A DNA stretch of 64,000 bases from an uncultured Erysipelotrichaceae bacterium (GTDB lineage: Bacteria; Bacillota_I; Bacilli_A; Erysipelotrichales; Erysipelotrichaceae). Each line of letters opens with the position of its first letter. Within the stretch, counting starts at the first letter, position 1. The translations under genes were made by a program, and so were the position numbers. Positions 1 to 64,000 of the stretch are shown here, piece after piece. The stretch spans positions 1 to 64,000 of the forward strand of contig CASEPS010000002.1 of the NCBI GenBank assembly GCA_949289855.1, in the 5' to 3' direction. The notes under the pieces were generated by a model, which did not search any database, was not told the DNA's origin, and saw only the letters and a list, made by a program, of their open reading frames with translations.

Positions 1-208
1 ACTGCAATGCATCTTCATCAAAGACATCCCGCACCATGCCAACATCTTTATGTGCATGAATGATCCCCTTGTTGTTTACGGCAATGCCACAGGATTCCTG
101 ACCACGGTGCTGAAGGGAAACAAGTCCATAATATGTATCATAGACAACATTCCTTTTTCCAGAAGGATCAAAAATACCAAATACACCACATTCTTCATGA
201 ATCATCAT
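1..208 (-). CDS. purF: Amidophosphoribosyltransferase, N-terminal part (cut by window edge)
   Basis: First enzyme of de novo purine synthesis; it transfers glutamine amide nitrogen to PRPP. Only about 69 N-terminal codons lie in the window. They encode the class II glutamine amidotransferase start: a short propeptide, then Glu-Glu-Cys-Gly-Val-Phe-Gly, where the Cys becomes the N-terminal nucleophile after cleavage, and further on the conserved Leu-Gln-His-Arg-Gly-Gln-Glu stretch. Two ATG codons in tandem (208 and 205) both fit; a GAGAGGTG ribosome site sits in the end of carB. The start lies 2 bases after the carB stop, so purF is almost certainly translated in the carAB transcript, tying purine synthesis to carbamoyl phosphate supply. 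Confidence 0.93.
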   Translation of the reverse strand, partial: MMIHEECGVFGIFDPSGKRNVVYDTYYGLVSLQHRGQESCGIAVNNKGIIHAHKDVGMVRDVFDEDALQ

Positions 209-210
209 GT

Positions 211-3200
211 TCACCTCTCTTCATCCATCGAAACAACCTGAAAACTCATCGATTCAAGGACCTTGATAAGTGCCTCTGCAGTATCAAGACTGGTCATACA
301 GGAGATGTTGTTTTCTGCCGAAACACGACGAATCAGGAACCCGTCGAGATTTGTTCTCTTGTCACGATGCTCAACCGTATTGATCACAAAAGATACTTTT
401 CCTTCCTGAATCAGATTCAATACATTATTGTTCTCGTCTTCAGAAATCTTACAGACAGAATGTACAAACAGACCATTGTTTTCGAGATATTTAGCAGTAC
501 CAGCTGTCGCATAGATTCCATAACCAATACGGGAAAACCGCCTTGCAAGTTTCAACGCGTCTGTTTTATCCTCGTCCGAAATGGTTAAAAGTACAGAACC
601 ATATTGCGGTATGCGCACACCACTTGCAATCAAAGCTTTATACAACGCCTTTTCAAGCGAGCCGTCAGCCCCCAATGCCTCTCCTGTCGATTTCATTTCC
701 GGTCCAAGTACCGTATCAACCGAACGCAATTTGGCAAAGGAGAATACTGGTGCTTTCACATAGACACGATTTGCTTTCTCTTTCTTATAACCCGGCTCAT
801 ATCCCTGTTTCCGGATGCTTTCCCCAAGGATGCATCGCGTAGCTGCCTGACACATTGGAACGCCGGTAATCTTGGAAAGAAATGGAACAGTTCTTGATGA
901 ACGGGGATTGACTTCCAATACATAGACACGATCATCTTTGTCTACGATGAACTGTATATTATAAAGACCGATAAAGCCGAACCCCTTTCCGATGCGCATT
1001 GCATAGTCAATGATAGTATCCTTGACATCCTTTGTGATATTTTGTGGAGGATAGACAGAAATAGAATCACCCGAATGAATACCGGCTCTTTCAATATGTT
1101 CCATCACACCCGGAATCAGAACTTCATTACCATCTGCCACCGCATCTATTTCCAATTCCTTCCCCAATACGTAACGGTCGATCAGAATTGGAGAATCATG
1201 ACTGATCTCTTTGACTGCCGTTTCCATATAGTACTTCAGCTCTTCATCATCATAGACAATTTCCATCGCCCTTCCCCCAAGAACATAACTTGGTCTGACA
1301 AGAACCGGATAACCAATACGATTAGCAATTTCGATTGCCCTATCCACTGTTACAGCCGTATCCCCTTCAGGCTGAGGAATGCCCAGACTCTCAAGCATCT
1401 TCTCAAATTCATGTCTGTCCTCAGCTCTGTTGATTGCTTCAAGAGAAGAGCCCATAATGTGGCAACCTCTTCTTTCGAGTTCTCCGGCAAGATTGATTGC
1501 GGTCTGCCCACCAAACTGAACGATGATGCCTTCTGGCTTCTCAAGATCAACAACATGCATAACATCTTCCACAGTCAGTGGTTCAAAATACAATTTGTCA
1601 GAAATGGCGAAATCAGTAGAAACAGTCTCCGGATTGTTATTGATAATGATGGCCTCATAGCCTTCCTTATGCAGTGTTTCTATACAATGCACCGTTGCAT
1701 AGTCAAATTCGACGCCCTGTCCAATACGGATCGGACCAGAACCAAGGACGATGATCTTCTTGTTCTTACTGACAACAGATTCGTTTTCTTTTTCATAAGT
1801 ACTATAGTAATACGGTGTCATGGACGCAAATTCACCAGCACATGTATCCACCATCTTGTAAACTGGTGTAATGCCATTTTGCCTGGCAAGAAGATAGAGA
1901 TCCTCTTCTCTGCATTTCCACTTTCTTGCAATATAGCTGTCCGCAAATCCGGCATGTTTGAGCTTTACCAGAATCTGTAAATCCATAGGATGTGCAATCA
2001 TTACCTTTTCCAGGGAAACAATTGCTTTGATATGATCCAGAAAGAAGGTATCAATATTTGTCAGCTTATGAATTCTTTCCTCATCATAGCCGCGCCTCAG
2101 CCATTCTGCCACAGCAAATATCCTTTCATCATCATGTTCGCGTATCTTGTTATACAACTCTTCTTCATCCAGAATTGAAATCTCCTTCTTTTCAAGATGA
2201 TCACATTTCATTTCCAAAGACCGTACAGCTTTCAGGAAGGATTCTTCAAACGTTCTGCCAATAGCCATCACTTCTCCAGTTGCCTTCATCTGCGTTCCAA
2301 GCCGCCTGTCTCCAGATGGGAACTTATCAAAGGGAAGGCGTGGAAACTTGGTTACAACATAATCCAGAGCCGGTTCAAAGCAGGCACAACTTGTCCCTGT
2401 TACCGGGTTTACAATTTCATCCAGATGATAACCGACCGCAAGTTTTGCACTGATGCGGGCAATCGGATAACCGGTCGCCTTGGAAGCAAGGGCACTGGAA
2501 CGGGATACACGGGGATTCACTTCTATGACATAATAGCGGAAGCTGTGAGGATCAAGTGCCAGCTGCACATTACATCCACCACAGATTCTGAGTGCGCGGA
2601 TGATTTTCAGCGACGCATTCCTCAACATCTGATTTTCCCGGTCACTCAGTGTCTGCACCGGTGCCACGACAATCGAATCGCCGGTATGAATACCAACAGG
2701 ATCAACATTTTCCATATTACAGACAACGATCGCACTATCGTTGGCATCCCGCATCACTTCATATTCAATTTCTTTATAACCAGCTATAGATTGTTCGACC
2801 AGGCATTGATGAACCGGAGACATTTTGAGACCGGTTTCGGTAATATGCCTCAATTCTTCTTCATTGTGAACAAAACCACCACCGGTTCCGCCAAGTGTAT
2901 AAGCTGGTCTGACCACAAGAGGATAGCCTTCGCGGTTTGCAAATTCGACAGCTTCTTCTATCGTATGTACAATCTGAGACTCGGGAATCGGTTCATGAAT
3001 TTCCTGCATCAGAGAACGGAATAATTCTCTGTCTTCTGCCCGATTAATCGCCTCAATATCCGTTCCCAGTACTTCAACGCCATATTCTTCCAAGATACCA
3101 TCCTCAAATAGTTCAACGACAAGATTCAGTCCGGTCTGGCCTCCAAGGGAACCAAGGATAGCATCAGGTCTTTCTTTATAGATGACACGTTTGGCAAATT

Positions 3201-3414
3201 CCAGTGTTAATGGTTCGATATATACTTTGTCCGCAATAGAAGTATCCGTCATAATTGTGGCAGGGTTGGAATTGATGAGGATGACTTCATAACCTTCTTC
3301 ACGCAATGCAGCACAAGCCTGTGAACCCGCATAATCAAATTCCGCTGCCTGGCCAATGATAATCGGACCAGATCCAATAACCATGATTTTATGAATATCT
3401 GTACGTTTTGGCAT
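211..3414 (-). CDS. carB: Carbamoyl-phosphate synthase large subunit
   Basis: Makes carbamoyl phosphate from bicarbonate, ATP and the ammonia channelled from CarA, feeding arginine and pyrimidine synthesis. At 1067 residues it is full length. Two homologous halves are visible, each opening with a nucleotide-binding loop ([10 protein letters not shown] near residue 13; [10 protein letters not shown] near 560) and each carrying an ATP-grasp domain and a GGQT motif ([12 protein letters not shown] and [12 protein letters not shown]). The last 130 or so residues form the MGS-like allosteric domain. The start codon lies one base beyond the carA stop, so the two subunits are translationally coupled. 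No catalytic motif is obviously missing. Confidence 0.97.
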
Positions 3415-3415
3415 T

Positions 3416-4486
3416 TCACTTTTCTCCTTCCATCATCTCCATAAACCTGTCAAACAAATACCGGCTGTCTTCCGGTCCGGCATCTGCCTCAGGATGGTAT
3501 TGCACTGCAAAACAAGGTCGTGACATATGTCTTACCCCTTCACAAGATCCATCGTTCAATGCCTGATGACTCATCACAAGATCCGTATATTCCAATGATT
3601 TCACATCTACCGCAAAACCATGGTTCTGGGCAGTGATCTCCACCTTTCCGGTCAACAGATCTTTGACAGGATGATTCGCCCCGCGATGTCCAAAGCGCAA
3701 CCGGTATGTCTTTGCCCCACAGGCAAGTGACATCAGCTGGCAGCCAAGGCATATACCAAATACAGCTGTATGATCAATCAGGATTTTCACCTGTTCTATC
3801 ACTTCCGGAAGATCCGAAGGATCACCCGGCCCATTAGACAACAACACCCCATCGGGATGATAAGAAAGAACCTGCTTTGCACTGGTGTTATATGGCACAA
3901 CAATCACATCACAATCTCTTTTGGCAAGTTCACGAAGAATGCTCAGCTTGACACCAAAATCCATCACAACTACCAATTTACCTCGTCCCGGGATCGGATA
4001 GACACTTTTGGTAGAAACACGGCTGACCTGATCATGCAGAAAATCAGTTTCCTGCAATTTCTCAACAAGTGATTCAATTTCCTCTACCCTGTCACAGAAA
4101 CATGCCTTCATCGTTCCTTTTTCCCGGATTGCCTTTGTGATGGCACGCGTATCCACACCACAAATACCAGGTATCCCATTTTCACAAAGATAAGCATCAA
4201 GATCAATGCGGGAACGGAAATTGGACGGAAACATGCAGAGATCTTTTATTACCAGACCAAAACACGATGGTTTCATACTCTCGTTGTCATCCCGGTTAAT
4301 GCCATAATTGCCAATCAGCGGGTACGTCAGCATAACAATCTGTCCACAATATGACGGATCCGTCAATATTTCCTGATAACCGGTCATCGATGTATTAAAG
4401 ACCAATTCACCGATGGTATACGTATCTGCTCCAAATGCTTCACCTTCATACCAGCTGCCATCTTCCAATACAAGTATTCTCTTCAT
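3416..4486 (-). CDS. carA: Carbamoyl-phosphate synthase small (glutaminase) subunit
   Basis: Class I glutamine amidotransferase subunit that releases ammonia for CarB. The chosen ATG gives 356 residues beginning [10 protein letters not shown] and has an AGGAGGAG ribosome site 4 bases upstream; a longer reading frame starting at 4534 runs into the upstream terminator stem and is not credible. The catalytic triad is visible: Cys246 in GICLG, His331 and Glu333 in QYHPEAD. The N-terminal CPSase domain occupies roughly residues 1-150. First structural gene of the carA-carB-purF transcript, expressed from the promoter at 4636-4664 through the leader ORF and terminator described separately. Confidence 0.97.
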
Positions 4487-4500
4487 TTTCTCCTCCTGTC

Positions 4501-4538
4501 TTATAAAAAAGAGATTGGTCGACAAAGTCACCAATCTC
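4501..4538 (-). terminator. Intrinsic terminator in the carAB leader (candidate attenuator)
   Basis: Reading the minus strand, a 9-bp perfect stem GAGATTGGT / ACCAATCTC with a 10-base loop is followed directly by TTTTTTAT. It lies after the carAB promoter and before the carA ribosome site, so transcripts must read through it to reach carA. The last base pairs of the stem start inside the stop codon of the 23-codon leader ORF, so a ribosome near the end of that ORF would cover the 5' arm. Confidence 0.85.
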
Positions 4539-4608
4539 AGATAGATCTTTCGTTGTCAGAAACTACGGCACACAGTTTTACTCTTTTTGAACATCTTACA
4601 AGCTTCAT
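4537..4608 (-). CDS. Candidate 23-residue carAB leader peptide
   Basis: A short ORF of 23 codons starts 20 or so bases after the predicted transcription start, with a GGAGGTG ribosome site 4 bases before its ATG. It encodes a basic peptide starting MKLVRCSKRVKL and ending NERSI, with three arginine codons, all AGA, at positions 5, 9 and 21. Its stop codon TGA overlaps the first base of the terminator stem. The arrangement (promoter, leader ORF, terminator, structural genes) is that of ribosome-mediated attenuation. What is seen is the layout; the arginine link is an inference from codon content and from CarAB supplying arginine synthesis. It is not a PyrR-type leader as far as I can see. Confidence 0.6.
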   Translation of the reverse strand: MKLVRCSKRVKLCAVVSDNERSI

Positions 4609-4635
4609 ACTGCACCTCCATATTTTTCCTGGAAG

Positions 4636-4664
4636 ATTATACATGCATGCAATGATAATTTCAA
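4636..4664 (-). promoter_or_regulatory. Promoter of the carAB-purF operon
   Basis: On the minus strand TTGAAA (4664-4659), a 17-base spacer and a perfect TATAAT (4641-4636). Transcription should start near 4629, leaving only about 20 bases before the leader ATG at 4608. Confidence 0.85.
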
Positions 4665-4692
4665 CAACATATTTACTTATCTTTCTGCACCT

Positions 4693-5691
4693 TTATTTTT
4701 CTTTTATCATATAGCAGATTGTCTGTACAGATGTCTCACCTGCTTTGACAAGAGGCTGTTTCACCCCATCATAATTGATGGCATTTGGCATATAGGCGCA
4801 CTCAAAGCAAAGGGCGGTACGTGGATCATAGATGTTATTGTACTTGCCTGTCTTACCTTCAAGATAATTTGCACTATAGAAATGCATACCAGGCTGATCA
4901 GAATATACATCCATTTCCAAAGACTTTCCCTTGCACACAGCAAACTGACGCATACCTTCTCCATTCATTGGATAATAATGATCATAACCATTGCCATATT
5001 TTAACTGCAAATCAGCCTTCCCAATTCTTTCCCTGGGAGTATGAAACTCTACGAAGTCAAATGGGGTACCTTCTACCGGTACAATTTCATTTACAGCAAG
5101 CCCGTTTTGATCACTTAATGCATAGTGATCAGAAAAAATCTTCACCTCATGGTCCAAAGCACTGCCAGAGCCATCAAGATTGAAATAGGAATGGTTTGTA
5201 TACGCAAACAGAGTATCCGCATCAGGTGTACCTTCTGCTTTGATTTCGATACCATTGTCCAATAACTGGTATGTTACCTTCACAAGAAGATTCCCAGGAT
5301 AACCTTCTTCACCATCCTTAGATGTATAGGTAAAGGATACAAAATCATTTCCTTCTTCCGCCTTCCAGATCACCTTATCAAAACCAGTAATACCACCATG
5401 GTTGCAGTTGCCGTTGTTATTGATGGGCAGATGATATGTCTTGCCATTTAATGTAAATGTACCCTTTTCAATTCTGTTGGCAGTTCTTCCAATAGAAGCA
5501 CCGATGTAAGAAGTCTGATCGAGATACCCATCCAGGTTATCAAAACCAAGGACAACATCGGTATCACTATACTTATGTACAAAGGATACCAGCGTTGCAC
5601 CATAGTCTGTTACCGCCATGCGGATGTTTTCGTTCTCAATGGTATAAAGAAATACTTCCTTTCTGTTTAATTCTCCAAAATGTTGTTTCAT
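4693..5691 (-). CDS. galM: Aldose 1-epimerase (mutarotase)
   Basis: Interconverts alpha and beta anomers of galactose or glucose. The 332-residue protein has the family signature throughout: GRTANRI near residue 68, NHGG with His98, the catalytic acid His167 in TNHSYFNL, and the catalytic base Glu297 in LCFECAYMPN. The length matches GalM. The ATG at 5691 has a GAGGTG ribosome site 5 bases upstream. It stands alone between the car promoter and a divergent cell-wall operon; no galK or galT lies nearby, so its role in a particular sugar pathway cannot be assigned from context. Confidence 0.93.
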   Translation of the reverse strand: MKQHFGELNRKEVFLYTIENENIRMAVTDYGATLVSFVHKYSDTDVVLGFDNLDGYLDQTSYIGASIGRTANRIEKGTFTLNGKTYHLPINNNGNCNHGGITGFDKVIWKAEEGNDFVSFTYTSKDGEEGYPGNLLVKVTYQLLDNGIEIKAEGTPDADTLFAYTNHSYFNLDGSGSALDHEVKIFSDHYALSDQNGLAVNEIVPVEGTPFDFVEFHTPRERIGKADLQLKYGNGYDHYYPMNGEGMRQFAVCKGKSLEMDVYSDQPGMHFYSANYLEGKTGKYNNIYDPRTALCFECAYMPNAINYDGVKQPLVKAGETSVQTICYMIKEK

Positions 5692-5758
5692 GTTTTCACC
5701 TCTTCTATTACCATAGCATATTTTCAGAAAAACTTAAGATAGCACGAGCCCCTCAAAC

Positions 5759-5787
5759 TTGTAATTAGGGCAAAAACTCTCTATTCT
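5759..5787 (+). promoter_or_regulatory. Promoter of the SEDS-PBP operon
   Basis: TTGTAA (5759-5764), 17-base spacer, TATTCT (5782-5787), about 20 bases before a strong GAAGGAGG ribosome site and the ATG at 5808. Confidence 0.65.
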
Positions 5788-5807
5788 AATGATTACGAAG
5801 GAGGTTT

Positions 5808-7205
5808 ATGGCTATCTTCAGAAAAAAAGAAAACATTCCGACTGAAACAACAGATGAAGAAATCGTCTATGTCGAAGACAAGAGTGACCGCTTTATCACC
5901 CATGCGGTCATCTTTGAAATACTCATGGCAGGTATTGTCTTTCTCAAATCTTCCGACGCGGGAACACAATATCTGATCGCCCTTGCCCCGATGCTTGTAA
6001 TCACCGGGATTCTTGGCAATTACTTCTATCAGAAAAGTGCAGACATGAAACTGTTTGCGGCTTGTTGTTACCTTATATCAATGGGAATTGGCTTACAGCT
6101 GTTAATTGATGAAATTTATAACCCTGCCGGTTCTTTCAGCCTCATCAAATATGGCATAGCAATATTGTTAGCTGCAGTGTTCATCATCTTTTACAGCTTC
6201 TTCCGCAACATCCTCAACCACAGGGCCACTGTCTATGTCATGATGGGTGTTTCCCTTGCCATCTACCTTGCCCTTGCTGTTTTTGGTTATGACCCAAATG
6301 GCTATGGTACAAGTGCCTGGATTTCCATTGGTCCTTTGACTTTGCAATTAACCGACTTCACCAAGGTCAGTGCATTGCTTTTCTATGCATCGCTGTTTTC
6401 TTCCCGTTACCGCAAAGATGAAAGAACTGTACTGCTGTTATCAACACTGTTCTTTCTGATCAATGCGGCTGGTTCCCTGCTCATCCATGAAATGGGATCC
6501 CTTATGATATTATTTGTACTCCACCTTGCCCTGCTGTTCATCTTCATGGAACATTCAAGGCGCAAGCGCATTTACCTGATTACCGTCTTCTCCCTTTGTG
6601 CAATAGCGGTAGTCTCTGCCTTTGTGCTCTACCATGCCCTGCAGCCTGCACATGAAGCTGGCACACTGTCCGGCATCAGTGCCTACATCTGGCCAATTGT
6701 ACGAAAGGTATATGAACGCTTCTCTGTCACAGCCAACATTTACAATGACCCCTATGGGGCAGGTTACCAGTTATTGCAGGGAAAGAAAGCACTATGGATG
6801 GGCGGACTTTCTGGTAATACAGTCAACTTCCATGCCATTCCGGTAGCCGAAAGTGACATGGCATTTGTAGCCATGATTACAACCCTTGGCTTTCCTATCG
6901 CCTTCTTTGCTTTGATACAGCTTGCCCGTATTGCCGTACGGGGTGGAGAAGTATCTTTAAAACTCCTGAAGAAAAATCCCCAGGATGCGGTTGTTGCCTT
7001 TGGGGCAGCAGCTATGCTTTTCATGCAGGCATTAATTGTCATCCTTGGTTCCTGTAACATCATCCCGCTGACGGGTCTTCCAATACCATTCTTGTCCCGT
7101 GGCTTTACCTACCAGACCATCACTTTGTGTTTTGCGGGCATTTTATTGAAACTGTCCATGGAAAATGAAGAAGAAATAATGGAGGTGCCTGATGAAGAAC
7201 AATGA
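5808..7205 (+). CDS. SEDS family peptidoglycan glycosyltransferase (FtsW/RodA/SpoVE type)
   Basis: Polytopic membrane protein that polymerises lipid II glycan strands together with a class B PBP. The 465 residues begin with about 30 cytoplasmic residues followed by around ten membrane segments. Family landmarks: WISIGPLTLQLTDFTK (the GPxxxQPSEF-like loop), AGYQLLQGKKALWMGG, an acidic AESDMAF motif at the site of the conserved catalytic Asp, and TGLPIPFLSRGFTYQ near the C-terminus, where canonical proteins have TGLPLPFVSYGGS. The ATG has a near-perfect ribosome site. The stop overlaps the start of the PBP gene by 14 bases, so this is a matched SEDS-PBP pair. Whether it serves elongation, division or another role cannot be decided from sequence. 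Confidence 0.92.
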   Translation: MAIFRKKENIPTETTDEEIVYVEDKSDRFITHAVIFEILMAGIVFLKSSDAGTQYLIALAPMLVITGILGNYFYQKSADMKLFAACCYLISMGIGLQLLIDEIYNPAGSFSLIKYGIAILLAAVFIIFYSFFRNILNHRATVYVMMGVSLAIYLALAVFGYDPNGYGTSAWISIGPLTLQLTDFTKVSALLFYASLFSSRYRKDERTVLLLSTLFFLINAAGSLLIHEMGSLMILFVLHLALLFIFMEHSRRKRIYLITVFSLCAIAVVSAFVLYHALQPAHEAGTLSGISAYIWPIVRKVYERFSVTANIYNDPYGAGYQLLQGKKALWMGGLSGNTVNFHAIPVAESDMAFVAMITTLGFPIAFFALIQLARIAVRGGEVSLKLLKKNPQDAVVAFGAAAMLFMQALIVILGSCNIIPLTGLPIPFLSRGFTYQTITLCFAGILLKLSMENEEEIMEVPDEEQ

Positions 7206-8598
7206 AAACAGATCTTTACATAATGCAAAGAAACGCATACGCATGGCAGAAATCTTCGCCGTGCTCATTCCGGTTGCCTTCATGGCAGTCTTTGGTACAA
7301 AGTATGTCATTCTTCCTATGACAAACACTTCTTACGCTGCCACAAAAAGTACAGTCACCTATGATGAAATCAAAAGCTATGTTGTGGAGGGTGACATCCT
7401 CGACAGGCATGGCAATATGATTCTTGGCAATGCTGCACCGGGTACTGGTGCCTATGCCAATGCGCCGGAAAACAGAAGCTATGCCTACCTGTTAGGCTAT
7501 TACACTGTCAACAGCAATACCGAAAACCGCTATGGCCTGAGAGGCAATCTGTATAAACACTCCCTGTTTACCCTCGACAAGAATAACAAGGGACAGACAG
7601 TTGTTCTCACCACAGACAATGCCCTGCAGGATTATGCCTATACCAATATCCTTGCCGGACAGGAAGGCAGTGTGACCGTCATTGACAATTCTACTGGGGA
7701 AATCCTTTGTCTTACATCACAGAGTACCATTGACTATGATGTCAATGACACCGCCTCTTTTGTCACCAATACAACCCCAGATGGACAGTACAGACGTGGT
7801 ACATATGAGAATGATCCACCTGGTTCTACCTTTAAGGTTGTCACAGCAGCTGCAGCTTTGACAAAACAGGAAGAAGAAGGACTGGGCGATGACTTCTTCC
7901 AGTACTACGATACGGGTACCTATACCCCAGAAGGTGATTCCTGGACCATCACAAACTTTGAAAACCATGTCTATGGGGATTGTGATCTGAACAAAGCCAT
8001 GCGTTATTCTGTTAACTGCTACTTCGCCAACCTTGGTGTAGTAACAGGGGCAGATGCCCTGAATGAAATGGCAGAGAAGTTCATGGTTGGAAAGGATATA
8101 GAAATCCCTTATCTTTGTACATTGCATTCCGCAAGGGATATAGAAAATGACACCCCTGCTACCATTGCCCAGAGCTCCTTTGGACAGGGCAATACACAAA
8201 TCACACCAGTACACCTTGCCTTAATTGCACAGGCAATTGCCAATGATGGGGTAATGATGCAGCCACATATTGTTTCTTCCATTGAAGGTAATCCCTTCAA
8301 CAGATACAGAGCAAAGACAAAAAAGCTTTCAGAAACCATGACACCAACGGTTGCGGCAAAGCTCAAAGAAGCCATGCATCAGGCAGCTCTGGAATATGGT
8401 TTCTATGAACCAGCCTATGGCATGGTCTATGCCAAGACAGGTACAGCAGAATGTGCCAATGACCGGATTCACTGCTATATGATCGGTTTCACCGATTCGG
8501 TTTCCTTCTGCATTTCCTTTAATACGATGCGGGCAAGTGCAGAGCTGTATGATGAAGCATTGAATCTTGTCTACTGGCTCAACAGCAATGGATACTAA
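7192..8598 (+). CDS. Class B penicillin-binding protein (transpeptidase)
   Basis: Cross-links peptidoglycan outside the membrane, partner of the upstream SEDS protein. 468 residues: one N-terminal membrane anchor (about residues 20-42), a short pedestal of about 100 residues, and a transpeptidase domain with the three active-site motifs STFK (Ser212, Lys215), SVN (273-275) and KTGTA (415-419). It is short compared with division or elongation PBPs (about 600-720 residues) and has no PASTA domains; its size and layout resemble actinobacterial PbpA. Ribosome site GGAGGTG 4 bases before the ATG. Transcribed with the SEDS gene and followed by a strong terminator. Confidence 0.93.
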   Translation: MKNNENRSLHNAKKRIRMAEIFAVLIPVAFMAVFGTKYVILPMTNTSYAATKSTVTYDEIKSYVVEGDILDRHGNMILGNAAPGTGAYANAPENRSYAYLLGYYTVNSNTENRYGLRGNLYKHSLFTLDKNNKGQTVVLTTDNALQDYAYTNILAGQEGSVTVIDNSTGEILCLTSQSTIDYDVNDTASFVTNTTPDGQYRRGTYENDPPGSTFKVVTAAAALTKQEEEGLGDDFFQYYDTGTYTPEGDSWTITNFENHVYGDCDLNKAMRYSVNCYFANLGVVTGADALNEMAEKFMVGKDIEIPYLCTLHSARDIENDTPATIAQSSFGQGNTQITPVHLALIAQAIANDGVMMQPHIVSSIEGNPFNRYRAKTKKLSETMTPTVAAKLKEAMHQAALEYGFYEPAYGMVYAKTGTAECANDRIHCYMIGFTDSVSFCISFNTMRASAELYDEALNLVYWLNSNGY

Positions 8599-8603
8599 AA
8601 AAG

Positions 8604-8624
8604 CGACGGATAATCCGTCGTTTT
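8604..8624. terminator. Bidirectional terminator between convergent genes
   Basis: Perfect stem CGACGGA-TAA-TCCGTCG flanked by TTTTATT on one side and AAAAAA on the other, so it can end transcription from both the PBP gene and the AI-2E family gene. Confidence 0.88.
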
Positions 8625-8625
8625 A

Positions 8626-9861
8626 TTATTCCTTTCCTTCAAAGTACTGCCGTTCCTTTGCCTGCTTGTGGTCCACCCGCATTTTCACAACCCTGTCAAA
8701 TTGCAGTTTGATGAGTGCTGCAACTGGTACAGCAAACAACATACCTAGCAATCCTCCCCAGGCTCCACCGATAATCAATGCGATGATGACATACATCGGG
8801 TGAATGTGTACATGATGACCAAGAAGCTTTGGATTGATGATGTTGCCATCAATGGACTGGATGATCCATAACAATATCAGGGTGATAATCATCTTGGATA
8901 TTTCACCATTGACAAGGCATACAAGGATGACACCTGCATATGCCACAAATGGTCCAACATACGGAATGAGATTACCAATACCGGCAAGAACACCAATGGT
9001 AACAGAGAATGGTACTTTGACCACACTCAGCAACACTGAAATCATCAACATCATGATCAATGCATCGAGCATTTGTCCTCTGATGTAACCGGAGAATACC
9101 TCATCCGCATCTTCAAGCAGCCGGGAAATCTTCTCACGCGTGTTATCTTTAAAAATGGCATACATGACCTTGCCCCAGTACAAAGCAATATACGCACCAT
9201 CAAGCAGAAACCAGATGGCAAAGATGATGACGAAGAAAAACTGGGAGAAAAAGTTCGGTATGTTTTCAATTCCACTCATCACCCCTTCTCCAAATCCAGT
9301 CGCATAGTCTGAGAAGGCATGAACGATTGCATCCGCAAATTGCTGTAACTGATCAGAGCTGATGGAGAGTTTTTCTAACAGATGAATCACCTGGTTATAG
9401 AATGTTCCTACATTCTTTGCGATGCTTTGCACAAAGCTGTAAATACTTTCGAGATCCGCAATCTGCAACGTTGATGTAAAGGTAGAAATGAGTACGGAGA
9501 AGAATATCGTTGCGCACGTCAATACGATAAGTATTGTCAATGCAACTGCCTGTAAGCGATATGTCTTGTTCTTTTTGTTAAAGCGGGCATTCGCAAGCTT
9601 CCTTTGCAACAAATCCGTTAAAGGCATCAAAAGATATGCCACAAAGAACCCCCACAACAATGAACGCAACATATACAAAATGTTGCCGATGACCATAACC
9701 GTACCGTCCACAATATCAAATACGGCACCAGAAATGTGGTAGAGAATATAGAGAATGACCACTACCGAAATAACACAAAGAGAGATCTTGACCATCCATG
9801 GATCAATGGCTTTCTTCAATCGTTTCAAAGCACGGTCTTCATTTTCTTCCTGTTTCTGCAT
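8626..9861 (-). CDS. AI-2E family (TerC-independent YtrI/PerM-type) transporter
   Basis: Integral membrane permease of the AI-2E exporter superfamily. The start used (ATG at 9861, AGGAGGG ribosome site 4 bases upstream) gives 411 residues; a longer frame to 10038 would overlap the lysS promoter and T-box on the other strand and is rejected. About eight membrane segments are visible, with the family's central coiled region (residues around 120-230) and the C-terminal motif GVLAGIGNLIPYVGPF followed by a QSIDGNIINPKLLGHHVHIHPM loop typical of the family. Substrate is unknown: members have been linked to autoinducer-2, Na+/H+ exchange or export of other small molecules. Convergent with the PBP gene. 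Confidence 0.88.
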   Translation of the reverse strand: MQKQEENEDRALKRLKKAIDPWMVKISLCVISVVVILYILYHISGAVFDIVDGTVMVIGNILYMLRSLLWGFFVAYLLMPLTDLLQRKLANARFNKKNKTYRLQAVALTILIVLTCATIFFSVLISTFTSTLQIADLESIYSFVQSIAKNVGTFYNQVIHLLEKLSISSDQLQQFADAIVHAFSDYATGFGEGVMSGIENIPNFFSQFFFVIIFAIWFLLDGAYIALYWGKVMYAIFKDNTREKISRLLEDADEVFSGYIRGQMLDALIMMLMISVLLSVVKVPFSVTIGVLAGIGNLIPYVGPFVAYAGVILVCLVNGEISKMIITLILLWIIQSIDGNIINPKLLGHHVHIHPMYVIIALIIGGAWGGLLGMLFAVPVAALIKLQFDRVVKMRVDHKQAKERQYFEGKE

Positions 9862-9961
9862 AAACCCTCCTTTCTTTGAAGGTACTTCCATTCTACCCAC
9901 AATAGGAGTTAACTTGCAAGAAAAGCGAGGTACGCATTGGTACAGTTTTGTCAACTGTTCA

Positions 9962-9989
9962 TTGCAAACAGCATAAAACATGTTAGAAT
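9962..9989 (+). promoter_or_regulatory. lysS promoter
   Basis: TTGCAA (9962-9967), 16-base spacer, TAGAAT (9984-9989). The expected start near 9996 coincides with the beginning of the T-box leader. Confidence 0.7.
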
Positions 9990-9995
9990 AATGCC

Positions 9996-10205
9996 GCTGA
10001 CAATGACGGAGAATGCAGCTGAAATACGGGTTTTCCAAAGAGAGCTCCTGCTGGTGAAAATGGAGTGTTGCCCATCAGTACTGCCAAGGCCTCCTGAGGA
10101 AGCCGCTGCCGCGATACAGGCAATCAATGAGATGACATTTTGTCATGAATTAGGGTGGTACCACGAACAAGCTCTCGTCCCTATGGGTGAGAGCTTTTAT
10201 ATTTT
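9996..10205 (+). promoter_or_regulatory. T-box leader riboswitch controlling lysS
   Basis: The leader holds the AGAGAGCTCC and CTGGTGAAAA elements of stem I (10039-10061), the T-box core AGGGTGGTACCACG (10152-10165) that base-pairs with the uncharged tRNA acceptor end, and an intrinsic terminator stem GCTCTC/GAGAGC followed by TTTTATATTTT (10171-10205). A likely specifier AAG (lysine) lies at 10086-10088, just before a CTCC that can pair with GGAG at the base of stem I. T-boxes switch on aminoacylation genes when the cognate tRNA is uncharged; the AAG assignment agrees with lysS directly downstream. The T-box call is firm; the specifier is inferred by eye. Confidence 0.9.
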
Positions 10206-10218
10206 AAGGAGGACTAAT

Positions 10219-12255
10219 ATGGCTGAAGAACTGACAAAAGAAGAAAAACAGCGGATTAAGGAAGAACGCCGCAAAGCATTTGAAGCAGCTCATCCTGAGC
10301 TTGCCGCAAAGCAGAAAGAAGCTGCTGAGAAAAAGAAGAAAAAAGGCAATGATGCTTCCAGCAATCTGAATGACCAGGAAGAAGCACGCCGTGCAAAGAT
10401 GAATGATTTACGCAATGCCGGCATTGACCCATTTGGTCAGGCATATGAAAGAACATGTCATACAAAGGACATCCATGATGCCTATGGTGACAAGAGCATT
10501 GAAGAACTCGATGCCCTCGACAAGCATGTTTCCATTGCCGGACGCATTATGGCAAAGCGCAGAATGGGCAAGCTTGGCTTCATCCAGCTGCTTGACAGAG
10601 ATGGACGCATTCAGGTTGTCATCAACCAGCGCATTGTCGGTGATGACATTTATAACCTCTTCAAGAGTGCAGACCTTGGTGACATCATCGGTATTGAAGG
10701 CCGCATCATGCGCACACAGACAAATGAACTTTCTGTGGAATGCCACAAGTATACACACCTTTCCAAGGCATTAAGACCACTTCCGGAAAAGTTCCATGGT
10801 CTCACTGACAAGGAAGAACGTTACAGAAGAAGATATCTTGACCTCATCATGAACGACTCTTCAAGACAGGTTGCCATTCTTCGTCCACGCATCATCCGTG
10901 CCATTCAGAACTGGATGGATGCCCATGGCTATATTGAAGTAGAAACACCTATTCTGCAGCCAATTCTTGGTGGTGCAAGTGCACGTCCATTCATCACCCA
11001 CCACAATGCCCTCGACAAGGACTTCTACCTGCGCATTGCGACTGAGCTTCCTCTCAAGAGACTGATTGTTGGTGGTCTTGAAAAAGTCTATGAAATTGGC
11101 AGAATCTTCCGTAATGAAGGCATGGACCTCAAGCACAATCCGGAATTCACTACCATGGAAGCCTATTGTGCATATAGCGACCTCGAAGGCATGATGAAGA
11201 TGAATGAAGAATTGTTTGAATCGGTCGCTATGGAAGTCTTTGGCAAAACAGATTTCGAATTCATGGGCAAGACAATTTCTCTTAAAGCTCCATATAAGAG
11301 ATGGAACATGGTCGATGCTGTCAAGGAAGTTACTGGTGTAGACTTCTGGCAGCCAATGACAGTCGAAGAAGCATTGAAGATTGCAGAAGAACACAATGTT
11401 GAAGTATTGCCACACCAGAGGACCGTTGGTAACATCATCTCTTTGTTCTTCGATGAATTCTGCGAAGACAAGATTGTCCAGCCAACATTTGTCTATGGTC
11501 ATCCAATTGAGATCTCCCCTCTTGCCAAAAAGAATCCAAATGATCCACGTTTCACAGAACGTTTCGAACTGGAAATCTGCGGTATTGAAATGGACAATGC
11601 CTTCACTGAGCTCAATGACCCGATTGACCAGAGAGAACGCTTTGAAAAACAGCTTGAACTCAAGAAACTCGGTGATGATGAGGCAAGTGAAATGGATGAA
11701 GACTATGTAGAAGCACTGGAATATGGCATGCCGCCAACAGGTGGTATCGGTATGGGTATTGATAGACTTGTCATGTTACTGTGTGGTCTTGACTCCATCC
11801 GTGACGTCCTTCTCTTCCCAACCATGAAACCAGTTGGCAAGGATGAACCTAAACAGGAAGAAAAGAAACAGGTCATTCCTTCTTTCTCCAACATCAAAGT
11901 AGAACCTCTGTTTGAAGACATGGTCGACTTTGAAACATTCTCCAAATCTGACTTCCGTGTGGTCAAGATTGAAGACTGCACTGCTGTTCCAAAGAGCAGT
12001 AAACTTCTCAAGTTCACACTGAATGATGGCACAGAAAGAAGACGTACCATCCTCAGTGGTATTCACCAGTACTATGAACCAGAAGAACTCATCGGTAAGA
12101 CAGCAGTTGCCATTGTCAACCTGCCGGCAAGAAAGATGATGGGTATTGATTCTGAAGGTATGTTAATCTCTGCTGTCTATGAAAATGATGGCAAAGAAGG
12201 CCTTAACCTCCTCATGCTGGATGACAACATTCCAGCAGGTGCAAAACTGTATTAA
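10219..12255 (+). CDS. lysS: Class II lysyl-tRNA synthetase with basic N-terminal extension and C-terminal tRNA-binding domain
   Basis: Charges tRNA-Lys. The ATG at 10219 has an AAGGAGG ribosome site and follows the T-box; the frame open upstream is the riboswitch. 678 residues against about 490-510 for normal bacterial LysRS. Order: a charged helical extension with a five-lysine run (residues about 1-45), OB-fold anticodon domain (about 95-190), class II catalytic core with motif 2 region IGRIFRNEGMDLKHNPEFT and motif 3 GGIGMGIDRLVML, an acidic/basic linker (about 545-570), then an EMAPII/Trbp111-type tRNA-binding domain (about 575-678; DFRVVKIEDC, ARKMMGIDSEGMLIS). That last domain normally ends MetRS. 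Regulated by a lysine T-box. Function is secure; the double extension is unusual. Confidence 0.95.
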   Translation: MAEELTKEEKQRIKEERRKAFEAAHPELAAKQKEAAEKKKKKGNDASSNLNDQEEARRAKMNDLRNAGIDPFGQAYERTCHTKDIHDAYGDKSIEELDALDKHVSIAGRIMAKRRMGKLGFIQLLDRDGRIQVVINQRIVGDDIYNLFKSADLGDIIGIEGRIMRTQTNELSVECHKYTHLSKALRPLPEKFHGLTDKEERYRRRYLDLIMNDSSRQVAILRPRIIRAIQNWMDAHGYIEVETPILQPILGGASARPFITHHNALDKDFYLRIATELPLKRLIVGGLEKVYEIGRIFRNEGMDLKHNPEFTTMEAYCAYSDLEGMMKMNEELFESVAMEVFGKTDFEFMGKTISLKAPYKRWNMVDAVKEVTGVDFWQPMTVEEALKIAEEHNVEVLPHQRTVGNIISLFFDEFCEDKIVQPTFVYGHPIEISPLAKKNPNDPRFTERFELEICGIEMDNAFTELNDPIDQRERFEKQLELKKLGDDEASEMDEDYVEALEYGMPPTGGIGMGIDRLVMLLCGLDSIRDVLLFPTMKPVGKDEPKQEEKKQVIPSFSNIKVEPLFEDMVDFETFSKSDFRVVKIEDCTAVPKSSKLLKFTLNDGTERRRTILSGIHQYYEPEELIGKTAVAIVNLPARKMMGIDSEGMLISAVYENDGKEGLNLLMLDDNIPAGAKLY

Positions 12256-12268
12256 TACACCAAAGAAT

Positions 12269-12296
12269 GGGCAGTCCGTATCCGGATTGCCCGTTT
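12269..12296 (+). terminator. lysS terminator
   Basis: 10-bp stem GGGCAGTCCG / CGGATTGCCC with one G-T pair and a 4-base loop, followed by TTTT. Confidence 0.85.
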
Positions 12297-12340
12297 TCAA
12301 TCCACGAAAACATGCTATGATCTAAGCAGAGGTGCTCATT

Positions 12341-13735
12341 ATGAAAAATAATTCAATCCATTCAATTGTTGAAAAGCAGCGTAACTTCTTCAACACCCAT
12401 ACTACCCTGGATATCAATTGGCGCATTGATCAGTTAATCCGCCTCAAGATTGCTGTGCAGACATATGAAAAAGACATCATGCAGGCACTGCATGAAGACC
12501 TTGGCAGATGTGAAACAGAAGCCTATCTTACAGACATCGGACCATTGATTCTTGAAATCAATGAGGCAATTGCCCATACAAAGAAATGGGCCAAGCCAGA
12601 AACACACTTCAGTGGTATCCAGTGCTTTCCGAGCCTGATCACAAAGGTATTCAAAATGCCATATGGAGTAACCCTCATCATGTCCCCATTCAACTTTCCC
12701 ATTCTTTTGACTCTTGGTGTATTAGCCGCAACCATTTCTGCCGGTAATACAGCCGTGCTCAAAACAAGTTCCAAGTCAGCGCACTGTACAGCTGTGATGA
12801 AGAAGCTCATTGAAAGTACATTTGATGAACAATACATCACATTGATTGATGGTGGACATGATGTAGCAGATGCATGCCTGGCGGAAAGGTTTGACAAGAT
12901 ATTCTATACCGGTTCGCCAACTGTTGGCAGACATATCATGCATGCGGCAGCGGAGAACCTCACGCCTGTCGCACTGGAACTTGGTGGAGAAAATGGCAAC
13001 TGGTGCATTATCCGCAAAGATGCGGATATTAAGGATGCTGCACAAAAGATTGCTTTCTTCAAGGCATGTAACAGTGGACAGATCTGTATTAACATCAACC
13101 AGATTGCCATTGAACAAAGCATTGCGGAACCATTTATCGAAGAATTGAAAAAAGCATTCATAAAACAACTTGGTACAAACCCACACACCAACAAGGAATA
13201 TGCCCATCTCATCACAGAGCAGGCATATGACAATTGTGCAAACGAAGCAGAAACATACAAAGACCGCATCGTCTTTGGTGGGAGTGGAAACAGAGAAACA
13301 CTCCGCTTTGATCCAACCATCATTTTTCCAGTACAAATCGATGAACCAATTGTGAACCATGAATTGTTTAACCCATTACTGCCAATTGTTCCCTATGACA
13401 ATGAAGAAGCATTGTTAGAAACCATTGCCAGCCGTGAACATGGGCTTGCCCTTTACATCTTTACCCAGGATACAAAATGGGCAGAAAACGTCATATCCAC
13501 AATGCAATATGGTGGTGGATGCATCAATGAAGTATGCATGCACTTAATGGTAAGAGGTGTACCGTTCAATGGAACAGGACATTCCGGCATGGGCGCATAC
13601 CATGGCGAATGGGGATTCCGTGAATTCACACATCCTTCTACTGTTTTGTATGGTTCCACAAAGTTTAACCTTCCTCTCCGCAACCATCCTTACAAGTCTT
13701 ATAAGAAGGTATTGTTGAAATTGTTCGAAAGATGA
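12341..13735 (+). CDS. Aldehyde dehydrogenase family protein (class 3 / YwdH-like)
   Basis: NAD(P)-dependent oxidation of aldehydes. The ATG at 12341 is preceded by AGAGGTG; a GTG 9 bases upstream in frame is inside that ribosome site. 464 residues. Recognisable parts: the substrate/cofactor loop SPFNFPILLTLGVLAATISAGN, the NAD-binding segment YTGSPTVGRHIMHAAA, the general-base glutamate in VALELGGE and the catalytic Cys in NSGQICIN. The usual LGGKSP after the glutamate is replaced by LGGENGNW, and the start of the family's short N-terminus fits class 3 enzymes. A TATGAT -10 box is present at 12316-12321 with no convincing -35. Physiological aldehyde unknown. Confidence 0.88.
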   Translation: MKNNSIHSIVEKQRNFFNTHTTLDINWRIDQLIRLKIAVQTYEKDIMQALHEDLGRCETEAYLTDIGPLILEINEAIAHTKKWAKPETHFSGIQCFPSLITKVFKMPYGVTLIMSPFNFPILLTLGVLAATISAGNTAVLKTSSKSAHCTAVMKKLIESTFDEQYITLIDGGHDVADACLAERFDKIFYTGSPTVGRHIMHAAAENLTPVALELGGENGNWCIIRKDADIKDAAQKIAFFKACNSGQICININQIAIEQSIAEPFIEELKKAFIKQLGTNPHTNKEYAHLITEQAYDNCANEAETYKDRIVFGGSGNRETLRFDPTIIFPVQIDEPIVNHELFNPLLPIVPYDNEEALLETIASREHGLALYIFTQDTKWAENVISTMQYGGGCINEVCMHLMVRGVPFNGTGHSGMGAYHGEWGFREFTHPSTVLYGSTKFNLPLRNHPYKSYKKVLLKLFER

Positions 13736-13758
13736 GAAAAGCGCAATATGCGCTTTTC
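13736..13758. terminator. Bidirectional terminator
   Basis: Perfect stem AAAAGCGCA-ATA-TGCGCTTTT between the convergent dehydrogenase and lipoprotein genes; A-run and T-run ends serve both strands. Confidence 0.85.
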
Positions 13759-13759
13759 A

Positions 13760-14179
13760 TTATGCTTTGGTTGTCACATCAGAAAAGTACACCATATCTT
13801 TCAGGACACTAAGTGCAATCTCATCTGCTATTTCTTCTCCTTGAGAAATTATATTTTCATCAAGAACTTCATTTGTCATAGCTATCGTCCAGGAAGAACC
13901 TGTGTCTTCAAAGGTAAATTCAGCTTCAATATGTTTTGTGTCCGTGTTATAGACCGCATGGAATGTATGGGGATGTTCTTTGAGAAATGTCCGCACACTT
14001 TCTTCACTAACCGGCTCATATTGTGCTCCGGACAAAATGACTTCCGATCCATTTTGATCTACTTCCATATTTCTGTCACTGATTTGTGTTTCTGCAGTTG
14101 GTGTAATAACTATAATTTCTTCTTTTTGTTTAGTGCATCCAGTCATAAGCATCAGTAATACTGCAAGCAATACTTTCAT
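13760..14179 (-). CDS. Small lipoprotein of an ABC locus, function unknown
   Basis: 139 residues with a short hydrophobic signal and lipobox Leu-Met-Thr-Gly-Cys (Cys about residue 15), so it should be anchored on the outer face of the membrane. The rest is acidic and soluble, with no family I recognise. Its start overlaps the stop of the ABC ATPase gene by 4 bases (ATGA), making it the last gene of the permease-ATPase-lipoprotein operon. A surface lipoprotein at the end of a bacteriocin-type ABC operon often serves in self-protection; that is only a suggestion here. Confidence 0.75.
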   Translation of the reverse strand: MKVLLAVLLMLMTGCTKQKEEIIVITPTAETQISDRNMEVDQNGSEVILSGAQYEPVSEESVRTFLKEHPHTFHAVYNTDTKHIEAEFTFEDTGSSWTIAMTNEVLDENIISQGEEIADEIALSVLKDMVYFSDVTTKA

Positions 14180-14823
14180 CTGAGTTTTCCCCCTTCCATA
14201 TACATAATTTTGTCCGCATATTGATCCAATGCCTCATCGTGAGAAACAATGACAATTGTCTTTCCCTTTTCCTTCATCATCACAAAGAGTTCCATAATCT
14301 TATCCCGGTTGGCCGGATCAATATTGCCAGTAGGTTCATCTGCGAGGATCAATGTACAAGGTTTTATCAATAACCTTGCCAGAGCACATCTTTGTTGTTC
14401 ACCACCCGATAGTGTATACATTTTCTTTTTCTCATACCCATCCAGTCCTACTGTCTGTAAAGCTTCGCCTATCTGTTTCTGGTCATGGTTTTTTGCATAT
14501 GCAAGTGCTACCTTCATATTCTTTTCTACTGTTTCTTCTTCCATGACTGCATAGTTTTGGAACAAAAAACCAATTTTGTATCGTAGCAGCCGTTTGGAAA
14601 CAAGACTGTCAGGAACTGGATTCTCTTTGCCAAATATCCTTATCTTTCCTGATGTTGGTTTTTCTAATGTCCCAATGATATTCAACAACGTGCTTTTCCC
14701 ACACCCGGAAGGACCATGAACAATGGTAATTGTCTTTTCAGGAATCCGAAAGGAAGCATCCTGAAACAGCACTTTATCTCCAAATCGCTTGGATAGTTGT
14801 TCAGCTTTGATCACATATCTCAT
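14176..14823 (-). CDS. ABC transporter ATPase, lactococcin-972 export/immunity type
   Basis: 215-residue ATPase that powers the adjacent large permease. Walker A GPSGCGKST, Q-loop LFQNYA, signature LSGGEQQRCALARL, Walker B LILADEPTG and the H-loop IVSHDE are all present. The short size and the LFQNYAVMEEETVEKN region match the putative bacteriocin ABC ATPases of the lactococcin 972 group. Starts within the permease stop (4-base overlap) and its own stop overlaps the lipoprotein start. A second copy lies at 17482-18120. Confidence 0.9.
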   Translation of the reverse strand: MRYVIKAEQLSKRFGDKVLFQDASFRIPEKTITIVHGPSGCGKSTLLNIIGTLEKPTSGKIRIFGKENPVPDSLVSKRLLRYKIGFLFQNYAVMEEETVEKNMKVALAYAKNHDQKQIGEALQTVGLDGYEKKKMYTLSGGEQQRCALARLLIKPCTLILADEPTGNIDPANRDKIMELFVMMKEKGKTIVIVSHDEALDQYADKIMYMEGGKLR

Positions 14824-16841
14824 GTTTCCTCTCCCTTCAACATTTCTGGAACACTGATCCGTTTTCCTTCAACATACAGAAGAATCCAAATCAGAAACAG
14901 ATGGAATAACATAGGAAACAGCACCTTCCATTCCTGTAAAAAGAATCCTGCACAAACATAAAACAGCATACATTCAAGAAGATAAGAATAGTACATACGG
15001 ATGCTGGCAAATCCAAACAATCTTTTCACTGCTATTTGACTTGCATTCGCATTCCGGTGTAACACGTGATAGGCAACACCAGAAACCACCAGTAACAAAA
15101 CCAGCGGAAAACCTTCCCTTATTATTGTTTTCATCACATTTATATTGCCTTGTTTGTACAGTTTATACTCCCCTTCCATCTCACTGATGTCTACCATATC
15201 TTCCAAGCCCTGCGTAGCGAGTATTTCATTCACATTTTCTAATGACATATCATGCAAATACATATGATTGAAAATGGTTTTGTTGCGCATTGGTGTACCA
15301 TTCTTCAAAATGACCACAATATCTGCACGTGTATCACCAAATACGCTCATGCCTTCAAACGAATGATCAAGAACAACAGGTGTAGTATTATCCAGCCCTT
15401 CAAACAACATGTTTGCGGAAACAGGATTTGTTTCATAAAGAGTGGTATTCATCAGAATAACTGCATCCCCCTTTTTGAGATGTTCATTTACTGTGTCATA
15501 TGCATTCAGCCTGGCACCAGTATCAAGAAAACAGTTTTCGTTGACGATCAAAACCGGTATTGTCATGTCATTTTCAACATACATTTCCGAAGCTGATACA
15601 TACCAGGCACCTGCTTCTTCAAAAGCATTTACCATATCGATTGCATCAAGATAAGCAGGATCATCCGTCGCATTGCTCATATCCATGTAATTTGAGGAAA
15701 GATGCATATAGTCTTTGGTATACCCGCTAAAGTAAAGCGTTCCTTCATACCATTGCCTGTTCTGTAACAATTGTATGTGTTTACCGGTATACCCGATCAA
15801 AGCCTCAGCTTTTGGAATCAGTCCGGCTGTACAATACAAAACAACTGGAAAGCAAAGTACAAACATGACAAGGGAAAGAACACCATTGAAGCTTCTGCCT
15901 TTCAATAGTGAAGAAAGACGTAATCTTCCCAGCAGAAATACTGGTAAAACGATAACTGGAACCAATGAAAACGAAAGCAGGCAATACCCCAATAACATAC
16001 TCTTGAGACACAAAAGTGACCGTTCATTCAGAAAGCCAACGAATATCACAAAAAGCATAATCAAGAGAATCAGACCACCTGCCCACATGAAAAAGACAGT
16101 CTTTCCAAACACTGTTAAACAAATGCGCAATGTGCTATAACCATTAATCCTGTATATGGAAATATTCTTCATATGGTCAGAAAGGTAAAACAACATGATG
16201 ACAAACAACAATACAATGGAAATAAACAGATAATAGCAAATACTATTATCCCTTTCTGTAACATAATCATATTCTGCCTGGCTATATTCCTGTATGACAG
16301 GCTGATACTGAGCGTAGTTCTCAATGATTACCTCCGCATCCTTTTCTGCATCTTTACCATAGATGCCAAACGATAAATACCCATTCCCACTTGAAACACC
16401 AAGCTGATCAAAGGAATAAATGTTGACATGAAATTCTTTATTGATCATGGGAAATGAATATGCACTAATAGCATCACTACAGAAGTGAATCTCTTTTTCC
16501 GTACCATCAAATTTCACATCAGAAAGTCCGGTTGTATCAAACAATTCATTCAACGTGCCATCATACGCAACATACATATCAAAAGTCTTTGTACTGTAAT
16601 CAGAACTTTCTGCTATAACAGCAGAACCACTTTCCTTAACCAGAGCATAAAGATCATCAGCCAAAACATCATATGGTAATCCTGAAAGATCACCTTGAAA
16701 TTCAATGTTTACGCTTGTCCTGTCTTTCAGGCCAAACAAATGATATAAATCAGATTCATCTTTTTCCTGATAGACAGAAAGCAGTGCAAAAAAGAGAAAA
16801 CAGGAGGAAAGCATAAAGACTATCACCAACACTTTCTTCAT
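14820..16841 (-). CDS. Bacteriocin-associated seven-helix ABC permease (DUF1430-type), copy 2
   Basis: 673 residues. An N-terminal membrane helix (about 1-22) is followed by about 175 extracellular residues, a block of membrane helices (about 195-360), a second large extracellular domain (about 360-580), and three closing helices with a K-R-L-F-G-F motif before the last pair. This layout, with a MacB/FtsX-like arrangement, is that of the putative immunity or export permeases found beside lactococcin 972. Ribosome site AAGGAGG 6 bases before the ATG. Overlaps the ATPase gene by 4 bases. It lies downstream of two small membrane-peptide genes and a hairpin. No lactococcin-972-like structural gene is visible nearby, so the substrate is unknown. 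Confidence 0.8.
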   Translation of the reverse strand: MKKVLVIVFMLSSCFLFFALLSVYQEKDESDLYHLFGLKDRTSVNIEFQGDLSGLPYDVLADDLYALVKESGSAVIAESSDYSTKTFDMYVAYDGTLNELFDTTGLSDVKFDGTEKEIHFCSDAISAYSFPMINKEFHVNIYSFDQLGVSSGNGYLSFGIYGKDAEKDAEVIIENYAQYQPVIQEYSQAEYDYVTERDNSICYYLFISIVLLFVIMLFYLSDHMKNISIYRINGYSTLRICLTVFGKTVFFMWAGGLILLIMLFVIFVGFLNERSLLCLKSMLLGYCLLSFSLVPVIVLPVFLLGRLRLSSLLKGRSFNGVLSLVMFVLCFPVVLYCTAGLIPKAEALIGYTGKHIQLLQNRQWYEGTLYFSGYTKDYMHLSSNYMDMSNATDDPAYLDAIDMVNAFEEAGAWYVSASEMYVENDMTIPVLIVNENCFLDTGARLNAYDTVNEHLKKGDAVILMNTTLYETNPVSANMLFEGLDNTTPVVLDHSFEGMSVFGDTRADIVVILKNGTPMRNKTIFNHMYLHDMSLENVNEILATQGLEDMVDISEMEGEYKLYKQGNINVMKTIIREGFPLVLLLVVSGVAYHVLHRNANASQIAVKRLFGFASIRMYYSYLLECMLFYVCAGFFLQEWKVLFPMLFHLFLIWILLYVEGKRISVPEMLKGEET

Positions 16842-16883
16842 AGCAGTTCCTCCTTATGATTATCATATTTCTTATCTTGTGAG

Positions 16884-16910
16884 CAAGTCAGATGTTACTT
16901 ATCTGACTTG
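16884..16910 (-). other. Intercistronic hairpin before the ABC permease
   Basis: Perfect 10-bp stem CAAGTCAGAT / ATCTGACTTG with a 7-base loop holding the stop codon of the upstream small peptide frame. No T-run follows, so it is not a standard terminator. It may set the ratio of peptide to transporter message or stabilise the upstream RNA. Confidence 0.6.
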
Positions 16911-17007
16911 AGATACTTTGCACAGGCAAGAATAATTAACAAATATGCAAGTATCTGTAATACCGTATGTGTCCAATAAAAAAATCGCTGACAATTGCCA
17001 TAAACAT
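16895..17007 (-). pseudogene. Small membrane-peptide gene broken (or recoded) at a T7 run
   Basis: An AGGTGA ribosome site 5 bases before ATG (17007) opens a frame reading MFMAIVSDFF, which then meets T TTT TTT in zero frame and would leave the peptide frame. Slipping back one base continues as YWTHTVLQILAYLLIILACA and a basic KYLKSDK tail, stop at 16897-16895: a 37-residue single-pass membrane peptide. Without the shift translation ends after 23 codons. The T7 heptamer is in the exact X-XXY-YYZ register used in -1 frameshifting. It may be a true frameshift mutation, a homopolymer sequencing error or programmed slippage. It lies 29 bases after the 70-residue peptide gene. Confidence 0.55.
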
Positions 17008-17036
17008 ATCAATCACCTAGCTGATTTATACAGTTT

Positions 17037-17249
17037 TCACTTTCCGGATTCCTTATACGCCTGCCAGGCACTCCATACAAATCCTATTGCATCAATACAG
17101 GTAATTACAGAAATCAATGAACCAATGGTTACATGAGCAAATACAGTTGATGAAGTATACGAAAACGGAGTGACATAGCAACAAGTTCTGAATATCAGAA
17201 ACAAGCCCGTAATTGCCATCAAAGTAATGTAAAAAACAAACCTTTTCAT
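17037..17249 (-). CDS. 70-residue two-helix membrane peptide, unknown
   Basis: Starts ATG at 17249 with GGGAGG 6 bases upstream. Two hydrophobic segments (about residues 4-20 and 36-58) with a Thr-Cys-Cys-Tyr between them and a charged tail AYKESGK. I recognise no family. It sits between two complete bacteriocin-type ABC transporters, downstream of the promoter at 17397-17425, and is followed by the frameshifted 37-residue peptide gene and the copy-2 permease. It could be a small immunity protein, a transporter regulator or a bacteriocin-like peptide; there is no double-glycine leader. Confidence 0.6.
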   Translation of the reverse strand: MKRFVFYITLMAITGLFLIFRTCCYVTPFSYTSSTVFAHVTIGSLISVITCIDAIGFVWSAWQAYKESGK

Positions 17250-17304
17250 ATTGAACCTCCCAGAATCAATGATTATGAATCAATTTCAGAATATGATTCA
17301 ATTA

Positions 17305-17376
17305 TCAGATATGTACAATTAACCATAATACATTTGTATCGCAGTTTCTGTACCTTCCTGCATTTAACACTTTCAT
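17305..17376 (-). CDS. Possible 23-residue leader ORF
   Basis: ATG at 17376 with a GGAAGTGA ribosome site 5 bases upstream, lying between the promoter at 17397-17425 and the 70-residue peptide gene. The sequence is not clearly hydrophobic or structured and may be chance. Confidence 0.25.
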   Translation of the reverse strand: MKVLNAGRYRNCDTNVLWLIVHI

Positions 17377-17396
17377 ATCATTCACTTCCTGAGCAC

Positions 17397-17425
17397 ACTA
17401 TAACAATCTTCAAAACGAAAGTAAA
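17397..17425 (-). promoter_or_regulatory. Promoter for the small-peptide / second ABC operon
   Basis: Minus strand TTTACT (17425-17420), 17-base spacer, TATAGT (17402-17397). It lies just downstream of the terminator of the first ABC operon. Between it and the 70-residue gene are three near copies of ATTGAATC/ATTGATTC (17262-17301) that could be an operator. Confidence 0.55.
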
Positions 17426-17432
17426 CACCTCC

Positions 17433-17469
17433 ATTAAAATCGGTCATAAAACAAGTTTTTCTGACCGAT
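17433..17469 (-). terminator. Terminator of the first ABC operon
   Basis: 8-bp stem ATCGGTCA / TGACCGAT on the minus strand followed by TTTAAT, 13 bases after the ATPase stop. Confidence 0.7.
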
Positions 17470-17481
17470 CATACATTGCTA

Positions 17482-18120
17482 TTATGCAAGATGAATTACT
17501 CTGTCACATCTGTTGGCAAGTTCATTATCATGCGTGACAACAACGATTGTCTTTCCAGCTTTCTTTAACTTCTGAAGATGAGTGAATACCATATTCTTAT
17601 TCTCTTCATCCAGGGAACCTGTTGGTTCATCCGCAAGCACGAGTTCTCCTGGTTTCAACATCACTCTTGCAAGGGCAATTCTTTGTGCTTCACCTCCAGA
17701 TAATGTATAGACTTTCTGTTCTTCGCTGCCTTCCATGCCAACTCTGTGCAATGCCTTTTTGATCAATTGTTTCTTTTCATCTTTTGTTTTCCTGCGATAA
17801 CGTAAAGCAAGCATCAGATTTTCTTCTACAGTCAATTGATCAATGAGTGCATAGTTTTGAAACAAATATGAAATATGTCTGCGGATCATTTTGGAAGCTT
17901 CATTAGAATCTGGTTTTGGTGCCTTGTTGCCAAACAACGTATAGGTCCCTTTTTCACAAGGTTCAATCAGACCAATCATATTCAGTAATGTACTTTTACC
18001 AGAACCAGATGGTCCAGTGATCGCGACCAGTTCATTTTCTTCTATAGTTAATGTCAAATGATCAAATAGTGTTTTCTTTCCAAACGACTTTTCAACATTT
18101 TGCATCTGGATAATACTCAT
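17482..18120 (-). CDS. ABC transporter ATPase, lactococcin-972 export/immunity type
   Basis: 212-residue ATPase for the preceding permease. Walker A GPSGSGKST, Q-loop LFQNYALIDQLTVEEN, signature LSGGEAQRIALARV, Walker B LVLADEPTGSLD and VVTHD are intact. Like the copy at 14176 it matches the short ATPases of the lactococcin 972 group, and the two share the same length and motif spacing, so the loci are tandem paralogues that have diverged. Start overlaps the permease stop by 4 bases. Last gene before a terminator. Confidence 0.9.
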   Translation of the reverse strand: MSIIQMQNVEKSFGKKTLFDHLTLTIEENELVAITGPSGSGKSTLLNMIGLIEPCEKGTYTLFGNKAPKPDSNEASKMIRRHISYLFQNYALIDQLTVEENLMLALRYRRKTKDEKKQLIKKALHRVGMEGSEEQKVYTLSGGEAQRIALARVMLKPGELVLADEPTGSLDEENKNMVFTHLQKLKKAGKTIVVVTHDNELANRCDRVIHLA

Positions 18121-20258
18121 GCCATTCCCTCTCCTTTCAATACCTGTACCACGCTGTGTTTTTCCTGTTTTATAAGTGTCATCGCAAACACCAGAAGATC
18201 AATTGCTATAACAAAAACATATAGCACTGTGCCTGACATATCTGTTCCAATGATCATGCGGATAAAACCAATCAGATAGATAAAGACAAAGAAGAACAAT
18301 TGTCTTGCATAACGGTCTATCCACCTGAACCCAATGAGCTTTTTGACTACGATTTCCTTCTTTTTCACAATTAACAGTAGCCGGATGATATACCAGGAAG
18401 AAAGAATACTGACAAACATAATCACTGCTACAATACCACCCATCAGAATTACACTGCTTCTGAGGTTGTCAAAGTATTCTTTGAACCCTTCTTCATAAGC
18501 ACTGTCAAACACGATCTGGTTATCCTCAAGTCCTGCATTTATAATCGCCTGTTGAATAGCTGCCCTGTTATCTGTAGTATCCGCAATACGGATTGGATTG
18601 TTCACTGCACTTTGGGCAATAAATCCATATTTATCTTCCATGTACCGGTCATGAAGACAAACAAAGACAGGATTTTCTGCATAGAGGTTTCCTGCATCAA
18701 TAGAAGAGCGGTCAGGCAGAAAGATCTGTTCACGATTGTCAGGATAAATAACAATCCGATATGTCCAGTCTTCTGGTTTATCAGCATCAAAGAGATACCA
18801 TAAGCTTCCAACCACACCTTCACTTTGTTCTGCAATGGACTCTGGCACAAGATAGACAAGATCACTACCAGCAAAGTAGGAATGAACATCCTCATCAAAC
18901 CAGGATGTATAGTCTTCCAGATAATTCTCATTGCACTGAATGACTGTCTTTTCCTGTTGTATCGGCTGGTATGGTATACCACTCCACCTTTCATAAAAGG
19001 AAAGATATTCATCATCTACCTGCTGGATGATGCTGAACTCTGCATCTGCAGTAGATTCCAGTTCTTTGAACATCATACCTGTCTGATCAGTGAACTCATC
19101 ACTGCCACTCATATATGCAGAAAACTGGGCATCGGTAAATGTATAATTCGTCATGGTAAGATCTGATTTAACTTCTTCAAATGAAGAAATAGCCTGCATA
19201 TAACTGCCACTGCGGTGAATATTGTCTGAAAGTCCTGGCAACGTAAATAACAAAGCAATGAAGACCGCACATTTCACTACATAACAAATCGCTCCAGCTG
19301 CTTTTCCATGAATATTGCCATGCAGAATATCCGCTATGCGGTTATGCCTGATTACAGTCATACCAGCAGAAGATAGAAGCATTGTCCCAAGGATTACCAT
19401 CAGTTGCATGCCAGCATAAGCAAAGAAGAAAGACAGTGGGAGTTCTGGAAATAACAATTTCAGCATAATCCCAACGAAGAAAGCGAAAGAGAGCTGAACA
19501 AGCAATATTCCAGCATTCAGTTTATGCCATATAGATATGCGGTCCCAGCCAAGAAGACGGTATACACCGATTTCTTTCATGATGATATATGGGTACAATG
19601 CAGAAACCATGACAAAGACCAGTGCTATACCAATAAAACCTGCAATGAGCAATACATATGGAGGTTCTGCAATACTTTTGACATAAGATGGTTTTGTCAT
19701 TTCTTCAACTGGTATGCCAAATACAGAAGACAATTCATTCAGAATTGCTTCTCTGTTTCCGTTGTCAAAAGATAACGTATATACACCATCTGCAGAAAGA
19801 TCTTTTCCTTCACTGTAAGAAGAAAGCGTTTCTACAATAAGATTGGTATTTCCAAATACATTACGTAATGTCCCCTTCTGTTCTTCATCACCTGTATCAT
19901 AAGAAGCAACGTACACATCATCCACATTCCCTGTTGTCCCCTGTATAAGATCCAGGTTCCACATAGAAAGATATGTATCTGTATAAATACCAGCTTTGTA
20001 TGTGATTACCTTGTCTTCTTCTATAACATTTTCATCTGTTCTCACAATGGTAACACCATAAGAATCAGAAATAGCTTCCAACTGTGGCAGCACTTCCTGC
20101 AAAGACAACCCAGTTTCAGAAGGATATATCTTTTCAGACATCGTTGTTTCCTCTATGGAATTATAATAAACCTGCTCATCATAGAGTTGTCTCAATACAG
20201 TAAAAAGACCTGTAAAGCACACCATCACTACACTTAAGCAGGCAAGTATTTTACGCAT
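18117..20258 (-). CDS. Bacteriocin-associated ABC permease (DUF1430-type), copy 1
   Basis: 713 residues from the ATG at 20258, which has an AGGGGG ribosome site 6 bases upstream; an in-frame ATG at 20276 would overlap the HAD gene and lacks a site. Same plan as the permease at 14820: N-terminal helix, about 190 extracellular residues, a membrane block, a second extracellular domain of about 250 residues and three terminal helices with KKLIGFRW just before the final helices. Sits 4 bases downstream of the HAD gene and 4-base overlapped with its ATPase. Probably exports, or extracts from the membrane, a peptide; identity unknown. Confidence 0.8.
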   Translation of the reverse strand: MRKILACLSVVMVCFTGLFTVLRQLYDEQVYYNSIEETTMSEKIYPSETGLSLQEVLPQLEAISDSYGVTIVRTDENVIEEDKVITYKAGIYTDTYLSMWNLDLIQGTTGNVDDVYVASYDTGDEEQKGTLRNVFGNTNLIVETLSSYSEGKDLSADGVYTLSFDNGNREAILNELSSVFGIPVEEMTKPSYVKSIAEPPYVLLIAGFIGIALVFVMVSALYPYIIMKEIGVYRLLGWDRISIWHKLNAGILLVQLSFAFFVGIMLKLLFPELPLSFFFAYAGMQLMVILGTMLLSSAGMTVIRHNRIADILHGNIHGKAAGAICYVVKCAVFIALLFTLPGLSDNIHRSGSYMQAISSFEEVKSDLTMTNYTFTDAQFSAYMSGSDEFTDQTGMMFKELESTADAEFSIIQQVDDEYLSFYERWSGIPYQPIQQEKTVIQCNENYLEDYTSWFDEDVHSYFAGSDLVYLVPESIAEQSEGVVGSLWYLFDADKPEDWTYRIVIYPDNREQIFLPDRSSIDAGNLYAENPVFVCLHDRYMEDKYGFIAQSAVNNPIRIADTTDNRAAIQQAIINAGLEDNQIVFDSAYEEGFKEYFDNLRSSVILMGGIVAVIMFVSILSSWYIIRLLLIVKKKEIVVKKLIGFRWIDRYARQLFFFVFIYLIGFIRMIIGTDMSGTVLYVFVIAIDLLVFAMTLIKQEKHSVVQVLKGEGMA

Positions 20259-20262
20259 AGGA

Positions 20263-20952
20263 TTATCCCCCTTCATATTTTAAAGATAATGGATAAATGG
20301 CATTGCCACCTGTTTCCTTTTTCAAGACATCCAATGCATCCAAAAGTGTTGTACAGATTGCATGTGCCTTTTCTTTCATCTCATCATCTGGTTCCTGGGT
20401 ATCTGGAACCATGATCGGCTTACCACCTGCCGCATATGCTGCACGAATGCCATTGTAAGCATCTTCAAAGATGTAACATTCTTCTGCTGGTAAACCAATT
20501 TTCTCAGCCGCATGAAGGAAAAGATCTGGTGCAGGTTTACCATGTTTTACTTCTGTTCCACTGCAACATACATCAATATATTGCAAAGTGTCAGTCATTC
20601 TGAGATTTCTTTCAATCAATGGTCGCGGGGAACTGGAAGCTACTGCTATACGGAAGTTATTTTCCTTAAGCCACTTGAGAATTTCATGTATACCTGGTTT
20701 TTCTGGAACTTCTTTTTCAAGGTCTGCATGTACACGTTCAGTACAATCCTTTGCAATAGGACCTCCATCTTCTACATGGTAGTACTTTTCAATCACCTGA
20801 TTCATCAGTTTTCCATTTGTACCACAAATATCTTTACCAAACTGTGGATCAAGTACTACACCCATTTCATCCGCAATAGCATGCCAGTTCTTCTGCCAGA
20901 GACGTTCTGTATCAAACATCAGACCGTCCATATCAAAAATTGCACCTTTCAT
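20263..20952 (-). CDS. HAD superfamily IA hydrolase (beta-phosphoglucomutase-like)
   Basis: 229 residues. HAD motifs are clear: motif I DMDG with nucleophile Asp7 and Asp9, motif II Ser in ASSS, motif III Lys in KHGKPAP, motif IV GluAsp in IFEDAYNGI. The helical cap after motif I is class C1. Such enzymes are sugar-phosphate phosphatases or mutases; substrate cannot be told. ATG preceded by GAGAGGTG. An extended -10 (TGC-TATAAT) lies at 20974-20982. The ABC permease begins 4 bases after its stop, so the phosphatase is the first gene of that transcript, an odd partner for a bacteriocin-type transporter. Confidence 0.88.
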   Translation of the reverse strand: MKGAIFDMDGLMFDTERLWQKNWHAIADEMGVVLDPQFGKDICGTNGKLMNQVIEKYYHVEDGGPIAKDCTERVHADLEKEVPEKPGIHEILKWLKENNFRIAVASSSPRPLIERNLRMTDTLQYIDVCCSGTEVKHGKPAPDLFLHAAEKIGLPAEECYIFEDAYNGIRAAYAAGGKPIMVPDTQEPDDEMKEKAHAICTTLLDALDVLKKETGGNAIYPLSLKYEGG

Positions 20953-20973
20953 AGTTCACCTCTCATTTTCATC

Positions 20974-20982
20974 ATTATAGCA
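20974..20982 (-). promoter_or_regulatory. Extended -10 promoter of the HAD-ABC operon
   Basis: Minus strand TGC-TATAAT with only a weak ACTTGA 16 bases upstream; the TGn extension makes up for it. Confidence 0.6.
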
Positions 20983-21002
20983 GTTCATTCTGATTTCAAG
21001 TA

Positions 21003-21040
21003 CAACAAAAAGCTCCATGCGCTCTAAATCGCACAGAGCT
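21003..21040 (-). terminator. Terminator after the two tiny membrane-peptide genes
   Basis: Minus strand AGCTC-TGTGCG ... CGCATG-GAGCT stem (21040-21011) followed by TTTTTGTT. Confidence 0.82.
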
Positions 21041-21047
21041 ATTGAAA

Positions 21048-21194
21048 CTATTCTGGTCTAAAAATAGTTTCAAGAAAATTCACAATTGGATCTGGAAATC
21101 CCAGTGAGTAATATACACTGTGAATTATTATTCCAAGCATCACACATAGAATCGAAATACTGTCTTTTTCGATACCATAAATCATCTCCATCAT
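21048..21194 (-). CDS. 48-residue single-pass membrane peptide, paralogue A
   Basis: From tandem ATGs at 21194: a short charged start, one hydrophobic helix (about residues 13-29), then a C-terminal tail VYYSLGFPDPIVNFLETIF. The ribosome site is weak (TAGGAAA). The tail matches paralogue B (VYFLGYHPVAELLKMI): pattern Y-x-LG-[FY]-x-P-[IV]-x-x-[FL]-L-[EK]-x-I. Followed by a strong terminator, which supports a real gene. Lies 54 bases after paralogue B. Function unknown; it sits at the edge of the bacteriocin-type ABC region. Confidence 0.6.
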   Translation of the reverse strand: MMEMIYGIEKDSISILCVMLGIIIHSVYYSLGFPDPIVNFLETIFRPE

Positions 21195-21248
21195 GGTTTT
21201 CCTATGAATTGATTTCACTTTCAAAACCAAGACAGTTTTGAAAATTCA

Positions 21249-21392
21249 TTAACCAGATATCATCTTCAACAATTCAGCAACTGGATGATAACCAAGGAAA
21301 TATACCGTAATTTCACCCAGGATAATCCCAGCAATGATACCGATTACTATCAGTATTATATACAACCTTCTCGTCTTTCTCCTCTCATCCAT
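21249..21392 (-). CDS. 47-residue single-pass membrane peptide, paralogue B
   Basis: ATG at 21392 with GGGAGGAA 6 bases upstream. MDERRKTRR basic start (inside-positive), a 22-residue hydrophobic helix, then the tail VYFLGYHPVAELLKMISG that resembles paralogue A downstream. The positive N-terminus predicts the tail outside the cell. First of a two-gene unit. No family recognised; could be a small membrane toxin, a transporter accessory peptide or an antimicrobial peptide. Confidence 0.65.
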   Translation of the reverse strand: MDERRKTRRLYIILIVIGIIAGIILGEITVYFLGYHPVAELLKMISG

Positions 21393-21799
21393 GGTTTTTT
21401 CCTCCCACACTTCAGGCATAATACACCGCAAGCTGCTATACATCCTTCATTAACGCAGCAACTACCAGAGGACCACTATTCCGGTTTCTATAATGAATAC
21501 ACAATGAATTATCCGGCTTTCAGCAATCTGTTCTGTGCATGTATATTCCCATATACATCTACACAATGCCAAAAGCTATTGATTGATCGCCGTTTTTCAC
21601 TCTTCCAAAATGTACAGGTTTCATCATTTCATCCTCCATTTATAGTATTTTCCATTTCCTGATAATATTCAATATTATGATCTACCACGCGGTATAATCG
21701 GTCAAAATAATGGGAAAACCGGTCAACAGGAATTGCCTTGTCGTGATGGGAATACACGTCTAATCATCTCTGATCATCAAAATGTGTTACGCTTTATGC
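21393..21799. other. Intergenic stretch with one weak short ORF
   Basis: 407 bases without a convincing gene. On the minus strand a GGAGGATG ribosome site precedes ATG-ATG at 21634-21629 and a 22-codon frame reading MMKPVHFGRVKNGDQ; one base of slippage later the frame would continue as WHCVDVYGNIHAQNR for another 20 or so codons, so a decayed small gene is possible. Nothing else is recognisable. The last 100 bases carry the promoter of the metallophosphoesterase gene. Confidence 0.35.
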
Positions 21800-22861
21800 A
21801 TGGAAAAGACAATACTGGTTGTGACTGACATACATTATATTTCTTCTTCTATGCATCATTTCAACGATGCGTTTCTTTCACAAATGGCAAAAGAAGATGG
21901 CAAAATGACCATCCTCTCTAATGAAATCATGACTTCTCTAGTTCATTATGTCATTGAAAGAAATCCAGATGCTTTTGTGGTGACTGGTGATCTTTCATGG
22001 AATGGGGATATTGTTTCCCATGATGAAATCAGAAACAATCTATTGCTGATTCAAAATGCAGGAATACCAGTTTATGTCATACCAGGAAATCATGATATTG
22101 GCAAAGAGAGAAAGAAGTACTATGCACCTTTCTGTTCTGTTTTACCAGAATGTGCCGACAAAAATGACTTTGAAAGAATCTGTGCTCCATTCCTTATCCA
22201 GGATGATACTGCCTCCATTTCATATGTGAAAGAATTCGATGATTTACGTTTGTTATTTCTTGATGTAAATGGAACAGATCATCCAGGCATTGTGGATGAA
22301 AACACACTTTTATGGCTGGACAAAAGACTTTCTCAAAGCAATACGCCATGTATTGCTTTCAGCCACCAGAACTTCCTTGTCCTGCATCCAATGTTTGCCG
22401 GAAGAAGGATAACCAACGGAGAGAATTTGTTGAAGCTTTTGTATAAACATCATGTTCAAATTGGTTTCAGCGGTCACAGTCACTTGCAGAGAATTGCCAG
22501 GAATACAGATTTTACTGACATCTGTACAGCATGTCTTTCTGCTTATGAACACCATATTGGTGTTATACATGTCAAAGATACTGATATGGAATACCGTACA
22601 GAGTCATTACCTGTTTATATTCCTGCTGATGCAACAAGAAAAACCGGTATTGCCTGTAGTGAAGATGAAAAGCAATACTTTCTTTCTGCCATGGAAAGAA
22701 TCATGCGATTAACGGGAAAAAGTTCATTAGTTGAAGATGCCATCATTTCCTTCTATGCCGGTCATCCTTCTGTTATTTTCAATGCAGATCAGAAATTGTC
22801 TGGTCTATTGCAAAGCTTTGCTATAGAGAATGACATGAATCATATGAAAGTGCACATATAA
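21800..22861 (+). CDS. Calcineurin-like metallophosphoesterase
   Basis: 353 residues from the ATG at 21800 (MEKTILVVTDIHY). All five metal motifs are present: DIH (Asp10, His12), GDLSWNG, GNHD, the SHQN histidine and GHSH. No signal peptide, so cytoplasmic. Resembles the broad family of two-metal phosphodiesterases or phosphatases; substrate unknown. There is no Shine-Dalgarno; a TG-T-TACGCT sequence with TAnnnT form ends 6 bases before the ATG, so this may be a leaderless message, though less clearly than other cases in the window. Convergent with the Ca2+-ATPase gene. Confidence 0.85.
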   Translation: MEKTILVVTDIHYISSSMHHFNDAFLSQMAKEDGKMTILSNEIMTSLVHYVIERNPDAFVVTGDLSWNGDIVSHDEIRNNLLLIQNAGIPVYVIPGNHDIGKERKKYYAPFCSVLPECADKNDFERICAPFLIQDDTASISYVKEFDDLRLLFLDVNGTDHPGIVDENTLLWLDKRLSQSNTPCIAFSHQNFLVLHPMFAGRRITNGENLLKLLYKHHVQIGFSGHSHLQRIARNTDFTDICTACLSAYEHHIGVIHVKDTDMEYRTESLPVYIPADATRKTGIACSEDEKQYFLSAMERIMRLTGKSSLVEDAIISFYAGHPSVIFNADQKLSGLLQSFAIENDMNHMKVHI

Positions 22862-22892
22862 ACAAAATCCCGTTGGACATTTCCAACGGGAT
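22860..22892 (-). terminator. Terminator of the Ca2+-ATPase gene
   Basis: 11-bp perfect stem ATCCCGTTGGA / TCCAACGGGAT; on the minus strand it runs into TTTTGTTT. May also slow plus-strand transcripts of the phosphoesterase. Confidence 0.82.
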
Positions 22893-22901
22893 TGCTTGTG
22901 A

Positions 22902-25547
22902 TTAAGCCTTGTTTTTAGCAAGCTTTCTCTGTACTGCCTTGACGATTTCAACAATCGGAAGAACAAGAACTGCAAGTGCTAAAGCAAGCAGATATTCAAA
23001 CAGACTTACCGGTGTAAAACCGAACAGGTTGGCAATGAATGGAACTTCAAGGACAACTGTTGTCAGAACAAGGCTGCCGAGCATTGCTGCCCAGAGAACT
23101 TTGTTATGGCTGCCAAGCTTGAAGACACTCTTACGCTGGCTGCGCATGTTGAAGCTGTGGACAATTTCACACATACTCATCGTGAGGAACGCCATTGTCA
23201 TACCATCATCAGAGATGCCTCTAGGCATTTCAAAGTAACCTACTTCAATGCAATGACCGAGGATGTAACTGATAATTGTAATCACCGTAATCAGAATACC
23301 CTGGTAAGCAACGTCAACACCAAGACCACCAGCGAATATGCCATCTGTGCTCTTACGAGGAGGACGGTTCATAACATCTGGTTCAGCTTCTTCTACACCA
23401 AGTGCAAGAGCTGGGAAGCAGTCTGTAATCAGGTTAATGAACAACAGATGTACCGGCTGAAGGAGTGTGAATCCCATGAGGGTCGCACAGAATACACCGA
23501 GTACTTCACTCATATTGGAAGCAAGCAGGAACTGAATAGCCTTACGAATGTTATCGTAAATTCTTCTTCCTTCACCTACCGCATTGACAATTGTTGCGAA
23601 GTTATCGTCCGCAAGAACCATGTCAGCAACATTCTTTGTAACGTCAGTACCGGTAATACCCATACCGACACCGATATCAGCAGCTTTGATAGATGGCGCG
23701 TCGTTGACACCATCACCTGTCATAGCTGTTACACAGCCAACCTTCTTCCATGCTGTGACAATGCGGACCTTGTGTTCCGGCTGTACACGTGCATAGACAC
23801 CATAGTTACGGATATTGGCTGTGAGTTCTTCATCACTCATTTCATTGAGATCTGCACCAGTGATTGCTTCACTTGCATCATGAATAATGCCAAGTTCCTT
23901 TGCGATGGCAACAGCTGTATCCTTGTGGTCACCAGTAATCATAACCGGACGGATACCAGCATTGCGGCATTCCACAATGGCCTCTTTAACTTCTGGTCTG
24001 ACCGGGTCAATCATACCAGTGAGACCAATGAAACAAAGATCCTTTTCCAGGAATGCAGGTTCATTGCTTTCCGGCTTGTCACTCCAGTTGCGATAGGAAG
24101 CCGCAAGCACACGCAGAGCTCTGTCCGCAAGTGACTTGTTGGCAGAAAGAATTTCTTCTTCCTTTTCCTTTGTCATCGGCATGACTTTGCCGTTTTCCCA
24201 ATATGTTGTACAACGGCGCAGGATTTCATCCGGTGCACCCTTTGTATACTGAACATAACCATCTGCTGTCTTATGGACAGTGGACATCATCTTACGGGAT
24301 GAATCAAATGGTGCTTCATCCACACGTGGTGTCTTTGCCTCAAGATCACCCTTTGGAAGAGAAAGAGAAGCCGCATAAGCAACAAGGGCTGCTTCTGTTG
24401 GTTCACCCTCTGCTTCACCCTTATCATTGAGATGAGCGTCAGAGCAAAGTGACATTGCTGTAGCAAGCAGTTTTTCATCATCGCCGAAGTGATCCACAAC
24501 AGTCATCTTGTTCTGTGTCAGCGTACCAGTCTTATCCGAACAGATAACCTGTGCACAACCAAGTGTTTCTACGGCTGTCAGCTTACGGATAACCGCATTA
24601 CGCTTGGACATGTTGGTAACACCGATGGAAAGAACAACAGTAACAACCGTTGCAAGACCTTCCGGAATAGCAGCAACCGCAAGGGAAACAGCAACCATGA
24701 ATGTCGAAAGAATGGTATCGATATCAAATCTGCCTGCAGAAATCAGGTTGAAGACAAAGATGAATACACAGATACCAAGGACAAGCTTGGAGAGTGTTCT
24801 GCCAAGCTGATCAAGTTTCTTCTGAAGTGGTGTCTGCTCTTCAGCAGTATTTGCCAATGCGTTGGCAATCTTACCCATTTCAGTCTTCATACCTGTACGG
24901 GTAATGAGTGCCTTACCACGACCATAAACAACTGTAGAACCCATGTAACACATGTTCTTACGGTCACCAAGAGGTACATCTTTGTCATTACCAAAGCCAA
25001 GGGCTTCGATAATCTTATGTACCGGAACACTTTCACCAGTCAGTGCTGCTTCTTCAATCTGCAGACTTGCACTTTCCAGAAGTCTTCCATCCGCCGGTAC
25101 TGCATCACCTGCTTCAAGAACAACAACATCACCAGGTACAAGTTCATCAGAATGCAGAAGAACCTGCTTGCCATCACGCAATACCTTACTTGTAGCAGCA
25201 GTCATTGTCTGCAATGCTTCAATCGCAGCTTCTGCCTTGCTTTCCTGGTAAACACCAAGAATCGCATTGAGCAATACGACGATAATAATAATGAACACTT
25301 CCGCAAAGCCTTCACCTGACAAATAGTTGGTCACTGCAGAAACTGCAGCCGCAACCATCAGAATAATCAGCATCGGGTCCTTCAGCTGCTCAATAAATCT
25401 TTGTAACAGTGTTGGTTTAGGAGCTTCCTTCAGGCGGTTAGGACCATATTCCGCAAGACGCTTTTTCGCTTCTTCAGAACTGAGGCCTTCAGGAGAGCTG
25501 TTTGTCTCTTTCAGGTTTTCCTGAACAGACAGCTTATATTCTTCCAT
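22902..25547 (-). CDS. P-type ATPase, type IIA (SERCA-like) calcium pump
   Basis: Pumps Ca2+ out of the cytoplasm. 881 residues from the ATG at 25547 (GGAGGA ribosome site; an in-frame TTG 6 bases earlier is not needed). Landmarks: actuator TGES, M4 motif AAIPEGL, phosphorylation DKTGTLT near residue 335, nucleotide domain KGAPDEIL, hinge MTGDGVNDAPSIKAADIGV, and M6 NLITDCFPALALG with the Asn, Thr and Asp that bind calcium. The N-terminal cation-ATPase domain and C-terminal membrane domain are complete. TATAAT at 25568-25573 is a likely -10. Single-gene unit. Confidence 0.92.
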   Translation of the reverse strand: MEEYKLSVQENLKETNSSPEGLSSEEAKKRLAEYGPNRLKEAPKPTLLQRFIEQLKDPMLIILMVAAAVSAVTNYLSGEGFAEVFIIIIVVLLNAILGVYQESKAEAAIEALQTMTAATSKVLRDGKQVLLHSDELVPGDVVVLEAGDAVPADGRLLESASLQIEEAALTGESVPVHKIIEALGFGNDKDVPLGDRKNMCYMGSTVVYGRGKALITRTGMKTEMGKIANALANTAEEQTPLQKKLDQLGRTLSKLVLGICVFIFVFNLISAGRFDIDTILSTFMVAVSLAVAAIPEGLATVVTVVLSIGVTNMSKRNAVIRKLTAVETLGCAQVICSDKTGTLTQNKMTVVDHFGDDEKLLATAMSLCSDAHLNDKGEAEGEPTEAALVAYAASLSLPKGDLEAKTPRVDEAPFDSSRKMMSTVHKTADGYVQYTKGAPDEILRRCTTYWENGKVMPMTKEKEEEILSANKSLADRALRVLAASYRNWSDKPESNEPAFLEKDLCFIGLTGMIDPVRPEVKEAIVECRNAGIRPVMITGDHKDTAVAIAKELGIIHDASEAITGADLNEMSDEELTANIRNYGVYARVQPEHKVRIVTAWKKVGCVTAMTGDGVNDAPSIKAADIGVGMGITGTDVTKNVADMVLADDNFATIVNAVGEGRRIYDNIRKAIQFLLASNMSEVLGVFCATLMGFTLLQPVHLLFINLITDCFPALALGVEEAEPDVMNRPPRKSTDGIFAGGLGVDVAYQGILITVITIISYILGHCIEVGYFEMPRGISDDGMTMAFLTMSMCEIVHSFNMRSQRKSVFKLGSHNKVLWAAMLGSLVLTTVVLEVPFIANLFGFTPVSLFEYLLALALAVLVLPIVEIVKAVQRKLAKNKA

Positions 25548-25647
25548 ATTCAATTCCTCCGCGAAAAATTATACCCGAAAACCGGAAATTTCTGCGCATG
25601 ATGTGTAATACACTTATGCCCTTTTGTATTCTATTTCTTCCCACAAA

Positions 25648-25671
25648 GAAAAAGGATCGCTTTCACGACCC
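25648..25671 (-). terminator. Terminator of the hsp20 operon
   Basis: Minus strand GGGTCG-TGAAAG-CGATCC followed by TTTTTC, just past the second hsp20 gene. Confidence 0.8.
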
Positions 25672-25682
25672 TCGAGACACCA

Positions 25683-26099
25683 TTATTCAATGGCAATGTA
25701 ATGTCTTTCTTCCAGTTCTTTCTTTTCTTCCTTCTTTGGAAGTTCCAGTGTCAGCTTGCCATTTGTATAGCTGGCATGGATATCAGACTCTTTCACATCA
25801 TCACCAACATAGAAAGTTCTCTGATAGGAACCACTGTACCGCTCTCTGCGGATAATGCGTCCATCTTTGTCCTTTGTGTCATTGTTGTCATGATGCTCTG
25901 CAGAAACAGTCAGATTACCATCTTTCAGGGAAATCCGGATATCTTCCTTATTGAAACCAGGAAGATCTGTTTCCATGACATAACTGCCATCCTTTTCGGT
26001 GACATCTGTTCTCATCACCGGCTCCATTCCAAACATCGGAGTATCGAAGACATCATCGAACAGATCGAATTCATCTCTCACACTTGGCATAAATAACAT
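25683..26099 (-). CDS. Small heat-shock protein (Hsp20 / alpha-crystallin), second gene
   Basis: ATP-independent holdase that binds unfolding proteins in oligomers. 138 residues from the ATG at 26099, chosen because AAGGAG lies 9 bases upstream and a longer start would sit on it. N-terminal arm (about 1-30), alpha-crystallin domain with METDLPGFNKEDIRISLKDG and GxLTLELPK near the end, and a short acidic C-terminal extension. Second in a two-gene unit with the paralogue at 26148 (48-base gap). Controlled with it by the CIRCE promoter. Confidence 0.92.
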   Translation of the reverse strand: MLFMPSVRDEFDLFDDVFDTPMFGMEPVMRTDVTEKDGSYVMETDLPGFNKEDIRISLKDGNLTVSAEHHDNNDTKDKDGRIIRRERYSGSYQRTFYVGDDVKESDIHASYTNGKLTLELPKKEEKKELEERHYIAIE

Positions 26100-26147
26100 T
26101 TTTACCATCTCCTTTTCTTTGTTATGGATATTTGTGTCAAATTCAGA

Positions 26148-26555
26148 TTACTGGATATCGATAAACTTCTTTGTCTCTGCTTCCTTCTTTTCAGGTGTAG
26201 GAATCGTGAGTGTCAATACACCATCATTGTAGGAAGCACGTACATCTGTATCTTTGATCGCATCGCCAACATAGAATGTTCTGCTTGTTGAACCATAATA
26301 TCTTTCCTGTCTCAGAACATCACCCTTGGCATCCTTTTCCTCTGCTGTTTCATGATGTTCTGCAGAAATTGTCAGATTGCCATTATAGAGGGAAATCTTA
26401 ATATCTTCCTTCTTATAACCTGGAAGTTCAACGTCCAGCATATAGCTGCCATCCTTCTTACGGATATCAGTCCTCATCAGACCATTTCTGTTAAACCCAT
26501 TAAATGTGTCATCAAAGATTTCATCAAACCAATTTCTTTTTTCTGGATATCTCAT
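26148..26555 (-). CDS. Small heat-shock protein (Hsp20 / alpha-crystallin), first gene
   Basis: 135 residues. Alpha-crystallin domain with LDVELPGYKKEDIKISLYNG, the RTFYVGD strand shared with its neighbour, and GVLTLTIP before the C-terminal tail. About half the residues match the downstream paralogue, so the pair is a tandem duplication; two sequence-diverged sHsps can form mixed oligomers, which is a possibility here. AAGG ribosome site. Directly downstream of a sigma-A promoter covered by a CIRCE operator, so expression should rise on heat shock through HrcA. Confidence 0.93.
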   Translation of the reverse strand: MRYPEKRNWFDEIFDDTFNGFNRNGLMRTDIRKKDGSYMLDVELPGYKKEDIKISLYNGNLTISAEHHETAEEKDAKGDVLRQERYYGSTSRTFYVGDAIKDTDVRASYNDGVLTLTIPTPEKKEAETKKFIDIQ

Positions 26556-26597
26556 TTTATATACCTTCTTTCTAAGGACTTTCTCCTTACACCCATA

Positions 26598-26625
26598 ATA
26601 ATAATCACTTCTTTAGCACTGTCAA
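26598..26625 (-). promoter_or_regulatory. hsp20 promoter
   Basis: Minus strand TTGACA (26625-26620), 16-base spacer, TATTAT (26603-26598). The -35 box lies inside the CIRCE operator. Confidence 0.8.
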
Positions 26626-26639
26626 CATAAGTCTGCTAA
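26613..26639. promoter_or_regulatory. CIRCE operator (HrcA site) over the hsp20 promoter
   Basis: TTAGCACTG, exactly 9 bases, GTCTGCTAA; consensus is TTAGCACTC-N9-GAGTGCTAA, so 8 of 9 and 7 of 9 positions match with correct spacing. It covers the -35 box, as expected for repression by HrcA. Confidence 0.85.
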
Positions 26640-26675
26640 ATTCTATCAAGTTTCACCTGTTGTTCACATAACAAA

Positions 26676-26717
26676 ATATGACTTTATCATGCATATTCCC
26701 GCATAATAAAGCCATAT
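26676..26717 (-). terminator. Probable tdk terminator
   Basis: 17-base inverted repeat with two mismatches (ATATGGCTTTATTATGC / GCATGATAAAGTCATAT on the minus strand) and TTTTGTT after it. Confidence 0.65.
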
Positions 26718-26725
26718 TTCAACAT

Positions 26726-26752
26726 TTAGCACATTTTGAATAAATTTGCTAA
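26726..26752. promoter_or_regulatory. Second CIRCE-like inverted repeat
   Basis: TTAGCACAT-N9-ATTTGCTAA: the outer six bases of each arm fit CIRCE and the spacing is exact, but the inner three do not. Located 6 bases after the tdk stop and 113 bases upstream of the main operator. Confidence 0.5.
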
Positions 26753-26758
26753 AACTTC

Positions 26759-27343
26759 TTATTTTCTATCACCTGGATCATCGGCACTGAGCTTTCCTTC
26801 ATAATAATGTTTCCGGCAAAGAGCAATATATTCATCATTTGCTCCAAGCAGAATTTGCTCACCCGTACGCACAATACCATGTTTATTATATCTAGCATTA
26901 CATGTTGCTTTCTTACCACACCAGCACACTGTCTTGATTTCCTTGATTTCATCCGCAATAGCAAGCAGTCTTGCACTGCCTTCAAAAAGATTCAACTGGA
27001 AATCTGAACGCAATCCATAACACATCACCGGTACATTGAGGTCATCCACCACATGGGCAAGAAAATCAATCTGTTCACTTGTCGCAAACTGAATCTCATC
27101 CACAATGACCGCATTATATGTCTTCAATTCTTCTTCCGGCATTGCACAGACATCTGTTAATAAAACACATTCATGTTCAAGCCCAATTCTCGAACGGATG
27201 ACATTCTTCCCATCCCTTGTATCAATGTTTGTCTTGGCAAGAAGAACCTTCTGTCCCCTCTCCCGGTAATTATATTCTGCCATCAGTGCATTGGCAGACT
27301 TTGAACTCCCCATTGCACCATAATAGAAATAAAGCTTAGCCAT
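26759..27343 (-). CDS. tdk: Thymidine kinase (type II)
   Basis: Phosphorylates thymidine in nucleoside salvage. 194 residues from the ATG at 27343 (GGGAG 8 bases upstream; a frame-mate ATG at 27358 precedes this site). P-loop YYGAMGSSKSANAL, in which the usual Gly-Lys-Ser has Ser-Lys-Ser; catalytic Glu in VIVDEIQF; lid region RSDFQLNLFEGS; and a zinc site formed by CWCGKKATC and CRKH. Complete. Followed by a terminator and a CIRCE-like repeat. Downstream of tRNA-Leu. Confidence 0.93.
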   Translation of the reverse strand: MAKLYFYYGAMGSSKSANALMAEYNYRERGQKVLLAKTNIDTRDGKNVIRSRIGLEHECVLLTDVCAMPEEELKTYNAVIVDEIQFATSEQIDFLAHVVDDLNVPVMCYGLRSDFQLNLFEGSARLLAIADEIKEIKTVCWCGKKATCNARYNKHGIVRTGEQILLGANDEYIALCRKHYYEGKLSADDPGDRK

Positions 27344-27428
27344 AATTAATTCTCCCATCAGTCCTGTCCATTGTAATCAGAGAATTGCTTCTATTCAATC
27401 CAAAAGACCTGTTTTCTTCCATAGAGAC

Positions 27429-27451
27429 AAAAAAAGCCACCATACGGCGAC
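27429..27451 (-). terminator. tRNA-Leu terminator
   Basis: Minus strand GTCGCC-GTAT-GGTGGC (two wobble pairs) followed by seven T. Confidence 0.8.
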
Positions 27452-27466
27452 CTTTAGAAATATGAG

Positions 27467-27550
27467 TGCCCATGGCCGGACTCGAACCGGCACGGTATCG
27501 CTACCGGGGGATTTTGAGTCCCCTACGTCTACCAATTCCATCACATGGGC
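27467..27550 (-). tRNA. tRNA-Leu (anticodon CAA)
   Basis: 84 bases, acceptor GCCCATG / CATGGGC with discriminator A, anticodon loop CTCAAAA giving CAA (reads UUG), long variable arm CGGTAGCGATACCG, T loop GTTCGAGTC. CCA is not encoded. Confidence 0.96.
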
Positions 27551-27628
27551 AGGCTCATATATTTTACGGTACTTTTGCAAATAATGCAATTATGTTTTTT
27601 CAAGACTTAGCCAAAACTTAGTCGAAAC

Positions 27629-28087
27629 TTAATCCTTTTTCAGTATACCAGCTACCGCAACTACTACACCAATGATCATGACACCTGTTGAAATACCAAG
27701 AAGTGCTCCAGATATGAAATCCTGTACAGCAGACCCACCAGTTACAGAAGAAAGCAGATGTAATATCACCCCAATAAGAACCAGGATGATGCCATAGAGA
27801 ATATGCTTGTGCTTTTCAACAACCTGCCATTTTTCTAACAATGCAAGCATTTGCTTCTCTTCGGTTTCTGTTGAAAGCTCATCTTCTCCATTCAGGAGTT
27901 CCCCAACACTAATGCCAAGTACTTTGCATAGTTCTTCTACTACACTGTAGTCTGGCATACTTTTACCTGTTTCCCACTTGGACACGGTCTTATTGGAAAC
28001 TGACAACTTCTCAGCAAGCTCTTCCTGTGTCATATTTTTCTCCTTTCTCTTCTGCATAATGTACTGTCCTGTTTTCTTCTGTTCCAT
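27629..28087 (-). CDS. XRE-family regulator with C-terminal membrane helices
   Basis: 152 residues. N-terminal helix-turn-helix of the Cro/C1 type (MTQEELAEKLSVSNKTVSKW, residues about 19-38), linker, then two hydrophobic helices (about 95-112 and 125-148) ending ILKKD. Membrane-tethered XRE regulators like this are common in Firmicutes and often control a neighbouring transporter or stress gene; here no such partner adjoins. Ribosome site GAGAGG. Its target is unknown. Confidence 0.85.
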   Translation of the reverse strand: MEQKKTGQYIMQKRKEKNMTQEELAEKLSVSNKTVSKWETGKSMPDYSVVEELCKVLGISVGELLNGEDELSTETEEKQMLALLEKWQVVEKHKHILYGIILVLIGVILHLLSSVTGGSAVQDFISGALLGISTGVMIIGVVVAVAGILKKD

Positions 28088-28173
28088 ATTGTCCGTCCTC
28101 TCTTTCCACTTTCAAATTACACAAAAGCAGCCATTTTGCCTATCCCCTGTCAGTAGAATACTGGTGGAATAGC

Positions 28174-28202
28174 CAAAAAATGGAAGAGCATTGCTCTTCC
28201 AT
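28174..28202 (-). terminator. Terminator of the lamin-tail protein gene
   Basis: 10-bp perfect stem ATGGAAGAGC-AAT-GCTCTTCCAT followed by TTTTTTGG on the minus strand. Confidence 0.88.
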
Positions 28203-28206
28203 CAGC

Positions 28207-31200
28207 TTACTCAGCCTGTTTGTTTTCTTTCTTCTTCCGGTAAATCGTACCAACCACAAGAACCAGCGAACAACTCACAAGAATGATGACCCATGGCAGT
28301 GGATCGATGTAGTTACCTGTCGAAACAGATGGGGAAGCAGCAGTTATTTTTCTTGTTTCCTTATATCCGCACACATCACACACTCTTTCTTCATTGCCAT
28401 TATCCACTTTCTTCCATGCACCAAATGTATGTGCAGCAACATTTCCTTTTTCGCCACATACAGTGCATACAAGCCAATGACCATTCTCATCCATCGAATA
28501 AGTTGTGCCATATGTATGTTCTGTATGATCCGCTGGTACATTTATTTCTCTTGTTTCTTTATATCCACAGACAGAACATGTACGAACCTGTGTGACTGTT
28601 GCTGCTCTCTCACTGATTTTTGTCCAATCGCCAAAGGTATGAGCTTCAACACTTCCCTTTTCACCACAACTGCATACATGATAATGACCGGTTTCATCAT
28701 ACTGATATCCAGAAGAAGTAAAGTCATGTGTATGTGTCATCCACATTTCACTCAATGCACCACTTGTCACACCATCCTGGAAACGGTATACAGGTCGATT
28801 ACCATTGTCTGCATATGTCACATCAGCTAATGCAAAGCCTTCATAGTTTGCATTTACATCAAGACCTGATGGTGGAAGAATATGGGTAATCAGAGGCTCA
28901 TTTGTACCATTGAAGGAAACCATTGCCATCCTGTTGCCATAGCCATTGTCTGCAGCTACATAGAGCACATTTTCATATGTGTCATAGTCCAATGCCATTG
29001 CCCCGCCAAGCTTTGGATCAATGTCCGCAACAAGCACTGCCGTTTCATCTTCATTGAGTACAAAGGCATAGACATGACCATTATCTTCTAATGCCACAAA
29101 GAAGAGTCCATTTCCAACAGCATTTGGATAACGAGAAGAATCATATACAGCATTTGTATTCTGGTCGATGAGTCTGCCTTCAACATCTGCATTCTCTACC
29201 CATTCAACAGCTTCAATACCCATATTGGCACTGACAGAAGGTAACAGGTCATTCAGCTCCCATTCTTTAGAAGCAATGATGTCACCAGCCGCATCCGCAC
29301 GAGCAGTCTCTGCCATAAGAATACTGTTATAGTTTGTTCCTTTGTCACTATTATCGCGTTCAGAAGCGATATATACATTGCCTTCACCATCTACGGTAAT
29401 ACCTTCCGCATCAGGTCCTGCTGCAGTTGTATCACCTGCATCTTTTTCATAGCGCACGCGATAAGAACTGACTGGCGAAAGAACAATGGAACCATCTTCA
29501 TTCACATCCATGATCCAGAATGTTGCTGTTCCATTATCAACGGCATAGAGCTGTCCTTTATGGAAATCAAGACCAGAAGAATCTTCCAGGAATGTCGGAT
29601 CATTATCGATTGTGACAACTTCACCACTGCCATTCCATTGTGTAGTTTCCGGAATACCAGCAAAGCGGTTTGCTTCACCCTTTGTTGCTACAAGAGTATT
29701 GCGGTATTCTGTACCATTGACATCCGGATACAATCCCCATGTCGGATTTGTATGGTCATTCCATGTTGTTGAAGCAATGAGATTTCCATCTTCAAACAAA
29801 CGCACAGAATCACCCTTACCTAGTCCAAAATAAAATCCATTTTCTCCTTCTTCAATGACAAGGAAGCCATATGGATCTATAGTAGTGCCTTGTGGAATCG
29901 TATAGGCATGGTCATCATCACTATCTTTGACCACAATGCCAGAAATATCCAATGCTTCACCTGTCGGGTTGGCAAGTTCAATCCAATCTGGTCCATCTTC
30001 TGGATCATTGGACTGCACCTCATTGATGACAACCGGTGTCATCACAATGTTCAATCTGCCCTTTGTAGAAGAAGCTGTGTCTACAAATTCACCTGTACCA
30101 TCTGGAATTCTTGCATAAACACCAGACGCGTGAACATTCCAGCTGTACTCTGCAACAACCGCCCCACCTGGCGCATAGAGGGTAACCGTATCCCCATCTC
30201 CCAATCCAAATGCAAAGTCCTTGTTTCCATCAAAGACATACAGTGCACCAGGTTCTAACATAGTCCCATCAGGTAATGGTGTAGTTTCAGAAGCATGTCC
30301 CACCGGATCATTATCCAATACATACCAGCCGGAAAGATCAACAGAAGTATCTCCTGTGTTGATTACTTCCACCCAGTCTGTCGCATCACCATTACTTTCC
30401 ACTTCATTGATTTCTATCGCAGGTCTGTACCAGTCATTCGGCTGTCCTTTTGTCTCCTTCATCAGACAGAAAGCACCTGTACCATCCGGATACCGACCAT
30501 AACTTGCCAGAGCATTATCACCATCATATGCAGCATGTTCACTCCAGCTGTAGCTGTCAAGCAATGTACCTTGTGCATCATACAGACGCATAGAATCACC
30601 ACTGCCAATGCCAATAGCTGCTTCAAATGTACCAGACACATACGTATCCGTATTGTCATCATAGACAAGTCCCATATCCTTTGCGTCTACGAGATAAATC
30701 TCACCTGCCTTGACAACAGTACCATCAGGAAACTTCCAGCGATGATCATCTGCATTATCCCGTAACTCATAACCGGAAATATCAAGGTCCATTCCACCTG
30801 TATTCATCACTTCCACCCAGTCATCCGGATTGGAATTGATTTCATTGAGAACAAGCTTTCCCTCTGACGGAACAGCTTCTTTGTTCTCAGTTCCTTTACT
30901 GGAAACAGGTACATCTACAAACTCTCCTGTACCATCCGGAATTCTTGCATATGTACCAGCCGCGTGACCATTCCAGCTGTACTCTGCAACCACAGTTCCA
31001 TCTTTCTGATAAACCGTTACTGTATCTTCTTTACCAAGACCAAAGGTAAAGTCACTGTCACCATCAAACACATAATAGGCACCAGGCGCAAGAATTGTTC
31101 CTTCTTTCAAAGGCGTTGTTTCATTACCTTCAACTCTTTCGACACCCTTGTCATCTGTCACATACCAGCCGGAAATATCCACAGCAGTGTTGCCATTGTT

Positions 31201-31755
31201 TCTGATTTCCACCCAGTCTGTATTATCACCATTGCTTTCTACCTCATTGATGACAACGTCAATTACCGGTTCTACCTCGCCATTCACTGTCCCCTTTGTG
31301 GCAGGTGCATCCGCAAATGTACCATCTTCCATTCTCGACCATGTACCTTTTGCATTTTCATTCCAGGTAAAGCTGTCTTTCTCAATCTGTGCACCATCAA
31401 AGAGAATAACAGCATCTCCACCTTTACCTAAACCACAGTTATAGTTGACACCTTCTTCAAGAACCATCACTTCACCAGGCTGTAAAACAGTCCCGTCCGC
31501 TAATGGTGTTGTTTCACCATCACCAAGTCTTTCAAGACCCTTTTCATCAGTTACAAACCAGCCACTGATGTCCACTGCTTCACTTCCAGTGTTGATGATT
31601 TCTACCCAGTCATTACCAGCAGCTGCATCATCTGCTTCTACTTCGTTGATCAAAATGAAAGACGCATCTGCTTTGACTTGTACCACTGGTGCTATTGCAG
31701 CAACAGCAAGCACCAAACCAGTTGATGCCTTCAACAATTTGTTTATGGATTGCAT
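28207..31755 (-). CDS. Large surface protein with five lamin-tail domains, a propeller-like region and Cys-repeat stalk
   Basis: 1182 residues. Signal peptide (about 1-30, cleavage near VKA-DAS). Five tandem lamin-tail domains follow to about residue 700, each opening with a variant of INEVESNGDxTDWVEIxNTG and DISGW. Residues about 710-1010 look like a beta-propeller of the esterase-like/phytase type (SGLDFHKGQLYAVD, AEGITVDGEGNVYIASE, ALDYDTYENVLYVAADN). Then two pairs of Cys-x-Cys-Gly / CxxCGYKETR repeats (about 1030-1140), a membrane helix and a KKKENK tail. No LPXTG motif: it is anchored by the C-terminal helix. GGGGAGG ribosome site. Stand-alone gene. Probably binds or degrades an extracellular polymer or nucleotide; function unproven. 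Confidence 0.85.
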   Translation of the reverse strand: MQSINKLLKASTGLVLAVAAIAPVVQVKADASFILINEVEADDAAAGNDWVEIINTGSEAVDISGWFVTDEKGLERLGDGETTPLADGTVLQPGEVMVLEEGVNYNCGLGKGGDAVILFDGAQIEKDSFTWNENAKGTWSRMEDGTFADAPATKGTVNGEVEPVIDVVINEVESNGDNTDWVEIRNNGNTAVDISGWYVTDDKGVERVEGNETTPLKEGTILAPGAYYVFDGDSDFTFGLGKEDTVTVYQKDGTVVAEYSWNGHAAGTYARIPDGTGEFVDVPVSSKGTENKEAVPSEGKLVLNEINSNPDDWVEVMNTGGMDLDISGYELRDNADDHRWKFPDGTVVKAGEIYLVDAKDMGLVYDDNTDTYVSGTFEAAIGIGSGDSMRLYDAQGTLLDSYSWSEHAAYDGDNALASYGRYPDGTGAFCLMKETKGQPNDWYRPAIEINEVESNGDATDWVEVINTGDTSVDLSGWYVLDNDPVGHASETTPLPDGTMLEPGALYVFDGNKDFAFGLGDGDTVTLYAPGGAVVAEYSWNVHASGVYARIPDGTGEFVDTASSTKGRLNIVMTPVVINEVQSNDPEDGPDWIELANPTGEALDISGIVVKDSDDDHAYTIPQGTTIDPYGFLVIEEGENGFYFGLGKGDSVRLFEDGNLIASTTWNDHTNPTWGLYPDVNGTEYRNTLVATKGEANRFAGIPETTQWNGSGEVVTIDNDPTFLEDSSGLDFHKGQLYAVDNGTATFWIMDVNEDGSIVLSPVSSYRVRYEKDAGDTTAAGPDAEGITVDGEGNVYIASERDNSDKGTNYNSILMAETARADAAGDIIASKEWELNDLLPSVSANMGIEAVEWVENADVEGRLIDQNTNAVYDSSRYPNAVGNGLFFVALEDNGHVYAFVLNEDETAVLVADIDPKLGGAMALDYDTYENVLYVAADNGYGNRMAMVSFNGTNEPLITHILPPSGLDVNANYEGFALADVTYADNGNRPVYRFQDGVTSGALSEMWMTHTHDFTSSGYQYDETGHYHVCSCGEKGSVEAHTFGDWTKISERAATVTQVRTCSVCGYKETREINVPADHTEHTYGTTYSMDENGHWLVCTVCGEKGNVAAHTFGAWKKVDNGNEERVCDVCGYKETRKITAASPSVSTGNYIDPLPWVIILVSCSLVLVVGTIYRKKKENKQAE

Positions 31756-31845
31756 ATGTCTTCCTCCCCAGATTTCTCAACTATTGTAGAAGAAGAACAT
31801 TAAATGCATATTCCCGGTATTGAAAACATTTTGTAAAGAAGAAAA

Positions 31846-31867
31846 GTCCACACATTGCTGTGTGAAC
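31846..31867 (-). terminator. Terminator of the EF-G-like operon
   Basis: Minus strand GTTCACACA-GCAA-TGTGTGGAC followed by TTTTCTTCTTT. Confidence 0.82.
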
Positions 31868-31879
31868 TGTCTGAACGGA

Positions 31880-33952
31880 TTACTTTGCGTTCTTTTCCTT
31901 TGCGGCTGCGATGACTGCATCAGCGACATCTTTCGGTGCTGCTTCATAGCGGTCAAAAGCAATGACATAAGAACCTCTGCCCTGTGTCATGGAACGCAGT
32001 TCATTTGCATATGTCAGCATTTCACGCATTGGCACTTCACCAACAATGACCTGCTCACCATCCTCGTTCATGTTCATTTCAAGAATGGAACCACGTCTCT
32101 TGGTGAGATCACCAATGACTGTACCGGTATAGCTTTCTGGTGCCGTGATGGTTACTTCACCAATTGGTTCAAGCAGTACCGGCTTTGCCTTAGGCATACC
32201 TTCATTGTAAGCAAGTCTTGCGGCTTCTTTGAACGCTGCTTCCTTGGAATCTACCGGATGATAGGAACCATCATATAATGTAGCCTTGACACCAACTACC
32301 TTATAGCCGGCAAGCACACCCTTCTGCATGCATTCTCTCAAACCCTGTTCAACAGGTGGGAAGTACTGCTTTGGTACAGCACCACCGAAGACTTCTTCGG
32401 CAAATACCATTTCTTCAGAATCTTCTGCTGGTTCAAATCTGACCCAGACATCACCGAACATACCAGCACCACCGTTCTGCTTCTTATAACGGCCCTGTGC
32501 TTCAGCCTTGCCACGGATTGTCTCACGGTACTGCACAGTTGGTTCAGTCAGGTTGACATCTACCTTATACTTGGACTTCAGCTTGGAACAAATCAATGAG
32601 ATGTGCTGGTCACCAAGACCATAGAGCACCTGTTCATGTGTTTCTTCATTGTTCTCATAACGGAGTGTGCCATCTTCCTGTTCCATATTGCGGATACCGA
32701 CAGACATCTTATCTTCATCTGCTTTTGTCTTTGGCCAGATTGCATAGCCAAGCATTGGCTGTGGATAAGAAATACTATCATAGTAGACAACTCTGCTGCG
32801 TGTGCAAAGCGTATCATTTGTTTCAGTAGACTGCAGTTTGACAACCGCACCAATATCACCTGTAAATAACTTACCAAGGGCAATCTGGTACTTGCCATTG
32901 ACCGCATAGATCTGGTTGATCTTCTCGGTGACATCTTTCTTGGAGTTGTACACTTCAGAGTCACTGTTGAGAATACCGGACATGACCTTGAGGTAGGAAA
33001 TCTTACCAACAAACGGGTCAACAATAGTCTTGAAAACAAATGCACTGAGCGCTTCATCTTCATTTGTTTCCATATCAATTCTGCCACGTGGAGACTCAGC
33101 ACTGACATGACCCTTTTCTGCATAACTTGGGAAGTATTCAGTAATGAGGTCCATCAGTCTTTCAATACCTGTCTCATTGACTGCCGAACCACTGTATACC
33201 GGACGGATATCACCAGAACGGACACCAATTCTCAAACCTTTGGCAAGCTCATGTTCATCAAATTCTTCACCATTGGAGAACTTTTCCAGAAGTTCATCAT
33301 CTGTCATCGCAATAGCTTCGGCAATTTCAGCATAGTATTCCTCTGTCTTATCCTTCAAAGCATCCGGAACTTCTTGTGCCTGTTTGCGGTTATTGTGGTA
33401 CCATGCCTTCTTACGCAGAATGTTGACGGAACCAACAACCTTGCCATCTTCTTCAATTGGCATTTCAAACGGAATGACACTGTTGCCAAACTTCTCACGA
33501 AGAGACGCAAGCACTGTATCAAAGTCCGCATGTTCATCATCAATCTTGTTGACAAAGAAGATAGTAGGAAGCTTTCTTTGTCTGACAACTTCCTTCCAGG
33601 CTCTTTCTGTTCCGGATTCAATGCCTTCCTTGCCATTCACAACAATCAGAGCATTATCACCTACATAAAGACCTGTTGCTTCTTCACCAGCATAGTCCAT
33701 ATAACCTGGTGTATCGATGAAGTTGATCTTCTTGTTCCTCCATTCAACCGGTGCAAGATGGCAATAGCAGGATGTGCCTCTCTTGCCTTCTTCTGCATCA
33801 TAGTCAAGTGCACTTGTGCCATCATTGTTCTTGCCAGCCTTGTCAATCAGTCCGGTAAACTTCATGCAGGCTTCAATGACAGCTGTCTTACCAGCACCAG
33901 AGTGGCCAAGTACCACTACATTTCTTACTTCATTAGCCAGATAGTCTCGCAT
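31880..33952 (-). CDS. EF-G-like translational GTPase paralogue
   Basis: 690 residues with the five-domain EF-G plan (GTPase, domain II, III, IV and V). It is not the housekeeping FusA: G1 is GHSGAGKT (residues 16-23) instead of AHIDAGKT, the switch I region GTSCYCHLAP replaces GITIxSA, and G3 is DTPGYMDY, with Tyr84 where canonical EF-G has the catalytic His. G4 NKID is kept. These are marks of the EF-G-like paralogue family found in Firmicutes and Thermotoga. Ribosome site GGAGG. Co-transcribed with the ankyrin gene 13 bases upstream. Possible roles: ribosome rescue, recycling or stress translation; unproven. Confidence 0.9.
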   Translation of the reverse strand: MRDYLANEVRNVVVLGHSGAGKTAVIEACMKFTGLIDKAGKNNDGTSALDYDAEEGKRGTSCYCHLAPVEWRNKKINFIDTPGYMDYAGEEATGLYVGDNALIVVNGKEGIESGTERAWKEVVRQRKLPTIFFVNKIDDEHADFDTVLASLREKFGNSVIPFEMPIEEDGKVVGSVNILRKKAWYHNNRKQAQEVPDALKDKTEEYYAEIAEAIAMTDDELLEKFSNGEEFDEHELAKGLRIGVRSGDIRPVYSGSAVNETGIERLMDLITEYFPSYAEKGHVSAESPRGRIDMETNEDEALSAFVFKTIVDPFVGKISYLKVMSGILNSDSEVYNSKKDVTEKINQIYAVNGKYQIALGKLFTGDIGAVVKLQSTETNDTLCTRSRVVYYDSISYPQPMLGYAIWPKTKADEDKMSVGIRNMEQEDGTLRYENNEETHEQVLYGLGDQHISLICSKLKSKYKVDVNLTEPTVQYRETIRGKAEAQGRYKKQNGGAGMFGDVWVRFEPAEDSEEMVFAEEVFGGAVPKQYFPPVEQGLRECMQKGVLAGYKVVGVKATLYDGSYHPVDSKEAAFKEAARLAYNEGMPKAKPVLLEPIGEVTITAPESYTGTVIGDLTKRRGSILEMNMNEDGEQVIVGEVPMREMLTYANELRSMTQGRGSYVIAFDRYEAAPKDVADAVIAAAKEKNAK

Positions 33953-33965
33953 GGTTCCATCCTCC

Positions 33966-34634
33966 TCACTTCAGAATGTCCTTGAGATCCGCAAGGCATT
34001 CTTTACGTACATAGTGGATGGCCATGTTGCCATCATAGTCTTTGAGATTCTTGTCAGCACCAGCATCAAGCAGCGTTTTGACAAGTTCCGGATAACCAAT
34101 ATATGCAGCTCTCATCAATGCTGTGCAGCCTCTTCCATCTGCCGCATTGACATCTGCACCATTCTCAATGAGGAAGGTTATAATTTCCTTCTTATATGCA
34201 TTGACAGCTTCCATCAACGCAGTTCTTCCTTGTTCATCACGGGCATTGACTTCAGCACCCTTGCCAACAAGGTAAATCACAGTATCTGTTTCACCAAGCA
34301 GGGCAGCTCTCATCAGTGCAGTTCTTCCCTTATTATCATGGGAATTGACATCCGCACCAGCATGCAGAAGCATTCTGCAAATTTCTACATGACCCTTCTT
34401 TGCAGCACCCATCAGCGCTGTCTTGTTGTTCTTGTCACGTGCTCTTGGGTTGGCACCATTATCAAGAAGGAAGCGGACAATGTCCTCATACCCTCTCTTG
34501 GCACTTCTCATCAGGGCTGTTCTGCCATCACCATTGGCGACGTTGACATCAGCACCTTTTGAAACCTGCGAGCAGACCCTGGCGAAATCACCTCTGGCTG
34601 CTGCATCGAAGAATTCCTGATTTGTCTGATCCAT
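33966..34634 (-). CDS. Ankyrin-repeat protein
   Basis: 222 residues made almost entirely of six ankyrin repeats; TALMRAA-type cores recur at about 33-residue spacing (GRTALMRSAKRGYEDIVRFL, KTALMGAAKKGHVEICRML and so on). No signal peptide, so cytoplasmic; a pure protein-binding scaffold. Ribosome site AGGAGG 8 bases before the ATG; an out-of-frame ATG lies 4 bases earlier. It is the first gene of a two-gene unit with the EF-G-like GTPase, so the two may act together. Ankyrin proteins are otherwise sparse in such genomes. Confidence 0.9.
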   Translation of the reverse strand: MDQTNQEFFDAAARGDFARVCSQVSKGADVNVANGDGRTALMRSAKRGYEDIVRFLLDNGANPRARDKNNKTALMGAAKKGHVEICRMLLHAGADVNSHDNKGRTALMRAALLGETDTVIYLVGKGAEVNARDEQGRTALMEAVNAYKKEIITFLIENGADVNAADGRGCTALMRAAYIGYPELVKTLLDAGADKNLKDYDGNMAIHYVRKECLADLKDILK

Positions 34635-34673
34635 ACATGTTTCCTCCTGTCAATTATGTCAGTCAAATTGTGA

Positions 34674-34700
34674 CAAAAAAGATGGACTACTGCCCATCTT
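34674..34700 (-). terminator. Terminator of the 33-residue gene
   Basis: Minus strand AAGATGGGC / GTCCATCTT stem (one mismatch) starting in the stop codon and followed by TTTTTTG. Confidence 0.78.
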
Positions 34701-34800
34701 AAAAGTCAAAACCAAAGTATTGCGCAACCCGGACTAAAACACGAGCCTCCCGGCTGTTATTATCTACCTGTACATCAAAAGCAAAATCAATCCGTTTCAT
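34699..34800 (-). CDS. 33-residue protein, unknown
   Basis: ATG at 34800 with GGAG 8 bases upstream, its own promoter (34846-34873) and its own terminator, so it is a free-standing small gene. The peptide starts MKRIDFAFDVQVDNNSREA and ends in an aromatic RVAQYFGFDF tail; it is not a membrane or signal peptide. No family recognised. Confidence 0.65.
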   Translation of the reverse strand: MKRIDFAFDVQVDNNSREARVLVRVAQYFGFDF

Positions 34801-34845
34801 GATCGTGTCTCCATTCTGTTTGCGAGAAATACTTCTTATGAGTCT

Positions 34846-34873
34846 ATTGTAGCGTATTGCCACAAAACTGCAA
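34846..34873 (-). promoter_or_regulatory. Promoter of the 33-residue gene
   Basis: Minus strand TTGCAG (34873-34868), 16-base spacer, TACAAT (34851-34846). Confidence 0.7.
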
Positions 34874-34926
34874 TAGGAGATTTTACACAATTGAAACACT
34901 TCTGAAAGGAATATATGAAATCGTTT

Positions 34927-35805
34927 TCAGGAATCTTTTTTCTGGATAACCGTTGTCACAGGATATGGTATTTCAATGTGATTTTCTCTGAAGGCAACCA
35001 GAATCTGTTCCCTGATTTTTGGCGCTACGGCATAGTATTCCGCAAAGCCTGTTGTCTGAATTGGAAACTTGATTTCAACAGCCGAATCCAGAAAGGCATT
35101 GACCACAACGGAAGCTATCGGCACACCATTTTTCTTTTCTTCTTCACTACGATAATCCACATACCCTTCCGTATGTTCAAGAATATCGAGAATCACTTTT
35201 CTCACAAGCTCAATATCTGAATCATAGGCAACACCAATCAGTTCATAGCGGACAAACTTTTCCTGTCCAAACTGCCTGTTTTCCAATATGGTTGTATTCA
35301 TCGTACTGTTAGGCACCATCACCTTTGTATTTTCAACCGTTGTGATAGTTGTATGACGCAGGGTGATATCACTGACAACACCCGTAATCTGTTCTTCTGG
35401 AAGAGAGATGTTATCCCCTACCTTGAATGGATGATACAAAGCAATAAAGAAACCGGCAATGTAGTTGCCAAATGTTTCCTGTGCTGCAAGGGAAACTGCC
35501 ACAGCCAGAATAGATGTAGCACCAAGTGCTGCCCTGCCAAGACTTTGCAAAGGAGAAATCCTGCCCATGATGGAAAAGGCAGCTACGACATAAATAATAG
35601 TAATGACTGTCTTCTCAATGTAACGCAATATCAGATGGTTCTGTGCATCCATGATTGTTTCCTGTTTTTTGACTGTCTTACGGATTAATCTTACAAGCAC
35701 TTTGGCAATCACAAAGACAATGATGGTAAAAATAACAAATGACAAAATGCCACCTGTAAACAAAGAACTTCCAAAATCCCAGATACTGTTATTCTGATTG
35801 TCCAT
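34927..35805 (-). CDS. Small-conductance mechanosensitive channel (MscS family)
   Basis: Releases solutes on hypo-osmotic shock. 292 residues: three membrane helices (about 18-38, 62-84, 93-118), with the pore helix rich in Ala and Gly (GRAALGATSILAVAVSLAAQ) followed by the family signature NYIAGFFIALYHPFKVGD, then the beta domain and alpha/beta C-terminal vestibule. Ribosome site AGGAGG. Lies 8 bases after the YgjP-like gene and shares its transcript. Confidence 0.92.
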   Translation of the reverse strand: MDNQNNSIWDFGSSLFTGGILSFVIFTIIVFVIAKVLVRLIRKTVKKQETIMDAQNHLILRYIEKTVITIIYVVAAFSIMGRISPLQSLGRAALGATSILAVAVSLAAQETFGNYIAGFFIALYHPFKVGDNISLPEEQITGVVSDITLRHTTITTVENTKVMVPNSTMNTTILENRQFGQEKFVRYELIGVAYDSDIELVRKVILDILEHTEGYVDYRSEEEKKNGVPIASVVVNAFLDSAVEIKFPIQTTGFAEYYAVAPKIREQILVAFRENHIEIPYPVTTVIQKKDS

Positions 35806-35813
35806 ACAACCTC

Positions 35814-36512
35814 CTATTTCAATATCTTTCGATAAACATCATAATCTGGCATATACTGCCGTATAACATCATAAAAAGCTTTGCTGTGGTTTGGGACAAG
35901 CAGATGCGCATATTCATGTAACATCACATAAGCTGTACAAGCCTTGGGATAATGAATCAGCCGGTAAGACAGGCTGATATGATGTTTCATTGGTGTACAC
36001 GAACCCCATCTGCTTGTCATATATTTCAATGTAATGGATGGATGTACAAGATGATTTGGATCACATACCATCTTGTTCAGTCTGATAGCCTCACTTCTTA
36101 CAATGTCACGAAAGTCATCACATGCAAGACGATAAAATGCCATCTCTATATTCTCAGGATCACGATACGGTGTATGCAGAACCAGTCTTCCTTCTTCTTC
36201 CACAAGTCCTTCTGGAAGTGCACACTTTACAATAAGCGGATATTTCTTTCCATAGTAATATACATAGTCATCCCCAGAACCAAGATGAATCAAATCCGGT
36301 TTTTTCTGTACTTTATCATACGCCCTGGCAATCCAATCCTTCTTCTCTTCAAGAAAAGCATCCACTACATGCATTGGTACACCATACGGAAGAGAGACAA
36401 GAATATCCCCTTCACCATTCACCCTGAGATTCATATTCTTTACCCGTTTATACGTAACCGTAACCGGATAAGTCACACCATCGATACTGACTGCGGTCAT
36501 TTTCACTGTCAT
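35814..36512 (-). CDS. YgjP/DUF45-type zinc metallopeptidase
   Basis: 233 residues if started at the ATG at 36512 (MTVKMTAVSIDG). Conserved family features: the N-terminal MNLRVNGEGDILVSLP strand, SRWGSCTP, the zinc motif HEYAH and the third ligand region PNHSKAFYDVIRQYMPDY. Cytoplasmic SprT-like fold; substrate unknown. No Shine-Dalgarno precedes either possible ATG (36512 or 36500). A strong promoter with -10 at 36525-36520 puts the transcription start on or beside the 36512 ATG, so the message is probably leaderless. First gene of a unit with mscS. Confidence 0.85.
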   Translation of the reverse strand: MTVKMTAVSIDGVTYPVTVTYKRVKNMNLRVNGEGDILVSLPYGVPMHVVDAFLEEKKDWIARAYDKVQKKPDLIHLGSGDDYVYYYGKKYPLIVKCALPEGLVEEEGRLVLHTPYRDPENIEMAFYRLACDDFRDIVRSEAIRLNKMVCDPNHLVHPSITLKYMTSRWGSCTPMKHHISLSYRLIHYPKACTAYVMLHEYAHLLVPNHSKAFYDVIRQYMPDYDVYRKILK

Positions 36513-36519
36513 GCATGAT

Positions 36520-36547
36520 ATATTAGCAGTTTTTTCATCAAATACAA
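36520..36547 (-). promoter_or_regulatory. Promoter of the YgjP-mscS unit, probably giving a leaderless mRNA
   Basis: Minus strand TTGTAT (36547-36542), 16-base spacer, TGC-TAATAT (-10 at 36525-36520). Seven bases separate the -10 box from the ATG at 36512. Confidence 0.65.
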
Positions 36548-36676
36548 CCAAAGTACAAGAACAGAGAAACCATATTGATTATATCTAAGTCAGCAGAATA
36601 CACAGTTCGCAAGCAGGAATCTGTTCTCCGTCAGCTCTATCCGACTTCCAGACAAGATGGAGTATATTGTGCAGAC

Positions 36677-36713
36677 AAAACAAATAGTGACAGGGAAACA
36701 CCCCTGCCACTAT
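36677..36713 (-). terminator. Terminator of the Rpn-type nuclease gene
   Basis: Minus strand ATAGTGGCAGGG / TCCCTGTCACTAT stem followed by TTGTTTT. Confidence 0.8.
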
Positions 36714-36727
36714 CAGCTGCATATGCA

Positions 36728-37597
36728 TTACTCCAACCAGATCTTTACCTGTTCAACAGATGTTTTAGTATATCTGGCAATACGCTCATCATCAATTCCA
36801 TCCGCATGTAAGCTTCTTGCAATTTCTCTATTATTTGCTTCTGTCGCTTCTCTTATTTGTTTCTCGCTTTCTTTTCTAGCAATTTCTCTTTCCTCCAGTT
36901 TTGCTATTTCTCTTTCTTCCAATCTTTCTTCTTTGATGAGTTTGTCCAGCTTTTTACACATTGGGCTTTTACCATCCTTTCCTATAAATTTGAGTTCAAA
37001 GAACCTTTTCCTGAGTACCGGGTTGTAGATTTGTTCTGGATCAGCAGTAGTGAAATCATGCATCAGCCTGCCAAGCCTTGTTTTGTCATCCTGCATCCTG
37101 CAGTTCAAATACATAATATACGAACCATCCCCGAAAAGTCTACCGTTCGGATATTGTGTTCTTGGAAAAATATATATCGGCTTTCCTTCTCCGAACATAT
37201 CTCCATCGGTGATGAAGATGACATAGACAGGTGGAAGTCTTGCATAAGAGTTACCACTTTCCAGAATCTTTGTGTCAATGATGGAACCGTAGTAGCGGGC
37301 ACGCTCAGGCCTGGAATCATAGAAATTTTCCTGTGGTTCAATGTTGTAGAAGATGAGAGGCATCCCCTGGGCAAGCACATCCATTTTTGTGCCTTTGCCA
37401 AAGAAGTTGTCAAGTTGTTCCTGGGTCCAGGAATCCGTGATTTTCAGACAGGAATCATGAAAGATTTCCTGCAGAACAGCTTCTACGCATTTGCGATCAT
37501 TGAAGACTTCATGCATGAACTTGTCATCCATAAGCGTCATGTTCTGTACAAGGTCTTCATGGACATCACTCCAGCGCTTTCCAACAGAATTTTGCAT
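36728..37597 (-). CDS. Rpn-family PD-(D/E)XK nuclease / transposase-like protein
   Basis: 289 residues from the second ATG of an ATG-AAT-ATG pair, which has GAGG at 8-base spacing. Nuclease core: KMDVLAQ supplies the conserved Asp, NIEPQ the E-x-Q pair, with the SRPERARYYGSIID segment between. The C-terminal third is a long charged helix (KLDKLIKEERLEEREIAKLEEREI repeats) ending in ARSLHADGIDDERIARYTKTS, typical of the family. These proteins promote recombination and occur in many copies in gut Firmicutes; whether they are mobile is unclear. Own terminator; no flanking inverted repeats seen. Confidence 0.85.
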   Translation of the reverse strand: MQNSVGKRWSDVHEDLVQNMTLMDDKFMHEVFNDRKCVEAVLQEIFHDSCLKITDSWTQEQLDNFFGKGTKMDVLAQGMPLIFYNIEPQENFYDSRPERARYYGSIIDTKILESGNSYARLPPVYVIFITDGDMFGEGKPIYIFPRTQYPNGRLFGDGSYIMYLNCRMQDDKTRLGRLMHDFTTADPEQIYNPVLRKRFFELKFIGKDGKSPMCKKLDKLIKEERLEEREIAKLEEREIARKESEKQIREATEANNREIARSLHADGIDDERIARYTKTSVEQVKIWLE

Positions 37598-37857
37598 ATT
37601 CATATCCTCGCTATCTACTATTTTTATTACCTGGAAAAGCAAGAAACCCTCAAAATTTGTAGAGAAATTTTCAATAGTTTCGTTAAAGCTACACTAAACT
37701 GACTATTTTTATGACAATTGCAAGAATCATTTCTATCCTCTACGCTCAATATCTTTTTTCATAAGGACATTTTCAAACCAGAATTCATGCAAACTTCATG
37801 CAAAAAACTTCGTGGAAAAAAGCGCTGAAAAAAAATATAAAAAAAATAAAAAAACAC

Positions 37858-37886
37858 TTGATTTAACAATCTCTTTCCTGTAACAT
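37858..37886 (+). promoter_or_regulatory. tRNA-His promoter with A-rich upstream tract
   Basis: TTGATT (37858-37863), 17-base spacer, TAACAT (37881-37886), starting about 14 bases before the tRNA. Directly upstream (37816-37854) is an almost pure A tract broken by a few T, like an UP element. The rest of the 37598-37815 gap holds nothing I recognise. Confidence 0.65.
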
Positions 37887-37899
37887 AATCAATGCACAC

Positions 37900-37974
37900 G
37901 GCGGCTATGGTGAAGTTGGTTAACACACTGGATTGTGGCTCCAGCATTCTAGGGTTCGAGTCCCTATAGTCGCC
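37900..37974 (+). tRNA. tRNA-His (anticodon GTG)
   Basis: Acceptor GCGGCTA / TAGTCGC with encoded G-1 (37900) pairing C73 (37974), anticodon loop TTGTGGC, T loop TTCGAGT. CCA not encoded. Confidence 0.95.
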
Positions 37975-37989
37975 CTGTAATGAGTGTTT

Positions 37990-38017
37990 AACCGCAAGAA
38001 ATTGCGGTTTTTATTTA
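37990..38017 (+). terminator. tRNA-His terminator
   Basis: AACCGCAA-GAAA-TTGCGGTT followed by TTTATTTAT. Confidence 0.88.
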
Positions 38018-38033
38018 TATTTTCGCATAAATA

Positions 38034-38086
38034 AACCCTGGTCTCGATCGTTCCTCTTATCGTTGAGGTGATCTACTGCCAGGGTT
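38034..38086. repeat. Nested inverted repeat of unknown role
   Basis: Outer arms AACCCTGG / CCAGGGTT, inner GATC / GATC and CCTC / GAGG in register, forming one long interrupted hairpin of 53 bases. On the minus strand it is followed by TATTTAT, so it could be a distant terminator of the CpaB-like gene, 70 bases beyond that gene's stop; it could also be a small structured RNA or a dispersed palindromic element. Confidence 0.5.
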
Positions 38087-38154
38087 GTGTTAACTTTCAC
38101 CAGAATTATATTCTGATACATATTTTTTGGTCATAGCAACAATATGAATCAATG

Positions 38155-38904
38155 CTATTCAGACTGTGTATCATTTGTTGCTGTAGTATTTTCTTGAGAA
38201 AGCAGGGTTTGCAGATAGGCATATACCTGTGAATCCGTTACCCTTTCTGCTTCCTGTTCTGTATCATAAGAAGAACTGGAAGCGAATAACCGTATCTCTC
38301 CTGTCATCTCTGCCATATTGAGAAGATCTACATCTTCCCGCTTTACAGCAAGCAATATCAGAAATGGTACACCTGTACTTTCCGGATCATCGAGGGACAT
38401 TCCCTGGTGGTCTTTGATAGCAATGACACGGGCATGATTGAGAATATTGCCGGTCAGTGGTGTTTCATTTTCGAGTTCCAAAGAAAGATGCACATCCACC
38501 CGTTGCCCAGATGCAATACTGCCAGCACCGGACAGATCTGTTTCCAGGGTATAGACTGCCTGACCCTCCTTTAACTGGAGTTCGGGATGATCCGGTAAAG
38601 TGGAAGGCTCATGCACCATGGAAGCATAAATCGGTGAACCAGCTGGGATCATGCCCTGTATATCTGTGTATTTACCAATCACTTCTTCTTTGGTAAGACT
38701 GGCATTCATGAGATAGTTTTCCGGAATTGAAATTTCAACAAGATGTTCTTCTGTAATTTCTGTTCTTGGGGGAATGTCCTTTGCCGCAACTACGGTTTTG
38801 ACCATGGCTATGCGATAGTCCGCATAGGTGCGTGAAGCAAAGATGCATGCTGCAGCAAGTGAAACAGAAGCAAGAATGATAAAGATGATTTTTCTGACTA
38901 ACAT
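38155..38904 (-). CDS. SAF-domain protein, CpaB/RcpC-like
   Basis: 249 residues: N-terminal membrane helix (about 5-25), a SAF domain (VVAAKDIPPRTEITEEHLVEISIPE, about 38-62; residues up to about 110) and a C-terminal RcpC/CpaB-type domain (TLETDLSGAGSIASGQRVDVHL and AVKREDVDLL). Such proteins assemble Flp/Tad pili and probably contact peptidoglycan. No tad ATPase, prepilin or secretin-like gene lies nearby, so this is an orphan whose partners would be elsewhere. Ribosome site AAGGAG; -10 TATAGT at 38922-38927. Confidence 0.82.
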   Translation of the reverse strand: MLVRKIIFIILASVSLAAACIFASRTYADYRIAMVKTVVAAKDIPPRTEITEEHLVEISIPENYLMNASLTKEEVIGKYTDIQGMIPAGSPIYASMVHEPSTLPDHPELQLKEGQAVYTLETDLSGAGSIASGQRVDVHLSLELENETPLTGNILNHARVIAIKDHQGMSLDDPESTGVPFLILLAVKREDVDLLNMAEMTGEIRLFASSSSYDTEQEAERVTDSQVYAYLQTLLSQENTTATNDTQSE

Positions 38905-38956
38905 ACGTGTTAACTCCTTTCACTATATGTATTGTCAGGAAAACCGGAAATCCTAC

Positions 38957-38988
38957 AAAAAAAGTGCAGATTCGTATGAATCCGCACT
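38957..38988 (-). terminator. Terminator of the rnf operon
   Basis: Minus strand AGTGCGGATTC-ATAC-GAATCTGCACT followed by seven T. Confidence 0.9.
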
Positions 38989-39004
38989 GATAAGCACGTA
39001 TTGA

Positions 39005-39286
39005 TCAAAGACCATTTTCAGCCATATAGGCTCTGATCTTTTCTTTCTGATCCGCTTTACAAGGCTTGCAATCGTCGAGTTTGGATGTGCCATCCACAAG
39101 TGCCTGGGCCATACCAGAGCAGCCTGGATTACCACAGCCACCACAGTTATACCCCGGCAGCATTGCCAGAATATCCGCAACACGTGTATCTTCCTTGACA
39201 GCCAGTTTCTTGCCGGCAAAACCAAGTCCAATACCGATGATTGCACCAAGAACAAGCATCAGAACAACTGCTTTAATGATTTCCAT
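39005..39286 (-). CDS. rnfB: Miniature RnfB: membrane anchor plus one [4Fe-4S] domain
   Basis: 93 residues, against about 190-330 for normal RnfB. It keeps the N-terminal membrane helix and the [4Fe-4S] domain: Cys48-x2-Cys51-x4-Cys56-x16-Cys73, in GYNCGGCGNPGCSG and DDCKPC. It ends with a charged helix where ordinary RnfB continues into a ferredoxin domain with two more clusters. The stop is clean and followed by the operon terminator, so this is not a broken gene. AGGAGG ribosome site 9 bases before the ATG; overlaps the preceding 67-residue gene by 14 bases. It should pass electrons within the Rnf complex, but how it receives them from RnfC is unclear. Confidence 0.85.
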   Translation of the reverse strand: MEIIKAVVLMLVLGAIIGIGLGFAGKKLAVKEDTRVADILAMLPGYNCGGCGNPGCSGMAQALVDGTSKLDDCKPCKADQKEKIRAYMAENGL

Positions 39287-39476
39287 GATCCAGTTCCTCC
39301 TTGATTTTCTTCATCATATCCCCCCGGATTGCACAATCCGCAATCCCACATGCCTGACAGTCCGTATGGAGGTTTTCACAACCTTCCGGAACCGGTGTGT
39401 TCTTGTTCCACCTATAAGACAATACAACCAGCAAGAACAAGCCAACAACAAGGCCAATTGCGAGGATGATCTTCAT
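39273..39476 (-). CDS. 67-residue membrane-anchored Cys-rich protein in the rnf operon
   Basis: One N-terminal helix (about residues 3-20), then a short soluble part with Cys33-x6-Cys40-x2-Cys43-x4-Cys48, a spacing able to hold an iron-sulfur cluster. The remaining C-terminus is charged. Its ATG lies 3 bases after the rnfA stop with no good ribosome site, so translation is coupled; it overlaps mini-rnfB by 14 bases. Topology matches mini-RnfB (helix, then Cys cluster). I recognise no family. Position and cysteines suggest an electron-carrying subunit that replaces part of the missing RnfB ferredoxin domain; this is inference. Confidence 0.75.
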   Translation of the reverse strand: MKIILAIGLVVGLFLLVVLSYRWNKNTPVPEGCENLHTDCQACGIADCAIRGDMMKKIKEELDHGNH

Positions 39477-39479
39477 AGC

Positions 39480-40052
39480 TTATACCAGTCCGGCAAGAGA
39501 CCCGAAGGCCAGTGCCATAATACCAGCAAGTACGAAGGCAATCGGATTACCCTGGAATGCCTTAGGAATGTCATTGCTCTGCAATCTTGTACGAATTGTC
39601 GCAAAGATAACGAGCATCAGCATGAAGCCAAGTGGAACAGCAATGGAATTGACCATGGTTTCAATCAGGTTATAACTCTGCGTGATGTTATCCATAGCAA
39701 CATAGAGAACGGTGCAGTTTGTAGTGATCAATGGAAGATAAATACCAAGGCTCTTATAGAGAGCTGGACTTGTCTTCTTGACAAACATTTCAACAAGCTG
39801 AACGAATGCTGCAATGAGCAGGATGAAGCAGATCAGCTCCATGTACTCCAGTTCAAATGGAACAAGAATGTAATGATACAGACCCCAGGAAAGAACAGAA
39901 GCACAGAAGATAACGAATGTTACTGCACATCCCATACCGAAGGCTGAGTCAAGTCTTGTGGAAACACCCATGAATGGGCACATACCCAGGAACTTGGAAA
40001 GAATGATGTTATTAATCAGCATTGCACTGATAAACAAAGTAAAGAGATTCAT
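39480..40052 (-). CDS. rnfA: Rnf complex subunit A
   Basis: Six-helix membrane subunit of the ion-translocating ferredoxin:NAD+ oxidoreductase; 190 residues. Family marks: NNIILSKFLGMCPFMGVS in the first helix, with the conserved membrane Cys, and LPLITTNCTVLYVAM with the second Cys; in RnfA/NqrE these cysteines bind a membrane [2Fe-2S] cluster together with RnfE. The start overlaps the rnfE stop as TAATG. Confidence 0.95.
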   Translation of the reverse strand: MNLFTLFISAMLINNIILSKFLGMCPFMGVSTRLDSAFGMGCAVTFVIFCASVLSWGLYHYILVPFELEYMELICFILLIAAFVQLVEMFVKKTSPALYKSLGIYLPLITTNCTVLYVAMDNITQSYNLIETMVNSIAVPLGFMLMLVIFATIRTRLQSNDIPKAFQGNPIAFVLAGIMALAFGSLAGLV

Positions 40053-40696
40053 TATTCAGCCCCCTTTCTGTTCTTACTTTCCTTATACATTGCAATTGCG
40101 GCCGCAAGCAATGCAAAGGTGAAGAACGCACCTGTCTGACTTGTAAATAAGCCAATCTCATAACCTGCAGGCAGAATCTGCAAAGAGAAGATTGTCGCAT
40201 TTGTAAATGGATTGGAAAGTGTCAGAGCACCAGTACCAAGAATCTGTCTGATCAAAGACATCGCAAGCAATGAACATGTGTAGGAGATACCCATCATGAG
40301 ACCATCACCTGCAGACTTGCCAACAGGATTCTTGGAAGCATATGCTTCAGCACGACCAAGGATGATGCAGTTAACAACAATGAGATCGATGAATGCCCCA
40401 AGTGCTGCATACAGATCTGTTGTATATGCCTGCATAAACATCTCAACAACGGTAACCAGTGTTGCGATGATGACGATATAAACCGGAATATGAATGTCAT
40501 CCGGTGTGATGTTTCTCACACAGGAGACAAGGACATTGGACAGCACAAGAACAACTGTAACCGCAACGCCCATACCGATGGCATTGTTCACACTTGTTGT
40601 GATGGCAAGGGTAGAACAGATACCAAGATACAGACCAAATACAGGGTTCTGTGTCAGAAGCTTATCAAAGAAGCTTGTCTTTTTCTTTTCACTCAT
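40052..40696 (-). CDS. rnfE: Rnf complex subunit E
   Basis: 214 residues, six membrane helices. Conserved stretches: NPVFGLYLGICSTLAITTSVNNAIGMG, with one Cys, and LIVVNCIILGRAEAYASKN, with the other; homologous to RnfA and NqrD. The ATG at 40696 has GAGGGG 9 bases upstream; a GTG 6 bases earlier is in the spacer. Followed by rnfA with a one-base overlap. Confidence 0.95.
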   Translation of the reverse strand: MSEKKKTSFFDKLLTQNPVFGLYLGICSTLAITTSVNNAIGMGVAVTVVLVLSNVLVSCVRNITPDDIHIPVYIVIIATLVTVVEMFMQAYTTDLYAALGAFIDLIVVNCIILGRAEAYASKNPVGKSAGDGLMMGISYTCSLLAMSLIRQILGTGALTLSNPFTNATIFSLQILPAGYEIGLFTSQTGAFFTFALLAAAIAMYKESKNRKGAE

Positions 40697-40711
40697 TTTC
40701 ACTTACCCCTC

Positions 40712-41245
40712 TTATTTTCCAAGAATGGATGGAAGAAGTGCCTGGGCAGCTTCAATACCATCTCTTACTGCAGTAGAAGTCAATGTAGCACCAGAAAGCA
40801 TTGGAATTTCATCACCCTCTGCTACACCAACATATGTGCTGTAAAAATCTTCTTCGAAGACTCTTGAACCAAAACCGTCTGTCTCACTGCTTTCCAGTGG
40901 AACAAAACCGGAAATGACACCTTCGGAATCAAAACCGACCATGAAGGTAAGACCAGAACTGGAATAACCTGTACCGCTCAGGGTGAAGATCACACCTTCA
41001 TCCCCTGCTGTATAGATCGCATTCACATGACCTGTTGTATCTTCCGCAATATAGTCATCTGTCACATCGGTGAACTCAGCACCCGGATAGATGATTTCCA
41101 GGGAATCCTTCACTGTAGCCAGGGCATTTTCAGCAATGATCGGTGCTGTGATGCTGTTGACCACAGAAAGGAAAAGTCCGCACACTGCACAAAGAACACC
41201 GAGCAGTACCATCTTGTAAACGCTGGAATCTTTCATTTTCTCCAT
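40712..41245 (-). CDS. rnfG: Rnf complex subunit G (covalent FMN protein)
   Basis: 177 residues: one N-terminal helix (about 12-34) and an extracellular FMN-binding domain. The flavinylation motif SGATLTS lies near residue 155; ApbE, encoded divergently 4.5 kb away, should attach FMN to its Thr. Conserved DGFGSRVFEE segment upstream of the motif. ATG at 41245 with GGGGTG 6 bases upstream. Confidence 0.94.
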   Translation of the reverse strand: MEKMKDSSVYKMVLLGVLCAVCGLFLSVVNSITAPIIAENALATVKDSLEIIYPGAEFTDVTDDYIAEDTTGHVNAIYTAGDEGVIFTLSGTGYSSSGLTFMVGFDSEGVISGFVPLESSETDGFGSRVFEEDFYSTYVGVAEGDEIPMLSGATLTSTAVRDGIEAAQALLPSILGK

Positions 41246-41262
41246 TGTAAACACCCCTTTCC

Positions 41263-42756
41263 TTATTCAGCAGCTGCATCTAATGCAGCCTGTACCATTG
41301 CCTGAATGGAACCAGAAGTATAGGTTGCAGAACTCACTGCATCCACTTCATCCGCAGAAGAAACACCTTCATATGCAGCAAGTGCATCATCGCTTGTTGC
41401 CTTGTCACCAACACCCTCTGTATCACCAAAGTGTGTCAGTTCAACAGATTCAACTGTCATATCAGAAAGATTGATTGTTACTTCTGCTTCGTTTTCGCTA
41501 TAGTTATCGCCTGCTTCTGTCACAAGGCCAAAGCCCTTGGCAGAGCAGTCATAGACAGCTGTCGTACCATCGTTGGAAACTTCCGTTGCCACAGCATCAA
41601 ACTGTGCAAGATCAAGCGTTTCACTGCCTGTTTCTTCCTCACCTGTTGTTTCTTCAACTGGTGTTGTTGTCGAGGAAGAAGTATCTTCAGCCTCAGCTGG
41701 CTTGAGTGTTACACCTACCGCAATGCCAACAAGGGCAGTCAGAGCACAGATGATAACTGTTCTCATCTGAATCTTTTTGATGTCCTTGATAAGAGAACCA
41801 TCACAGGCAAGATCAATTGCCGGTGTCAACATATTCATAAGCAGAATGGAATACAATGCACCATCTGGCAGATTGGACTTCCATCTGATCAGAAGTGTGA
41901 GTACTGCTGCACCAACCGCAAAGATATAACGGCCAGAAATAGTAACTGGTGAAGTAACCGGATCTGTCAACATGAACACACCACAGAACATGACACCACC
42001 CGCAAGCAGGTTGATGCACATGAATTCAATACCCTGTCCTGTCGCAAGACCTGCAATCAGGGAAATGATGGCAATTGTACCAACATAGACAAGTGGTGTT
42101 CTCCAGTTGAGATCCTTACGCCATGTCAGGAATGCATAGCAGAGAATAATCAGCAATGCACAGGATCCGCCGATTACCGAAGCATAGTTACCAATCAGCA
42201 TGTTGCCAAAGCCGCCAAACTCCTGGATATATGCACCAAGGTTGAACGGATCCATGACCCATCCAGCACTCTGCATCGGCGCAAGTGGTGTAGCACCTGT
42301 CACAAAGTCAGGTGAAGCAGAAGCGGAGAAGCTGTTGGTGATAATAGCTGCACCAAAAGCTGCCGGGTTGAAGATGTTCTGACCAAACCCACCAAAGACG
42401 AGCTTGCCGAAGATGAGGGCAAGAGATGTCGCAACAATGACCGCATAGTAACTTGTATCAATCTTGGAAATCAGAACGATGATCAATGCTGTTACCCATG
42501 CATAAGAATGGGTAAGACCATGTCTGATATCCTTGCCGCGGATCTTGAAATAGACCGCTTCAGTCACAAGCGCAGAAACAACTGCGCATAATGCAAGCAA
42601 TACGACGCGGATGCCATAGTTCATACCATAGCTGACGCCATACCATACGGCGGAGAATGTCAATACTGCAAGAAGGCAGATGGTGACATCCTTCATGATT
42701 TCTGATGTGGATTTGCTGTCTCTGTAGTTTGGAGACGCACGGAATGTGAATTTCAT
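41263..42756 (-). CDS. rnfD: Rnf complex subunit D fused to a second FMN-binding domain
   Basis: 497 residues, about 150 more than usual. Residues 1-350 are the RnfD membrane subunit with about nine helices and the flavinylation site TGATPL (Thr156). After a Ser/Thr/Glu-rich linker (about 360-390) comes an extra domain (about 395-497) ending DAVSSATYTSGSIQAM, the FMN-binding fold seen in RnfG and NqrC; the usual SGAT is SSAT here. Start ATG overlaps the rnfC stop as TAATG, with GGAGGTG upstream, ruling out the longer frame. The extra domain would sit outside and carry a further FMN if ApbE accepts the variant motif. Confidence 0.9.
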   Translation of the reverse strand: MKFTFRASPNYRDSKSTSEIMKDVTICLLAVLTFSAVWYGVSYGMNYGIRVVLLALCAVVSALVTEAVYFKIRGKDIRHGLTHSYAWVTALIIVLISKIDTSYYAVIVATSLALIFGKLVFGGFGQNIFNPAAFGAAIITNSFSASASPDFVTGATPLAPMQSAGWVMDPFNLGAYIQEFGGFGNMLIGNYASVIGGSCALLIILCYAFLTWRKDLNWRTPLVYVGTIAIISLIAGLATGQGIEFMCINLLAGGVMFCGVFMLTDPVTSPVTISGRYIFAVGAAVLTLLIRWKSNLPDGALYSILLMNMLTPAIDLACDGSLIKDIKKIQMRTVIICALTALVGIAVGVTLKPAEAEDTSSSTTTPVEETTGEEETGSETLDLAQFDAVATEVSNDGTTAVYDCSAKGFGLVTEAGDNYSENEAEVTINLSDMTVESVELTHFGDTEGVGDKATSDDALAAYEGVSSADEVDAVSSATYTSGSIQAMVQAALDAAAE

Positions 42757-44051
42757 TATCTGGCACCTCCTTTTTTCATACGCATCTGCAGTGTTCTCTT
42801 GCCTCTGCGCACATTTTCTGTCACAGCAATCTTGGATGGACATACATATGTACAAAGACCACACTCAATGCAATCCATTGTATAAAGCTTATCCAGTGCT
42901 GCTGTGTCATTTACCTTCACTGCATTAGCAATGCGGACCGGTTCAAGACCTGCCGGGCAGACTTCAGTACATCTGCCACAACGAAGACATGGCACTTCAT
43001 CAACCGGTTCGTTGATCAATACTGTCAGACCATTGTTCTGCGGCGCGATGGCAAATGCATCCGTTGTGATAGTCTTGCCCATCATCGGACCACCCGCAAT
43101 CAGCAGTACATCTTCAGCAGTATAACCGCCACATGCCATGATGATGTCATGGGCAGTTGTACCTACCGGTACACGCACATTCTGTGGCTTGCCAACACCA
43201 TTACCAGAAACAGTGACATACTTTTCGGTAATTGGCATGCCATTGACAATGGCGTTACCAAAGGCAATCGCTGTAGCGGCATTGGTGACAATGCATCCTG
43301 CTTCAATCGGAAGCTTGTCATAACGCTTCTTTGTCAAAGCATAGACAATGGTTCTCTCCCACCCCATCGGATAGAGGTCTTTGACAGGTCTTACTTCAAT
43401 AGCAGTACCAGCAAAGAGTTCCTTGAGCTGACTGATCTGCTGGACTTTGTCTTCCTTGATCGCAATGCATGCCTTGGCAGCTTTGGAAAGCTTATGGAAG
43501 GCAAGAACACCAGTCTTGAGCAGTTTGCCATTTTCCTCAATATTCTTATAATCCGCTGTCAGATACGGTTCACATTCAACCGCATTGATGATGAGAAGAT
43601 CAACATTCTCAGGATTTGCATATTTGACATATGTCGGAAATCCTGCACCACCAAGACCCAGCATACCGGAATCCTGGCAGAATGCATGCAGTTCCTGCCA
43701 TGAAGCAGCTTCATAGTCAAATGGTTCAAACGGACGAACCTTCTCATATTTGTGATCATTCTGGATAACCAGATGATCTGCAGGAGTAAGACCAGAAGTC
43801 ATACGCTTTTCAATTGCTGTAACCTTACCGGATACAGAAGAGAAAAACGGAAGACGGAAATGGTCATTACGCTCTGCAACTTTTGTGCCGACTTTCACTT
43901 CATCGCCGACTTTCACACATGGCTCACACTTCCCATTGGAAAGTGGAATATATACATATTCCGGATCGATGGATGTATTTACCTCGACCGTCAATGTGAG
44001 ATCCTTGTGTCCATCCAGATGACGATGCATCGGACCAGTAAACAGTGACAT
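42756..44051 (-). CDS. rnfC: Rnf complex subunit C (NADH and iron-sulfur subunit)
   Basis: 431 residues. NuoF-like core with the glycine-rich loop LGLGGAGFPTYVK and later GGYTAEDVLLIAGGPMMG, then two ferredoxin-type motifs, CLRCGRCTEVCP (from Cys355) and CIECGLCTYVCP (from Cys394), for two [4Fe-4S] clusters. Peripheral cytoplasmic subunit where NAD+ is reduced. First gene of rnfCDGEA-orf67-rnfB. Ribosome site GGAAAGGA. Confidence 0.95.
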   Translation of the reverse strand: MSLFTGPMHRHLDGHKDLTLTVEVNTSIDPEYVYIPLSNGKCEPCVKVGDEVKVGTKVAERNDHFRLPFFSSVSGKVTAIEKRMTSGLTPADHLVIQNDHKYEKVRPFEPFDYEAASWQELHAFCQDSGMLGLGGAGFPTYVKYANPENVDLLIINAVECEPYLTADYKNIEENGKLLKTGVLAFHKLSKAAKACIAIKEDKVQQISQLKELFAGTAIEVRPVKDLYPMGWERTIVYALTKKRYDKLPIEAGCIVTNAATAIAFGNAIVNGMPITEKYVTVSGNGVGKPQNVRVPVGTTAHDIIMACGGYTAEDVLLIAGGPMMGKTITTDAFAIAPQNNGLTVLINEPVDEVPCLRCGRCTEVCPAGLEPVRIANAVKVNDTAALDKLYTMDCIECGLCTYVCPSKIAVTENVRRGKRTLQMRMKKGGAR

Positions 44052-44086
44052 AATCTCAATTCCTTTCCCTCAAACAAATCATACAG

Positions 44087-44143
44087 ATTATAACACTTCT
44101 TATTACAATTGCTCTTTGAGATTTTGAATTGTGAAAACAATTC
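44087..44143 (-). promoter_or_regulatory. rnf promoter with upstream palindrome
   Basis: Extended -10 TGT-TATAAT (TATAAT at 44092-44087) without a clear -35. At 44126-44143 lies a perfect inverted repeat GAATTGT-GAAA-ACAATTC, about 50 bases upstream of the start, a candidate operator. One arm contains TTGTGAA as in Rex sites, but the other arm does not fit. Confidence 0.5.
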
Positions 44144-44157
44144 TACAAATCTGTATC

Positions 44158-44185
44158 AAAAAAGACATATGGAATTCCATATGCC
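44158..44185 (-). terminator. Terminator of the CorC-like gene
   Basis: Minus strand GGCATATGG-AATT-CCATATGTC followed by TTTTTT, immediately after the stop codon. Confidence 0.85.
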
Positions 44186-45532
44186 TCACTGCTTCTCTTC
44201 TTCTTTCAAATGTGGCACAAGTTTGGAAACAAGTGCTGACTCCACCTTGTGATCCTTTATATTGATCACATGAATATGCAGTCCCCTTGTATCCACATCA
44301 AGCTGTGAACCGTCAGCCGGTATGACATCCACCTTCTCCATCACAAGACCATTCAGCGTATCATACTCTTCATCTGCAGGAAAACGTATATCAAGCGCCT
44401 CTGCAAGAAGGTCCAGCTCACATGAACCAGCCACCTGCCAGAGATTGTCTTCCAGTCTTACAAGAATATTTTCATCATCCGGATCAAGATCATCATAGAC
44501 TTCACCAACGATCTCTTCGAGCACATCCCGCATAGATACAAGACCTGCCACACCACCATACTCATCTACCACAACAGCCATCACCGCCTTGCGTTTCTGC
44601 ATTTCCTGAAACAGCATGTCGGTATGCATCAGCTCTGGCACAAAGTATGCCGGCTTGATCAAAGCAGAAAGTGGTGCAGGTTTCTCCTTACGTGCATTCA
44701 GCAGATAATCCCTGACCGGAAGAATACCGGTGATATCATCCGCATCTTCTAGACAGACTGGAATATGTGATACACCGTTGTTTTCAATCACCTGCATGAT
44801 CTTTTCAGGCGTATCATCCTCATGGATCATCACCATGTCCACACGGTGTACCATGATATCGCCAACTGTCTTGTTATTAAACTCAAAGACATTATCGATC
44901 ATCTCTTTTTCAGAAGACTCAATGGCACCTTTCTTTGCGCCAAGGTCCACCATCATGCGGATAGACTCTTCCGAAACTTCTTCTTCATCTGCCTTTGGAT
45001 CAATACCGAGCAGCCGCAATGTTGTATTGGTCGAAACAGACAAGAACCAGATAATCGGTTTGAATATTGTCGCAACAGCAGTTACCGTACCTACCGTAAA
45101 GCGGGCAACACCTTCTGTCCTCTTCATCGCTACGCGCTTTGGCACAAGTTCACCAAAAACAAGGCTGAAATAAGAAAGCACAATGGTAATACCAACAACG
45201 ATGATTGTATTCAGCATAGTTGTCGAAATACCTGTAACACCAACATCATTGATCAGCCAGTCCACAAGCGGATCAGAAAAGCTGTCTGCCGCAAATGCGG
45301 AAGAAAGAAATCCCGCCAGGGTGATCGCTACCTGAATAGCCGAAAGAAAATTGTCCGGCGCGCGCATTAAAGCAAGCAGCTTTCCTGCCGTCTTGTCACC
45401 CTCTTCTGCCTGTTTCTCGAGTTTTGTCTCAGAAAGGGAAATAACAGCAATCTCTGCTGCCGCAAAGAATGCATTGATTGCAATCAGTGCAATCAGAATC
45501 AATATCTTGGGTAATATGGGGTCGTCTGACAA
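44186..45532 (-). CDS. CNNM/CorC-type transporter (DUF21, CBS pair, CorC domain)
   Basis: 448 residues from a TTG start at 45532, chosen because GAGGAGGAG lies 6 bases upstream; the frame upstream of it is not otherwise supported. Order: DUF21 membrane domain with about four helices and the ISLSETKLEKQAEEG helix (residues to about 190), CBS pair (MVHRVDMVMIHEDDT ... VVDEYGGVAGLVSMRDVLEEIVGE), and a C-terminal CorC/HlyC domain. Family members export magnesium or sodium and were once called hemolysins. Upstream TTGAAA with an A/T-rich -10 near 45590. Confidence 0.9.
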   Translation of the reverse strand: MSDDPILPKILILIALIAINAFFAAAEIAVISLSETKLEKQAEEGDKTAGKLLALMRAPDNFLSAIQVAITLAGFLSSAFAADSFSDPLVDWLINDVGVTGISTTMLNTIIVVGITIVLSYFSLVFGELVPKRVAMKRTEGVARFTVGTVTAVATIFKPIIWFLSVSTNTTLRLLGIDPKADEEEVSEESIRMMVDLGAKKGAIESSEKEMIDNVFEFNNKTVGDIMVHRVDMVMIHEDDTPEKIMQVIENNGVSHIPVCLEDADDITGILPVRDYLLNARKEKPAPLSALIKPAYFVPELMHTDMLFQEMQKRKAVMAVVVDEYGGVAGLVSMRDVLEEIVGEVYDDLDPDDENILVRLEDNLWQVAGSCELDLLAEALDIRFPADEEYDTLNGLVMEKVDVIPADGSQLDVDTRGLHIHVINIKDHKVESALVSKLVPHLKEEEKQ

Positions 45533-45683
45533 AATAATCTCCTCCTCATCCGGCAAACCGGATATATAATGGCAATATTTTAACATAAATTCTTACATTT
45601 CAATATGATTGATACCATTTTCGTGTATATTCATGCACTTTTCATCCAAAAGATGTGTTTGTACAAAGTCAGGCGAAGAACAA

Positions 45684-45712
45684 TTGGAGACCATGAAGCA
45701 CTGTGCTATAAT
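45684..45712 (+). promoter_or_regulatory. apbE promoter, probably giving a leaderless mRNA
   Basis: TTGGAG (45684-45689), 17-base spacer, TATAAT (45707-45712). Six bases follow before the ATG at 45719. Confidence 0.75.
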
Positions 45713-45718
45713 GCAAAA

Positions 45719-46846
45719 ATGATGAAAAAGAGAAACCTGATCTGCGCATCCCTTGCCCTGCTGCTTGCCGGATGCAGCACAACCCAAAAAGCGACCATGG
45801 AAGACCTCTATTCCAACATCTCTCTCGATGCCGGATTCGATACGGTCCTCTACTACCAGGAATATAACAGTGATACAGAAGCTTCTAAGGCACACTTTGA
45901 AGAAGTTGTATCCCTGTTTTCCCACTACAACGAACTATTTGACATCTATAACGACTATGAAGGTGTTTCAAACATCAAAACCATCAATGACTTCGCAGGT
46001 GTTTCCCCGGTTGTGGTAGACCCTGTCATCATTGAAATGTTAAATGAGGCAAAATCTTTCAGCACATTGTCCAATGACGAATTCGATATCACCATCGGCA
46101 GTCTTCTCAAAGTATGGCACAACTACCGTGAAGAAGGTCAGGCACTGAATGAAGAAGGCAAAGATGGACATGTCCCAACTGTAACAGAACTGGAAGAAGC
46201 TTCCAGGTTCAAAGGATGGAACAAGGTCATCATCGATGAAGAAGCTTCTACCGTCTATATTACCGACCCGGAAGTCTCTTTGGATGTTGGTGGTATAGCC
46301 AAAGGCTTTGCGACCGAAAAGATTGCGGAAACATTAGAACAAAAAGAAGACATTGGCACTGTTGTCATCAATGCCGGTGGTAATAACCGCACCATCCATA
46401 CAAAACCAGATGGTTCCCCATGGCGTGTCAGTATCCAGAACCCGGATGGAGGAAACAGCTTCCTCACCGTTTCGGCTGAAGATTCTGTATCCTTTGTCAC
46501 CTCAGGTGACTATGAACGCTATTACACAGCAGAAGATGGCAACCGTTATCACCACATCATCAACCCGGACACATTATTTCCAGCAGACCTCTACCGCAGT
46601 GTGACCATCATCACAAAAGATTCCGGAGCAGCAGACTGCCTCTCTACAGCTCTGTTTACAACATCCATTGAAGAAGGCAAACAGATGCTTGAAGCCTATG
46701 AAGAAGAAAGCGGCAATACAGCAGATGCCATCTGGATTATGGACAAAGACAAAGCTGACACAAAAGAAGACGGAAAAGAACACATGGACTTCTATATTGT
46801 CGCAACCGACAATATCAAAGATGACCTCACCTTCTCCATCAACTGA
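45719..46846 (+). CDS. apbE: FAD:protein FMN transferase (lipoprotein)
   Basis: Attaches FMN to Thr of RnfG and RnfD. 375 residues from the first of two tandem ATGs (45719, 45722). Lipoprotein signal with lipobox Leu-Ala-Gly-Cys, so anchored outside, where the Rnf flavin domains are. ApbE motifs: SLDVGGIAKGFATEKI, VVINAGGNNRTI, TSGDYERYY and HHIINPDT. No Shine-Dalgarno; a perfect TATAAT ends 6 bases before the first ATG, so the mRNA is probably leaderless. The longer frame from 45605 crosses the promoter and is rejected. Its placement beside rnf fits its job. Confidence 0.93.
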   Translation: MMKKRNLICASLALLLAGCSTTQKATMEDLYSNISLDAGFDTVLYYQEYNSDTEASKAHFEEVVSLFSHYNELFDIYNDYEGVSNIKTINDFAGVSPVVVDPVIIEMLNEAKSFSTLSNDEFDITIGSLLKVWHNYREEGQALNEEGKDGHVPTVTELEEASRFKGWNKVIIDEEASTVYITDPEVSLDVGGIAKGFATEKIAETLEQKEDIGTVVINAGGNNRTIHTKPDGSPWRVSIQNPDGGNSFLTVSAEDSVSFVTSGDYERYYTAEDGNRYHHIINPDTLFPADLYRSVTIITKDSGAADCLSTALFTTSIEEGKQMLEAYEEESGNTADAIWIMDKDKADTKEDGKEHMDFYIVATDNIKDDLTFSIN

Positions 46847-46868
46847 AAAGACCATCCGGTCTTTTTCT
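46846..46868. terminator. apbE terminator
   Basis: AAAAGACC-ATCC-GGTCTTTT then TC, between convergent apbE and the MATE gene; A and T runs allow use on both strands. Confidence 0.82.
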
Positions 46869-48230
46869 TTATTGCGGATGGTCTTGCGGCAATGTTTTGA
46901 TAAAGTGAAGGGAAATCGGTAAAGTAATCAGAGCAGACACAACTTCTGACACTGCCTGTGACCACTCAAGACCGGTTAGCCCAAACAGATTCGACAAAAG
47001 AAGCACAACTGGAATGAGAACAACTCCACTGCGCAATGCTGCAAGAAAGGAAGCTGTTTTCGAGAGTCCGATTGACTGAAATAACATGTTACCAAAGATG
47101 GAAACCGGCATGAGTACAAGTGAAATACACTGCAGTTTCAAAGCAACAGAACCGATATCAATGACCAGCGGATCATTCCGGAATAACATCACAAGCTGTT
47201 CAGAGAATACAAACCCACCTATAGCAAACAGTACCATCAATACCGTTCCGGCTTTCAATGAAAACAGGTAACCATCTTTTACACGGCTATAGAAACCTGC
47301 GCCATAGTTGAAAGCAGAAACCGGCTGGAATCCCTGGCCGATACCAATAGCTACGCAGCTCAGGAAATTCATAATACGGGAAACAATGGAAATCGCCGCA
47401 ACTGCCGCATCTCCATATACACCAGCGGAAAGGTTGAGCACCATAGAAGAAGCAGAATTGAGACCCTGCCTTAACAATGATGGCATACCAACAGACACGA
47501 TATCTTTTACTGTATTTCCATCAGGATGGAAGAAAGAAACGGCAATACTGCTCTGTGTCTTCCCTCTGAGGTATGGCACCATCAGGATAATCATACTGAT
47601 ATATTGGGAAACAGCTGTGGATAGACCTGCCCCGGCTATGCCCATATGGAATACATTGACAAGCAGTGCATCCCCAAAGATGTTGAGAATACCGCCAGAA
47701 GTCAGACCAATCATGGCAAAGAAAGCCATGCCTTCATAGCGAAGAATATTATTCAACACACAACTGGAAGTGAAGGCAGGACCAGCAATGAGAATATAGA
47801 ACGCATAGATACGTGCATATGGCAGAATGGTTTCCGTACTGCCCAGTAACCGCATCAATGGATCCATGAACAAGAAACCACCAATCATGATAACTAATCC
47901 GGTAAAGATGGAAAGATAGAAACTTGTGGCACTGTACGTTCTTGCCGCATGGACATCCCTTGCGCCCAGTCTCCTTGAAATATGGGAACCTGCCCCATGA
48001 CCATACATAAAGCCAAATGCCTGCAATATGCCCATCAAAGCAAAGACAACACCAGTGGCCCCTGATGCACTGGTGCCGATGGTGCCAACAAAGTACGTAT
48101 CTGCCATGTTGTAAATATTGGTCACTAACATGGAAATAACCGTAGGAATACCAAGGGTGAAAATGAGTTTTGAGACAGGTGTTTCTGTCATCCTTCTGTA
48201 TTGTTCGTCCTGATTCATCACGTGCTTCAT
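46869..48230 (-). CDS. MATE family multidrug exporter
   Basis: Na+ or H+ coupled drug and metabolite antiporter with twelve predicted helices. About 453 residues from the ATG at 48230; the ATG at 48218 (MNQDEQYRRMTETPVSKLI) is an equally good start and begins where relatives do. Family features: ISMLVTNIYNMADTYFVG in helix 1, GHGAGSHISRRLGARD after helix 2 and ISIVSRIMNFLSCVAIGIGQGFQPVSAFNYGA in the second half. No Shine-Dalgarno; a TGA-TATTAT extended -10 lies 7 bases before the 48230 ATG, directly behind the terminator of the upstream gene. Confidence 0.9.
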   Translation of the reverse strand: MKHVMNQDEQYRRMTETPVSKLIFTLGIPTVISMLVTNIYNMADTYFVGTIGTSASGATGVVFALMGILQAFGFMYGHGAGSHISRRLGARDVHAARTYSATSFYLSIFTGLVIMIGGFLFMDPLMRLLGSTETILPYARIYAFYILIAGPAFTSSCVLNNILRYEGMAFFAMIGLTSGGILNIFGDALLVNVFHMGIAGAGLSTAVSQYISMIILMVPYLRGKTQSSIAVSFFHPDGNTVKDIVSVGMPSLLRQGLNSASSMVLNLSAGVYGDAAVAAISIVSRIMNFLSCVAIGIGQGFQPVSAFNYGAGFYSRVKDGYLFSLKAGTVLMVLFAIGGFVFSEQLVMLFRNDPLVIDIGSVALKLQCISLVLMPVSIFGNMLFQSIGLSKTASFLAALRSGVVLIPVVLLLSNLFGLTGLEWSQAVSEVVSALITLPISLHFIKTLPQDHPQ

Positions 48231-48252
48231 ATTAGAAATAATATCACAAACA

Positions 48253-48279
48253 AAAAAAAGCGACTGCCAAAACAGCCGC
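48253..48279 (-). terminator. Terminator of the 53-residue gene
   Basis: Minus strand GCGGCTG-TTTTGG-CAGTCGC followed by eight T. Confidence 0.85.
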
Positions 48280-48285
48280 AATAAA

Positions 48286-48447
48286 TCACCTGGAATAGCT
48301 GAGGTTCCTGTGACCCATGATTCTGATCTTACCGTTAAGTTCGTCTTTTTTAAGAATATTAAACTCAGTTTCAGTCATGTACTCACAGATTGTAGAACAC
48401 TCAGTTTCGTAAGTGACGAGCATAACGCCATCTTTTACGATACTCAT
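48286..48447 (-). CDS. 53-residue protein, unknown
   Basis: ATG at 48447 with AAAGGAG 6 bases upstream; the longer frame to 48510 lacks a site. Sequence begins MSIVKDGVMLVTYETECST and is mixed alpha/beta in look, soluble, with two Cys six residues apart at 17 and 21. Followed at once by a strong terminator, so it forms its own unit with an upstream promoter not clearly seen. No family recognised. Confidence 0.6.
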   Translation of the reverse strand: MSIVKDGVMLVTYETECSTICEYMTETEFNILKKDELNGKIRIMGHRNLSYSR

Positions 48448-48570
48448 GTTTGTCTCCTTTCTGTTTTCCTTGTATGCACAAAGTCTACCAGAAGAAAGAC
48501 AACGCATCAATCAGGATGCTCTGAAGATTGTGTTAAGTTTTTGCGTAGACAATCTGAACAACAGCTGAAC

Positions 48571-49416
48571 TCACTTTGTGAAGTATGCAACACCAATGGT
48601 ACCAGGACCTGCATATGTACCAACACAGGCACCAAGGCGGGAAATGACAAAGTCATCCGGATTTTTACCTTCATAGAGCCTTGCACTGTCGTTGATGTAC
48701 TTCTTCAACAACACATCTGAGAAACCACTGTATACCATGCCAAATGGTTTGGATAGATCAATGGCATTTTCCTCTGTATATTTCATGAGCAGGTTGGATC
48801 CACTCTTTGATCCACGGGCTGTACCAAGAAGATTCACTTCTCCTCCATCAAAGGAAATAACCGGCTTGATGCCAAGAATCTTTCCTGCTATGGCTTTTGT
48901 GGAAGAAATACGTCCACCCTTCTTGAGATATTCCAATGTATCAAGAAGTGCGACAACACGCACCAGCTTCTTTTCCTCTTCAAGACATTCCGCTATCTCA
49001 TCAAGACTCTTGCCTTCCTCAATGAGAGCCATTGCCCTATCAATCAGAATCTGGATACCCATACTGACAGAAAGCGTATCGATGACTCGCACCTTGTCCT
49101 CAAAAGAAGAAGCTGCAGTCATCGCACTCTGGTAACAGCCAGAAAGCTTTGAAGAAACCGTAAACACAAGCACTTCATTCCCTGCTTCTACTTCCTTCTC
49201 CATCGCTTCTTCATAAGTAAATGGTGTAATCTGGCTTGTCTTGGGGAAAACATCTGTTTCAATCAGCTTGTTGTAAAAATCATCAACTGACAAATTGACA
49301 CGGTCGAGATATTCTTCTTCTCCAAACAACACCCGCAATGGCAGAATGACAAGACCCTTCTCTTCTGCCTCTTCCATCGTATAATCACTTGTTGAATCGG
49401 TAATGATTTTAATCAT
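48571..49416 (-). CDS. DegV family fatty-acid-binding protein
   Basis: Presents fatty acids to FakA-type kinases for phospholipid synthesis. 281 residues from the ATG at 49416 (GGAAAGGAAG upstream; MIKIITDSTSDYT is the standard start). Motifs: TDSTSD with the ligand-binding Ser/Thr, KTSQITP, SSKLSGCYQSA, and LKKGGRIS. Complete. fakA is not in the window. Confidence 0.92.
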   Translation of the reverse strand: MIKIITDSTSDYTMEEAEEKGLVILPLRVLFGEEEYLDRVNLSVDDFYNKLIETDVFPKTSQITPFTYEEAMEKEVEAGNEVLVFTVSSKLSGCYQSAMTAASSFEDKVRVIDTLSVSMGIQILIDRAMALIEEGKSLDEIAECLEEEKKLVRVVALLDTLEYLKKGGRISSTKAIAGKILGIKPVISFDGGEVNLLGTARGSKSGSNLLMKYTEENAIDLSKPFGMVYSGFSDVLLKKYINDSARLYEGKNPDDFVISRLGACVGTYAGPGTIGVAYFTK

Positions 49417-49489
49417 AAACTTCCTTTCCGGTACATGTGTACCTGTTTTTACCTCTTTCAAGTTACGCTATGTTAACCATACCTGTCAA

Positions 49490-51856
49490 TCATTTCTGCC
49501 TGTGGTCAAGAAACCGGTGGTATTGCCTGTTTATAAGACGTATCAACACCTGGATAAACAGCATCAAAGGAATAATCAATGCAAGAAGTACACCAAAGAC
49601 AATCCATGCCTTGATGGAAAGTGCATAGACACCAAGCAGCTGGTGGAATATCAGCAGTGCCAGTGTACCGGTCACTGCCATCGCAATGAGAATCGTAACA
49701 CGGAATGTATTCAAAGGCCGGCATGCACTATAGAGAATGACAAGACCTGTCGCAAAGGCAAGACATACTGCCAATGTACTGATTTCCATTTCACTTAAGG
49801 CAAACCAGTAACCATAGGCATTGAGACTGCCTACAATAAGAAAGTTACATAACCCTCCCGGGAAAGCATAATAGAGAACGGTAGAAATAAAGTGACCGCT
49901 CACCCTTCCATCATTTGGCTGCATGGCCAGAAAGAACCCAGGTATGCCAATGGTCAAAGCGCTGACAAAAGACAATTGCAATGGCACAAGTGGATAACTG
50001 AGTTGCAGAATGACACAGAATACCGATAGGAAGAAGGAAAAGATATTCTTCGAAAGAAACAATCTTGCCGAGCGGCCAATGTTATTGATGACGCGTCTTC
50101 CTTCAAGGACAATGGATGGTACTGCACTGAAGTCAGAGTCTAACAAGACAAGCTGGGCAATCTGGCTTGCGGCTTCTGTACCAGAAGCCATCGCTATACC
50201 ACAATCTGCTTCTTTCAATGCGAGCACATCATTGACACCATCACCTGTCATGGCAACATAATGCCCTTTCTTCTGCAAAGCAAGCACCATTTTCTTTTTC
50301 ATTTCCGGAGTCGTTCTGCCAAAGACGGTATATGTCTCCATTGCCTCTATCAATTGTTCATCCGATAACGTTGAAGCATCCACATACTTCTCTGCCCCAT
50401 CAATTTCCACAAGCCGGGCAATACGGGAAACCGTTTCTGCATCATCACCGGAGATAACCTTGATGTTAACCCCTTGTTTATGGAAATAGGAAAATGTTTC
50501 TTTTGCATTACGGCGGATATTATTCGTTAATACAAGCAATGCCAGCGGCATAACATCCTCTTCCCGGATTTCCTTTACAGCATTACCACCATAGCCTGCC
50601 ACAAGGACCACCCGCCTGCCTTCCTGCACATACGGATGTACCTTGTCCTCTATTTCCTTATACCTGCCCTTCATCACAAACTGTGGTGCACCAACCACCA
50701 GAGTACCAAATTCTTCAAAACCAACCGCACTATATTTGGTCGAAGAAGAAAATGGCACAACCAGTCTTGTATGCCAGCCCGGGTCATCATAGAAGTAACG
50801 GGCGATGGCCTTTCCGGTTTCATTCTGCACTTCAAAAGAACGCGCATATGCAGAAATGGCAATACGCATCATATGTTCATCCACTTCATCATCAAGGATG
50901 ATCATCTTTTCCATATTCATGCCCGGTTCAGTAATCGTACCGGTCTTGTCTACACAAAGGGTATCAATTCTTGCCAGTTTCTCTACACAATCAAGATCCC
51001 TGACAAGTACTTTCTTCTGTGACAAGCGCAGGACGGATGCTGCAAGGGCAACCGAAGTCAACAGGTACAACCCTTCCGGTATCATGCCAATCAGTCCTGC
51101 CACAACAGAACGGACGGTTTCGTTATAACCCTGTTTCAATACGACATATTCATTAATAAACAACAGAATCCCAATTGGAATCAAAGCAATACCAATCATG
51201 CGGATCAGTTTGTCAAGTGACTTCATCATGTCACTTTTGGCAACCTTCACACCAGTTGTCGCTTCACTTGTCAATTGTGCTGCATAGCTTTCTTTACCAA
51301 CTGCCGTCAGGCGAACCGTACATCTGCCCGCAGTACATACACTGCCTGAATGCAACGTATCACCAGTCACTTTATCCACATCTGCTTCTTCACCGGTAAT
51401 CAATGCTTCATTGGCTTTGATGGAACCTTGTACAACGATGCCATCTGAAGGAATCTGTGCCCCTTCTTCAATGATAATCACATCATCGCGCACAAGTTCT
51501 GCGGAAGGAATCTTCTTCCACTTTCCATCACGCAGTACTTCCACTTCATGTTCCGCAAGAATGGTCAGTCTGTCTACAGCCTTCTTGGAGCGCACTTCCT
51601 GCACAATACCAATTGCCGTATTGGCAGCTGCTACCAGAAGAAATGTCATGTCCGTATAATAACCTGCTGTGATAACCATGATGGCAAGAACAACAAAAAT
51701 AAGGTTGAAAAAGGTAAACACGTTTTCGTGTATGATTTCCCTTATTGTACGCGTACCACTTTTCACTGGTGTATTGACAAGTCCATGTCCTATCCGGTAG
51801 TTCACTTCATCACTTGTCAGTCCGCGCAATGCATTGTCTGTCTCGTCTTTTCTCAT
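49490..51856 (-). CDS. P-type ATPase, CtpE-like (probable Ca2+ transporter)
   Basis: 788 residues. Motifs: actuator ITGEEADV (TGEE rather than TGES), M4 GMIPEGLYLLTSVALAASV, phosphorylation DKTGTIT near residue 303, hinge MTGDGVNDVLALKEADCGIAMA, and about ten membrane helices. It lacks the SERCA N-terminal cation domain size and M6 signature of the pump at 22902, and resembles the mycobacterial CtpE group, where calcium uptake has been proposed. No Shine-Dalgarno: the -10 TAGAAT ends 9 bases before the ATG, so the mRNA is nearly or fully leaderless. Divergent from the sseB-like gene. Confidence 0.88.
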   Translation of the reverse strand: MRKDETDNALRGLTSDEVNYRIGHGLVNTPVKSGTRTIREIIHENVFTFFNLIFVVLAIMVITAGYYTDMTFLLVAAANTAIGIVQEVRSKKAVDRLTILAEHEVEVLRDGKWKKIPSAELVRDDVIIIEEGAQIPSDGIVVQGSIKANEALITGEEADVDKVTGDTLHSGSVCTAGRCTVRLTAVGKESYAAQLTSEATTGVKVAKSDMMKSLDKLIRMIGIALIPIGILLFINEYVVLKQGYNETVRSVVAGLIGMIPEGLYLLTSVALAASVLRLSQKKVLVRDLDCVEKLARIDTLCVDKTGTITEPGMNMEKMIILDDEVDEHMMRIAISAYARSFEVQNETGKAIARYFYDDPGWHTRLVVPFSSSTKYSAVGFEEFGTLVVGAPQFVMKGRYKEIEDKVHPYVQEGRRVVLVAGYGGNAVKEIREEDVMPLALLVLTNNIRRNAKETFSYFHKQGVNIKVISGDDAETVSRIARLVEIDGAEKYVDASTLSDEQLIEAMETYTVFGRTTPEMKKKMVLALQKKGHYVAMTGDGVNDVLALKEADCGIAMASGTEAASQIAQLVLLDSDFSAVPSIVLEGRRVINNIGRSARLFLSKNIFSFFLSVFCVILQLSYPLVPLQLSFVSALTIGIPGFFLAMQPNDGRVSGHFISTVLYYAFPGGLCNFLIVGSLNAYGYWFALSEMEISTLAVCLAFATGLVILYSACRPLNTFRVTILIAMAVTGTLALLIFHQLLGVYALSIKAWIVFGVLLALIIPLMLFIQVLIRLINRQYHRFLDHRQK

Positions 51857-51865
51857 CTAGTATCT

Positions 51866-51894
51866 ATTCTAAAAATCATATGTCCACTTTGCAA
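51866..51894 (-). promoter_or_regulatory. Promoter of the CtpE-like gene
   Basis: Minus strand TTGCAA (51894-51889), 17-base spacer, TAGAAT (51871-51866), 9 bases before the ATG. Confidence 0.72.
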
Positions 51895-51913
51895 TGCATT
51901 TTGTCAAAAGCTG

Positions 51914-51922
51914 TGCTATACT
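51914..51922 (+). promoter_or_regulatory. Extended -10 of the SseB-like gene
   Basis: TGC-TATACT; the -10 box ends 6 bases before the ATG at 51929, leaving no room for a leader. Confidence 0.65.
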
Positions 51923-51928
51923 CACCGC

Positions 51929-52390
51929 ATGTATAAGAAGACAGATGACATTTCTTCACCGGTTATTGAGCAGCTGCTTCTGGAAAGAAGAATGCCCCTC
52001 AGTGAAGAAAAAGAACAGGAAGTATTATTCTCCCTCAGCAGGGCACTTGTTGAAGAAGGCAGGTTTCTATTGCTGTGTACTGTAAAAGAGGAACATGCCC
52101 ATGACAGTGAAGTCAGCGCAGAAGAAATCACCATATCACCACTGTTGATGGCAGAGGATGAAAAGTACCTGCCAGTATTTACAAAAGAAGCTTTCATGCA
52201 GGAAATGGGTATGATAAAAGAAAAAGACCAGGAAATCTTTGTAACAGACTTCCTCGATCTCATCACGTTTCTCGATGTAAATGCACATGTAGCAGCAGCC
52301 GTACTCAACCCAGGCAGAGATGACCTCATTCTTACCAAAGAATTTATGGTCCGCCTGTTACAGGCATTTGGGACAGAAACACAATCGTGA
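51929..52390 (+). CDS. SseB-like domain protein
   Basis: 153 residues from the ATG at 51929 (MYKKTDDISSPVIEQLL). The middle, MAEDEKYLPVFTKEAFMQEM, and the end, AVLNPGRDDLILTKEFMVRLL, match the SseB N-terminal domain, found in proteins of varied or unknown role including rhodanese-linked and secretion-associated ones. No signal or membrane helix. The frame open back to 51548 overlaps ctpE and is a shadow. No Shine-Dalgarno; leaderless by promoter position. Its promoter is back to back with that of the CtpE-like gene. Confidence 0.75.
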   Translation: MYKKTDDISSPVIEQLLLERRMPLSEEKEQEVLFSLSRALVEEGRFLLLCTVKEEHAHDSEVSAEEITISPLLMAEDEKYLPVFTKEAFMQEMGMIKEKDQEIFVTDFLDLITFLDVNAHVAAAVLNPGRDDLILTKEFMVRLLQAFGTETQS

Positions 52391-52428
52391 ACTACTCTGA
52401 CTGCAAAAGTCCGGGTGGTTCACTTTTC
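52387..52428 (+). terminator. Terminator of the SseB-like gene
   Basis: GTGAACTAC / GTGGTTCAC stem with a long loop, followed by TTTTCTTC; its end overlaps the last codons of the convergent gene. Confidence 0.65.
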
Positions 52429-52629
52429 TTCATATTCATCTGCAAGTTCTTCCGTCAGATATCCATCACTCATACAATGAAGGTCTGCTACACCATCATG
52501 CAGCATCTGATACGTTTGTGAATGATAGAAGAATCGCAAAGCATCGTTGAAAGAAAGCTTTTCCTTGCGGGAAAACAGCGCAATAATGCGCGCATATTTT
52601 TTCTGCAACAATATTGGATTAGCATTCAT
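52420..52629 (-). CDS. DUF3791-type small protein (third gene of trio)
   Basis: 69 residues: KKYARIIALFSRKEKLSFNDALRFFYHSQTYQ, then DGVADLHCMSDGYLTEELADEYEE. This short helical type occurs with DUF3990 proteins. It overlaps the DUF3990 gene by 4 bases (ATGA). Likely part of a toxin-antitoxin-like unit, perhaps as antitoxin or adaptor; the family name is from memory. Confidence 0.75.
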   Translation of the reverse strand: MNANPILLQKKYARIIALFSRKEKLSFNDALRFFYHSQTYQMLHDGVADLHCMSDGYLTEELADEYEEK

Positions 52630-53099
52630 ATGACTTCACTCCCTTCAAAATGCAAATAGCCTTCAAGTGCTCTTTGGGAACGGAAGCATATCTGAAGATT
52701 TGGTTTTTCAAAACGAAGGCGGCGAATTGCCTCTGCTTTGTCAATCAATCCGTCGAAATAAAGCTCAACAGTATTGAGTACCTTGTCGTTCGCAATGTCC
52801 CCGACAACAAGATCATACTCTGTTGTGTCCTTTCCTCTTCTGCAATTCATAACAAAATCCAGCCATTCATCAGAATACTGATCAAAGGTCAAAACCTGCA
52901 GCTTCTGATATGCCAACTCGTCAAATCGATAACAAGATACAACTCCCTGTTTTCCACGGCGCTTGAATTTCTCACACCATCTTACAGCCTGATCATGAAT
53001 TGGGGTGGTATAGAACCCACGTCCAAAGTCTAAATGACTTCTGGAATGTTTTACATCCGGGTTTTGAATTTCAGAATATGAGTCATGATAGAGAATCAT
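52626..53099 (-). CDS. DUF3990 protein (ADP-ribosyltransferase-like, probable toxin)
   Basis: 157 residues. Opens MILYHDSYSEIQNP and continues LDFGRGFYTTPIHDQAVRWC, the layout of DUF3990 proteins, which resemble small ADP-ribosyltransferases (first motif with His, second with Tyr). Relatives usually have YHGS; here it is YHDS, so activity may be changed. Flanked on both sides by small DUF3791-type genes with 4-base overlaps. Family membership is fairly secure; enzyme activity and toxicity are inferred. Confidence 0.8.
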   Translation of the reverse strand: MILYHDSYSEIQNPDVKHSRSHLDFGRGFYTTPIHDQAVRWCEKFKRRGKQGVVSCYRFDELAYQKLQVLTFDQYSDEWLDFVMNCRRGKDTTEYDLVVGDIANDKVLNTVELYFDGLIDKAEAIRRLRFEKPNLQICFRSQRALEGYLHFEGSEVI

Positions 53100-53335
53100 A
53101 CCTGGATACCTCTTTCTTTCAGAAGACTTATTATATCATCAACGATATATTCTTTGCTCTGGGTGTGCAATATATCATACGAAGGAATGATATATCCATT
53201 CAAAATATCGCTTTTCTCAGCTACAGCGCGATACACATCGCTGGCATTTTTACCAAGTTTCTGTGCCACATTTTCTATACAGAAAACAACGAATTCCAAC
53301 TCATCTGTATTTTTGATCATTGCGTCACAACCCAT
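53096..53335 (-). CDS. DUF3791 protein (first gene of trio)
   Basis: 79 residues: ELEFVVFCIENVAQKLGKNASDVYRAV, then SYDILHTQSKEYIVDDIISLLKERG. This is the classic DUF3791 pattern. GGAGGT lies 10 bases before the ATG. Its stop overlaps the DUF3990 start by 4 bases, as antitoxin-then-toxin genes often do. No DNA-binding motif is evident. Confidence 0.8.
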   Translation of the reverse strand: MGCDAMIKNTDELEFVVFCIENVAQKLGKNASDVYRAVAEKSDILNGYIIPSYDILHTQSKEYIVDDIISLLKERGIQV

Positions 53336-53393
53336 GAATTATTGTACCTCCAGGATTTTATCAGATGCCCATGGATTCCATGGGCATCTTTGC

Positions 53394-55094
53394 TTATTCA
53401 ACAGATTGAATCATATTGAAGATCTCATCTTTGATCTTCTGATTGATGGACAATGCGTCTTCTTTACTGGAAGCTGTCGCATAGAAATAGAATTTGATCT
53501 TCGGTTCTGTTCCAGATGGACGAATGGCAAACCAGCTGCCATTTTCCAGGAAGAAACGCAATACATTACTTGCCGGGATGTCTTCATACCCATCTTTGTA
53601 ATCAATGTTCCTGACAACCTTGTAACCGGCAACAGATGTCGGAAGGTTATTTCTGACATATGCCATCATCCGTTTGATGCGCTCTGCCCCAGGTATGCCT
53701 TCCAATACAATATTCGGCTCATCTTCCGCATAGTAGCCAAATTTCTGATACAACTCATCCAATACCTGGAACAGGGTCTTGCCCTGTTTTTTATAATACG
53801 CAGCTGCTTCTGCCACAAGCATACCGGCAGAAATACCATCTTTGTCACGGATGTCTTTACATGCTGCATAACCGACAGATTCTTCATAACCAAAGAGGTA
53901 TGTATAACCATTTTCTTCAAGGTATGGAATTCTGCCACAGATGTTCTTGAAACCGGTCAATGATTCAAACATGCGTACACCATAGTCTTTGGCAATTTCT
54001 GTGCTCAATGTACTTGTGACAATAGACTTCACCATTGCCCCACGTTCTGGTAATGTACCGGCCGTCTTATGACCTTCAAGAATATAGCTGACAAGAAGAT
54101 AACCGGTCTGGTTGCCATTGAGTGGTACATAATTGCCCTCATCATCCCTGATTTCTATTGCAAAGCGGTCACTATCAGGGTCAGTTGCCATGAGCAGCTC
54201 TGCACCAACCTTTCTGCCCAGTTCTTCTGACATACGGAATGCCTTTGGGTCTTCCGGATTAGGATAACCGACTGTTGTAAAATCCGGATCTGGATTTTCC
54301 TGTTCTTTGACAATATGCCAGTTTGTAAATCCCCTGTCTTTCAACATGGTTCTGAATGGAATGGAACCTGCACCATTGAGTGGTGTATAGACAATTGGAA
54401 TCGAAAGATCAATTTCATCACCAGAATGAATAGCAAGTGCTTCAATGGCATCAAGGTACATCCGGTCATAGGATTCATCCAATACGATGATCTTCCCTTC
54501 CTTTACTGCTGTTTCGTAGTCCATCTTCTGAATACCATGGAACATATCCACTTTTTGAATACATTCTGTCATGCCATCCGCAATTTCACTTGATACCTGA
54601 CAGCCATCTGTCCAATACGCCTTATAGCCATTGTATTCCTTTGGGTTATGGGAAGCGGTGATATTGATACCACTTGTTGTACCAAGCTTGCGGATGAGAT
54701 ATGCCAGTTCAGGGGTTGGACGAAGGTCATTGAATACATAGACCCGTATTCCATTTGCGGCATAAATAGAAGCAGCAAGTTCTGAAAACTCCTTTGAAAA
54801 GTGACGTGGGTCATGGGCAATGATCAAGCCCTTGTCCATCGCTTCTTTTCCATAGGAAACAATAAAGTCCGCAATGCCCTGGGTTGCACGGGCTACGGTA
54901 TAGAAATTCATCCGGTTTGTACCGGCACCAATCTTTCCTCTTAACCCTGCTGTACCAAAGGAAAGGTCCTGGTAGAAGCGGTCTTCGATTTCATCAGGCT
55001 GGTTGGCAATTGCCTCTAATTCCTTATGTAATGGATCCTTTTCATCCAGTTCGTTCAACCACTGTTCATAGCGGTTCATAATTTCTTTATTCAT
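53394..55094 (-). CDS. Phosphoglucomutase / phosphomannomutase (alpha-D-phosphohexomutase)
   Basis: 566 residues from the ATG at 55094 (GGAGGT 4 bases upstream; the frame to 55157 is not supported). Active-site Ser in TASHNPKEYNG, metal loop ATDPDSDRFA, sugar loop GYEESVGY and phosphate loop RPSGTEPK are intact across four domains. The length and FGTAGLRGKIGAG start match bacterial PgcA-type enzymes that make glucose-1-phosphate for cell-surface glycans. -10 TACAAT at 55126-55131. An inverted repeat AGATGCCCAT / ATGGGCATCT follows the stop (53365-53391). Confidence 0.94.
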   Translation of the reverse strand: MNKEIMNRYEQWLNELDEKDPLHKELEAIANQPDEIEDRFYQDLSFGTAGLRGKIGAGTNRMNFYTVARATQGIADFIVSYGKEAMDKGLIIAHDPRHFSKEFSELAASIYAANGIRVYVFNDLRPTPELAYLIRKLGTTSGINITASHNPKEYNGYKAYWTDGCQVSSEIADGMTECIQKVDMFHGIQKMDYETAVKEGKIIVLDESYDRMYLDAIEALAIHSGDEIDLSIPIVYTPLNGAGSIPFRTMLKDRGFTNWHIVKEQENPDPDFTTVGYPNPEDPKAFRMSEELGRKVGAELLMATDPDSDRFAIEIRDDEGNYVPLNGNQTGYLLVSYILEGHKTAGTLPERGAMVKSIVTSTLSTEIAKDYGVRMFESLTGFKNICGRIPYLEENGYTYLFGYEESVGYAACKDIRDKDGISAGMLVAEAAAYYKKQGKTLFQVLDELYQKFGYYAEDEPNIVLEGIPGAERIKRMMAYVRNNLPTSVAGYKVVRNIDYKDGYEDIPASNVLRFFLENGSWFAIRPSGTEPKIKFYFYATASSKEDALSINQKIKDEIFNMIQSVE

Positions 55095-55278
55095 GATTAC
55101 CTCCAGAAAAACATGTTCTCTATCTATTGTAACCGAAAACAGACGAAGACTGAACAACTACCATATGTTCACTATTTCTTCACCTGTTTTTCATCAAATG
55201 TTAATAAGCGTATAATGAAATTTACATACACTTCTGCAAAACTGAAAATAGTCTGAATGACAAAGGAGATGAATCAAC

Positions 55279-55731
55279 ATGTATACAAAAGCATTCAAAG
55301 CTGCTACAGCAGCAATACTGATGATGGGACTTGCTGGTTGTGCAACAAAGAACACAACAGCAGAAGCCACCGCAACAACAACCCCTTCTGCAAGTGCAGA
55401 AACAAAGGAAGTTGTCACAGAAGGCAATTACAAGATCACCAATAACACTGGTGAAACAATCACAGACCTCTACATCTATGAAACAGGTTCTGATGATAAG
55501 GGCACAAACTATGCGGATGGAGGTCTTGCGGATGGAGAATCTGTAACCATCCACACAACTGCCGATGAAGACAAGGCTGAAGGTTATGCACAGACCATTG
55601 AATTCACAACCGAAAGTGGCCGCACAGAAAACCAGTTTGAAACACTGCACCTTGAAGATGCAAATCTCTCACTGTTACCTGCTGATGCGGACAGCTATAC
55701 ATCTGCTACACCATTTGAATTCACATTCTGA
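55279..55731 (+). CDS. Secreted lipoprotein, unknown
   Basis: 150 residues: signal with lipobox Leu-Ala-Gly-Cys, a Thr/Ala/Ser-rich linker of about 25 residues, then a beta-rich domain (YKITNNTGETITDLYIYETGSDDKG, EFTTESGRTE) like an immunoglobulin-type fold. No family named. AAAGGAG ribosome site; TATAAT at 55211-55216. Single-gene unit with its own terminator. Confidence 0.82.
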   Translation: MYTKAFKAATAAILMMGLAGCATKNTTAEATATTTPSASAETKEVVTEGNYKITNNTGETITDLYIYETGSDDKGTNYADGGLADGESVTIHTTADEDKAEGYAQTIEFTTESGRTENQFETLHLEDANLSLLPADADSYTSATPFEFTF

Positions 55732-55734
55732 AAG

Positions 55735-55761
55735 AAAACTGCGGCATTACCGCAGTTTTTT
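55735..55761. terminator. Bidirectional terminator
   Basis: AAAACTGCGG-CATTA-CCGCAGTTTT followed by TT, between convergent lipoprotein and esterase genes. Confidence 0.85.
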
Positions 55762-56531
55762 CATTTCCATAAAAAGTCCATATAAATCCAGTTCTGGCCC
55801 CGCCAGTCACGTTCACAATGTTCACCACCCCATTGGAAATAGTGATATGTCCTTACCCCTCTTTCCTGCAGTTCCCGTTCAAACTTATAAACTGAACGTG
55901 CTTCTCTTGTATCCCGGCTTGGATCTTTGCCATAGGCAGCACGACCCATTTCCTTTTCACCCCAGGACATATATATGCGGGTATCCGGCTGAATGACATG
56001 GTTTTCCAGTTCTTTGCGCAAATTCGCTATGTTCCAGAATACACCAGTTGATAATGCTGCTCCTTTGGAAAAGTAACCATTGTAGGCAAGCATGGCGTAC
56101 AGTGTCATCAATCCACCCATGGATGAACCACCGATGGCTGTTGCTTCACGATGTCCATAGGTACGATAGTCACGATCGATGAGTGGTTTGACTTCATTGA
56201 CAATACACTGCATGGTCTTGTCACCAATGCCATCAATCCACTGACCCATCATCTTCTTGCGGTATGGACAATATTCTTCCAATCTCTCATTTCCCTTGTG
56301 GGAACATTCCATTCCGACAATGATTACCTGTTTGTCATATTGCTTCATGAAGTCATACAGACCCCAGCTTGTTCCATAGGTTGCATCTTCATCAAAAAAC
56401 AGATTATGACCATCGAACATGTACATCACAGGATAACGTTCATCACTAGTGTCATAGTCTTCAGGCAGATAGATGTGCAGCATTCTGTTTTCACCTTTCG
56501 GCCAGTAATAACAGTCTCTTTTGACAATCAT
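55761..56531 (-). CDS. Putative esterase (Fes/EstD-like alpha/beta hydrolase)
   Basis: 256 residues, no signal. Nucleophile in GGSSMGGLMTLYAM near residue 134, catalytic His in WGGEHCERDW near the C-terminus, and the entry motif YPVMYMFDGHNLFF of the esterase D family. Members cleave acyl, feruloyl or siderophore esters; substrate unknown. GAAGGTGAG ribosome site. Confidence 0.87.
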   Translation of the reverse strand: MIVKRDCYYWPKGENRMLHIYLPEDYDTSDERYPVMYMFDGHNLFFDEDATYGTSWGLYDFMKQYDKQVIIVGMECSHKGNERLEEYCPYRKKMMGQWIDGIGDKTMQCIVNEVKPLIDRDYRTYGHREATAIGGSSMGGLMTLYAMLAYNGYFSKGAALSTGVFWNIANLRKELENHVIQPDTRIYMSWGEKEMGRAAYGKDPSRDTREARSVYKFERELQERGVRTYHYFQWGGEHCERDWRGQNWIYMDFLWK

Positions 56532-56616
56532 TTTCTCACCTTCTTTGTCCTTCTATTCTAACATTGTCAAAAAAGTTTGTGAAAAAATTATAAAAAATGA
56601 CATTTGTCTCATTTAG

Positions 56617-56625
56617 TGCTATAAG
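56617..56625 (+). promoter_or_regulatory. Extended -10 of pta
   Basis: TGC-TATAAG, about 46 bases before the ATG. A TTGTGAA half-site of Rex type lies at 56577-56583 but its mate is poor. Confidence 0.45.
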
Positions 56626-56670
56626 TTAAAACGGTTACAATAACCGGACTAGAAAGCGGGAAAGAAAAGA

Positions 56671-57696
56671 ATGTCATTTATTGAAGGTATTAAAGAAAAA
56701 GCCGCAGCCGATCTGAAGACGATCGTCCTGCCAGAATCTGAAGATGAAAGAGTCATCCGTGCAGCAGCGATGATCCGCGAAGAGAAAACTGCAAATCTCG
56801 TATTGCTTGGCGATGAAGCAACGATCTATTCTGAAGCACTGCACTATGATGTCAACATTGATGGAATTACCATCATCAACCCGGAAAAATATGAAAAGCT
56901 CGATGAATATGTCAAATTGCTTACAGAAATCCGTAAGAACAAGGGCATGACAGAAGAACTTGCCAGAAAGACACTGCTTGAAGACAAGACAATGTTTGCA
57001 GTTGTCATGGTCAAAAACGGTGATGCGGATGGTGTTGTCTCTGGCGCTTGCCACTCTACCGCAAGCACCCTACGTCCTGCCTTGCAGGTATTGCGTACTG
57101 CACCTGGCAAGAAACTTGCGTCAGGCTTCTTTGTCCTCGATGTTCCTAAGAGTGACTATGGTCAGCATGGTACATTTATCTTTGCGGACTGCGCACTGAA
57201 CCAGGATCCAAACTCCGAGGAACTTGCGGCTATTGCCAATGATGCGGCAGAATCCTTTGAAAGTCTGCTCGGTGGACATGCAAGAGTTGCTTTCCTCTCC
57301 CACTCCACAAAGGGAAGTGCAAAACACCCGATGGTCACAAAGGTTGCAGAGGCAGTCACCCTTGCCCACAAGGAATATCCACATCTCGATTGTGATGGTG
57401 AATTACAGCTGGATGCAGCACTTGATCCATTTGTTGCCAAGATCAAGGCACCAGGTTCAACAGTAGCAGGACACGCCAATGTCCTCATTTTCCCGAATGT
57501 TGACTGCGGCAACATCGGTTACAAACTCGTTCAGAGACTTGCCAAAGCAGAAGCCTATGGACCAATCCTGCAGGGACTTGCTGCACCGGTCAATGACCTC
57601 TCCAGAGGATGCTTCTATGAAGACATTGTCGGTGTCGTTGCTATCACTGCTGTACAGGCACAGCTTGCCCAGGCAGCTGCTGCCAAAGCTGAATAA
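56671..57696 (+). CDS. pta: Phosphate acetyltransferase
   Basis: Converts acetyl-CoA and phosphate to acetyl phosphate, leading to acetate and ATP. 341 residues, the short single-domain type. Signatures: IVLPESEDERVIRAAAMI at the start, DADGVVSGACHSTASTLRPALQ, and IFPNVDCGNIGYKLVQRLAKA. ackA is not adjacent. Fits a fermentative metabolism together with Rnf. Confidence 0.96.
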   Translation: MSFIEGIKEKAAADLKTIVLPESEDERVIRAAAMIREEKTANLVLLGDEATIYSEALHYDVNIDGITIINPEKYEKLDEYVKLLTEIRKNKGMTEELARKTLLEDKTMFAVVMVKNGDADGVVSGACHSTASTLRPALQVLRTAPGKKLASGFFVLDVPKSDYGQHGTFIFADCALNQDPNSEELAAIANDAAESFESLLGGHARVAFLSHSTKGSAKHPMVTKVAEAVTLAHKEYPHLDCDGELQLDAALDPFVAKIKAPGSTVAGHANVLIFPNVDCGNIGYKLVQRLAKAEAYGPILQGLAAPVNDLSRGCFYEDIVGVVAITAVQAQLAQAAAAKAE

Positions 57697-57702
57697 ACAC
57701 AC

Positions 57703-57729
57703 AGGATGTGAGGAAACTCACACCTTTTT
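57703..57729 (+). terminator. pta terminator
   Basis: GG-TGTGAG-GAAA-CTCACA-CC with one bulged base, then TTTTT. Confidence 0.82.
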
Positions 57730-57761
57730 CATTAGAAAAGGAAGTGCAGACTACACTTCCT

Positions 57762-58439
57762 TCATCCAAAATGCACCACTCTGCTTCCAACAGACACAAA
57801 ACTGTTTTGGAATATGGTTTCTTCAACAGAATAACTTCCCCGCAATGGATCGAGCACGGCATACCCCTGCATTGTCTTTTCTTTGACCACAATACAATGC
57901 AGGTTGGTAAACGGCTGGAATGTCGTCATACCGGTATTGTAGACAAGGGTGCTGTACATAGGTGTTTCATAACCAATGGTCACCCAGCAGACAACTGGTC
58001 CATTATGCAGTTGTTCATCCAATTGCTGTATGGTAATGCCTTGTACACCCGTGAGCCTTTGTGCTTCCCCAAGCGAAACAAGATATCCGTTGCCTGCCTC
58101 TGCCAATGGCATTTCATAACAATACCAGCCACGGTCCTCACTTCGTGCGTCTCCTGCATATGCCACTTCTGGGTCCGGTCCATAGAGTACGCCATCCTGC
58201 AATGTGACCTCCCCTTTGGCAAGGTACTGGTCATACAGCAATGCAACAGATGGGGTATACCCATACATCTGTAACAACATGGTCAGACTTGTGATTTCAC
58301 AACCATTGGGAAATTCCGGATTCTGAAAAATCAAAACCTCTTTTTTCTCTTCCTTCTGCAGCCACGCTATTCCTGAAAGGCAGATACCAATTGCCACAGT
58401 CCATTTTATCCATGCTTTGAGTTTCCGTTTCTTCTTCAT
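57762..58439 (-). CDS. C39-like cysteine peptidase, membrane anchored
   Basis: 225 residues. N-terminal helix (about 10-27), then a papain-like C39 fold: catalytic Cys in FPNGCEITSLTM, His in NLHCIVV and Asp in VLDPLRG. Such YvpB-like proteins sit outside the cell. It follows the ABC-2 operon by 63 bases; C39 peptidases trim bacteriocin leaders, so it could process a peptide of that locus, though the leader-peptidase type is usually fused to the transporter. No good ribosome site. The string TTACAGTTTTGTTAC upstream recurs in the promoter at 63 kb. Confidence 0.8.
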   Translation of the reverse strand: MKKKRKLKAWIKWTVAIGICLSGIAWLQKEEKKEVLIFQNPEFPNGCEITSLTMLLQMYGYTPSVALLYDQYLAKGEVTLQDGVLYGPDPEVAYAGDARSEDRGWYCYEMPLAEAGNGYLVSLGEAQRLTGVQGITIQQLDEQLHNGPVVCWVTIGYETPMYSTLVYNTGMTTFQPFTNLHCIVVKEKTMQGYAVLDPLRGSYSVEETIFQNSFVSVGSRVVHFG

Positions 58440-58501
58440 ATGTTTATCTTTGCAGAGAAACTGTTACAAAGTCATGCATGCTGATGTAACAAAACTGTAA
58501 C

Positions 58502-59350
58502 TTATTGAAGAAATGCTTCGAGAGAAACCATAGCACTATCTTCTGGTGCTTTGACACTGTTGCCACTTGGATTGATGATAAGGTACATCTTACAGTTGTC
58601 TGGCATATCCATCGGACACATCAGAACATAGCGGTTTTCAAAACTGTCACCATGTTTGAAGTCATAATGATGTAATGCATATTGTTCTGTTGGACCTGGC
58701 TGATGAGAGTGGTAAAGAACAATATTATCCATGAAATACAACTCTCCCTCTTCATCCATAAACGCATAGGATACCGCATAGCCATAACCTGTAAAATCAG
58801 ACAGGTCACAGCCAGCATTTTGAATGTTGACATCCACTACAAGATACGTCCACCCTTCCTTTGGTGTATGTTCATCCTGCATATATGGTTCAAAGTATTC
58901 AAGACCACTCCTATCCGCATCATCAATGGAAAGTGCATCATACTGATCTGTCACAAACACATCTTCCACAGTCCATTGCAACAAAGAATCATTCATGACA
59001 GTACTATCCTGAAATTCAATTACTCTTTTCGCATCCAGACTGCCATCTCTTTTCTGCAATTCCTTTAAATTGGAAAGTAACATCTTTGCCTGTACACCTT
59101 CAGCAGTAATTTGTGTCCCAAGCTCTTTATACTGGTCATGATAACTCACATAATCAATGCCAGAGCGTATGGTATCTTTATCCGTATTTTCATCATCGAT
59201 AAATGACTCTGCTGTCATTTCCGGTTTTAAACCAGGAAATTCTTCCTGTGCCTTAAATAAAACAGAAAGCAGATGATCCTTTGAAACATAGACTGCCAGT
59301 AAACAAAATACAGTAAAGACTGCTAAAACTATTATTCTTTTCTTCTTCAT
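58502..59350 (-). CDS. Membrane-anchored extracellular protein (DUF4352/DUF5027-like), unknown
   Basis: 282 residues: N-terminal helix (about 5-24), a helical middle and a C-terminal beta domain with WTYLVVDVNIQNAGCDLSDF, the pattern of immunoglobulin-like extracellular domains in DUF4352/DUF5027-type proteins. Follows the 190-residue anchored protein by 6 bases. Last gene of the ABC-2 operon. Possibly a self-protection or peptide-sensing protein; not established. Confidence 0.7.
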   Translation of the reverse strand: MKKKRIIVLAVFTVFCLLAVYVSKDHLLSVLFKAQEEFPGLKPEMTAESFIDDENTDKDTIRSGIDYVSYHDQYKELGTQITAEGVQAKMLLSNLKELQKRDGSLDAKRVIEFQDSTVMNDSLLQWTVEDVFVTDQYDALSIDDADRSGLEYFEPYMQDEHTPKEGWTYLVVDVNIQNAGCDLSDFTGYGYAVSYAFMDEEGELYFMDNIVLYHSHQPGPTEQYALHHYDFKHGDSFENRYVLMCPMDMPDNCKMYLIINPSGNSVKAPEDSAMVSLEAFLQ

Positions 59351-59356
59351 AACTCA

Positions 59357-59911
59357 TCACCATAAATCATTAAGATAGACCATTTTCTTGACCGGATAGA
59401 TAGACATCGTTACCGCAAAAGGAAGCTGTTCAAAGAGATTGCCTTCAACCCCATAGTATTCACTGCATTCGGTAAATGGGATTTCAACATAAGCTTCTTC
59501 CCCAGGCATAATATAAGGCGAAAACGTGGAAGTATCATTATTATGCAGTGCCTGAAAAAGAAATAAATCCATTCCATTCGTAGCTGTTTTTGTTTCAATA
59601 ACCATCTGATACAACGGAACTTCACCCGGTAAATCATCTGTGGTATTTTTAACTTTTACGCCAACAAGACCCACATAGAAATCTTCTCCATAGTTAAAAG
59701 AGTCATCCAAATCATGTTTATCACAAAATGTTTCTATTCGCTCCGTTTCAAATGAAACAACTTCTACCTGGTAGTTATCAAATTGAACAGGTTCATGAAA
59801 TCCATACGTCTCTGTACCCTCAAAATGATGTACGGTATTCTGAACATACGCCCCACGAACACACCAGGCAAGGAAGAGACAAATGACCACAATCAAAACC
59901 TTCTTCTTCAT
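59357..59911 (-). CDS. Membrane-anchored extracellular protein, unknown
   Basis: 184 residues from the ATG at 59911, which overlaps the ATPase stop (ATGA) and has GGAGGAAAGAGG just upstream. N-terminal helix (about 3-20), then a beta-rich domain with YVGLVGVKVKNTTDDLPGEVPLYQM, resembling DUF4352-type folds. Paired with the similar 282-residue protein downstream. Confidence 0.72.
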   Translation of the reverse strand: MKKKVLIVVICLFLAWCVRGAYVQNTVHHFEGTETYGFHEPVQFDNYQVEVVSFETERIETFCDKHDLDDSFNYGEDFYVGLVGVKVKNTTDDLPGEVPLYQMVIETKTATNGMDLFLFQALHNNDTSTFSPYIMPGEEAYVEIPFTECSEYYGVEGNLFEQLPFAVTMSIYPVKKMVYLNDLW

Positions 59912-60555
59912 TCCTCTTTCCTCCGGCAATCTGTTATTTTTCCTTCTTCAATGCTATATAAAACATCGGACAATCCTGAAAGAACAGTTTTGTCGTGACA
60001 GGCAAGAAATACCAGGGCACCCCGATTCTTTTCTTCCATAATGATTTCCTGACAAGCTTTAGCAGAACTTTCATCTAATGCATTAAATGGCTCATCCAGA
60101 ATGATCAGCTCCGGTTTTTCCATAATCGCAGCCGCAATACCAAGTTTCTGCTTCATGCCCAGCGAATATTTTTTGTATGTCCGTTTATCATCTGGTTCAA
60201 GACCAATACGTTTCATTGCAAAAGCGATATCCTCCTTTGAGGCAACTCCACGCAATGCCGCAATCATTTCCAGGTTCTTCTTTCCGGTATATTCTTTCAA
60301 AAATGCAGGGGACTCTATCAATGCGCCAACACTTTCCGGAAAAGAAAAATCTGTTCCCATCACCTTTCCATCCATTTCCAATGATCCTTCTGTTGGGTAA
60401 ATCAACCCACAAAGTGCGCGCAGTAACATTGTCTTTCCGCTTCCATTAATCCCCTGCAGACCAACAATTTCACCACTGTAAAAATTCAGATTTATGTCTG
60501 ATAGTATTGTTCTTTTACCAATTACTTTTGTATAGTGATTCAACCTGATTTCCAT
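59908..60555 (-). CDS. ABC transporter ATPase of an ABC-2 peptide transporter
   Basis: 215 residues from the ATG at 60555 (AGAGGTGA upstream). Walker A GINGSGKTM, Q-loop region with ALIESPAFLKEYTG, signature YSLGMKQKLGIAAAI (the variant LGMKQ of BcrA/LanF-type ATPases), Walker B LIILDEPFNALD and H-loop ACHD. Fits transporters that protect against lantibiotics or bacitracin-like peptides. Serves the two permeases upstream. Confidence 0.9.
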   Translation of the reverse strand: MEIRLNHYTKVIGKRTILSDINLNFYSGEIVGLQGINGSGKTMLLRALCGLIYPTEGSLEMDGKVMGTDFSFPESVGALIESPAFLKEYTGKKNLEMIAALRGVASKEDIAFAMKRIGLEPDDKRTYKKYSLGMKQKLGIAAAIMEKPELIILDEPFNALDESSAKACQEIIMEEKNRGALVFLACHDKTVLSGLSDVLYSIEEGKITDCRRKEE

Positions 60556-60560
60556 AACCC

Positions 60561-61427
60561 TCACCTCTCCTGTAGAAAGTCAAATTTCCTTAACCGTACA
60601 TTTCCAATAATCCAAAAGATAATAAGCAGACCAATTTCAATGAGAATAGCATATGGCTGCTCAATACAAGACAACGTTTCATTTCCCAGCATTCTCACCT
60701 GGGTAAACTTTCTTGCAAGCATGGAATAACACCCCAACACCCAGTAAGTGGTTGTATATGCACTCATGATCATATAGACAAGTACGGTAAAGAATGCATA
60801 CACCGGTTTTACAAAAAGACTCAGCACCATCTGGCCAACAGAAATCACAATTGAAGTCAATATCGGAAGCAGGACAAGTCCAATCCATAACGAGGCTTGC
60901 GTTTCCCACTCAGGAAAAATGGAAACGATAAAACTGCACAAGCCATGATTGATGGAAAAACCAGGCGTCAGAAAAAGGCAGGAAAACACAAACAATGCAC
61001 AAAATGCGATGCCATAAAAGAGAAGTACCATCACAACACAATATCCCACTTTTCCCAGCAACCATTCAGATTTCTTATGACTGCGAATCAGGTACTGTAA
61101 ACCTTCATTTTCCATATCCCGGTTGATATGGTCTCCAATGATCCAGGCAATCATCATCTGTGCACCAAGCCAGTTCAAAGGGACAATGAATTGTTGACCA
61201 ATGTAAATTTGTGGAAAACCACCAAAGGCATAAATCCAAAGATCCACAAATCCTGCTGTTCCCGGATCATCGACAAGCGTTTCATATGTCCGATATAAAC
61301 GTAAAATGCCAAATCCGATGAAAATGTACAAAAGAACACAAACAAGAAATTTCACCTTGTTTTCCCGCAAACCACTGCGTACATCCCATTTCATGTGTTG
61401 GAAAGAAGACAGAAGGAACTGTTTCAT
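60561..61427 (-). CDS. ABC-2 type permease subunit 2
   Basis: 288 residues with six helices and an N-terminal amphipathic segment (MKWDVRSGLRENKVKF). Its start overlaps the stop of permease subunit 1 (TGATG). Second membrane half of a LanEG- or DUF2705-like transporter. Substrate probably a peptide. Confidence 0.8.
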   Translation of the reverse strand: MKQFLLSSFQHMKWDVRSGLRENKVKFLVCVLLYIFIGFGILRLYRTYETLVDDPGTAGFVDLWIYAFGGFPQIYIGQQFIVPLNWLGAQMMIAWIIGDHINRDMENEGLQYLIRSHKKSEWLLGKVGYCVVMVLLFYGIAFCALFVFSCLFLTPGFSINHGLCSFIVSIFPEWETQASLWIGLVLLPILTSIVISVGQMVLSLFVKPVYAFFTVLVYMIMSAYTTTYWVLGCYSMLARKFTQVRMLGNETLSCIEQPYAILIEIGLLIIFWIIGNVRLRKFDFLQER

Positions 61428-62326
61428 CAGAAAACATCTCCCTTCCTTTTATGCAGATAAGTAAACACAGCTGGCAAAAACAGGATCAGACCTGTTACCA
61501 GAAATACAAATGGTGTGACTTTTGAAGAAAATAATGCCCCACAAAGAAATGTATATGGAGACCATTGATCTTCACCAATGGCAATAGAAGCCGTATTGGT
61601 GAACATGAATAAAATGAAAGGAAAAAACAATGCGACAAAACGTTGTTCAAAGACAAGACCAATCGCTACAGAAAAACACGCAACAAGACCAGCATAAAAT
61701 GATGGGATGAAAAGATAAATCAATGCATACACCATCGGATGTTCATAGAATAAAGCGCCCCACATTGTTAACCTGCCAATTGGAGCAGATCCTCTGCCAT
61801 CTTGTGGAAAAAGCAAAGGATAAGTGCTAGTATGCAACATAAAGTTAACCACCATGGGAATTGCTATAACCAGCATGCCAGAAAGAAAAGCTGTGATAAA
61901 GCCAGTAAGATAATACGCCTCTCTGTTTTCCCGGATCACCACATGTCTGTTATACCCAGATAAATGATCTTCCAGTAGTTCCGTTCCATACGGTAAAACC
62001 GCAAGTAATGGCATTGCCATATAAAACACCACCGCAAAAAAGGAAAAAGTATCTACACCAATCCACTCTTCATATACCGTATTGGGAGCTGCCATACTGA
62101 TTTCAGATACACCAATCAAATCATCAACAGGATGTAAATAAGCAGTAATTCTTCCTGGATCCGTTAATAAATACGTTGAGTCCAGCCACTGCAGCACTGC
62201 CAGGGCAATGCCAATACATAATGCAATTTTGAACTTTCTGCCATGTAACATTCTTTCCCAATGCAAGACAAAACATTTTTTCATATTCTGATACAAGGAA
62301 GTCACAGCATAAAGCTGTGACTTCAC
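61427..62326 (-). CDS. ABC-2 type permease subunit 1
   Basis: 299 residues from a GTG at 62326, or 285 from the ATG at 62284 (MKKCFVLHWERMLHG), where relatives are more likely to begin. A perfect 11-bp hairpin (62298-62324) covers the GTG, so start and level of translation may be controlled. Six helices; large extracellular loop after helix 1. Downstream of a secreted-protein gene. Confidence 0.78.
   Translation of the reverse strand: MKSQLYAVTSLYQNMKKCFVLHWERMLHGRKFKIALCIGIALAVLQWLDSTYLLTDPGRITAYLHPVDDLIGVSEISMAAPNTVYEEWIGVDTFSFFAVVFYMAMPLLAVLPYGTELLEDHLSGYNRHVVIRENREAYYLTGFITAFLSGMLVIAIPMVVNFMLHTSTYPLLFPQDGRGSAPIGRLTMWGALFYEHPMVYALIYLFIPSFYAGLVACFSVAIGLVFEQRFVALFFPFILFMFTNTASIAIGEDQWSPYTFLCGALFSSKVTPFVFLVTGLILFLPAVFTYLHKRKGDVF
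62298..62324 (-). other. Intercistronic hairpin before the ABC-2 permeases
   Basis: Perfect 11-bp stem GAAGTCACAGC / GCTGTGACTTC, 5-base loop, between the secreted-protein gene and the permease; no T-run. Same position and type as the hairpin at 16884. Confidence 0.65.
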
Positions 62327-62334
62327 CTTCCTTT

Positions 62335-62791
62335 CTAACGAATGATATAGTCTGTTGCAGGAATTACCCCTGCTTCATAGACACTATCTGGCGACCAGAC
62401 GCCTGATGCACTCTGTCCGGAAATGCCATCTGCTCTTACACCGGCTAGTGGGCAATTTCTTTCCTGCACATAATTATACATATAGCGCTTCTGCCCTTTT
62501 TCAAATGCATAGTGATAATGTACACCTGGATTAGCAGGATCAGATGAGCAGTCCGTTTCAAACATCTGTCCATATTTCCAACCAACCGCATGTGCCTCAT
62601 ATTTCGAAGCAGTTCCTAACTGAAAATGCATATAGAAACTTGTAGAATCTTCCTTTATCTGACGGTTAGTAACTGCTGATCCACCGACAAAGTGAAAATA
62701 ATAATCTCTATCCTGACTACTTGCATTGATCTTTGTCGAAAGTCGCAATTGTCATAGCTGCCATAGCTGTTGTGATCAGTTTCTTTTTCAT
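62335..62791 (-). pseudogene. Secreted DUF2712-like protein, frameshifted in the signal peptide
   Basis: AAGGAGG ribosome site, then ATG (62791) and a good signal sequence MKKKLITTAMAAMTIAT that runs into a stop after 26 codons. Removing one base at the AAA/TTT run near 62740 joins it to STKINA-SSQDRDYYFHFVGG, with an A-x-A cleavage site, and a 130-residue secreted domain with two Cys (ETDCSSDP, ERNCPLAG). The domain resembles DUF2712 proteins found beside ABC-2 loci, from memory. A TTG inside the break could start a version without signal. Either a pseudogene, a phase switch or a sequencing error. Confidence 0.65.
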
Positions 62792-62924
62792 TATCATAGC
62801 CTCCTTGAAAAGAAAGAATTATCTGATTTACCAATGATGTGAATGAAATATCTATATTTTCTATACACAAAGATAACTTACCGTAGAAAATCAGCTATCC
62901 ATTCACATGAATTACTTTTCCTTT

Positions 62925-62949
62925 GACTCTGTATAGTAAATACAGAGTC
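62925..62949 (-). other. Hairpin in the leader of the secreted-protein gene
   Basis: Perfect 10-bp stem GACTCTGTAT / ATACAGAGTC with a 5-base loop, no T-run. With the region 62792-63071 it makes up a leader of nearly 230 bases. Confidence 0.55.
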
Positions 62950-62982
62950 ATTCCTGATCGCCGTTTTTATACCTTTGTACAA

Positions 62983-63018
62983 ACATAAAATTCTCCAGAT
63001 TCTTTCTATCTGGAGAAT
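62983..63018 (-). terminator. Terminator or 5' hairpin
   Basis: 11-bp stem ATTCTCCAGAT / ATCTGGAGAAT then TTTTATG on the minus strand. It ends the upstream operon and also lies at the predicted 5' end of the downstream transcript. Confidence 0.75.
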
Positions 63019-63023
63019 AACGC

Positions 63024-63068
63024 ATAATATGTAACCAAGTCCTGCACCAAACTGCAACAAAACTGTAA
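63024..63068 (-). promoter_or_regulatory. Promoter with direct repeats (response-regulator type)
   Basis: Minus strand TTACAG, TTGCAG and GTGCAG at 11- and 10-base steps (63068-63042), ending about 12 bases before TATTAT (63029-63024). No -35 box: direct repeats in its place suggest an activator, plausibly the regulator partnered with the kinase at the window edge. Confidence 0.55.
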
Positions 63069-63071
63069 ACA

Positions 63072-63947
63072 TTACCGGTTGAAGGCTATGCCACTGTAAC
63101 AACTGTTTTCTATGTTGTAATACAAACCTGTTGTTCCATAACCTGTAATCCGTGCAAGAATCACAGTATCTTCTGATAACTCAACAATTTGCAGGCTGAC
63201 CAGTTCGTTGGCTTTCATCATAGCATTCATGATTTCGTCTGTCGTCATTGATTCATCAACTGGTATGCCATAGCTGTCCGGATTAAAATTGTCTGAAAAA
63301 AGAACTGCTGAATCATGCACAATGTACCAGGTATTTACCTGCTTTATAGCATTTAGAAATTGAACAAGTTCATTGTCTTCATTGAACATCAGCCCATGAA
63401 GATCATTTTTCACTTTCTGTACTGCCAGTTCTTTTTCTTCTTCTGAACATTCTTTTGCATTCGCTGATTCCATGGTAATAGAAAAGTCTGGTGTGCTTTC
63501 CGTAAAATCTGCTGCAGCACGCAATATGACTTCCTTTCCATTCCTATAACCACTTATCTGATTCAGGTAGAACCTTGACAAGAGAATATCCGATTGTAAT
63601 TGCGAAAGAAGTACATCATCTGTTGTCACATTCATTTTGGAGAATACTGATTCACATGTGTTGATAAAAACCTCTCCATAATTATGAATTTCATATGTTC
63701 CTTGTTGAAAACTGTCCCGGTATGCCAGATAAGGATGTATTTCCTCTGCCTCATATTTCTCCCATGGAGAAAAAACGATCGTATCAGTATCTGTTCCATA
63801 GATAATCGGAATAGAAACACCGTCCGTTTGTACCACTTCATTGACAGGGAATCTGACAAAGTAATTGACCACACATATAGAAGAAGTAATTCCGGCAAGA
63901 ATAACTACTGTTGCACATATCAAAAAACGTATTGTATGTCTTTTCAT
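63072..63947 (-). CDS. Membrane-anchored extracellular protein beside a histidine kinase, unknown
   Basis: 291 residues: N-terminal helix (about 8-30) followed by an extracellular domain of about 260 residues with no family I know. Its ATG overlaps the kinase stop (ATGA), so it is part of the two-component operon and may tune signal sensing. The C-terminus ends shortly before the repeat-containing promoter of the ABC-2 locus. Confidence 0.75.
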   Translation of the reverse strand: MKRHTIRFLICATVVILAGITSSICVVNYFVRFPVNEVVQTDGVSIPIIYGTDTDTIVFSPWEKYEAEEIHPYLAYRDSFQQGTYEIHNYGEVFINTCESVFSKMNVTTDDVLLSQLQSDILLSRFYLNQISGYRNGKEVILRAAADFTESTPDFSITMESANAKECSEEEKELAVQKVKNDLHGLMFNEDNELVQFLNAIKQVNTWYIVHDSAVLFSDNFNPDSYGIPVDESMTTDEIMNAMMKANELVSLQIVELSEDTVILARITGYGTTGLYYNIENSCYSGIAFNR

Positions 63948-64000
63948 CGGTATTCCACCCTTGTAAAGGTCAATGTCACAATTGTCCCCTTTCCTTTCTC
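63944..64000 (-). CDS. Histidine kinase, C-terminal end (cut by window edge)
   Basis: Eighteen codons ending KGKGTIVTLTFTRVEYR; GKGTxVTLTF is the closing glycine box and last strand of a HATPase domain. Four-base overlap with the next gene. Confidence 0.75.
   Translation of the reverse strand, partial: EKGKGTIVTLTFTRVEYR

Follow-up and report, generated by a model that had tools for sequence, protein, structure and literature searches.

The rnf operon of an uncultured Erysipelotrichaceae bacterium encodes, immediately ahead of an RnfB of a known short kind, a conserved Rnf accessory protein that appears not to have been described before, here called X. X, a small membrane protein, is conserved and linked to Rnf, and the RnfB beside it, which we term mini-RnfB, is reduced to the membrane helix and first [4Fe-4S] domain. 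Rnf is one of the main respiratory enzymes of anaerobes, and, to our knowledge, the way in which the buried [2Fe-2S] cluster of RnfA-RnfE is installed is not settled for Rnf. X is a candidate for the missing Rnf maturation factor, or else a new subunit.

The window, by which we mean the whole 64,000-nucleotide stretch of DNA analysed, carries the rnf genes C, D, G, E, A and B in order, and these, with X placed between the last two, form an rnfCDGEA-X-B operon. Reading along the minus strand, the order is rnfC, rnfD, rnfG, rnfE, rnfA, X and mini-rnfB. The features used below are the following, the [2Fe-2S] site of RnfA-RnfE being referred to that of A. woodii (PMC11889175).

42756..44051, minus strand: rnfC, with RnfC_N, Complex1_51K and SLBB domains and two [4Fe-4S] motifs
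41263..42756, minus strand: rnfD, with a second FMN_bind domain at residues 425-493 and, by eye, an extra C-terminal helix
40712..41254, minus strand: rnfG, FMN-binding, with the flavinylation motif SGAT-x-TS
40052..40702, minus strand: rnfE, whose Cys29 and Cys112 are placed in the [2Fe-2S] site on motif context
39480..40052, minus strand: rnfA, contributing Cys25 and Cys113 to the RnfA-RnfE [2Fe-2S] site
39273..39476, minus strand: X, 67 residues, with a single helix at residues 2-24 and Cys33/40/43/48
39333-39380, minus strand: the stretch within which the Cys codons of X lie
39296..39302, minus strand: Shine-Dalgarno sequence AAGGAGG of mini-rnfB, within the 3' end of X
39005..39286, minus strand: mini-rnfB, 93 residues, with a helix and a PF04060 FeS domain, Cys48/51/56/73
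45605..46846, plus strand: apbE, an FMN transferase and Rnf/NQR maturation factor, near the rnf operon and divergent from it

An earlier note on this DNA had described two clusters in RnfC, an otherwise intact rnfCDGEA, and an extra 67-residue C-x6-C-x2-C-x4-C protein overlapping the following rnfB by 14 bases. Domain and motif matches to C, D, G, E and A bear out the first two points and the coordinates the third: the start of X follows the stop of rnfA by 3 bases, and X and mini-rnfB share positions 39273-39286. Two further features of the window were recorded. The second FMN_bind domain, at the C-terminus of RnfD, has a flavinylation-like motif, S-S-A-T-x-T-S, and suggests an additional way out for electrons on the extracytosolic side; many related loci encode an RnfD of comparable length (480-650 aa). 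Positions 33966-34634 of the minus strand encode a protein made almost entirely of ankyrin repeats, adjoining an EF-G-like GTPase.

X is a real gene. A single-protein search of 196 genomes of the family matched 137 of them, covering 48 of 60 genera, and a profile of X (A1, 26 members) has ten invariant residues (N24, T27, P28, P30, G32, C33, E34, C40, C43 and C48); together, the family-wide conservation and the invariant residues rule out a chance ORF. The profile matches 102 of 344 genomes of a phylum sample, the matches listed all falling within the window's own class. In a collection of genome contigs a search with the single sequence gave no matches, and one with the profile gave 168 relatives. 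The spacing C-x6-C-x2-C-x4-C formed by Cys33/40/43/48 is kept exactly in 97 of 124 HMM-detected sequences; most of the others are respaced, a few have three cysteines only, and the first gap ranges from 5 to 9 residues. The C-x2-C-x4-C triplet is kept in all 124, save for the last spacing in two. Lysine and arginine are more frequent after the helix than before it in 121 of the 124, and the Cys loop is predicted to be cytoplasmic. An AlphaFold model of X is confident for helix 2-24 and gives the Cys loop a pLDDT of about 58-59, without a confident geometry for a Cys site.

No relative of X was found among solved structures, no curated family of Pfam or NCBIfam fits it, no X-RnfB fusion was noticed, and no description was found in the literature searched, so that the protein seems to be undescribed. 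An origin as a partial duplication of RnfB was also considered; a profile comparison assigns a probability of 55% over the helix and CxxCxxxxC, which is too weak to claim it.

The second small protein is readily placed. Mini-RnfB has the N-terminal helix and C-x2-C-x4-C-x16-C FeS domain of RnfB (PF04060, E 2.9e-13, residues 43-75) and matches the first ~90 residues of TIGR01944 RnfB, scoring 60.3 bits against the full model's cut-off of 68.7; we name it RnfB because of its position in the operon and the Thermotoga maritima precedent discussed below. Its profile aligns with the N-terminal ~90 residues of RnfB chains in the PDB (best E 1.2e-18), a region made up of the helix and of FdI (also called B8), the first FeS domain, which is mobile and passes an electron to the [2Fe-2S] of RnfA-RnfE (PMC9588780, PMC11889175, PMC12174285). 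The window protein ends 20 residues past its last Cys, mini-RnfBs generally ending 17-39 past it, and a domain search detected no Fer4 match, which agrees with the earlier reading of an RnfB that stops at 93 residues without its ferredoxin domain. A full-length rnfB elsewhere in the genome, named in advance as fatal to that reading, was looked for and not found, since the whole 2.33 Mb, 95.7%-complete assembly contains a single PF04060 domain, that of mini-RnfB itself. Elsewhere in the sample, a 183-residue open frame with two PF04060 domains downstream of X (G401:C151:30919-31278) is a mini-RnfB with a doubled FeS domain.

X and mini-RnfB travel together. X lies between rnfA and mini-rnfB in all 79 named loci long enough to analyse, a figure that is not an unbiased frequency, as these loci were chosen by X score; they include Lactimicrobium massiliense, Bulleidia extructa, Holdemania, Faecalitalea, Faecalicoccus and Absicoccus as well as MAGs of Anaeroplasmataceae and Acholeplasmatales. 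Among the matches listed for the phylum sample, 86 genes (87 PF04060 domains) stand directly downstream of X, their open frames all 92-183 residues long, and full-length RnfB frames of 266 and 292 residues occur without X. Across the 344 genomes, X and PF04060 occur together in 101, X alone in 1, PF04060 alone in 21 and neither in 221; a PF04060 protein is thus present in 101 of 102 X-positive genomes, and X in 1 of 222 genomes without PF04060. Shared ancestry inflates the Fisher p-value (about 1e-64), so only the pattern of co-occurrence counts. In three operons with full-length RnfB (L171, L191 and L192; 260-270 aa), rnfB directly follows rnfA, and no X match was found in any of their genomes. 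On a tree of RnfA+RnfE from 64 operons these three form one clade on a long branch, and the absence of X beside full-length RnfB is therefore a single independent contrast.

The association is looser among more distant relatives. Mini-RnfB stands without a neighbouring X in 15 of the 64 sampled operons, 14 of the 15 in one part of the RnfA+RnfE tree, on which the distribution of X takes no fewer than three changes. Another rnf operon nevertheless has X in four of the genomes with X-less operons (G219, G237, G289 and G311), and of ten genomes with only X-less mini-RnfB operons, nine have an X-like gene elsewhere. Such unlinked copies, most of which have three cysteines, often lie between aspS and a dCMP-deaminase-like gene (loci L240, L241, L242, L244 and L185; gene names by eye). 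They are no proof of replacement and may be paralogues, because some genomes contain both a linked X and an unlinked X-like copy. In G352, G400 and G415 a diverged one-helix Cys ORF fills the gap between rnfA and rnfB, and in G304 no X was detectable anywhere in the genome. The proposal that X and mini-RnfB belong together and to the Rnf operon is upheld by their co-occurrence and by the absence of X with full-length RnfB; that X might be missing from relatives with mini-RnfB proved untrue within the family, while the distant relatives of the class are mixed.

A second type of Rnf was seen in the same survey (L208 9400-11301, L209 4674-6683, L210 4676-6628 and L204 4626-6551). Its RnfG has 633-669 residues and is perhaps multi-flavinylated, as in PMC8238504; its RnfC is shorter (about 406 aa), its mini-RnfB is without X, and its genomes also carry an X-type operon. 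G289 and G311 (L203, L204, L207 and L208) each have three separate rnf operons, one with X and two without.

What X does can be approached from these patterns. It could be a structural redox subunit that holds a [4Fe-4S] cluster at the cytoplasmic face of the membrane and, with mini-RnfB, replaces the RnfB ferredoxin domain as a docking site and relay, which we regard as possible but doubtful, though it is the chief rival of the reading favoured below. It is equally doubtful, in the wider form of this idea, that X adds a seventh, undescribed redox subunit to an Rnf variant spread across the class, with X, carrying a [4Fe-4S], and mini-RnfB as a two-protein electron-entry module in place of the RnfB polyferredoxin. 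The near-perfect pairing with mini-RnfB and the absence with full-length RnfB speak for such a subunit, as do the overlap of the two genes, the topology common to X and RnfB, a C-x2-C-x4-C triplet identical to that of the RnfB FeS domain, and the E-value of 1.2e-4 in the X/mini-RnfB profile comparison, a single comparison. Yet the Rnf of T. maritima is functional with an RnfB of one cluster and without an X in its described gene order, some lineages have three cysteines only or a shifted first cysteine, and mini-RnfB operons without a neighbouring X exist. The slimmed electron path through X that the earlier note had put forward is unproven: drifting cysteines, three-Cys forms and unlinked copies fit an NqrM-like factor at least as well.

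We favour, at a little under an even chance, a role of this latter kind, in which X helps to install the [2Fe-2S] of RnfA-RnfE and ferredoxin reduces mini-RnfB directly. X would then stand outside the electron path as a dedicated maturation protein, anchored by its one helix, whose membrane-near cytoplasmic cysteines would supply the buried site with iron or an FeS cluster. Its conservation, its placement in the operon directly after rnfA, where delivery to RnfA-RnfE would be apt, its tracking of the Rnf genotype and the predicted cytoplasmic Cys loop are all consistent with this role, and variation in cysteine number, spacing and linkage is tolerable for a carrier but unusual for a relay. NqrM, whose plan X matches, is described in a review as a small membrane protein that is apparently necessary for the [2Fe-2S] of Na+-NQR, held by NqrD and NqrE (PMC12174285), and it was predicted to supply these two subunits with Fe (PMC6209661). 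Profile comparison of X with NqrM, however, finds no homology (hhalign probability 18.9%), and PF04400 (NqrM, DUF539) gave no X match in 10 genomes; X is therefore no NqrM by membership, and the plan alone is alike. Several further points weigh against a maturation role. The absence of X coincides exactly with a full-length RnfB, a pattern more directly explained by a redox or docking role; the unlinked X-like copies may be paralogues that serve a different purpose; the AlphaFold model offers no confident Cys-site geometry; and other Rnf lineages manage, as far as we know, without a known NqrM-like protein. RseC, another protein associated with Rnf and considered as a substitute factor in genomes lacking X, does not help, since it was above its family cut-off in none of the 50 genomes tested, those with full-length RnfB included, and the comparison does not discriminate.

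It is unlikely, but conceivable, that X is a small cofactor-free or regulatory subunit whose helix packs against mini-RnfB and RnfA-RnfE, keeping the short RnfB in position, and whose cysteines sense redox state or bind metal transiently. An accessory subunit without a cofactor is known in RnfH of A. vinelandii Rnf1 (PMC12174285), and the number of cysteines in X can vary; the persistence of C-x2-C-x4-C across the 124 sequences, with its two last-spacing exceptions, suggests metal binding instead. Far less probable still is that X belongs to the general iron-handling, FeoB-associated Cys-rich family PF12669 and is in the rnf operon by chance. Thirteen of the 26 X members match that family weakly (best E 0.0013) and share its overall plan, but these scores lie below the gathering cut-off, which largely refutes membership; moreover, the window's X has no match, X tracks the Rnf genes, and the N-x2-TPxPxGCE signature is its own. 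A distant common origin of X and PF12669 is conceivable.

For a mini-RnfB with one cluster, direct reduction by soluble ferredoxin, as the earlier note had supposed, is plausible and well supported by precedent. Clostridial ferredoxin donates electrons to purified T. maritima Rnf, a complex that pumps Na+ (PMC7414866), and the window genome encodes PFOR (pyruvate:ferredoxin oxidoreductase) together with a 66-residue ferredoxin-type open frame. Electrons would then pass from ferredoxin, reduced by PFOR, to the [4Fe-4S] of mini-RnfB, and from there through the [2Fe-2S] of RnfA-RnfE, RnfG, RnfD and RnfC to NAD. The genes and their operon, conservation, co-occurrence and charge-based topology are established; metal binding by X, any role that it has in assembly or electron flow, and the docking of ferredoxin are steps that we infer.

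The X-mini-RnfB architecture is usual among the Erysipelotrichaceae-type bacteria sampled, and for that reason clostridial Rnf is not by itself a sufficient guide to their energy metabolism. Mini-RnfB also provides a small natural system in which to ask what purpose the polyferredoxin part of RnfB serves.

Comparison with described systems separates what is familiar here from what is new. The RnfB of T. maritima (10.56 kDa, one predicted [4Fe-4S]; PMC7414866, and also noted in PMC9588780) likewise consists of the helix and first FeS domain and ends its rnf operon; a short one-cluster RnfB is by itself not new. The T. maritima operon is described as rnfCDGEAB, without an X gene (PMC7414866), and its lineage is distant. 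Canonical clostridial RnfB (C. tetanomorphum 7zc6, A. woodii 9eri) shares with mini-RnfB the N-terminal helix and the FdI/B8 domain that is the donor to RnfA-RnfE, but has at least two more [4Fe-4S] clusters beyond the point where mini-RnfB ends. The FeoB-associated proteins of PF12669 resemble X in overall build, a lone helix with a short Cys-rich tail after it; X, however, falls below the family cut-off, and a genuine member is encoded separately in the same genome (C40:7551). The closest functional likeness, one of plan only, is to NqrM, which is also small, with one N-terminal helix and four membrane-near cysteines, and linked to the genes of an NQR/Rnf pump. Genuine NqrM sequences from the database have a helix and then GSC-x10-C-x-C-x3-C, and nqrM adjoins, where annotated, either apbE or nqrF, the gene for the electron-input subunit of a pump homologous to Rnf. 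The cysteines of NqrM are thus spaced C-x10-C-x-C-x3-C and those of X C-x5..9-C-x2-C-x4-C, and whereas NqrM serves Na+-NQR, X accompanies Rnf.
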